From assembly GCA_001825395.1 (NCBI GenBank), contig MHWN01000011.1, positions 1 through 33,945 on the forward strand: 33,945 nucleotides of DNA, given 5' to 3'. The stretch comes from Candidatus Zambryskibacteria bacterium RIFCSPLOWO2_02_FULL_39_26. GTDB taxonomy: Bacteria > Patescibacteriota > Minisyncoccia > Phycocordibacterales > DATDWN01. Made by a program: the position numbers and the translations under genes. The notes under the pieces were generated by a model, which was not told the origin of the DNA, did no database searches, and saw only the letters and a list, made by a program, of their open reading frames with translations. This document shows, one piece after another, positions 1 to 33,945 of the stretch. Each line of letters begins with the position of its first letter. Within the stretch, counting starts at the first letter, position 1.

Positions 1-652
1 GATCTTCCTGTTTTTCCTTTTTAGTATTTTCTGATTCTGATTTTGTTCTATCCAAAATTTTACCAACTATTTTTTTGTGTTTTTGCAGAGATGTTTCCAC
101 ATTACTACTTACTTTGATGGCGTTATCAGCATTGCCGCTGGCTTTCAGTGTGTTTATATGAGTTAGAGTATTTTTGATACTTTTTTTAAATTGAATTTCA
201 ACTTCTGTTTTTCGATCCCCATCGAATTTGTTTGCGGTGTCCAGTTTCTCGGCTTCCGCCAGGCGAGTATCCAAATGTTTTACTTTAATTTCGGCTTTTT
301 GCTCAAGGCCGATAGTCACTGCAGATTCTATCCTTTCATTTAAGCCTATTTTTATGGGGTAAAGAATATCGCCAGGAAGAGAATATTTTGCGGCCAGTGA
401 CAGGCTTTCACCCAAAGAAATAAAGAGCAAGACTGCTAAAGCGCCAACCAGAGTTTTTTTTCTGACAAAAAAACTATTTTGAAATGGCGATTTCAGTAAA
501 ACAAATGATTTTTGCCCGAACTTTTTGTACCAAGGTGAGGGAATTCCAATAGGATTTGAGTCAACAAAATTTTTAAGTAAACGGAGCCCATGACCCTTTT
601 CTTCTGCCGTCAATCCTTCCTTCTTTATTTTTTTGAATATTTTCTCGTACAT
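1..652 (-). CDS. DUF5667-like membrane protein (possible anti-sigma partner), C-terminus truncated by window edge
   Basis: Manual minus-strand translation from ATG at 652 is open to position 1: MYEKIFKKIKKEGLTAEEKGHGLRLL...KKTLVGALAVLLFISLGESLSLAAKYSLPGDILYPIKIGLNERIES...; one TM segment followed by an 'LPGD.LYP.K' motif; immediately downstream of the sigma factor gene. Confidence 0.75.
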   Translation of the reverse strand, partial: MYEKIFKKIKKEGLTAEEKGHGLRLLKNFVDSNPIGIPSPWYKKFGQKSFVLLKSPFQNSFFVRKKTLVGALAVLLFISLGESLSLAAKYSLPGDILYPIKIGLNERIESAVTIGLEQKAEIKVKHLDTRLAEAEKLDTANKFDGDRKTEVEIQFKKSIKNTLTHINTLKASGNADNAIKVSSNVETSLQKHKKIVGKILDRTKSESENTKKEKQED

Positions 653-655
653 GTT

Positions 656-1273
656 TTATTTTTTATATTTTTTCAATTTTATGTCCAAAACATTTCTCAA
701 CTTACTCATGGCTCTATTTAGCCTGACTGACACCACATTTTCCGATACTCCAGCACTTTCCGCTATTTCGGAGATAGACAACTCTTCCGTATATTTCATA
801 AATAAAACATTAGCGTACATTTCCGGTAAATCTCTGACAAGTTCCATAACTTGCAATCCATCCATTCTGTCAATAAAAGAATCCGACACATCCACACTCT
901 GACTTGGCTCGAAACCATCCTCATGAAGCTTGTCCAGCGATTCCGTTTTATATTCCATTCTGTTTCTTTTTCTATACTCATCAATCACTAAATTACCGGC
1001 CACTTTGTATAAAAATGCCCGAATATTTTCTATCTGGTCGTTATTTGACATATGAATCCAGGTTTTCATAAATACCTCTTGGAGAATTTCCAAAGATCTC
1101 TCCCGATTATTAATCTTGAAAAGAATGAATTTAAATACCGAATTGGAATATTTCTCATAGGCATCTAAAAGTGTTCTCTCAAGTTCTTTGCCTGACTTAT
1201 TAGACGACATAATATGATGTTTCTTACTAAAACAATACTCAAGTTTCAGACACAGATTATAACATAAATTCAT
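656..1273 (-). CDS. ECF-type RNA polymerase sigma factor (sigma-70 family)
   Basis: 205 aa ORF with region 2 (EVFMKTWIHMSN...IRAFLYKVAGNLVIDEYRKRNR) and region 4 (LPEMYANVLFMKYTEELSISEIAESAGVSENVVSVRLNRAMSKLR). Confidence 0.88.
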   Translation of the reverse strand: MNLCYNLCLKLEYCFSKKHHIMSSNKSGKELERTLLDAYEKYSNSVFKFILFKINNRERSLEILQEVFMKTWIHMSNNDQIENIRAFLYKVAGNLVIDEYRKRNRMEYKTESLDKLHEDGFEPSQSVDVSDSFIDRMDGLQVMELVRDLPEMYANVLFMKYTEELSISEIAESAGVSENVVSVRLNRAMSKLRNVLDIKLKKYKK

Positions 1274-1352
1274 AACAAATTATGGTCAGTCGGTAAGAAA
1301 CAATATATCCAATCGTCCTAATAAGTGTGAGATTATAAAATAACAAAATAAT

Positions 1353-2282
1353 ATGAAAATAAAAAATAACATATTCGCAGTCTCATTGGTTTTAGTTTTT
1401 CTTGTAGCATTACCAATTGAAACTAAAGCTTTCAGCTTAAATCTAAGAGGGAATTCTGAAGTTAAATTAAATAATTCAATCAATTCTATCCTTGGTGATA
1501 GTAAGGGCAATAGTAATGTTGAAATAAAAACTTCTCATAATATCAGCAAGGATACAGAAAAAGACGGCCGTGATGAAAGGGGAAACAGGTCAGAAATTAG
1601 TGTTCAGTCGAAAAATGACGTTGATGTTAACAGCAACAGAAGGTTTTGGGGCTGGTTAATGGGATTTATAAAGAGAGATGAAAATGCCCAAAAACCACTG
1701 AAAATAACAGGTGAACACATTCTCACTGCCACTTCCACAGCCACGATTATATGGAAAACAAACGTGGAGGCCTCGGGTTATGTGAAATTTAACGCAGATA
1801 AAAATTTGGTGGCTTCAAGCACTAAAGTGACGGAAAATACTTCTCTTGATTTGGGACACAAAATCACTCTTACCGGTCTTAGTCCAAATACAACCTATTA
1901 CTTAATTATTGGTTCAACGGATGGAAACGACAATAATAAAGAAACAAAAATAATACACTTCAAAACGAAAAAATTACCTAATTCGGATTCATCCTTGTTA
2001 AAAATTCTATTTTCAGGATCATTTAAAATTGAAACTACATCGGCAAATGTTATATGGATTACAAGCAAACCAACTACTGCTAAAATTTGGTTGAGTAGCG
2101 CAAGTTACGTCAACACTTCTTTAGCTCCAGTGGTCAGTTCAACGGAATTATCATATTTTCACAATTTGGTAATAGCTGATTTGGCTACGAGCACCAAGTA
2201 CTTTTATATTGTCGGGGGAACAGACATTTCCGGCAATGTTATATTAGCCAGCGAGAATTCACTAGAAACAGAAGCTATCTAG
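1353..2282 (+). CDS. Secreted protein with signal peptide and two fibronectin type III-like domains
   Basis: 309 aa; N-terminal hydrophobic signal; repeated pattern 'TATSTATIIWKTN...LTGLSPNTTYYLIIGSTD' and 'ETTSANVIWITSKPTTAKIW...LATSTKYFYIVGGTD'. Confidence 0.7.
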   Translation: MKIKNNIFAVSLVLVFLVALPIETKAFSLNLRGNSEVKLNNSINSILGDSKGNSNVEIKTSHNISKDTEKDGRDERGNRSEISVQSKNDVDVNSNRRFWGWLMGFIKRDENAQKPLKITGEHILTATSTATIIWKTNVEASGYVKFNADKNLVASSTKVTENTSLDLGHKITLTGLSPNTTYYLIIGSTDGNDNNKETKIIHFKTKKLPNSDSSLLKILFSGSFKIETTSANVIWITSKPTTAKIWLSSASYVNTSLAPVVSSTELSYFHNLVIADLATSTKYFYIVGGTDISGNVILASENSLETEAI

Positions 2283-2343
2283 TGTCTAAATTAGAAATCA
2301 AAAGTAAAGAGCTTGTTAAACACAAGTTCTTTATTTTTCTAAA

Positions 2344-2392
2344 AAAATCCGCTCCCAACGTAGAGACGGATCTCTATGTTGAAAGCGGTTAT
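2344..2392 (-). terminator. Rho-independent terminator
   Basis: Minus strand CCGCTTTCAACATAGAGA-TCCG-TCTCTACGTTGGGAGCGG followed by ATTTTTTT. Confidence 0.8.
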
Positions 2393-2396
2393 TGAG

Positions 2397-2642
2397 TCAG
2401 ACCGAACCGACGCGATAGCCGATCATGCCGTTGACTTGAAACGGCAGAACTAGCTCGTTAGTGGTGAATTCCAGACCTCCCTTGCCGTGCCGACAAGGGT
2501 TGATCCGCATGGTCGTACCAGTCCTCTTATCCTTGACGAAGATCTCATTGGTGGGGTTTTTGTACACCACCAACTCTCCGTCAGCGTACAGGACAGGGAA
2601 CTGCTCGTTCCTCGGTTTTTCCGGAAACTGTGTCTGTGCCAT
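2397..2642 (-). CDS. Small hypothetical protein
   Basis: ORF 2397..2654; ATG at 2642 preceded by GGAG SD (TTGGAGATCCTAATG) on minus strand; followed by strong hairpin terminator. Confidence 0.6.
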   Translation of the reverse strand: MAQTQFPEKPRNEQFPVLYADGELVVYKNPTNEIFVKDKRTGTTMRINPCRHGKGGLEFTTNELVLPFQVNGMIGYRVGSV

Positions 2643-2822
2643 TAGGATCTCCAATTTTTATTGTATCATAAGTGTAATATTTTGTCAATTTTTGAAGGAA
2701 AAATATCAGGAACTATTCCAATGGGGCGACTGTCAAACTAATAGTGAAAAAAATGCAAATAATTCTTTGGAATTTTGTACTTTGAAGCCATATTATGGTA
2801 GAATTATTTTCAGAGGTGCATA

Positions 2823-3524
2823 TTGGCTAAAGGCGATAAACAAACTTTCGTTGGACAGTTCTTTGAAGAAGTTGGCCACAGAATTCTGGGTGGCAATCTT
2901 TCTCGAAATGAAGACGGCGATATTTGTCTTTGGCGGACCAAAACTTCCGTTGAAGCCAAATCATCCGGAGCGCATTCGTCTTACGGATTTCGGCTAAGTG
3001 TGGATCAGATTGAGCACTACCAGAAAATCAGTTGCTTTCCTTTTGATCGGGTGTGGTATCTTCTCTTTGCATACCGTAATCGCAAGATCAAGGGCAAGAG
3101 TGGGAAGTATGCTACGGAACTTTCCGAACACATAAACCCCATCTCAATCAATCGTTACTTGGCTGAATCGGCTCTTTGGTGCGTGCTTTTGGACATTTCC
3201 ATCATAAGCCGATGGAAAGATAGTCGGTCACATTCAACAAAGAGCGTCATGGGCCATCCTGGTGAAAGAACCGTGGATCTCAAGTGTCATGAGGTTTACC
3301 ATTTCGCCAATGGAGGGCTATCTTCTGGGCTTAAGGAATTGGGCCTTGATCCTGACGGTTTCGGGGTGCTTACTGGCAGAATTACGACTGTGGTTGAGCC
3401 GGACCTCTTAAGCTATTACAAGATCAAATTCCCAATTATCGTTGTTTTGCCCAGACAGGAAATCTCTTCAGTCAAGCGAATGTTTCAAAGAAGAGGATTC
3501 CGTCTGCGAAAGATGGCTAACTAA
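2823..3524 (+). CDS. Putative PD-(D/E)XK superfamily nuclease-like protein
   Basis: 233 aa, TTG start after AGAGGTG; N-terminal 'GQFFEEVGHRILGG...GDICLWRTKTSVEAKSS...SVDQIEHYQK' fits E..D..ExK..Q layout. Confidence 0.5.
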   Translation: MAKGDKQTFVGQFFEEVGHRILGGNLSRNEDGDICLWRTKTSVEAKSSGAHSSYGFRLSVDQIEHYQKISCFPFDRVWYLLFAYRNRKIKGKSGKYATELSEHINPISINRYLAESALWCVLLDISIISRWKDSRSHSTKSVMGHPGERTVDLKCHEVYHFANGGLSSGLKELGLDPDGFGVLTGRITTVVEPDLLSYYKIKFPIIVVLPRQEISSVKRMFQRRGFRLRKMAN

Positions 3525-3525
3525 C

Positions 3526-3560
3526 CGCCGCCAGTTCCAAGTAGACTGGCGGCGTTTCGC
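3526..3560 (+). terminator. Hairpin terminator
   Basis: CGCCGCCAG...CTGGCGGCG then TTTCG directly after the nuclease-like ORF. Confidence 0.55.
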
Positions 3561-3611
3561 ATCTGTGCAATTTTTCATTATAATTATATTGTCAGTTACA
3601 GACAAAATAAG

Positions 3612-4244
3612 ATGTTTAAGGACAGAATTAATGCCGGAGGACAACTCTCATCATTACTCCCCGCGTATAAGCAGGATGAAGCCGTGGTTTTTGCTATGCC
3701 AAGAGGCGGGGTGGTTTTAGGTTTTCAAATCGCCCAAATTCACAAATGGCCACTTGAACTGGTCATCACCAGAAAAATCGGCCACCCTGAAAATCCTGAA
3801 TATGCTATCGGAGCGGTCGGCGAGACGGGCAGGTTTCTTCTAAATAAGCAGGAAAAATTTATTGACCAAAAATGGCTAGAAAATGAAATTAAAAAGGAGC
3901 AGATCGAGGCTATAAGAAGAAGAAAGGTTTATTACGGTGACAGGAAGGAAGAGCAAGTTAAAGACAAAACGGCTATTTTGGTTGATGATGGAGTGGCGAC
4001 CGGCCTTAGCTTGTCTTTGGCAATTGAGGAGTTAAAAGCCAAAAAACCGAAAGAAATCATAGTTGTCGTGCCGGTTATTTCAGAAGATATTGCAGATTCA
4101 ATTGGGGAAATTTGTGACAAACTTATCGCTATAAAAACTGTAAAGGGTTACTTCGGTTCTGTTGGAAATTATTATGAAAATTTTCCGCAGATGTCCGACG
4201 AAGAAGTTGTAAAATTATTATCAATAATATGGACAAGAAAATAA
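3612..4244 (+). CDS. Phosphoribosyltransferase domain protein
   Basis: 210 aa; 'AILVDDGVATGLSLSLAIEEL' PRPP-binding motif; 'VFAMPRGGVVLGFQIA' N-terminal motif. Confidence 0.8.
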   Translation: MFKDRINAGGQLSSLLPAYKQDEAVVFAMPRGGVVLGFQIAQIHKWPLELVITRKIGHPENPEYAIGAVGETGRFLLNKQEKFIDQKWLENEIKKEQIEAIRRRKVYYGDRKEEQVKDKTAILVDDGVATGLSLSLAIEELKAKKPKEIIVVVPVISEDIADSIGEICDKLIAIKTVKGYFGSVGNYYENFPQMSDEEVVKLLSIIWTRK

Positions 4245-4250
4245 ATTAAA

Positions 4251-4290
4251 ATAGACGCATGAGTGGCTTACGCCACGGACATACGTCTAT
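4251..4290. terminator. Bidirectional hairpin between convergent genes
   Basis: ATAGACG...CGTCTAT enclosing GTGGC-TTAC-GCCAC. Confidence 0.55.
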
Positions 4291-4946
4291 TTGTGGATTA
4301 CCTCCTCAAAGTTGACGGAAGTGTAGGTGTAGTCCATTTGAAACTTGGACCGGCCAAAAAACAAAACTTGGGCAGTTGATTTGAAACTGATCGGCATACG
4401 AACATCGTTGATTTGGTTGAAGGTGGTGTCAATAACCACGTTGTACAACCAGAAAGACGGACTTTTCACTCTTCCATTCGAGCGAAGAATATCACCGGAA
4501 TAGTTAATGAACAGGGAACATTCCTTGTAAAGATTGTTATTTCGCCGTGGCTTTACAGGTAGTTTCCATCCGCTTTCCACTGTTTCCAACTGGCCAACAG
4601 TGTAATTTCCCAGAGAGAAGCTGTTATCCAAGTCTTGGCCCCTCTCAATCAGTTTCTTTTCACCTTGGAGAAATTCTCGGAGGATTGAATTTCGAATGTA
4701 GCTGTTACCTTTTTCACTTATGATCACATAAGTGAAAGTTTTGTTTAGTTGCGTGGTCAGAACTTCCAGTGACCCAGCAAACACGGCGTTGCTTGCCTCA
4801 AGATGTCTCAAAGCAACGTACTGCAAAAGCGGTTTCTGCTTTTTGGACAGAAACTGCTCGGCCATGCCTTGCTGGGTTTGTTGTGCTGTCGGGGTAGCAA
4901 GAACCCAGAATCCTGCAATGAGCGTGAAAAAAAGCGTCCTTCTCAT
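4287..4946 (-). CDS. Secreted hypothetical protein
   Basis: 219 aa with signal peptide MRRTLFFTLIAGFWVLATPTAQQ; SD AAAGGAGAG upstream of ATG. Confidence 0.6.
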   Translation of the reverse strand: MRRTLFFTLIAGFWVLATPTAQQTQQGMAEQFLSKKQKPLLQYVALRHLEASNAVFAGSLEVLTTQLNKTFTYVIISEKGNSYIRNSILREFLQGEKKLIERGQDLDNSFSLGNYTVGQLETVESGWKLPVKPRRNNNLYKECSLFINYSGDILRSNGRVKSPSFWLYNVVIDTTFNQINDVRMPISFKSTAQVLFFGRSKFQMDYTYTSVNFEEVIHK

Positions 4947-5024
4947 GGAACTCTCCTTTGTTGTGGTTCTGGCTTGATACTAACATGGTTTGAACTTGCT
5001 GTGAACACCGCAAAACAAATTATT

Positions 5025-6452
5025 TTAACGATTTGCGTTAATAGCACTTAACGTAAACTCATACCACTTTTTATCCTGGATTCTTTTTTCTTGTTTTTCT
5101 ATCCATGGATTCCAGTCAAATTCTTCTATTAGTTTTCCCTCTTCTTTATACTTTTTAATTTGCGTCAGAATATCTGGAGAGAGCATCGCCATTTCAAATA
5201 ATTTAATCTTTGTGTCTGGTTTAGTCACGAGTGCCATGTTTGATTTCAATATGAAAAGTTCAACAGGGAATATTGAAACCAGCGCAAACATCCACAGAAA
5301 CTGGAAAACGAGAAATTTAATAACATTTGATTTTTTACTTTGAAAGAGTTGTGAGATGAGCCAGAGGAAAAGTATTATACAAAACAATACAGTATATGAA
5401 GCATAAAACTTTTCGTAACTAAACCCATAGTGAGTTACATAGAGCGCCATTCTGTGGGCTGAAGAAACTAAAAGTAGAACAGAGGCAAAAGAAAATATTC
5501 CTAATAATTTTTGCCCTACAGAAACAGTTTTACGATAAAGGAAAAAGAAGATAGCTAAGTTTAAGAGCGAAAGAAATAGAAGTTGCCAAAAACCACTTTT
5601 GACAAGATTTTCCGTTTCCTTGAAATCAAATGGCAGTGCTCCTACCCACAAACGATCAAGTTGTATAAAGAGGAACAGAAGGTAAACAGCAAAGATGCCT
5701 CCTAAAACGATGCTAGTCATTACAATATCTAGCTTTATATCCTTTGAATTATTTGTAATCTCACGCGGCCTTCCCCAGGCCATTAAACCAGTTAAACTGA
5801 CAATGGAAAGGACGGCAAATACTATTATTTTAGCGACAATTGATGCGGACAATATCTTAGTAACAGCATCATAGAACGGCTTAAGTTTCAACGCAAAAAC
5901 TGGGTCTGCAGAGGATAGAAGGGGAACAATGATAAATAATGCTACCAAAAGAAGTGTGATGCCGATCAGGACTCTTTTCAACATTCCATTTTTTGTCTTT
6001 TCTTTGTTGTAGACTGTATAGAATAGAAGTTTTACGGAAGTTAAAAGAAATGTCAGGAAACTTAAAATGTGTTTTACGATCTTTACGATAAAAAATGCGT
6101 CCCAATCAATTTCATTCTTTCTCTCAATCCATGCATATGAATAAAACAGTGCCAAAAGCACAGGAAATGCGAGCATGGTAAAAGGTTTGAAAAAAGGATT
6201 TTCATATAACGCAAATGAGATGGAAAGCAAAAGTAAAGGAATAATCCAAGTGAGGTCGCTTGCTACATATTTTTTATCTTTCTTGAGTCGGTATACAAAA
6301 AACAAAGTAACTCCCGCAAGATATAGGGTTAAATTAATTCCAAGTGCGAAAACCTCTCTTGACCAGACACCCCATAGGAAAATGATAAAAAACAGTGATA
6401 AAACAAAACTTGTGATAACTTCTATTTTAGTTGCAAGTGATTTGTTTTCCAT
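5025..6452 (-). CDS. DUF4173-like multi-pass membrane protein
   Basis: 475 aa, about 12 hydrophobic segments; 'LLLVALFIIVPLLSSADPVFALKL' motif. Confidence 0.7.
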   Translation of the reverse strand: MENKSLATKIEVITSFVLSLFFIIFLWGVWSREVFALGINLTLYLAGVTLFFVYRLKKDKKYVASDLTWIIPLLLLSISFALYENPFFKPFTMLAFPVLLALFYSYAWIERKNEIDWDAFFIVKIVKHILSFLTFLLTSVKLLFYTVYNKEKTKNGMLKRVLIGITLLLVALFIIVPLLSSADPVFALKLKPFYDAVTKILSASIVAKIIVFAVLSIVSLTGLMAWGRPREITNNSKDIKLDIVMTSIVLGGIFAVYLLFLFIQLDRLWVGALPFDFKETENLVKSGFWQLLFLSLLNLAIFFFLYRKTVSVGQKLLGIFSFASVLLLVSSAHRMALYVTHYGFSYEKFYASYTVLFCIILFLWLISQLFQSKKSNVIKFLVFQFLWMFALVSIFPVELFILKSNMALVTKPDTKIKLFEMAMLSPDILTQIKKYKEEGKLIEEFDWNPWIEKQEKRIQDKKWYEFTLSAINANR

Positions 6453-6587
6453 GTTGTCTATGTTAGCACTTAAAGATAGGATTTGTCACTTGCAACACCA
6501 AGACTCTCATCAATTCAAATAATCCTGTGGTTATGTGTCAGTGAAAGTCTAAAGCCCTTACGTCAATTTTGTAATTTAGTTACTTTT

Positions 6588-6633
6588 TATCATACGTTAA
6601 ATATCAGCTACAGCATATATTTAACGTATGATA
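6588..6633. repeat. Perfect 17-bp inverted repeat with 12-nt loop
   Basis: TATCATACGTTAAATAT-cagctacagcat-ATATTTAACGTATGATA. Confidence 0.85.
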
Positions 6634-6756
6634 TTTTATTGTGGTTTTTTGAGTGGTAATGAGGCTAGCTCCTATTTTGACAGTAGGTTAGGAGATTGAG
6701 TTGAAGTTCGGCTCACTTTGTAGAGGAAGCTAGGATGTGTTTTGGGTAAAAGAAAA

Positions 6757-6780
6757 CCCCGCACCAAGCGAAGCGCGGGG
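6757..6780 (-). terminator. Rho-independent terminator
   Basis: CCCCGC...GCGGGG followed on the minus strand by TTTTCTTTT. Confidence 0.75.
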
Positions 6781-6826
6781 CTTCTGTCTTAATACGGGGA
6801 TTTGGTCTCGATAAGAGTGGTACTGG

Positions 6827-7021
6827 TCAGAGAGGCTTGATGGTCACAGTCGATCCAGGCGGGAGAACCGTTACCTTTTCACTGCCGTACCCCTTGCTTT
6901 CAGTAACGATGATGCTTTCCCCGTCTTTCTCAACGTAGAGATTAGAACCGGAAATCTTGACTGGTCCTGAAGGTGTTTGCGCTTCTACCGTCAGGCTACC
7001 CGATTTGATTGGTTGACTCAT
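6827..7021 (-). CDS. Small hypothetical protein
   Basis: ORF 6827..7027; first ATG at 7021; beta-rich sequence SGSLTVEAQTPSGPVKISGSNLYVEKDGESIIV; terminator downstream. Confidence 0.55.
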   Translation of the reverse strand: MSQPIKSGSLTVEAQTPSGPVKISGSNLYVEKDGESIIVTESKGYGSEKVTVLPPGSTVTIKPL

Positions 7022-7051
7022 CTTCAAAAAATGAGTTCGTATTGTCTTCTT

Positions 7052-7381
7052 TGGCTCCGGCGGTAGGGATCGAACCTACGACCAATCGCTTACATTGGTT
7101 CCACGATTACGCGTGGCATGGACTATATCATCATCCTTCACAAATGTGAGTTGGATGTGGGGCGCTTCGCGGTCACTTTCATGACAGCTACTCTCGTTCG
7201 AGATAGTCTCTACACCTTCCGAGCATCATTTTTGGTGCTTGGCTTGGCTCGGGATTGCCCATCTTCTAATTTTTTAGGATTAGGGTTTCCCCGAATTCAC
7301 CTCATTTTTCATCCTAAATTACTTTAGGAAGCTGCACGAACTACGGTACAGGCGATTGCTCTACCACTGAGCTACACCGGA
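7052..7381 (-). tRNA. tRNA-Asn(GUU) with encoded CCA, interrupted by a group I intron
   Basis: Exons TCCGGTGTAGCTCAGTGGTAGAGCAATCGCCTGT + TAAGCGATTGGTCGTAGGTTCGATCCCTACCGCCGGAGCCA fold into a 75-nt cloverleaf; anticodon loop CTGTTAA. Confidence 0.93.
7093..7347 (-). other. Group I self-splicing intron (IC3-like) inside tRNA-Asn anticodon
   Basis: Minus strand: P1 CUGU|AC..GUGCAG with U.G at splice site; P4/P5 region UUCGGGGAAACCC; GGGCAAUCCCGAGCCAAGCC; CGGAAGGUGUAGAGACUAU pairing with AUAUAGUCC (P7); terminal G. Confidence 0.92.
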
Positions 7382-7480
7382 ATATTATGTTTGTTTGACA
7401 AACACATAAAGATAATAGCAAAAATGGTTAGGAATGCAATTTGCTGGATATAAAAACAATCAAAATGATATAATAGAAAG

Positions 7481-7894
7481 ATGAATATAAAAACACGGTC
7501 AAAAAATTTTGATATTACGCCAGCCATAGATGATTATATTGTTAAAAAGTTCTCAACTTTAGAAAAATTTATCAGCTACCATGACAACGTTTTATGTGAA
7601 GCGGAAATAGGAAGGACGACCACTCATCACAAATCCGGGGACATTTTCAGAGCAGAAATTAATATAAATATTCCCGGACAAAAGCAGATTTACGCTTTTG
7701 CCGAAGAAGTTGATTTATATACAGCCATAGATATCGTTAGAGATGAGGCGGAACGGCTTATCGTCTCGCAAAAAAATAAATATAAGACCATGTGGAGACG
7801 CGGGGCCACTCAAATAAAAAACTTAATAAAGATGATTGATATCAGAAACACAGACAGTTATAAAAAAATTAGAAATTTTAGAAGAAAAAAATGA
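7481..7894 (+). CDS. raiA: Ribosome hibernation-promoting factor / ribosome-associated inhibitor (RaiA/HPF)
   Basis: 137 aa; MNIKTRSKNFDITPAIDDYIVKKFSTLEKFI...RAEININIPGQKQIYAFAEEVDLYTAIDIVRDEAERLI. Confidence 0.85.
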   Translation: MNIKTRSKNFDITPAIDDYIVKKFSTLEKFISYHDNVLCEAEIGRTTTHHKSGDIFRAEININIPGQKQIYAFAEEVDLYTAIDIVRDEAERLIVSQKNKYKTMWRRGATQIKNLIKMIDIRNTDSYKKIRNFRRKK

Positions 7895-8055
7895 TTCAAA
7901 CAGGATCATTAAAGCAGAAAGCTAAGCCTCGTTTAATCTTTTTTGTTTTCGGCTGTATTGTCATTATCACGGGACTTTTATACATAGACACTAAAAGTCA
8001 AACTGCCGGAAAACAATTTTCATCTCTTATTAAATTTGGCGCGGAGCTTGAATAG
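7891..8055 (+). CDS. Small single-TM protein (54 aa), overlaps raiA stop (ATGA) and fmt 3' end
   Basis: Manual translation MIQTGSLKQKAKPRLIFFVFGCIVIITGLLYIDTKSQTAGKQFSSLIKFGAELE*; not in supplied ORF track. Confidence 0.5.
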   Translation: MIQTGSLKQKAKPRLIFFVFGCIVIITGLLYIDTKSQTAGKQFSSLIKFGAELE

Positions 8056-8917
8056 ATTTCATTCCTTTTAAATAGTCAGCATAATCCATCTCCCTTTTTC
8101 CCTCGGGGATGACCCTGTCCAAAACAAGTTCGTTCTTTTGGATATGGGCCTTTTTCACAATAATTCTTTTTCCATTTTGAAAAAAATATGCGCCGGGCCA
8201 GAGATGAAAGGCCCTTACTCTCATCAGATTTGTTGAGGCCGGGTCTCGCAAATTCAGTTCAGCATCCGCCTTTTTTATTTTTTCAGTAAAGGTAGCCAGA
8301 GAATGGTCTTGTTCCACTTCTTGAACTTTCCCCAAAACCCAGTTGGGAAGCGTTTCGGCAAGAAGAAGGGCTCCTTCCTTGGCCAACATCTTTTCCAAAT
8401 CTTCAGCGTAAGGCACGTTTTCAGTGCTCCACTCAACCACTTTTTTTTGGGAAAGTATTGGCCCGTGGTCAATTTCAGAATCCAGTCTGATAATACTTAC
8501 TCCAGTTTCAGATTCTCTTAGTATAGCGCTTTGAATAGGGGAAGATCCGCGCAGTTTTGGCAAGAGAGATGGATGAATATTTAAAGTTTTGTATTTTGGA
8601 ATACCCAGAACATTGACCGGGATAATTTTTCCGTAAGATGCTACCACAAAAACATCAAAACCATCGGGCAGATATGACCTGATTATTTTTTCAGACTCGT
8701 TTTCTCTCAATGTTTTTAGTTGTACAAAAGGTATATTATTTTTTTCCGCCCAAACCCTCGCTTCCGGCGGAGTCATAACCAGATTCCTGCCTTTCGATTT
8801 ATCTTCTGCCGTAATAATGAGTTTAGGAACAAAACCTCTAGTTTTGAGTTCATCTAAAACTATAATGGAGAATTCTGATGTTCCAAAAAACGCGAATTTT
8901 ATGCTATCTTTTTGCAT
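8030..8917 (-). CDS. fmt: Methionyl-tRNA formyltransferase
   Basis: 295 aa; 'KTLNIHPSLLPKLRGSSPIQSAIL', 'GVSIIRLDSEIDHGPIL'. Confidence 0.92.
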   Translation of the reverse strand: MQKDSIKFAFFGTSEFSIIVLDELKTRGFVPKLIITAEDKSKGRNLVMTPPEARVWAEKNNIPFVQLKTLRENESEKIIRSYLPDGFDVFVVASYGKIIPVNVLGIPKYKTLNIHPSLLPKLRGSSPIQSAILRESETGVSIIRLDSEIDHGPILSQKKVVEWSTENVPYAEDLEKMLAKEGALLLAETLPNWVLGKVQEVEQDHSLATFTEKIKKADAELNLRDPASTNLMRVRAFHLWPGAYFFQNGKRIIVKKAHIQKNELVLDRVIPEGKREMDYADYLKGMKSIQAPRQI

Positions 8918-8932
8918 GTTTATATATGCTAG

Positions 8933-9487
8933 CTACTTACTACTAACTACTGATTTTGGCAGAATTTCCTCAATATGTTTGGCCTTATCAATAAACAAGA
9001 TTCCGTTCAAGTGGTCCACCTCGTGCTGAAAGATTTGAGCTAAGAGCCCTGTTGCCCCGCGGGTAAATTTTTTGCCGTTTTCGTCGTAGGCCACTATTGT
9101 GGCCTTGAGGCTTCTGCTGACTTTTCCATAAAGATATCTAACGGACAGACAACCTTCCTCCACAACCATTTTTTTCTTTGAGATTTTTTTTATGACGGGA
9201 TTTATATAAACAGTCGTAGCTAGCGTCTTATATTTTTTATTGTCTTCGGTCAGCTCAGACTTAGATTCTTTGACAATATCTTGGATTCTTTTAGAGACAA
9301 CAAATATACGCAGTGGATATCCGATTTGTGGTCCTGCTATGGCTACACCGTCGTCTTGTGATTCCAAGGCCACTTTCATTTCCTCAATGATTTTTTGAAT
9401 TTTTGGCGATTTTATAGAATTAGCCGATATTTCCACGGCCATTTTTCGCAAAATCGGCGCTTCTTTTTGAAATATTTTCTTCGGCAT
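8933..9487 (-). CDS. def: Peptide deformylase
   Basis: GVAIAGPQIG, EEGCLS, QHEVDHLNG motifs; likely start MPKKIF at 9487, upstream extension to 9565 looks non-coding. Confidence 0.9.
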   Translation of the reverse strand: MPKKIFQKEAPILRKMAVEISANSIKSPKIQKIIEEMKVALESQDDGVAIAGPQIGYPLRIFVVSKRIQDIVKESKSELTEDNKKYKTLATTVYINPVIKKISKKKMVVEEGCLSVRYLYGKVSRSLKATIVAYDENGKKFTRGATGLLAQIFQHEVDHLNGILFIDKAKHIEEILPKSVVSSK

Positions 9488-9654
9488 TAAGAGTTGAATT
9501 TTGAAATTTGTTGAACTATGTTTCGAGAGGAGACTCTCGGAGGCTGTCGAGCCGAGAGTGAGCAAATTTAAAGCCCTTAAATTATGCGTGCTCCTTGAGA
9601 AATATAGTGAAAAAGAATTTCAAAATATATCTTACATTATCACAAAAATAAGTA

Positions 9655-11574
9655 TTATAAAAGTGTGGCGGGGTTAACTTTAACCAAGCAATATTGTGGC
9701 AAGGAGCGAAGTTTCAGTAGAAGTTCTTTATCCACCCATTTGTCCTTTGGTATTGAGATCAGTCCATGCATTGTGTATTTTGTTTTTCCGCCCGGGTTCC
9801 AAGCGTCAAAAATATTAACCTCATAAGGTTTGAGAAATTCCTTAATTCCTTCCATCTCCTCTTTGACTGTGGTTTTTTCTCCTTCTAAAGTTATTTTTAT
9901 GTAAGTGGCGAAAGGTGGGTAGCCAATTGATTTTCTATCATCAATTTCATCACGAAAAAAATCCAAGAGGTTGCCTTTGACGGCGTAATCAAATATTTTT
10001 ATGTTTTCTTTCCTGGTTTGGATGAGAAAATTTTTGAGAGCCAAATCTCTTATAGACAAAAGAATATGAAATATTTTTTCGTTAATTTGGAAATCCGGTA
10101 TGGTAAAATACGAGTCAATTGACACCACGGCGCAGTTTTCAATTTTTTGATTGAGGTAGGAGAGGGCCATTTCTGTACCGACCATGAGGCTTCCCGGCGT
10201 AGCATAAAACAAATCTCGCACTTTTACGGCTTGTTTGTGGGTTTTGACATTTTCTTTGTCCATAATAAAAATTTTGACTTTTGGCAGAATAGCCGCTACT
10301 TCTTTTGCTACATTTTCCGTGCCGATGCCCATGGGGTTTAGCCTCCAGCCCTTGCAGTGGATGCAAAGCTCATCGGCTTCTCGGCGCTCTCCGCAGTGAT
10401 TGCAAACAAAAAGATTGCCCTTGCCTGTAACGGTTTTTTGGGATGATTTGCTATAAAGTACCACCGGCGCATTGCAATTTCTACAGACAACAACCGTTCC
10501 GCAATCACTGCAAACCGTTATAGGGAATAGACCCTTTCTTCCACAGAAAAGAAAAGTATGTTCATTATTTTCAATGGTGTTTCGAATTATACTTTTCAAT
10601 TTCTGGCCGAAAATGGTAAATTCCTTTTTTTTCATATCTTGCGGGAAACGCATATTTACTATTTCACTCCCATTAGTGCTAAGCGAACGAAACTTCAAGG
10701 GCGACAATTCAGAATAGGTCATATCTCTATTCGGATTTTTTAACTCCCAAAGAGTTTCAATCCGCAAAAGCGAATCGCCTAAAACAAGACGAATATTGGT
10801 TTCTCTGGCTATTATTTCCACTGCCGCGCGAATATCAATAAAAGGTCGGGATTGCATTTTATAAGCTCGGGAAGATTCTTTTTCCAAAACAATCGTGCCG
10901 AGATCGCTTCGGGGGATGGATAAAAAAGAACCGGTGGCGATGATAAGGACAGGGTGAGGGCTTTCTATAATTTCTCGCCAGAGGCGGACTATTTCCTTTT
11001 TAGAAAATCCCGCTTGTATTGTAAATGTGTATTTTTCAATGCCTTTTTCTAAGACAGATGTAGCGTTCAGCAAATCTTCCGTGGTCGGCAAACAGAAAAA
11101 AACAGAGCGATTTTTAGCAAATTCCTCGCGAACCAAACTTTTGTAAGTGGCATAGCGCTCGGAATTGTCAGATTGCAGTAGAAGGGTTTCATAAAAAATA
11201 CCGACAGGTTTTTCTTGTGTTTTATATTCTAAATCAGCGCTTTGATCCAAAATGGTTTTTGGAATAAGCACCGATAAAACTGCGCCCACCTCCCCCGCAT
11301 GATAATCGGCAATTTTTTTTGCACTGGCCACAAAAGAATCAGATAAAAATCTGTCAGTTTTTGTTTGCCCGATTTTTCTTATGCCATATGGCAGAGATTT
11401 AATTTCTGATTTTGAATCAAGAGCCTTTTTGCTTTCCACCACCAGACCAAAGCCGGATTTTTTCCTAAGAGGAATGGATATTAACGAGCCGATGGGCGGG
11501 TTCGTTTTAGCGAAATATGTCAGGCTGTCTTTGCCAACGCCACGACTGATAGGAATGACGGTAAGGAGATACAT
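9655..11574 (-). CDS. priA: PriA-like primosomal protein N', degenerate ATPase
   Basis: 639 aa; PriA zinc-binding region CSDCGTVVVCRNC...CNHCGERREADELCIHC; C-terminal 'GYPPFATYIKI'; ATPase motifs not recognisable. Confidence 0.8.
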   Translation of the reverse strand: MYLLTVIPISRGVGKDSLTYFAKTNPPIGSLISIPLRKKSGFGLVVESKKALDSKSEIKSLPYGIRKIGQTKTDRFLSDSFVASAKKIADYHAGEVGAVLSVLIPKTILDQSADLEYKTQEKPVGIFYETLLLQSDNSERYATYKSLVREEFAKNRSVFFCLPTTEDLLNATSVLEKGIEKYTFTIQAGFSKKEIVRLWREIIESPHPVLIIATGSFLSIPRSDLGTIVLEKESSRAYKMQSRPFIDIRAAVEIIARETNIRLVLGDSLLRIETLWELKNPNRDMTYSELSPLKFRSLSTNGSEIVNMRFPQDMKKKEFTIFGQKLKSIIRNTIENNEHTFLFCGRKGLFPITVCSDCGTVVVCRNCNAPVVLYSKSSQKTVTGKGNLFVCNHCGERREADELCIHCKGWRLNPMGIGTENVAKEVAAILPKVKIFIMDKENVKTHKQAVKVRDLFYATPGSLMVGTEMALSYLNQKIENCAVVSIDSYFTIPDFQINEKIFHILLSIRDLALKNFLIQTRKENIKIFDYAVKGNLLDFFRDEIDDRKSIGYPPFATYIKITLEGEKTTVKEEMEGIKEFLKPYEVNIFDAWNPGGKTKYTMHGLISIPKDKWVDKELLLKLRSLPQYCLVKVNPATLL

Positions 11575-11582
11575 GTGTGGAA

Positions 11583-12347
11583 TTATATCACTACCTGCAT
11601 TAACACTTCTCCGTCCAAGACATAAATAAAGCTCGAGTCTGTTTTCATAAACAAAGGCTTTTGCCCTCTATATACGGGCATAAAGTTTTGATTGCCTTTC
11701 TCATCAATTTCTATAACAAAAACAGAACCCAAAGTTGAAAACATTACAACGTCAGATCTGTCTTTGTAGAAAGATAAATTCCGGACTATGGTGTCCGGCT
11801 GGATGACATTTATAATTTTATCTCCGATTTTGGCCATAACAGCGTTATCCTCAAGCCAAATAGAAGCAGATTTATCAACAGAGAAAAGTGGTGTCAATTT
11901 ATCCGGCGAAGGAACGGTTACTAGGCCGTTTCGTATTCTCAAATAGTCCGGATCGTTTTTGGTGATAATTTCACCGGTGGCATTTTGTGATACGAAAATC
12001 GGAAAAAGGTTTAAGGTCTTATTGCTTTCAATTACAAAATCTTTTTTCCATGGAAAATATCCATCATGAGAAATAATAACGGAGTGTTTTGTCGGTGAAA
12101 AGGGTAAAGTGATTGTCTCATTGTCTTTTGTTGTCGTTATTTTTTCCGACTGATCAATAAAGATGGAAGTCAGAGGAAGAGAAATACTCATGCTTAACTG
12201 ACCCAACTTGCCAAGAGTTAAGTCTCCCTTAAATCTATAACCCATTTCATACAAACTAATGGATACAATAAGTAAAACCAGTACAACTGTTACCAAGCCA
12301 TACCATTTTTTATTTTCTAAAATATGAACTTTTGCATTCTCCGGCAT
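11583..12347 (-). CDS. PEGA-domain-like membrane-anchored protein
   Basis: 254 aa, N-terminal TM, 'TLPFSPTKHSVIISHDGYFPWKKDFVIESNKTLNLFPIFV'. Confidence 0.6.
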   Translation of the reverse strand: MPENAKVHILENKKWYGLVTVVLVLLIVSISLYEMGYRFKGDLTLGKLGQLSMSISLPLTSIFIDQSEKITTTKDNETITLPFSPTKHSVIISHDGYFPWKKDFVIESNKTLNLFPIFVSQNATGEIITKNDPDYLRIRNGLVTVPSPDKLTPLFSVDKSASIWLEDNAVMAKIGDKIINVIQPDTIVRNLSFYKDRSDVVMFSTLGSVFVIEIDEKGNQNFMPVYRGQKPLFMKTDSSFIYVLDGEVLMQVVI

Positions 12348-12368
12348 ATTGGTTATAGTATAGACGAT

Positions 12369-13382
12369 ATGGGAATTTTTTCAAAAAAACTAGGGATTGA
12401 TTTAGGCACGGCTAATACTTTAGTCTACGTTCCTAACCGTGGAGTTGTTTTAAATGAACCCTCTGTGGTGGCTGTTTCTGAAGAGGATAACCGCATTGTA
12501 GCCATTGGAATTGAAGCAAAAGAAATGATTGGTAGAACGCCAGAGTCAATTGTAGCTTATAGGCCGATGAAGGATGGGGTTATTGCCGACTACAGAGTGA
12601 CGGAGGCCATGCTCCGATATTACATGGACAAGGCCTTGGGCAAATGGAATTTTGTCAAACCGGAAGTTTTGGTTTCCGTTCCGGCTGGAGTGACCTCTAC
12701 CGAAAGACGAGCGGTAATAGAAGCGGCCGTTCGGGCAGGAGCTAAAAACGCCTATGTGGTTAAGGAACCCATACTTGCGGCCATCGGTGCGGGTATTCCT
12801 ATTCATGAAGCTATCGGGCATATGATAGTTGATATCGGCGGGGGAACAACGGATGTGGCGGTAATAGCGCTTGGTGGGATTGTTTCTTCCACATCAGTAA
12901 AATGTGCCGGAAATAAAATTGATTATGCTATTGCCGATTATATAAAGAAAACTTTTAACCTAGGAATTGGCGACAAAACGGCCGAGGATATCAAAATAAA
13001 AATCGGCTCTGCTATTCCGGTTGACGAAGAACTGGTCATGATGATAAAGGGTCGTGATTTTGTCACAGGTCTTCCTCGGAGCGTTGAAATAAAAACAAAC
13101 GAAGTGGTCAAAGCTATCAGCAAAGATTTGCGCGAAATGATAAAAGCCATAAAAGATGTTTTACAGGAAACTCCGCCGGAGCTTTCTTCCGATATTATTG
13201 ATCAAGGAATTATCATGACCGGTGGCTCGTCCCAGCTTCGAAATTTTCCGGAATTAGTTTTCCGTCGAACCGGTGTCAAAGCCGTGATGGCTAAAGATCC
13301 GATTTATTGTGTCGCTCGCGGGACAGGCATTGCACTTGAACATCTGGACGTGTATAAAAAATCAGTGATTTCAAAGAGGTAG
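12369..13382 (+). CDS. mreB: Rod shape-determining protein MreB (copy 1)
   Basis: GIDLGTANTLVYV, VDIGGGTTDVAVIALG, MTGGSSQLRN; start ATG 12369. Confidence 0.93.
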   Translation: MGIFSKKLGIDLGTANTLVYVPNRGVVLNEPSVVAVSEEDNRIVAIGIEAKEMIGRTPESIVAYRPMKDGVIADYRVTEAMLRYYMDKALGKWNFVKPEVLVSVPAGVTSTERRAVIEAAVRAGAKNAYVVKEPILAAIGAGIPIHEAIGHMIVDIGGGTTDVAVIALGGIVSSTSVKCAGNKIDYAIADYIKKTFNLGIGDKTAEDIKIKIGSAIPVDEELVMMIKGRDFVTGLPRSVEIKTNEVVKAISKDLREMIKAIKDVLQETPPELSSDIIDQGIIMTGGSSQLRNFPELVFRRTGVKAVMAKDPIYCVARGTGIALEHLDVYKKSVISKR

Positions 13383-13383
13383 T

Positions 13384-13412
13384 TTCAAATCTCTTACTCG
13401 TCACAATTTTTT
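13384..13412. repeat. Solo copy related to the terminal repeat at 21504-21531
   Basis: TTTCAAATCTCTTACTCGTCACAATTTTT vs TTTTAAATCTCTTACTCATCACAACTTTTTT. Confidence 0.65.
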
Positions 13413-13493
13413 CTAGTACCAGAATAATGATGTGGTCTCTGCCGAGATCCTCCGAGAGCCTGGCTTCCTTTTTTGTTTTGATATAATAAAAAG

Positions 13494-14180
13494 ATGCATC
13501 AATTGCTTAGAATGTACCATTCAAAAGAGCTTCATCATGCCTACTATTTTGTGGAACACAAAGCGGGGGAGCTTGTTTCTAAACTGAAACATTTTTTAGA
13601 GAATGTTGTTGGGATTAAAACTGTTGGCAATCCGGATTTTTATCATGGCAAATTTGAAACTCTGACAATTGATGATGCTCGGACAATCACCGAATTATCT
13701 GGACGAAAGAGTTTTAACTACTTGGAAGCAAGGCTTCCAAGTAGGAGAATATATATTATCGAGGCGGATTTTGTTACAGAAGAAGCTCAAAACTCACTGC
13801 TGAAAGTTTTTGAGGAACCGACTTCTGGCACACACTTTTTTATTATTTCACCGCAAGAAATTTTGCTTCCAACTTTACGTTCCCGCATGATGGTAATTGA
13901 AGGTGAAAGTCAAAAGTCCGTAAAAGAGGAAAACATATTGAGATTACCATTGAATGAAAGGTTAGCCAAAGTTAAAGAGATAACCGAGGGAATAAGCAAT
14001 GAAGAAAAAACAAAACAAGACGCTATTATTTTACTCAATCAAGTTGAAGTGGAACTTTACGAAAAGGGTGTGGAAAAATCAAGCGGAGCTTTAAAAGTTT
14101 GCGAATCTGCCCGGGCCTCACTTTATGATCGCGGGGCCCCTATCAAAATGATACTAGAAAATTTAATGCTCTCTATTTAA
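13494..14180 (+). CDS. holB: DNA polymerase III delta'-like subunit (HolB-like)
   Basis: 'RRIYIIEADFVTEEAQNSLLKVFEEPTSGTHFFIISPQEILLPTLRSRM'. Confidence 0.8.
   Translation: MHQLLRMYHSKELHHAYYFVEHKAGELVSKLKHFLENVVGIKTVGNPDFYHGKFETLTIDDARTITELSGRKSFNYLEARLPSRRIYIIEADFVTEEAQNSLLKVFEEPTSGTHFFIISPQEILLPTLRSRMMVIEGESQKSVKEENILRLPLNERLAKVKEITEGISNEEKTKQDAIILLNQVEVELYEKGVEKSSGALKVCESARASLYDRGAPIKMILENLMLSI
13718..13744. repeat. Perfect palindrome in holB: 12-bp arms, 3-nt loop
   Basis: CTACTTGGAAGC-AAG-GCTTCCAAGTAG. Confidence 0.9.
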
Positions 14181-14249
14181 TATTGTTGTATTTATTATAC
14201 AATTCATTTCCTTCGATATATTGAAAATTGCGTATGGTACAATACGCTT

Positions 14250-14801
14250 ATGGCCTATAACTTCACTCCCTTCAAAGTAAAGCTCAAAGAAACCGAAGAT
14301 TGGCTTAAGCATGAATATTCCGGTATTCGCACCGGACGGGCTACACCGGCTATTTTGGACGGAGTTAAAGTTGAAGCCTATGGAACGCCCATGACCGTCA
14401 CCCAAGTTGCCAGTATTTCTGTAGAAGACCCAAGAACACTTCGGATAACTCCGTGGGATATGTCTTTAGTAAAGGCCGTTGAAAAGGGCGTTGTTTCTGG
14501 GGATTTAGGGTTGTCAGTGACGGTTGACGACAAGGGGCTTCGAGTAATTTTTCCAGAACTGACTTCCGATAGGCGAGCAGGACTGGTTAAAATCGCTAAA
14601 CAAAAACTTGAAGATGCCCGCATTGCTCTAAGGGGAGAGAGAGAAAAAATTGTCAAAGACATTGATAAAAAAGAAAAAGAAGGCGGAATGGGAGAAGATG
14701 ATAAATTTCGCTTAAAAGCCGAACTTCAAAAAATGTTGGATGAAGCTGGGAAAGCGCTTGATACCGCTTTCAGTAAGAAGGAGAAGGAGATAGGGGAATA
14801 A
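14250..14801 (+). CDS. frr: Ribosome recycling factor
   Basis: 183 aa; 'GIRTGRATPAILDGVKVEAYG...LRITPWD'. Confidence 0.94.
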   Translation: MAYNFTPFKVKLKETEDWLKHEYSGIRTGRATPAILDGVKVEAYGTPMTVTQVASISVEDPRTLRITPWDMSLVKAVEKGVVSGDLGLSVTVDDKGLRVIFPELTSDRRAGLVKIAKQKLEDARIALRGEREKIVKDIDKKEKEGGMGEDDKFRLKAELQKMLDEAGKALDTAFSKKEKEIGE

Positions 14802-14888
14802 GCATAAATTTAATTTATAAATTTTAAATCAAATCTGAATTTTAAAATTAAAATATTTAAACACTCATTTAAAACTTAAAATTCTTTT

Positions 14889-15989
14889 ATGTCTGTAATA
14901 ATTTTTTTGATAATTTTGGCAGTTTTGATTTTTGTTCACGAACTCGGGCATTTTATCGTGGCCAAAAAATCCGGGATCAGAGTGGATGAATTCGGTTTAG
15001 GATTTCCACCAAAAATATATTCTAAAAAAATTGGCGAAACTTTATACACTTTGAATACTATTCCATTTGGAGGTTTTGTCAAAATTTTCGGTGAAGATGC
15101 TCATATTGAGACTATCTCGGATGCAGAAAAATCTGGAAGTTTTTATTACAAGCCAAAATGGATTAAAGCCAGCGTTCTTGCGGCTGGAGTGGTTTTCAAC
15201 ATCATTTTTGCCTGGTTTTTAATTTCATGGGGCTTAATGCTGGGACTTCCAGCGCCCGCGGGCCATTCCAGTTTTGGGGAAGTTAGAAACTTAAAAACCA
15301 TTGTGACGGAAGTTTTGCCGGACTCACCGGCCGATAAAGGAGGCCTTCTTCCGGGGGACTATATTCTTTCTGTATCATCCGGAAAGATTGTTCTTTTGGG
15401 TGGCACTCTCACGCCAGAAAATGTTCAGCAAACCATTAGCCAGAGTAAAGGTCAAAGTATTGAATTAACCTACAAAAGAGGGAGTGCAGAACCTAAAGAT
15501 ATTTCTTTGATTCCTGATGTTGATATTATTCCAGGCAAAAAGGCTGTGGGTATTGCCATGGACAGTGTTGGAATACTGAAACTGCCGGTCCATCTGGCTG
15601 TTTTGGAAGGAGCCCGCATCACTTATCTTCTCTTGAAAACTACAACAGTCGGTCTTTTGGGATTTCTTGGTGATGTCATTACCTTTAAATCGGATTTCTC
15701 TCAAATTTCCGGTCCGGTAGGAATTGCCAGCGTAGTTTCAGAGGCCAAAAATCTTGGTTTTGTTTACTTGCTTTCTTTGGTAGCTTTGATTTCCATTAAC
15801 CTCGCCGTCATAAATCTTTTTCCATTTCCGGCTCTTGACGGCGGAAGATTGTTTTTTCTTTTGATTGAGGCAATAATTAACCGACCAATTCCGGGAGCTT
15901 TCGTTCGGTATGCCAATGTTGTCGGTTTTGGACTGCTCATTCTTCTTATGATTGTTGTTACCAGTCATGATATTTTAAAGCTGTTCTAA
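14889..15989 (+). CDS. rseP: Site-2 protease RseP family (M50) with PDZ domain
   Basis: HELGH, 'PDSPADKGGLLPGDYILSV', 'NLFPFPALDGGRLFFLLIEAI'. Confidence 0.92.
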   Translation: MSVIIFLIILAVLIFVHELGHFIVAKKSGIRVDEFGLGFPPKIYSKKIGETLYTLNTIPFGGFVKIFGEDAHIETISDAEKSGSFYYKPKWIKASVLAAGVVFNIIFAWFLISWGLMLGLPAPAGHSSFGEVRNLKTIVTEVLPDSPADKGGLLPGDYILSVSSGKIVLLGGTLTPENVQQTISQSKGQSIELTYKRGSAEPKDISLIPDVDIIPGKKAVGIAMDSVGILKLPVHLAVLEGARITYLLLKTTTVGLLGFLGDVITFKSDFSQISGPVGIASVVSEAKNLGFVYLLSLVALISINLAVINLFPFPALDGGRLFFLLIEAIINRPIPGAFVRYANVVGFGLLILLMIVVTSHDILKLF

Positions 15990-16019
15990 GACTCGGCAAA
16001 TAATATCTTTTCAAAAATT

Positions 16020-16048
16020 TTGACTTTATTTGGCTTTTGTTCTATACT
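16020..16048 (+). promoter_or_regulatory. Sigma70-type promoter for ncRNA candidate A
   Basis: TTGACT - 17 nt - TATACT. Confidence 0.7.
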
Positions 16049-16054
16049 GAAATC

Positions 16055-16312
16055 AGATCTAAGCGTTTGAGCCCTCATTGCCCGGCTTTTGGGTGAAGTT
16101 CGGGTGCCACACCTCCATGAGGACTCAATGTTGTCAGCATCTTGCTATCCCGCGCGACTGTCCTGTCCCGGCTGTCCTGACAGATGTCCTAGTCTGTCAG
16201 AGGCAGTGTCCGGTTGACCAGTGACTGGCGCGATAAAAGCGAGATGCGTGGATAACGCTTCGGCCCGTGAAGCCTGGGAATACCAGGTTCCACGGTGTCC
16301 GGGGCTTTTTTG
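16055..16312 (+). ncRNA. Unclassified structured RNA candidate A (~258 nt)
   Basis: Own promoter, no convincing ORF, multiple GC hairpins (TTGAGcCCTCAT/ATGAGGaCTCAA; CTGACAGA/TCTGTCAG; CCTGG/CCAGG inside CCGTG/CACGG), ends with hairpin + TTTTTT. Confidence 0.6.
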
Positions 16313-16345
16313 CTCAAAAAACATTTTTCATATAAAATGTGAGGA

Positions 16346-17590
16346 ATGAGACAATCGCAACTTTTTACAAAAACCAGAAAAGAAGCTCCTGCTGATGAAG
16401 TTTCAAAAAACGCCCAATTGCTCATCAGAGCTGGCTTTATTCACAAGGAAATGGCCGGTGTTTATACTCTATTGCCGATGGGTCTTCGGGTCATAAAAAA
16501 TATTGAAGAAATAATTCGCAAGGAAATGAATGCCATCGGAGGACAAGAAATGTTTTTAACTGTTCTTCAAGATAAAGAAATCTGGGAAAAAACCAATCGT
16601 TGGTCAAGCGATAAAGTAGATATTTGGTTCAAAACAAACTTGAAATCCGGAGGAGAGCTTGGATTGGGTCCGACACATGAAGAGCCGATTGCTAGGATGA
16701 TGACCAACCATATAAGTTCGTACAAAAATCTTCCGATATACGCCTATCAATTCCAAACAAAATTCAGAAACGAGGTCAGAGCCAAAAGTGGCATTATTCG
16801 CGGCCGAGAATTTTCCATGAAAGATCTTTATTCTTTTGATTTAGACCAGACTGGTCTTGACGCTTTCTATGAAAAAGTGGCTCTAGCATATAAAAGAGTA
16901 TTTAATACAGTGGGTATTGGTCATCAAACCTACAGAACTTTCGCTTCAGGCGGCCCGTTTTCAAAATATAGTCATGAATTTCAAACCGTTTGCGAGGCTG
17001 GTGAAGACAGGATTTATTTGGATGAAAAAAGTGGAATTGCCGTGAACAAAGAGGTTCTGAATGACGAGGTTTTAAAAGATTTGAAACTAGCTAAAAAAGA
17101 TTTAATTGAAAAGAAAACAATTGAAGTTGGAAATATTTTTAAGCTTGGAACTAAATTTTCCGAGCCCTTAGGTCTCTTTTACACTGATGAATCCGGAGTG
17201 TCAAAACCAGTCATCATGGGTTCATACGGCATTGGTCCGGGAAGAGTGATGGGCACAATTGTTGAATTGCTTTCCGATGATAAGGGTCTTGTTTGGCCTA
17301 AAACTACCGCTCCTTTCCAAGTGCACTTGGTTCGCTTGGGCGAAAATCAGGCAGTTGTGTCATTTGCTGATAATCTATATAGTGATTTGGAGAAGCGAGG
17401 CGTTGAAGTTTTGTATGACGACAGGGACCTTCGACCCGGCGAAAAATTTGCAGATTCAGACCTTATTGGTATTCCTGTACGTTTTGTAGTGAGCGATAAA
17501 ACAGTTGCAGAAAATAAAATTGAGGTTAAGCATAGAACATTGTCCGAATCTGAGCTAATGTCAATTAAGGACGCCTTGAAAATTTTGTAA
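16346..17590 (+). CDS. proS: Prolyl-tRNA synthetase
   Basis: 414 aa; MRQSQLFTKTRKEAPADEVSKNAQLLIRAGFI, 'LGPTHEEPI', 'GSYGIGPGRVMGTIVE'. Confidence 0.94.
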   Translation: MRQSQLFTKTRKEAPADEVSKNAQLLIRAGFIHKEMAGVYTLLPMGLRVIKNIEEIIRKEMNAIGGQEMFLTVLQDKEIWEKTNRWSSDKVDIWFKTNLKSGGELGLGPTHEEPIARMMTNHISSYKNLPIYAYQFQTKFRNEVRAKSGIIRGREFSMKDLYSFDLDQTGLDAFYEKVALAYKRVFNTVGIGHQTYRTFASGGPFSKYSHEFQTVCEAGEDRIYLDEKSGIAVNKEVLNDEVLKDLKLAKKDLIEKKTIEVGNIFKLGTKFSEPLGLFYTDESGVSKPVIMGSYGIGPGRVMGTIVELLSDDKGLVWPKTTAPFQVHLVRLGENQAVVSFADNLYSDLEKRGVEVLYDDRDLRPGEKFADSDLIGIPVRFVVSDKTVAENKIEVKHRTLSESELMSIKDALKIL

Positions 17591-17677
17591 CGAATTTTAC
17601 GAATAAGATTGAATTTACGAATGGGTTAATGATAATTTGTGTTTATTCGTACATTCGGTTACATTTGTATAATTCGT

Positions 17678-18739
17678 ATGATAAAAAGCTTTGAACAATT
17701 TAAGAGACTGCTCTCAAACGATATTGGCATTGATTTGGGAACAGCCAATACCTTGGTCTATTTGCGCGGCAAGGGGATTGTCATAAACGAACCGTCGGTT
17801 GTGGCCGTCAACCAGAAAACCAATCGAGTGGTGGCAGTCGGTGCAGATGCCAAGCAGATGCTAGGCCGTACTCCTGGACATATTGTGGCTATAAGGCCGT
17901 TAGTTGACGGCGTTATTTCTGATTTTGAAGTAACAGAAGAAATGATTACTTATCTTATCAAAAAAGCTGAAAAAAATAATAAAAAACTTCTGGGTCCCCG
18001 GGTTGTGGTCGGCGTGCCGTCAGGAATTACCAACGTGGAAACTCGGGCTGTTCGCGACGCCACCAAAAACGCCGGAGCCTCCGAAGTTTATATTGTTGAA
18101 GAACCAATGGCCGCGGCCATAGGCATACGACTTCCCATTATGGAACCGGTTGGCAATATGGTCATAGATGTGGGCGGAGGGACATCGGACATTGCCGTTA
18201 TATCCTTAGGTGGAGTGGTCAGGTCAAAGAATTTGCGGGTGGCCGGAGACAAATTAAATGAAGATATTATCTCTTATGTTCGCAGTGAGTTTAAAATTTT
18301 AATCGGCGAAAAAACTGCTGAAGACATTAAAATTTCAATTGGAGCAATACTGCCGGGCGACGCGCCGCTCGAAGCATCCATAAAAGGACGCGATTTGGTT
18401 TCTGGCTTGCCGAGGGAGGTGGTTATAACCGACTCGGATATTCGTGAAGCTATTTCCCAGTCCATAGATACTCTCATTGAATCAATTAAAGAAGTCTTGG
18501 AAACAACTCCGCCGGAAATTCTCTCCGATGTTATGCACCGAGGCATTTATTTGACTGGTGGCGGGGCTTTGATAAAAGGTCTGGCAGAAATTATAGAGGA
18601 ATACACAAAAATTCACGTACGCATTACTCCAGACCCCTTGACTGACGTATGCCGTGGGACGGGTATAATTTTGGAAAATCTGGAAACCTACAAAGATGTC
18701 CTAATTGCCAATGAAGATGCGCTACCACCTAAAAAGTAA
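17678..18739 (+). CDS. mreB: Rod shape-determining protein MreB (copy 2)
   Basis: GIDLGTANTLVYLRGKGI, VIDVGGGTSDIAVISLGG; start ATG 17678. Confidence 0.93.
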   Translation: MIKSFEQFKRLLSNDIGIDLGTANTLVYLRGKGIVINEPSVVAVNQKTNRVVAVGADAKQMLGRTPGHIVAIRPLVDGVISDFEVTEEMITYLIKKAEKNNKKLLGPRVVVGVPSGITNVETRAVRDATKNAGASEVYIVEEPMAAAIGIRLPIMEPVGNMVIDVGGGTSDIAVISLGGVVRSKNLRVAGDKLNEDIISYVRSEFKILIGEKTAEDIKISIGAILPGDAPLEASIKGRDLVSGLPREVVITDSDIREAISQSIDTLIESIKEVLETTPPEILSDVMHRGIYLTGGGALIKGLAEIIEEYTKIHVRITPDPLTDVCRGTGIILENLETYKDVLIANEDALPPKK

Positions 18740-19517
18740 ACCGGATAAAAGCGGCCGCAACAAAATTATTTTTGTCTCCGTCTTGTTTATTATTCTGTCA
18801 CTTGCCGGTTTCCTTTTTCCGAATGCTTTAAGGACAATAAGTTTTGCTATTGCCCGACCTTTGTGGTCCGCACGGCTTTCTCTGACCGACTCCTTAATCA
18901 ATATTAAAGACTATTTTATCTTTCAAAACATTTTGATTTTAAGAAATAAAGAATTGGAAAATGAATTGGCATCTTTGAAGCTGAAAGAAATTGATTATGG
19001 TATTTTAACCCTCCAAAATCAAGAATTAAAAAATTTATTGGGTAGAACTGATTTCTTGGCAAACTTTATTATTTCTCGGGTATTATCAAAACCGCCATAT
19101 TCTTCTTACGATACTTTGATTATAGATATTGGACTGTCGGATGGAGTTTCCAAGGGGGACAAAGTTTATCTGTCAGACAATATTATTATCGGTACAGTAA
19201 AAAATAGCACACCCCGCTCTTCTCAAGTGGAGCTTTTTTCTAGTGGCAACAGTAAAGTGGAGGCGGTCTTGTCCCGTACCGGAGAGACGCTAGAACTTCT
19301 GGGCCAAGGAGGCGCGAATTTCAAAGTTGAAGTGCCGAAGGACATGGATATTGTTTTAGGGGATATGTTTGTTTACCCCAGTATTTCACCGGCCGCATTA
19401 GGAAGTGTATATTATATTTATGTCAATTCTCAAAGTTCTTTTAAAACAATATATTTGCGCATCCCGGGCAATATTTTTTCTTCAAAATATATATTTGTAG
19501 AGAGTCAAAAACAATAA
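18705..19517 (+). CDS. mreC: Rod shape-determining protein MreC
   Basis: N-terminal TM, coiled coil, 'LGRTDFLANFIISRVLSKPPYSSYDTLIIDIGLSDGVSKGDKVYLSD'; follows mreB and overlaps its end. Confidence 0.85.
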   Translation: MPMKMRYHLKSKPDKSGRNKIIFVSVLFIILSLAGFLFPNALRTISFAIARPLWSARLSLTDSLINIKDYFIFQNILILRNKELENELASLKLKEIDYGILTLQNQELKNLLGRTDFLANFIISRVLSKPPYSSYDTLIIDIGLSDGVSKGDKVYLSDNIIIGTVKNSTPRSSQVELFSSGNSKVEAVLSRTGETLELLGQGGANFKVEVPKDMDIVLGDMFVYPSISPAALGSVYYIYVNSQSSFKTIYLRIPGNIFSSKYIFVESQKQ

Positions 19518-19518
19518 A

Positions 19519-19791
19519 ATGATGAAATTAAATGTAATTAATCCAGTAAATGTACGCATTCTGACTTTTATAGTCGCCTTAATTTTTATAGTGATTTTGC
19601 CGTGGTGGCTTTCTACTCCGATGCTTCTGGGCCTAGTTATTTATTTCCCCCTATATTTTGAAGTATTATTTTTTGGGTTTATCTTTGATATGCTTTATGT
19701 TACGGAAATTATCTTTCCTTACACTGCTTTGACAGCCACTTTTGTCGTTCTTCTCGCTGTTTATTTTATTAAAACCCAAATAAGAATATAA
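19519..19791 (+). CDS. Small membrane protein in MreD position
   Basis: 90 aa, hydrophobic, between mreC and PBP2. Confidence 0.5.
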   Translation: MMKLNVINPVNVRILTFIVALIFIVILPWWLSTPMLLGLVIYFPLYFEVLFFGFIFDMLYVTEIIFPYTALTATFVVLLAVYFIKTQIRI

Positions 19792-19800
19792 ATTTACTAA

Positions 19801-21498
19801 ATGCTAAATAAAATAAGGAGCATTTTAAAAAGAAAAAATCCTACCAAAAATAAGGACATTGATCCTGATGAAATTTTTTTAGACTCAAAAAATCTACCCG
19901 CTTTTGATGTTAATCAGTTTGAGGGTCGAATGGAGAGGCCTATTTCCCAAAGCGTTTTTAATTTTCTGGTTATTTTTTTGTTTTTGATCGGTATTGTTTT
20001 TGTTTATAAATTATGGAATCTGCAGGTAGTGGAAGGTGAAAAATTTAGAATAAGAAGTGATAATAACAATCTTCGCAACACCATCATTTTTGCCGATCGG
20101 GGAGTAATTTATGACCGTAACAATGTTCCAATAGTTTGGAACGCCATAAATTCGCAAACAAATGACTTTTCCTTGAGAATTTATGCCACTTCCACAGGCC
20201 TGTCGACCACTTTGGGATATGTCAAGTATCCTTCCAAAGATTCATCCGGAATATATTATCAGAACAGATATGATCCAATAGATGGTTTAGAAAAAGTTTA
20301 TGATACCATTCTTTCCGGAATGAATGGTATAAAAATTATTGAAACAGATGTTAAGGGGAATATCGTTTCAGAAAGTGTAATACAAAAACCCGTTGATGGC
20401 GATAATCTGCCTCTTTCAATAGATTTAAATTTGCAGAGGAAATTGAATGAATCACTTTTAGATATTGCCGATAGAGCTGGTTATAGAGGCGGTTCAGGAG
20501 TGATTATGGATATTGCAACTGGAGAAATTTTGGCTATAAGTAATTTCCCGGAGTACAGCTCCCAGGTAATGACTGACGGTTCCGACAGTAAAAAAATAAA
20601 CGCTTGGGTTAACAACAAAAATTATCCCTTTTTAAATAGAGCCATAAATGGCCTGTATACTCCTGGGTCTATTATGAAAATCTTTATCGCTATGGGGGTC
20701 CTGGATTTAGCGGTAATAAACCCTTCAAAACAGATTGTCAGTACCGGTTCAATATCAATACCAAACCCATTTATAAAAGATAAGCCGTCTATTTTTCTGG
20801 ACTGGAAGGCTCACGGTCCGGTTGATTTGAGGCGGGCTATTGCTGTTTCGTCCAACGTTTATTTTTATGAAGTTACCGGAGGTTTTGAAAGTCAGCCGGG
20901 AATAGGTATTTTAAATATTGAAAAATACACAAGAATGTTTGGTTTTGGCACGACGACAAAGATTAATTTTTCGGGAGAACTGCCCGGAACCATCCCTAGT
21001 CCAGAATGGAAAAAGAAAAATTTTAACGGTGATGAATGGCACGTTGGAGACACTTACAATACAGCCATCGGCCAATATGGCTTTCAGGTTACGCCTCTGC
21101 AAGCAGTCAGAGCGGTTGGGGCAATAGGCAGTGGCGGAATCCTAGTGACCCCAACTCTTATCAAAGGGCAGATTGGGCCGAAAAGTATGATTGAACTTAA
21201 TTCCGATTTCTACAGAATAATCAAAGAGGGTATGAGACTTGGCGTGACGGAAGGCACATCGGCCGCCCTGAATTTTCCATTTGTGGAGGTGGTCTCCAAG
21301 ACCGGGACGGCTCAACTCGGAGTTTCTAAAGATGAGGTTAACTCCTGGGTTATCGGTTTTTGGCCATACAAAAACCCAAAATACGCTTATGCTATCGTAA
21401 TGGAAAGAGGCTCACGCAACAACCAGTTTGGAGCCGTGCTAGTTATGCGAGAATTATTTGATTGGGTCAACATTTATGCTAGTGAATATTTACAATAG
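19801..21498 (+). CDS. mrdA: Penicillin-binding protein 2 (transpeptidase)
   Basis: 'ADRGVIYDRNNVPIV', 'TPGSIMKIF' (SxxK), 'SSN', 'SKTGTAQ' (KTG). Confidence 0.9.
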   Translation: MLNKIRSILKRKNPTKNKDIDPDEIFLDSKNLPAFDVNQFEGRMERPISQSVFNFLVIFLFLIGIVFVYKLWNLQVVEGEKFRIRSDNNNLRNTIIFADRGVIYDRNNVPIVWNAINSQTNDFSLRIYATSTGLSTTLGYVKYPSKDSSGIYYQNRYDPIDGLEKVYDTILSGMNGIKIIETDVKGNIVSESVIQKPVDGDNLPLSIDLNLQRKLNESLLDIADRAGYRGGSGVIMDIATGEILAISNFPEYSSQVMTDGSDSKKINAWVNNKNYPFLNRAINGLYTPGSIMKIFIAMGVLDLAVINPSKQIVSTGSISIPNPFIKDKPSIFLDWKAHGPVDLRRAIAVSSNVYFYEVTGGFESQPGIGILNIEKYTRMFGFGTTTKINFSGELPGTIPSPEWKKKNFNGDEWHVGDTYNTAIGQYGFQVTPLQAVRAVGAIGSGGILVTPTLIKGQIGPKSMIELNSDFYRIIKEGMRLGVTEGTSAALNFPFVEVVSKTGTAQLGVSKDEVNSWVIGFWPYKNPKYAYAIVMERGSRNNQFGAVLVMRELFDWVNIYASEYLQ

Positions 21499-21503
21499 AT
21501 TTT

Positions 21504-21660
21504 AAATCTCTTACTCATCACAACTTTTTTGAGACCGCTCACTCTCTCCTGCGGAGAGTTCGCTTGGTTCTCGACCTAAATCCGTCAAAAACGGGGCACC
21601 TTGACGGAACCAAGCTTCAGGTCTGCGAAGTCTCAAAAAAGTTGTGTCTCGACGAGATTT
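21504..21660. repeat. MITE-like element with nested terminal inverted repeats
   Basis: AAATCTC..ACAACTTTTTTGAGAC ... GTCTCAAAAAAGTTGT..GAGATTT; inner CTTGGTTC...GAACCAAG. Confidence 0.65.
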
Positions 21661-21703
21661 GAAATTGACCCAAGTCGGGTTTAGTGCTACACTTTTCTGC
21701 AAT

Positions 21704-22165
21704 ATGAAGAATGATAAAGAATATTTAACTAAAGAAAAGTTTGACGAATTTACTAAGGAACTTGTTGAGCTAAGAGGTCCTCGTCGTAAAGAAGTGGCAA
21801 AGAATTTGGAATATGCAAAGTCACTGGGGGATTTGGCAGAAAATTCCGAGTATCATGATGCTCGAGATGTTCAAGCAACCGTTGAAGATCGTATAGCCAA
21901 ACTTGAAGAGCTTCTTAAAACCGCAACCATTGTTTCAGGAAATCACGGTGGAATGGTTAATGTCGGTTCCACAGTCACGGTAGAAAAAGATGAGAAGAAG
22001 TTTGTCTACAATATTGTTGGTTCAGAAGAGGCTGATGTGGCCACAAACAAAATCTCAATCCGATCTCCTTTTGGTCAAGCTATTGTTGGTAAGAAAAAAG
22101 GAGATAGTTTTTCCTTCAATGCACCAAGTGGCGAATTGCAATACAAAATTACAGATATTAAATAG
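21704..22165 (+). CDS. greA: Transcription elongation factor GreA
   Basis: 'YLTKEKFDEFTKELVELRGPRRKEVAKNLEYAKSLGDLAENSEYHDARD'; start ATG 21704. Confidence 0.92.
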   Translation: MKNDKEYLTKEKFDEFTKELVELRGPRRKEVAKNLEYAKSLGDLAENSEYHDARDVQATVEDRIAKLEELLKTATIVSGNHGGMVNVGSTVTVEKDEKKFVYNIVGSEEADVATNKISIRSPFGQAIVGKKKGDSFSFNAPSGELQYKITDIK

Positions 22166-22233
22166 TCAGTTCGAAATTTCTTGTCCATAATATCTTTCTT
22201 TCCACTTTCAACTTTTTACTTTATACTTATTAA

Positions 22234-23685
22234 ATGGCCTCTCTTGATGAAATTAAGCAAGCTCGTCTGGTAAAGTTGGAAATATTAAAAAATAAGGGCA
22301 TTGACCCATATCCTGCCAAAGTTCCGCGTGATTTTCCTATTGATTTTTTGAAGAAAAATTTTGAGGCGGAAGTGCGTGCCGGCGATGCTGTATCAATTGC
22401 CGGTAGGATAATGGCTGTTCGCGGTCAGGGGGCTATTCTTTTTGTCGTTATATTTGATGGGACTGAGCGCATTCAAGCTATTATAAAAAAAGATATCATA
22501 TCCGATGAGACCTTTTCTCTTTTTGTGGATACGGTGGATATAGGCGATTTTATTTCAGTTACTGGAAAACCAGCTCTTTCAAAAACTGGAGAACAGAGTG
22601 TCGTAGTGGATTCTTGGGTAATGGCCTCAAAATCTCTTTTACCATTACCGGAAAAATGGCATGGAATTACAGACACGGATGAAAGATACAGAAAAAGATA
22701 TCTGGATTTTCTAATGAACGACGAATTACGTTCCCTTTTCATCCAAAAAGCTAAATTTTGGGACGCCACTCGCGATTTTATGAAAAACAACGGTTTTCTT
22801 GAAGTGGAAACTCCGACTTTGGAAATAACCACTGGAGGAGCGGAAGCTAAACCTTTTAAAACTCATCACAGCGATTATGATTTGGCTGTTTATTTGCGAA
22901 TATCAATAGGAGAACTGTGGCAGAAGCGTCTTATGGCTGGAGGTTTTTCAAAAACATTTGAAATAGGACGAGCTTACAGAAACGAGGGCACTTCCCAAGA
23001 GCACTCCCAAGAATTTACAAACATGGAGTTTTATTGGTCCTTTGCCGATTACAACGATGGCATGAAACTGGTCAGGGAAATGTATATTGAAATTGCTAAA
23101 GAAGTTTTCGGTAAAACAAAATTCACATCTAGAGGCTTTACCTTTGACCTAGCCGATGAATGGCAGGAGATTGATTATTCAGAGGAAATAAAAAAACAGA
23201 CCGAAATAGATATTGATAAAGCTAGTGAAAGTGAAATAATCAAAAAACTTTCCGAACTCGGTGTTAAATATGAAGGAGAAAATAAGGAAAGGCTTATTGA
23301 TACGCTTTGGAAATATTGTAGGAAAAATATCAAAGGCCCGGCTTTTGTGGTAAACCATCCTACTCTCGTTGCGCCGCTGGCCAAAAGTATCTCGGGAACA
23401 AAAACTGTTCAAATGTTCCAGCCAATCATTGCTGGAAGTGAAGTGGGCAGGGGATATTCCGAATTAAACGACCCGCAAGATCAAAAAAACAGATTTGAAG
23501 AACAACAAAAGCTTATAGACAAGGGTGACACAGAAGCTATGATGGCGGATATGGAATTTGTGGAAATGCTTGAATATGGCATGCCACCGACTTGCGGATT
23601 TGGCTTTGGTGAAAGACTTTTTACTATACTGGTGGATAAACCTTTACGTGAATTACAAACCTTTCCTTTAATGAGACCTAAATAG
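22234..23685 (+). CDS. lysS: Lysyl-tRNA synthetase (class II)
   Basis: 483 aa; 'RYRKRYLDFLMN', 'FEIGRAYRNEGTSQEHSQEFTNMEFYWSFADY', 'GFGFGERLFTILVD'. Confidence 0.94.
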   Translation: MASLDEIKQARLVKLEILKNKGIDPYPAKVPRDFPIDFLKKNFEAEVRAGDAVSIAGRIMAVRGQGAILFVVIFDGTERIQAIIKKDIISDETFSLFVDTVDIGDFISVTGKPALSKTGEQSVVVDSWVMASKSLLPLPEKWHGITDTDERYRKRYLDFLMNDELRSLFIQKAKFWDATRDFMKNNGFLEVETPTLEITTGGAEAKPFKTHHSDYDLAVYLRISIGELWQKRLMAGGFSKTFEIGRAYRNEGTSQEHSQEFTNMEFYWSFADYNDGMKLVREMYIEIAKEVFGKTKFTSRGFTFDLADEWQEIDYSEEIKKQTEIDIDKASESEIIKKLSELGVKYEGENKERLIDTLWKYCRKNIKGPAFVVNHPTLVAPLAKSISGTKTVQMFQPIIAGSEVGRGYSELNDPQDQKNRFEEQQKLIDKGDTEAMMADMEFVEMLEYGMPPTCGFGFGERLFTILVDKPLRELQTFPLMRPK

Positions 23686-23837
23686 AGCTTCCAAATTTGG
23701 CCAATCCTTACAGGATCTGTACACCTTTCACATTTTGATTACAAAATGTTCAAGGTCTTGCGAAGTGATAACATCACTTCTCACTCTTCATCTAAAATAC
23801 GCGACATTGTCTCAAATTATGAAAGCTTGGAATGCCA

Positions 23838-23868
23838 AATAACCCTAATTTTAAGGGTTATTTTAGAT
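23838..23868 (+). terminator. Rho-independent terminator
   Basis: AATAACCCT-AATTTTA-AGGGTTATT then TT..TTTTT. Confidence 0.65.
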
Positions 23869-23873
23869 TTTTC

Positions 23874-23902
23874 TTGACTTAAAACTGCATTTATGATAAA
23901 CT
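23874..23902 (+). promoter_or_regulatory. Sigma70-type promoter for ncRNA candidate B
   Basis: TTGACT - 17 nt - TAAACT. Confidence 0.65.
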
Positions 23903-23907
23903 GACCA

Positions 23908-24078
23908 TGCTGGAGAAGGGTTTGTTGAGCCACACAAACCATCGGTGCTCCAGTTCGGTATTTGTTTGTAGGTTAGTGGCTCAATCTCAACTCATTTGCC
24001 GTTTTTAAGGGGACCTGGTGGCTTACAATTATAGGGTTCCCACTTTTTCTTCAAAGGCTGACTTCGGTCGGCTTTTTT
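23908..24078 (+). ncRNA. Unclassified structured RNA candidate B (~170 nt)
   Basis: Promoter plus terminator (GGCTGACTTCGGTCGGCTTTTTT); hairpin GGTTTGT/ACAAACC with loop TGAGCCAC complementary to GTGGCTCA at 23976-23983. Confidence 0.65.
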
Positions 24079-24080
24079 CG

Positions 24081-24124
24081 TATCCAACAGACTTATCCAC
24101 AGAAGTGGATAAGTCTGTTGGATA
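24081..24124. promoter_or_regulatory. 20-bp perfect inverted repeat containing DnaA-box-like sequences
   Basis: TATCCAACAGACTTATCCAC-AGAA-GTGGATAAGTCTGTTGGATA; includes TTATCCACA. Confidence 0.8.
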
Positions 24125-24174
24125 GTGGGAAAGGGTGGTATATAATGTATTGTGAGTGGGAAAGGGTGGGAAAC
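24118..24174 (+). promoter_or_regulatory. mraZ promoter with MraZ-box repeats
   Basis: TTGGAT-N17-TATAAT; GTGGGAAAGGGTGG at 24125 and GTGGGAAAGGGTGGGAAAC at 24156 (TGGGA-N5-TGG spacing). Confidence 0.7.
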
Positions 24175-24273
24175 TAAATATAATTGACCTAATTTCTAAT
24201 TGTTCTAATTAGTCTAAGGGTTTGGACGTTTGGTATTTAGAATAATTAGGTTAATTAGAATAATTTACTAAAA

Positions 24274-24708
24274 ATGTTTATCGGAGAGTACACACACACC
24301 ATTGATGACAAGAACAGACTTTCGCTTCCTGCGAAGTTTCGTTCGGAAATGGGGAAAAAAGTTGTGATAACTCCAGGCTTGGATGCTTGTCTTTTCGTCT
24401 TTACACAAAAGGAGTGGGGACAGATTAGCGCAAGACTTAGCGAGTCATCACTACTCCAAGCAGACAACAGAAGCTTCAACCGTTTTATGTTTGCCGGAGC
24501 GACAGAAGTAGAAATTGACTCCATCGGAAGAATTTTAGTTCCCGATTTTCTCCGAGACAGAGCCAATCTCAAAAACAAAGCTGTGGTTATCGGCGTTTCA
24601 AGTCGAGTTGAGATTTGGAACGAGAAAGTATGGCATGAATACAAGAAGGTGGTAGAGAAGCAGGCCGATACTTTGGCAGAAAAATTGGGACAGGTAGGGG
24701 TACTATAA
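24274..24708 (+). CDS. mraZ: Transcriptional regulator MraZ
   Basis: 'MFIGEYTHTIDDKNRLSLPAKFR', 'EIDSIGRILVPDFLRDRANL'. Confidence 0.93.
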   Translation: MFIGEYTHTIDDKNRLSLPAKFRSEMGKKVVITPGLDACLFVFTQKEWGQISARLSESSLLQADNRSFNRFMFAGATEVEIDSIGRILVPDFLRDRANLKNKAVVIGVSSRVEIWNEKVWHEYKKVVEKQADTLAEKLGQVGVL

Positions 24709-24781
24709 GTCAAAAGTCTATAAAGGTGAAAGTCCATAAAGGCAACCCCACTTTAAAGACTTTACAGACTTTATAAACTTT

Positions 24782-25675
24782 ATGACACATATTCCAGTTC
24801 TTTTACATGAAGTTATAGACGGACTAGCCCTTAAACCTGGAGATATTTTCGTTGACGGTACTTTAGGTGGTGGTGGCCACAGTGAGGAAGTTCTCAAAAG
24901 ATTTGGCAACAGAGTCAAAATCATCGGGATTGATTTGGATTCCGATGCCGTGAGAAGGTCCGAAGAAAGACTCGGACAATCTCAAGGGGATATAAAATTT
25001 ATAGAGGGAAGTTTCAGAAATCTCAATGCCATTCTTGATTCTTTAAATATCAAAGGCGTTGACAAAATTCTTCTAGACTTAGGTCTTTCTTCAAATCAAT
25101 TTGAAGAATCTGGTAGAGGATTTTCTTTTCAAAAGAATGAGCCGCTCATCATGTCTTTTAAAAAAGATTTGAAAGAAGCTGATTTAACTGCCAAAGAAAT
25201 TCTAAACACTTGGGACTTAGAAAACATTATCACTATTATTAAAAGTTATGGTGAAGAAAAATTTGCTTGGAAAATAGCCAAGGCCATCGTGGAGAGAAGG
25301 GAAGTTAAGCCGATTGAAACAACATTTGATCTGGTGGAGATTATAAAAAGCGCTACGCCGAAATTCTATCACCATCGAAAGATTCATCCAACCACAAAAA
25401 CTTTTCAAGCTTTAAGAATAACAGTGAACGATGAGATAGAAAGCCTAAAAGAAGGAATAAGGAAGGGTTTTGAAAGATTAAACAATGGAGGCAGACTGGC
25501 AGTCATTTCTTTCCATAGTCTGGAGGATAGGGTAGTCAAGCAATTTTTTAAGGAAAAGGGTACTGAAGGTCAAGCCAAGATATTGACAAAAAGACCAATA
25601 ATACCCAGCGATGAAGAAATCGGACAAAACCCAAGAAGTAGAAGCTCCAAGTTGAGAATAATAGAAAAAACATGA
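24782..25675 (+). CDS. rsmH: 16S rRNA m4C1402 methyltransferase RsmH
   Basis: 'HIPVLLHEVIDGL..GDIFVDGTLGGGGHSEEVL', 'FHSLEDRVVKQFF'. Confidence 0.94.
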   Translation: MTHIPVLLHEVIDGLALKPGDIFVDGTLGGGGHSEEVLKRFGNRVKIIGIDLDSDAVRRSEERLGQSQGDIKFIEGSFRNLNAILDSLNIKGVDKILLDLGLSSNQFEESGRGFSFQKNEPLIMSFKKDLKEADLTAKEILNTWDLENIITIIKSYGEEKFAWKIAKAIVERREVKPIETTFDLVEIIKSATPKFYHHRKIHPTTKTFQALRITVNDEIESLKEGIRKGFERLNNGGRLAVISFHSLEDRVVKQFFKEKGTEGQAKILTKRPIIPSDEEIGQNPRSRSSKLRIIEKT

Positions 25676-25702
25676 ATTTTTTAGAAATTGAAAATTTAAA
25701 CT

Positions 25703-26014
25703 ATGGTTGAAAAAGTATTACAATTAAATAGAGAAAAAACTATCTTTTGGACGCTCATGGGAGTCTTGCTATTAAGCCTAGGTTTTTATATGTATTCCAT
25801 CAGAGTGACTGTCAGCAACGTCGTTGCTCGCCAAAGCTTGGAAACCGAAATCTCCGTATTGACTCTTTCAATAGGTAGTCAAGAATTTCAATATATAACA
25901 AAAAGAAATGCCGTGACTTTACAACTGGCCCACTCCTTGGGTTTCAAAGACGCCATAACAAAAACTTATATCTCCCAAAAAACAGGTCCGGAAGTGGCCA
26001 TTTTACCTAGATAA
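25703..26014 (+). CDS. ftsL: FtsL-like small cell division protein
   Basis: 103 aa single TM protein between rsmH and ftsI. Confidence 0.55.
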   Translation: MVEKVLQLNREKTIFWTLMGVLLLSLGFYMYSIRVTVSNVVARQSLETEISVLTLSIGSQEFQYITKRNAVTLQLAHSLGFKDAITKTYISQKTGPEVAILPR

Positions 26015-26028
26015 ACCGTACAATAAAC

Positions 26029-27738
26029 TTGATGAAGTTTAATTATCAATCTCGTATTCGTTTGATTTCTTTTGGTATTTTTATTTTTGCTCTGGTCATT
26101 ATCGTCAGGCTTTATTTTTTGCAAATTGTTGACAATGATTTTTATATAAGCAAAGCCGACAAACAATATACTTCCACTGCCCAGAAAATTTTTAGTCGAG
26201 GCAGTATTTTTTTTCAAAACAAAGATGGTAGTTTAGTTTCAGCCGCCACTTTGAAATCGGGATATATCGTGGCAGTAAATCCCGAAATTTTGAAAGACCC
26301 CGAATTCGCTTACCAGAAATTAAATGAGATTATACCGATTGACCGCGATCTTTTCATTACCAAAGCCACAAAACTAAATGATCCTTATGAGGAAATAGTC
26401 ATCAGAGCGGACGAAGAAATCGGCCAAAAAATATCAAATTTAAAAATAACTGGACTTCAAGTTTTTGGAGATCATTGGCGATTTTATCCGGGAGGGAACA
26501 TTGCTTCACATATTATTGGCATACTTGGATATAAAGGAGATGAATATGCCGGCAGATACGGACTGGAGAGGCAATTTGAAACGGAACTGAAAAGAGAGGA
26601 AGGCGCCTTCATTAACTTTTTTGCCGAGATTTTTTCTAACATAAAAAAAGTGGCAAACGTTTCAAAGGATGGAGAAGGGGATCTCATAACCACCATAGAG
26701 CCGACCGTCCAGATGTATTTGCAATCTGTCTTGAAAAATGTCACTGAAAAATATTCATCCGACTCTACCGGAGGAATTATTATGGACCCGTCCACTGGCG
26801 AAATATATGCCATGGAAACTTACCCGACCTTTGACCCGAACCGCCCGGATTTGGAAAAAAGCTCTGCCATTTTTTCAAACCCGCTAGTAGAAAATGTTTA
26901 TGAGATGGGATCTGTCATTAAACCTTTGACCATTTCTGCCGGCATTGACGCCGGAGTGGTCACAGCCAAGACAACTTACTATGACAAAGGATTTACCATT
27001 ATCAGCGGTAAAAAAGTTTCAAACTTTGACAGCAAGGAGAGAGGGATAGTCAGTTTGCAGGATGTTTTATCCCAATCCCTAAACGTCGGCGCGGCTTATG
27101 TGCAGTCCCTTTTGGGCAACAAGCTTTTTTCCGAATATATGCTTGGTTTTAGTTTGGCTGACAGGACGGGCATAGACTTGCCAAATGAAGGCCGGAATTT
27201 AGTAACAAATCTCAAAAGCAATATTGACATAAATTTGGCCACAGCCGCTTTCGGACAAGGAATCGCCCTAACGCCTATTACCACCATTAGGGCTCTTTCG
27301 GTTATCGCCAACGGCGGAGTTTTGGTAGAGCCTCACACAATCAAAAGTATAAAATATAAAATAGGTGTTACAAAAACCACACCGATTACCATAGGCGCAC
27401 GAGTCATAAAAAGAGAAACTTCCGAAGAAGTTACTCGGATGCTCATTTACAGCGTGGACAACGTGCTTTCAGGCGGAAGCTACCGAATGCCAAATTACAG
27501 TATTGCGGTTAAAACCGGTACGGCCCAAATGGTAAAGCCGGGCGGGGGAGGCTACGAGGAAGATAAATTTCTTCACTCATTTGTCGGTTATTTTCCGGCT
27601 TATAATCCGAAGTTTATTATTTTCTTATACACTATCAACCCAAAAGGAGCCAGATTCGGTTCGGAAACTCTGACGGTGCCGTTTATGGACACAGTAAAAT
27701 TCCTAATAAATTATTACGAAATCCCACCGGATAGATAA
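26029..27738 (+). CDS. ftsI: Penicillin-binding protein, FtsI/PBP3-like
   Basis: 'EMGSVIKPLT' (SxxK), 'SQSLNVGAAYV', 'VKTGTAQM'. Confidence 0.9.
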   Translation: MMKFNYQSRIRLISFGIFIFALVIIVRLYFLQIVDNDFYISKADKQYTSTAQKIFSRGSIFFQNKDGSLVSAATLKSGYIVAVNPEILKDPEFAYQKLNEIIPIDRDLFITKATKLNDPYEEIVIRADEEIGQKISNLKITGLQVFGDHWRFYPGGNIASHIIGILGYKGDEYAGRYGLERQFETELKREEGAFINFFAEIFSNIKKVANVSKDGEGDLITTIEPTVQMYLQSVLKNVTEKYSSDSTGGIIMDPSTGEIYAMETYPTFDPNRPDLEKSSAIFSNPLVENVYEMGSVIKPLTISAGIDAGVVTAKTTYYDKGFTIISGKKVSNFDSKERGIVSLQDVLSQSLNVGAAYVQSLLGNKLFSEYMLGFSLADRTGIDLPNEGRNLVTNLKSNIDINLATAAFGQGIALTPITTIRALSVIANGGVLVEPHTIKSIKYKIGVTKTTPITIGARVIKRETSEEVTRMLIYSVDNVLSGGSYRMPNYSIAVKTGTAQMVKPGGGGYEEDKFLHSFVGYFPAYNPKFIIFLYTINPKGARFGSETLTVPFMDTVKFLINYYEIPPDR

Positions 27739-27747
27739 AAAGAAGTC

Positions 27748-27768
27748 TCCAGCGGTTTAACCGCTGGA
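27748..27768 (-). terminator. Terminator for tRNA-Glu (minus strand)
   Basis: TCCAGCGGTT-T-AACCGCTGGA followed on minus strand by GACTTCTTTTT. Confidence 0.65.
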
Positions 27769-27774
27769 AACATG

Positions 27775-27846
27775 TGACCTCTAGGGAAGTCGAATCCCTG
27801 TTCTTGCCTTGAGAAGGCAATGTCCTAACCATTAGACGAAGAGGCC
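27775..27846 (-). tRNA. tRNA-Glu(CUC)
   Basis: GGCCTCTTCGTCTAATGGTTAGGACATTGCCTTCTCAAGGCAAGAACAGGGATTCGACTTCCCTAGAGGTCA folds as cloverleaf; CCA not encoded. Confidence 0.92.
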
Positions 27847-27962
27847 ATATTTAAACACAAAAACTATAACATTTTTTCCAAAAAATGAAAATTATTTTTA
27901 CTAAATTGAAAAAGGGGATAAATCTAATTATTATTCAAAATTAAGTATATAATTACGTTCGT

Positions 27963-28442
27963 ATGGATATTTCATCATTACTTTTGAGCAAGCCCGTGCT
28001 TATAGGTCTTCACCTGGGTTTTGCTATTTTAGGTATTGACGCATTTCTCTGGCTACTTGGTGAAGTGGTGGCCAACGCCGGTTCTGTCAAACGCCGTCTG
28101 ATTGCGGCAAAAATCGGACTGGTAAGTTTCATTTTGACTTGGATAATCGGCGGTTATTACTATGTGAAATTTTACGGTTCTCTGGTTAAACCAATCATTA
28201 AAGCTGGAGACGCGCCCTGGGCTCACTCCATCGCCATGGAAGCAAAGGAACACATCTTCCTTTTTGCCATTCCCGTTTCTATTACTATTTTATTATTGTC
28301 GCGACTGGACTCAAGCCAGCTGGAATCTTTCGGTCTTCGGAAATCTCTCATCTGGCTTACAGTCATGATTGTCGGTCTCGGTTTAAGTTTAGGTCTGATG
28401 GGTTTTATAATATCGGCCGCGGCAAGGTGGGGCGCGGTTTAA
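27963..28442 (+). CDS. Multi-pass membrane protein
   Basis: 159 aa, four hydrophobic segments. Confidence 0.65.
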   Translation: MDISSLLLSKPVLIGLHLGFAILGIDAFLWLLGEVVANAGSVKRRLIAAKIGLVSFILTWIIGGYYYVKFYGSLVKPIIKAGDAPWAHSIAMEAKEHIFLFAIPVSITILLLSRLDSSQLESFGLRKSLIWLTVMIVGLGLSLGLMGFIISAAARWGAV

Positions 28443-28456
28443 AATATTTTTAAATT

Positions 28457-28771
28457 ATGGATAAATTAAAATCAATTTACGCATCTGCATGGTCATCTAC
28501 TCTGACAATCATTGTGGTGGTAGGAATAACTGTCGGCGGGGAGCTAAGCTTCTCGTTCAAAGACTGGCTGACAGCATTTACAGGTCATCACTGGATAACC
28601 AAAAGTTGGCTTTCCGTTATATCTTTTATCGTCTTTTTCCTGTTATTTAAAATATTCAAACAATCAGCCGATGAAAAGCAAACCAAAATCGCCTTAAATG
28701 TTCTTCAAATTTTTATCACTCTCGGCTTTATCGCCATTCTCGGTTTTTATTTTTACGAATTTTTTATTTGA
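28457..28771 (+). CDS. Small membrane protein
   Basis: 104 aa, three hydrophobic segments, directly follows previous ORF. Confidence 0.6.
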   Translation: MDKLKSIYASAWSSTLTIIVVVGITVGGELSFSFKDWLTAFTGHHWITKSWLSVISFIVFFLLFKIFKQSADEKQTKIALNVLQIFITLGFIAILGFYFYEFFI

Positions 28772-28830
28772 CTAATCCTGATTTAGCTCTACTATTAATT
28801 GAATAAGGTTAGTTAACCCTACAAGTTTTC

Positions 28831-29487
28831 ATGGCTAATCAGGATTTAACAATTCCCATTATTACCATTGATGGCGGAGCTGGTACCGGAAAGGGCGCGG
28901 TCAGGTCTATTGTGGCCCGGGAATTGGGTTTTCACCAGCTGGACAGCGGGGCTTTGTACCGCTCTGTTGCTCTAATTTCCATTGAGAAAAATATTACCAA
29001 GGTTTCAGAACTAGTTTCGGTAGCGGATAATTTAATTTTTCAAATGAAAAATAACAAAGCACTGCTTCGTGGCCGGGATGTTACAACTTTAATCCGAAGT
29101 AACCAAGTGGCAGACCGGGCATCCGAAATTTCCAAAATTAAAGAAGTTCGCCAGGCTCTTTTAAAGCACGAATTATCTGCACACTTGCCGCCAGGGTTGG
29201 TGGCCGATGGCAGGGACATGGGTGAAATCTTCAGTACTCCTTATAAGTTTTTTTTGGTGGCCACTCCGGAAGTCAGAGCCCGTAGGCGAGTTTTGCAATT
29301 CCAAAAACTTGGTCATCCTTCCAATTATCAAGATATTTTAAAAGAGATATTGGATCGTGATGAGGTAGATCGTACCAGAGATCACAGTCCTTTTGTGGCT
29401 CATTCTTCTGCCAAGGTAATTGATGTCAACAACATCTCTGCCCAGGAAGTAGCAAACATTATACTTACTGCTTATAAATCTGGATAA
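28831..29487 (+). CDS. cmk: Cytidylate kinase
   Basis: 'ITIDGGAGTGKGAVRSIVARELGFHQLDSGALYRSVAL', 'VADGRDMGEIFSTPYKFFLVATPEVRARRR'. Confidence 0.88.
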   Translation: MANQDLTIPIITIDGGAGTGKGAVRSIVARELGFHQLDSGALYRSVALISIEKNITKVSELVSVADNLIFQMKNNKALLRGRDVTTLIRSNQVADRASEISKIKEVRQALLKHELSAHLPPGLVADGRDMGEIFSTPYKFFLVATPEVRARRRVLQFQKLGHPSNYQDILKEILDRDEVDRTRDHSPFVAHSSAKVIDVNNISAQEVANIILTAYKSG

Positions 29488-29518
29488 TAACTCCATTATT
29501 TTATTATGGAGACAAAAA

Positions 29519-29548
29519 AGGGCCGGTTGCGCGTTGCAACCTGCCCCT
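29519..29548 (-). terminator. Rho-independent terminator
   Basis: Minus strand GGGGCAGGTTGC-AACG-CGCAACCGGCCC-TTTTTT. Confidence 0.75.
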
Positions 29549-29559
29549 TGAGAGACGAT

Positions 29560-29775
29560 CTAGTCGTCATCCCTCTCTCCCGCCGCCCTACTTTTCCCGT
29601 CAATCCGGGGAACGCAGGCGGCGAATGGTGGAAAAACTGGACGTCGATCACCCCTGGCTCTGCCGAAATTTCGCTCTCTCGCTCGCCTTCTGGCGGCGAG
29701 ATCCCGAAGTGCGTCGCCGTCTCCAGCGAGAACCAGTCGCCGGATGTGATCCGGCATTCCCGGCCTTATATTCAT
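29560..29775 (-). CDS. Small basic hypothetical protein (71 aa, Arg-rich)
   Basis: Strong SD AAGGAGG before ATG on minus strand, terminator after stop; GC-rich relative to surroundings. Confidence 0.55.
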   Translation of the reverse strand: MNIRPGMPDHIRRLVLAGDGDALRDLAARRRARERNFGRARGDRRPVFPPFAACVPRIDGKSRAAGERDDD

Positions 29776-29869
29776 ATAGGCCTCCTTCTGTTAGATATTA
29801 TACTATAATCATTCCTCATTTGTCAACGAGTTATCCACAGTTTGGCTAATAATATAGCTTTAATAGGAA

Positions 29870-29902
29870 AAGGGCCAACCGTAGGTACGTAGTTGACCCT
29901 TT
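29870..29902 (-). terminator. Hairpin terminator
   Basis: Minus strand GGGTCAACTACGTACCTACGGTTGGCCC-TTTT. Confidence 0.65.
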
Positions 29903-29922
29903 TTACTTGCAGGTAGGTTGCG

Positions 29923-30135
29923 TCATGCTGTCTCCATTTGGAGTTCTGCCAGCCTTCGTTCTCTCATGATTTCAGAAACCTTTTGTTTGACCTCATGAAC
30001 CGCTGTCGGTTCAATGTAGCCAGCTTTGAAGATTTCCGCCATCATGATTCCGTGGAATTTGGAAGCCATTCTGACTCCTTCACCATGACGCTCGATTGCC
30101 ATGGCGATTTCCAGGGGTGTTTTCATTCTCACCAC
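29923..30135 (-). CDS. Small hypothetical protein (70 aa)
   Basis: AAAGGAGGTGA upstream of GTG/ATG start; terminator after stop. Confidence 0.6.
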   Translation of the reverse strand: MVRMKTPLEIAMAIERHGEGVRMASKFHGIMMAEIFKAGYIEPTAVHEVKQKVSEIMRERRLAELQMETA

Positions 30136-30171
30136 GACTACCTCACCTCCTTTCCTCTAAGTAGAATTTTA

Positions 30172-30630
30172 TTACGAACCTAAAATTTCGTCAACTACCG
30201 ATTTTACCAGATTGCCATCCGCCTTTCCTTTGAGCTCTTTCATAATTGCGCTCATAAGCTGTCCAGATTTAGATTTATCAGTTATAGCCATTTCATTTTT
30301 CTTTGCTTCTGCAATCTTCAGCACCTCATCTTTGGACATTTGTGCCGGAAGATATGTTTCAAGTATCGCCAGTTCTGCCTTTTCGCTGTCAGCCAAGTCG
30401 TTCCGACCACCTTTGGTAAATTGATCGATGGAGTCTTTTCTCTGATTAACTCCACGGCGGATAACATTCAAGGCCTCATCGTCCGAGAGCTCCCCATCAG
30501 GCATTCTTTTAAGCGACACAAGCTCGTTTGTAAATCCTGCCACAAGTCCTCGAATGACTCCTAGTCGGATAGTATCTTTGGCCTTCATCGCTTCTTTTAT
30601 CTCTTCCCTTATTTGTTGATGTAACTTCAT
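30172..30630 (-). CDS. GatB/YqeY domain protein
   Basis: 152 aa; 'IKEAMKAKDTIRLGVIRGL...SDDEALNVIRRGVNQRKDSIDQFTKGGRNDLADSEKAELAILETYLPAQMS'. Confidence 0.88.
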   Translation of the reverse strand: MKLHQQIREEIKEAMKAKDTIRLGVIRGLVAGFTNELVSLKRMPDGELSDDEALNVIRRGVNQRKDSIDQFTKGGRNDLADSEKAELAILETYLPAQMSKDEVLKIAEAKKNEMAITDKSKSGQLMSAIMKELKGKADGNLVKSVVDEILGS

Positions 30631-30669
30631 ACTAATAGATTATCACAATATTTTATTTTTTGGTAGAAT

Positions 30670-31722
30670 ATGGTTATGGAACCAACAACTATTATTTTTC
30701 TAATCATTGCTTTGTCCATAGGTTTTGTCCTAGCTTATTTTTTACGCCCGAAACAAGAGGGAAGTGACGAGACAGGTCTCAAACTTATCCTCCAGCAGAT
30801 AAACGAGCTAAACCGCGTGGTGGATTCCAAAATAGGCGAAAGCGCCAAACAAATGAACGAATCTGTGCGAAGCCAGCTAGGGGAATCGGCCAAGTTAATC
30901 CGAGAGGTAACTCAAGGTTTGACCAAATTAGACGAAACAAACCGCCAAGTGGTTTCCTTTGCCGACCAGCTTCAAAATTTGCAGGACATATTGAAAAATC
31001 CAAAACAGCGCGGAATTTTGGGAGAGTACTATCTTGAAACACTCTTGAAAAATGTTTTAGCCCCAAGTCAGTACCAGATGCAGTATGGATTCAAAAACGG
31101 GGAGGTTGTAGACGCGGTGGTTTTTGTTAAAGATAAAATAATCCCGGTTGATTCAAAATTTTCACTGGAAAACTACAACCGTATGATTGAGACTGCCGAC
31201 ACCACCGAAAAATCACGACTTGAGAAACTTTTTGTAAATGATTTGAAACTTCGCATTACTGAAACTTCAAAATATATTAGGCCAGAAGAGGGGACAATGG
31301 ATTTTGCATTTATGTTTATTCCTCATGAGGCGATTTATTATGACTTACTTATAAACAAAATCGGCGCCATTACCGAAGATACAGAGAACTTGATACAGAG
31401 AGCTGCTGGTAAGTACAAGGTGATAATTGTTTCGCCCACATCTTTTCTCGCATATTTGCAAACAGTTTTACAAGGTCTTAAGGCAATGCAAATTGAAGAG
31501 AAAACCAAAGAAATTCAAAAAAATGTAGCAAACTTAATGAACCACTTGAAAAGCTACGAAGAGTATCATAACAAGCTCGGCACATCGCTTGGCACAGTCG
31601 TGAGTCATTTCAATAGTGGCAGTAAGGAATTTAAAAAAATAGACAAAGATATTGTCCGCATAACAGGGGATTCGGTTGGATTTGAGCCTTCTCTTCTAGA
31701 AAAACCAGATACTGAAGAGTAG
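30670..31722 (+). CDS. rmuC: DNA recombination protein RmuC
   Basis: 'KQRGILGEYYLETLLKNVLAPSQYQMQ', 'IPVDSKFSLENY', 'AFMFIPHEAIYYDLL', 'VIIVSPTSFLAYLQTV'. Confidence 0.92.
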   Translation: MVMEPTTIIFLIIALSIGFVLAYFLRPKQEGSDETGLKLILQQINELNRVVDSKIGESAKQMNESVRSQLGESAKLIREVTQGLTKLDETNRQVVSFADQLQNLQDILKNPKQRGILGEYYLETLLKNVLAPSQYQMQYGFKNGEVVDAVVFVKDKIIPVDSKFSLENYNRMIETADTTEKSRLEKLFVNDLKLRITETSKYIRPEEGTMDFAFMFIPHEAIYYDLLINKIGAITEDTENLIQRAAGKYKVIIVSPTSFLAYLQTVLQGLKAMQIEEKTKEIQKNVANLMNHLKSYEEYHNKLGTSLGTVVSHFNSGSKEFKKIDKDIVRITGDSVGFEPSLLEKPDTEE

Positions 31723-31767
31723 AGAAACCTTGCCTTTTTGGGCTGTTTTTGTTATATTTTGCGGGTT

Positions 31768-32109
31768 ATGAAAAATGAGTTTGCAGTTATAAATACAGGA
31801 GGCAAACAATACAAAGTCTCTAAGGGCGATGTTATTAAGATTGAAAAGCTCTCCGCCAAAGGCGGACCAGCCTCTGGCTGGAAGGTGGGAGACAAGATTG
31901 TTTTTGATAAAGTTATGCTTGTGGAAGACGGTAAAGACACCACCATCGGTACTCCTTACATCAAAGAAGCCAAAGTTGAAGCAACTCTTTCAGAAATCGG
32001 CAGAAACAAAACTGTTGAGGTAATTAAATACAAGCAAAAAAGCAGATATTTCAAAAAGTATGGCCATAGACAGCCTTGGTTTAAGGTAACCATAAGCGCA
32101 ATTAAGTAG
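31768..32109 (+). CDS. rplU: 50S ribosomal protein L21
   Basis: 'FAVINTGGKQYKVSKGDVIKIEKL', 'GHRQPWFKVTISAI'; start ATG 31768. Confidence 0.92.
   Translation: MKNEFAVINTGGKQYKVSKGDVIKIEKLSAKGGPASGWKVGDKIVFDKVMLVEDGKDTTIGTPYIKEAKVEATLSEIGRNKTVEVIKYKQKSRYFKKYGHRQPWFKVTISAIK
31852..31881. repeat. Two adjacent perfect 15-bp palindromes with 3-nt loops inside rplU
   Basis: TCCGCC-AAA-GGCGGA | CCAGCC-TCT-GGCTGG, exactly codons 29-38 (SAKGGPASGW). Confidence 0.9.
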
Positions 32110-32133
32110 AACGCCTCCGCCAGGGAGGTTGTT

Positions 32134-32802
32134 TTATTGGCGGTTTTTCAGGGCGTTTTTGATTGTTTCGGAGTCGGAGTATTCAAGCTCGGTGCCGGTT
32201 GAGAGTCCTCGGCCGAGAATGGATATTTTAATCCTGTCAAAGGTGCCCTTTGACAGGATTCCCCTCAAATAAGAAAGGGTATTTTCTCCTTCAGGATTGT
32301 AGTTTAGGGCGATAATAATTTCCGACAATCCATCTTTGATTCTCTCATCTAAAATTTCCAAAAGGTTTTTTTGGCGAATTCGTTTTTCCGGATTCTTCTC
32401 AAGGATAGGTACTGTGCCACCAAGTATAAAATAATAACCGTTGTAAGCTTTAGTTTTTTCAATGTTTTCAAAATCAACATCGTGGGAGATAAGCATCAAA
32501 GACTTCTTGTCTCTACTTTCATCACGACAAGTTGGACAAATGTTAGACACTCGGTGTCTAACATTTGTACCGTTCGCTTGCTTGCCCTTACTTGAGGTTG
32601 CAGGTGTCTGTATGTGAGGGAAAAACCGAAAGCAAGTATCACATGAGTGAACCGTTGCTCTGACTTCGCTTATGAGTTTAGCCAGGTCACTCCCATAACT
32701 CGGGTTTCTATTTAACAAAAAATACACAAACCTTTTTGCCTGCCTCGGCCCTATTCCGGGGAATTCTTTGAAAAGTTCTATGAGTCGTTGTGTATTGTCC
32801 AT
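32134..32802 (-). CDS. recR: Recombination protein RecR
   Basis: 'LIELFKEFPGIGPRQAKRFVYFLL', CDTC...CPTC, 'ILGGTVPI', 'STGTELEYSDSETIKNAL'. Confidence 0.9.
   Translation of the reverse strand: MDNTQRLIELFKEFPGIGPRQAKRFVYFLLNRNPSYGSDLAKLISEVRATVHSCDTCFRFFPHIQTPATSSKGKQANGTNVRHRVSNICPTCRDESRDKKSLMLISHDVDFENIEKTKAYNGYYFILGGTVPILEKNPEKRIRQKNLLEILDERIKDGLSEIIIALNYNPEGENTLSYLRGILSKGTFDRIKISILGRGLSTGTELEYSDSETIKNALKNRQ
32230..32260. repeat. Perfect palindrome in recR: 14-bp arms, 3-nt loop
   Basis: AATCCTGTCAAAGG-TGC-CCTTTGACAGGATT. Confidence 0.9.
32536..32568. repeat. Perfect palindrome in recR: 15-bp arms, 3-nt loop
   Basis: ACAAATGTTAGACAC-TCG-GTGTCTAACATTTGT. Confidence 0.92.
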
Positions 32803-32871
32803 CGAGTTGATTATAGCAAATAATTTGCTTAAATTTAGCTTTTTGATAGTATCAGTGTCGGAGGAGATTGT

Positions 32872-33135
32872 ATGGCAAAGAGAGCCAAACGAGCCAAATC
32901 AGAGCCGGTTCGAGCCAAGATGTACGGATTCCTTCGTCGGAAAGATCTCACGCCGGGGACAGAGGTATTCAACATCATCAGCAATAAGGACGGCAAGGTT
33001 GTTCGTCGGCCAAATGCCTGGGTCGTCTTCGTTCGTGTGGATGGGCGGACTCGTTATGGCGGAGTGGTCCCGTGGTCACTTCGAAATGTTCGCAGGCCCT
33101 CTGATTATGAAGACATTCCTGGTCCACATCTGTAA
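32872..33135 (+). CDS. Small basic hypothetical protein (87 aa)
   Basis: SD GGAGGAGATT before ATG; terminator CCCGCCGAG-GGAA-CTCGGCGGG after. Confidence 0.6.
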   Translation: MAKRAKRAKSEPVRAKMYGFLRRKDLTPGTEVFNIISNKDGKVVRRPNAWVVFVRVDGRTRYGGVVPWSLRNVRRPSDYEDIPGPHL

Positions 33136-33153
33136 GTATCGGAATTTCAATCA

Positions 33154-33180
33154 GCCCGCCGAGGGAACTCGGCGGGTTCG
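33154..33180 (+). terminator. Hairpin terminator
   Basis: CCCGCCGAG-GGAA-CTCGGCGGG-TTCGTCTT. Confidence 0.65.
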
Positions 33181-33218
33181 TCTTAAAATAGAAATACAAA
33201 TAGAATACATTCTTTTTA

Positions 33219-33256
33219 TTTTAGCATTAGTAAGCGGTCGCACACTAATGCTAAAA
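33219..33256. repeat. Perfect 13-bp inverted repeat with 12-nt loop
   Basis: TTTTAGCATTAGT-aagcggtcgcac-ACTAATGCTAAAA. Confidence 0.85.
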
Positions 33257-33349
33257 GTTTATAAAAAAATATGAACATGAAAATAAATACGAATAAATTC
33301 AGTTCGTAGTTATTTGTATCATTCGATTAAATTCGTAACATTCGGATAT

Positions 33350-33945
33350 TTAAAACTCACTAAACTCTTTTTCGACTCCGCCGTATTTGGATTTATCAAT
33401 AGACTGGAATGTGGCCTTCTTTTCGTTGAAAAATAGTTCCACTTTTCCGGTTTCTCCGTTTCGGTGTTTTTCTATCAAAATTTCGGCGATGTTTGTTTTT
33501 TCTTCGGCTTCCTTGTATTTATCTTCGCGGTGAATGAACATAACCACATCGGCATCCTGTTCAAGGGCTCCGGAGTCGCGCAAGTCCGAGAGGCGAGGAC
33601 GACCGCCGCGACTTTCCACCGCACGGGAGAGTTGTGAGAGAGCCAAGACCGGCACATCAAGTTCGCGAGCCAAACTTTTAAGCGAGCGAGAAATTTCCGT
33701 GGTCTGTTGAACCAGGTTGTCATTTTTGTTTTGGGATGTTGGGAGCATCAGTTGAAGATAATCCACCACGATAAGACCCAACCCCTTTTCGCTTTTTAAT
33801 CTACGAGCGATTGAGCGCATTTTCAAAATATTATTTCCAGGCTGATCGTCTATGTAAATTGGCGCGCCGCTTAATTTGTCTAATGATTCTCGTATTGCTT
33901 CAAAATCGTTTTGGCGAGAAAGTTTTCCTGTGCGCAATTTCCAAG
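33350..33945 (-). CDS. dnaB: Replicative DNA helicase DnaB, C-terminal part (truncated at window edge)
   Basis: 'LGLIVVDYLQLM', 'LARELDVPVLALSQLSRAVESR', 'RPRLSDLRDSGALEQDADVVMFIHRED'. Confidence 0.93.
   Translation of the reverse strand, partial: WKLRTGKLSRQNDFEAIRESLDKLSGAPIYIDDQPGNNILKMRSIARRLKSEKGLGLIVVDYLQLMLPTSQNKNDNLVQQTTEISRSLKSLARELDVPVLALSQLSRAVESRGGRPRLSDLRDSGALEQDADVVMFIHREDKYKEAEEKTNIAEILIEKHRNGETGKVELFFNEKKATFQSIDKSKYGGVEKEFSEF

Follow-up and report, generated by a model that had tools for sequence, protein, structure and literature searches.

Group I introns within the anticodon loops of bacterial tRNA genes are a classic finding, with tRNA-Leu, tRNA-Ile, tRNA-Arg and tRNA-fMet as their hosts. 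In subgroup IC3 the 5' strand of helix P7 is followed directly by the 3' strand of P3, and the Anabaena and Azoarcus tRNA introns possess neither P7.1 nor P7.2, two helices which, when located between P7 and P3, are a subgroup IA feature by the usual scheme and are absent from IC3 tRNA introns. The tRNAscan-SE authors mention fMet and Ile2 as group I tRNA hosts (PMC8450103), and tRNA-Asn was not found to be named as such a host in the titles, abstracts and selected passages that made up the surveyed literature. Archaeal group I introns have been reported from rRNA only (PMC6125680), and a 2014 review restricts phage introns to protein genes (PMC3984707). Group I introns have also been described from CPR rRNA genes (Tsurumaki et al. 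2024, PMC11270868) and from the T-psi-C loop of tmRNA (PMC11915505), while a 2025 preprint (bioRxiv 2025.07.03.662931, via PMC12641178) announces in its title that tRNA genes of Patescibacteria contain a novel insertion site for group I introns.

The window analyzed here, i.e., the whole 33,945-nucleotide stretch of contig MHWN01000011.1 from Candidatus Zambryskibacteria bacterium RIFCSPLOWO2_02_FULL_39_26, carries on its minus strand, at 7052-7381, a tRNA-Asn(GUU) gene that is interrupted between U35 and U36 (35|36) by a 255-nt group I intron. This intron resembles the known bacterial tRNA introns in its anticodon-loop location, the U.G pair at its 5' splice site, its omega-G, its short core and the often encountered lack of an ORF, yet it differs from them in its host tRNA-Asn, its 35|36 site and the presence of P7.1 and P7.2. 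With the CPR rRNA introns it shares the kind of genome, and RF00028 matches occur in an rRNA region here too, although those introns sit in rRNA and encode LAGLIDADG enzymes, whereas the ORF associated with the tRNA-Asn family is a small HNH one. Like the tmRNA introns, the tRNA-Asn introns recur in many phyla within a single loop of a tRNA-like gene, but the tmRNA introns occupy another gene and another loop and mostly lack an endonuclease or rarely encode a LAGLIDADG one. The preprint, judged by its title, concerns the same phylum, tRNA genes and a novel site, and that site may be the tRNA-Asn 35|36 position. It is very probable that the sole visible tRNA-Asn(GUU) gene of this genome is split at U35/U36 by a self-splicing group I intron representing the endonuclease-free state of a mobile element.

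Boundaries of the split tRNA-Asn gene

The 5' exon (7348..7381, minus strand; 34 nt, tRNA positions 1-35, ending in CGCCUGU) was delimited by sequence inspection and by ARAGORN with introns allowed, and it does not differ from the 5' half of an intronless gene, L059, found in a genome of the same genus. The 3' exon (7052..7092, minus strand; 41 nt, UAAGCG...GCCA, from U36 to the CCA) is defined by the same evidence together with L059. Between them lies the intron (7093..7347, minus strand), whose last base, 7093, is the omega-G, and whose extent follows from the Rfam model RF00028 and from the empty site in L059. Once joined, the exons amount to a tRNA-Asn of 75 nt whose loop reads CUGUUAA, whose anticodon is GUU and whose CCA is encoded in the gene; the intron-free sequence forms a cloverleaf with that anticodon and is identical to L059. 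The sequence-only reading had joined minus-strand exons into such a 75-nt tRNA across 255 nt, and had placed a terminal G at the end of the intron, and each of its coordinates proved accurate.

The RF00028 match spans the whole model at 68.6 bits (E 6.3e-17; gathering score 50), which is the outcome of the Rfam Intron_gpI covariance-model search that had been proposed as a check. ARAGORN with introns allowed returned tRNA-Asn(gtt) with an intron of 255 nt, and without introns it missed the tRNA-Asn and reported only a tRNA-Glu in the window. The RNA fold energy was 2.6 standard deviations below that of dinucleotide shuffles (z -2.6). A mir-451 match in the window was rejected as a chance hit (22 bits against a gathering score of 66.5).

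Two neighbouring ORFs, which we take from sequence resemblance to be hpf-like (ribosome-hibernation factor; 7481..7894, plus strand) and fmt-like (methionyl-tRNA formyltransferase; 8030..8917, minus strand), show tblastn synteny with L049 and L058, two loci of the same genus, and the position of the hpf-like ORF beside tRNA-Asn is conserved in the genus.

Fold of the intron

The fold was drawn on the window sequence and then counted across an alignment of 33 same-site introns without ORFs; all coordinates below refer to the minus strand. P1 (7332..7351) pairs 7351-7346 (CUGU|AC) with the internal guide sequence at 7337-7332 (GUGCAG) and contains the U.G pair at the 5' splice site; its CUGU/GCAG pairing with the U.G is invariant in 33 of 33 sequences, whereas the next, intron-internal pair covaries (GC/AU/CG/GU/UA). 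The P2 hairpin (7313..7328), with a GUAA loop, is changed on both sides in six of its six pairs. The 5' strand of P3 (UGAGGUG, 7298..7304) pairs with 7164-7158, exhibits compensatory changes in three pairs and has one A.C mismatch in the window copy. The alignment further places P4 (7294-7289 with 7254-7249) and P5 (7286-7283 with 7260-7257) at 7249..7294, and P6 (7248-7246 with 7216-7214) and P6a at 7214..7248; P4 occurs among relatives in two swapped forms, CGGG/CCCG versus GCUG/CAGC. The 5' strand of P7 (GACUAU, 7203..7208) pairs with AUAGUC at 7126-7121 and forms a pseudoknot with P3; 98.5% of its cells are paired and five of its six pairs are invariant across the 33 sequences. P8 (7132..7157; 7157-7153 with 7136-7132) shows compensatory changes in four of five pairs. 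Finally, P9 (7116-7112 with 7105-7101) and P9.0 (7119-7118 with 7095-7094) occupy 7094..7119 in the alignment, and the P9.0 pairs covary (AU to GC, and CG/UA/AU/UG); P9.0 is predicted to set the 3' splice site at G7093.

A complete P3-P8 core with the P3/P7 pseudoknot is thus present, with compensatory changes in P3, P4, P5, P6a and P8, and with P6 and P7 paired and nearly invariant. The U.G pair at the 5' splice site and the omega-G are likewise invariant in the 33 sequences, the omega-G itself having been part of the search pattern by which most of these were retrieved. Overall, 92.7% of the cells are paired in the same-site alignment compared to 74.2% in shuffles, both sides are changed in 40 of 62 pairs, and the covariation score of 0.50, compared to 0.157 in shuffles, was reached by none of 500 shuffles; with slid partners at most 43% of cells paired. 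The P1 (CUGU|AC...GUGCAG) and P7 (GACUAU/AUAGUC) pairings that had been read from the window sequence are therefore confirmed and conserved in relatives, and the assignment of a group I intron to position 35|36 of tRNA-Asn(GUU) has the support of the covariance model, of the compensatory changes seen in the majority of helices and of the empty site.

Other group I introns of the genome and subgroup assignment

A second split tRNA gene of the same genome, a tRNA-fMet(CAU) at C16:3175-3480 (L005 1479-1784), carries a 234-nt group I intron in its anticodon loop. On contig C19 some nine more group I matches (L001, L003, L004, L006-L010) are clustered with 16S and 23S rRNA matches, which suggests that many introns interrupt the rRNA genes.

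The tRNA-Asn intron contains both P7.1 (7202-7200 with 7195-7193) and P7.2 (hairpin 7188-7169), located at 7169..7202 between the 5' strand of P7 and the 3' strand of P3, with compensatory changes in 10 of 10 pairs of the 33-sequence alignment; aligned to the Rfam consensus, this region appears as an insertion of 37 nt. The core strings had been read as closely resembling the IC3 introns of cyanobacterial tRNA-Leu(UAA), a comparison against which the covarying P7.1 and P7.2 speak. Membership of IC3, alongside the tRNA-Leu and Azoarcus tRNA-Ile introns, would affect classification alone and is compatible with the mechanism proposed below; it draws on shared core strings, GGGCAAUCC..GAGCCAAGCC and AGAGACUA..AUAGUCC, and on the anticodon-loop location, but we regard it as unlikely given that P7.1 and P7.2 covary here, while both are missing from the fMet intron of the same genome, which is IC3-like in contrast to the tRNA-Asn intron, and from introns of the Azoarcus and Anabaena types. 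Because P7.1 and P7.2 are present, the tRNA-Asn intron looks IA-like rather than IC3, the helices being the IA arrangement and IA membership not being claimed on that feature alone. Compact introns without P7.1 and P7.2 occur at the same tRNA-Asn site in other genomes, hence IC3-like lineages may use this site too.

A single tRNA-Asn gene and its dependence on splicing

The genome is of the CPR/Patescibacteria type, comprising 611 kb in an assembly that is 92.6% complete. No second tRNA-Asn was found in it: a search with the spliced sequence matched the two exons alone, the intact anticodon/T-arm pattern gave no match, and a tRNA family search returned no other tRNA-Asn. Contig C7 ends in a partial tRNA, which was considered as a second copy and rejected, being Ser-like with a GGA anticodon. 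The case that the window gene is the sole tRNA-Asn of the genome is strong, if not final at 92.6% completeness.

Across 380 genomes of the phylum, comparison of two lists showed the intron-junction pattern in 60, the intact pattern in 225 and both in three, against approximately 35 expected for co-occurrence (Fisher p ~4e-22, in a test that counts genomes as independent although related genomes are not); the reversed-pattern control gave 0 matches. In three near-complete relatives (G012, G060 and G094; 99-100%) a similarity search likewise revealed the split gene alone. The near-exclusion of the intron-bearing and intact forms, combined with the single copy, suggests that splicing is probably essential, in agreement with the earlier proposition that it would be so if this were the only tRNA-Asn. 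Moreover, since the anticodon is split, the precursor would be neither charged normally nor able to decode, so that splicing should be essential.

Intron states within the genus

Three states of the insertion site coexist in one genus, i.e., empty, ORF-less and HNH-bearing. The intronless tRNA-Asn of G001 (L059) matches the predicted spliced product exactly, and that of G005 (L058) is 99% identical to it and has the window's hpf-like and fmt-like ORFs as its neighbours, which identifies it as the orthologous locus, empty of the intron. G007 possesses a tRNA-Asn intron without an ORF, like that of the window. In G010 (L049), with the same synteny, the tRNA-Asn intron is 568 nt long and an HNH-type ORF lies in its P1 loop. 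The tRNA-Asn body of L049 (1133-1774) is clearly different from that of other members of the genus, so exon homology within the genus is not simple; possible causes include the replacement of exons in the course of homing.

The window intron contains no ORF, and this copy therefore encodes no homing endonuclease. The initial statement that no ORF or endonuclease lies inside the intron thus holds for the window copy; its close relatives carry an HNH endonuclease ORF in the P1 loop. Small HNH-type ORFs are present in approximately 32 of the resolved same-site introns, and the ORF of the relatives matches a PHROG HNH family (E 4e-30), the Pfam HNH match being marginal. The HNH-type ORF (in L049, L050 and others) often runs into the internal guide sequence, with its Gln-Leu-Pro codons coinciding with GCAGCTTCC of P1/P2. 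A related HNH protein (H2, H3; 45% identity) is encoded by phage FelixO1 at 25219-25524, where it overlaps a stretch annotated with a phage tRNA-Ile gene, which hints at a wider targeting of tRNA genes by this HNH family.

Distribution of the 35|36 site

Insertion between U35 and U36 had been suggested as a possible new site, a view that needs correction: the site is widely used, and the 2025 preprint on a Patescibacteria tRNA site exists. The survey of related genomes for the same insertion site and guide sequence, also suggested at that stage, is represented by the 60 of 380 genomes and the 33 invariant CUGU/GCAG pairings reported above. When 84,980 named species genomes were scanned with the junction pattern, at least 116 loci matched, mostly from the CPR, the pattern having been designed for this junction, so that the counts convey how common the site is and do not compare it with other sites. 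Among the matches listed are Nitrospira, Omnitrophota, Elusimicrobia, cyanobacteria, Ignavibacteria, Rokubacteria and others, as well as two Pacearchaeota contigs. When exons were paired by script, 143 of 145 distinct resolved loci proved to be CTGT|TAA, i.e., tRNA-Asn at 35|36, and one was a tRNA-Lys(CUU). ARAGORN labels of tRNA-Thr for some relatives were dismissed as wrong junction choices, the paired exons giving CTGT|TAA and tRNA-Asn. One locus (L054, labelled His), in which the 3' end of the intron contains Ns, was left out of the resolved set, and the exon parser produced no convincing tRNA for L101.

Intron lengths are bimodal, falling mostly at 180-350 and 500-650 nt. Extended and compact introns were set apart by structure alone, and the differing core types, some of them without P7.1 and P7.2, suggest that the tRNA-Asn site serves more than a single intron lineage. 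In G043 (L064) a tRNA-Asp(GUC) gene is split at the same 35|36 position, from which it appears that the intron, through its guide sequence for CUGU, can also enter tRNAs whose loops are similar; a tRNA-Asp(GUC) gene of G010 (L300) is also split by an intron. In the two Pacearchaeota contigs (L075 and L079) the tRNA-Asn gene, split by a group I intron at 35|36, adjoins an archaeal-type FtsZ gene, and L079 has an HNH-type ORF.

The junction pattern also matched 43 viral-collection contigs (IMG/VR, L219-L261), most of which, upon exon pairing, gave tRNA-Asn(GUU) or tRNA-Lys(UUU/CUU), with some 40 carrying introns at 35|36. One of them, L235, has cellular-looking genes and other such contigs may be cellular, and the viral status of these contigs consequently needs care.

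Taken broadly, the 35|36 bond of tRNA-Asn could be a general, recurrent homing site for several structurally distinct group I lineages that share the CUGU guide pairing and often carry a small P1-loop HNH, entered in the CPR, many bacterial phyla, Pacearchaeota and viral contigs, with spill-over to tRNA-Asp(GUC) and tRNA-Lys(UUU and CUU); we hold the chances of this generalization to be evenly balanced.

Proposed mechanism and alternatives

The exon boundaries, the CUGU guide pairing, the full P3-P9 core with P7.1/P7.2 and P9.0, the omega-G and the empty site are read from sequence, and from these we infer the splicing of the tRNA-Asn precursor. The transcript would fold and exogenous guanosine would dock at P7; P1 would present U35 through the U.G pair, and cleavage after U35 would leave U35-OH; P9.0 and the omega-G would then position the 3' site for the joining of U35 to U36, resulting in a normal tRNA-Asn. 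As the anticodon is read by both asparaginyl-tRNA synthetase and the ribosome, its splitting would render the precursor inert until spliced. The window intron would be a mobile element in its endonuclease-free state, and its HNH-bearing relatives presumably home into the conserved tRNA-Asn anticodon arm, their putative target; its likely history is that an HNH-bearing relative homed in and the ORF was then lost.

The locus might instead be a decayed intron in a tRNA pseudogene that no longer splices, another tRNA-Asn doing the work, and the A.C mismatch in P3, the lack of an endonuclease and the incomplete assembly (92.6%) would fit such decay. The core helices and both tRNA halves are all intact, however, the exons are identical to the intronless gene of a sister genome, the assembly yielded no further tRNA-Asn, and the near-complete G012, G060 and G094 likewise have the split gene alone by similarity search, which together make decay very improbable. 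No bulge-helix-bulge tRNA endonuclease is known from bacteria, and removal of the intron by protein machinery of that type, as in archaea, is less probable still: archaeal and eukaryotic tRNA introns are indeed taken out by proteins (PMC4090602), but in the present intron the group I core is conserved and covarying, and comprises P7, the guide sequence, the U.G pair, P9.0 and the omega-G.

Implications

Under the preferred reading of a self-splicing intron, the aspects that stand out are the wide spread of the site, the HNH link and the near-exclusive distribution of intron-bearing and intact genes. Standard tRNA annotation misses such split genes, as ARAGORN without introns does here, a limit also stated by the tRNAscan-SE authors (PMC8450103), and some apparent losses of tRNA-Asn in CPR genomes are for this reason probably artefacts. 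With all three states of the site present in one genus, the homing cycle can be tested directly for a tRNA intron, and an essential tRNA that is cut inside its anticodon can, it would appear, depend entirely on a ribozyme in minimal bacteria.
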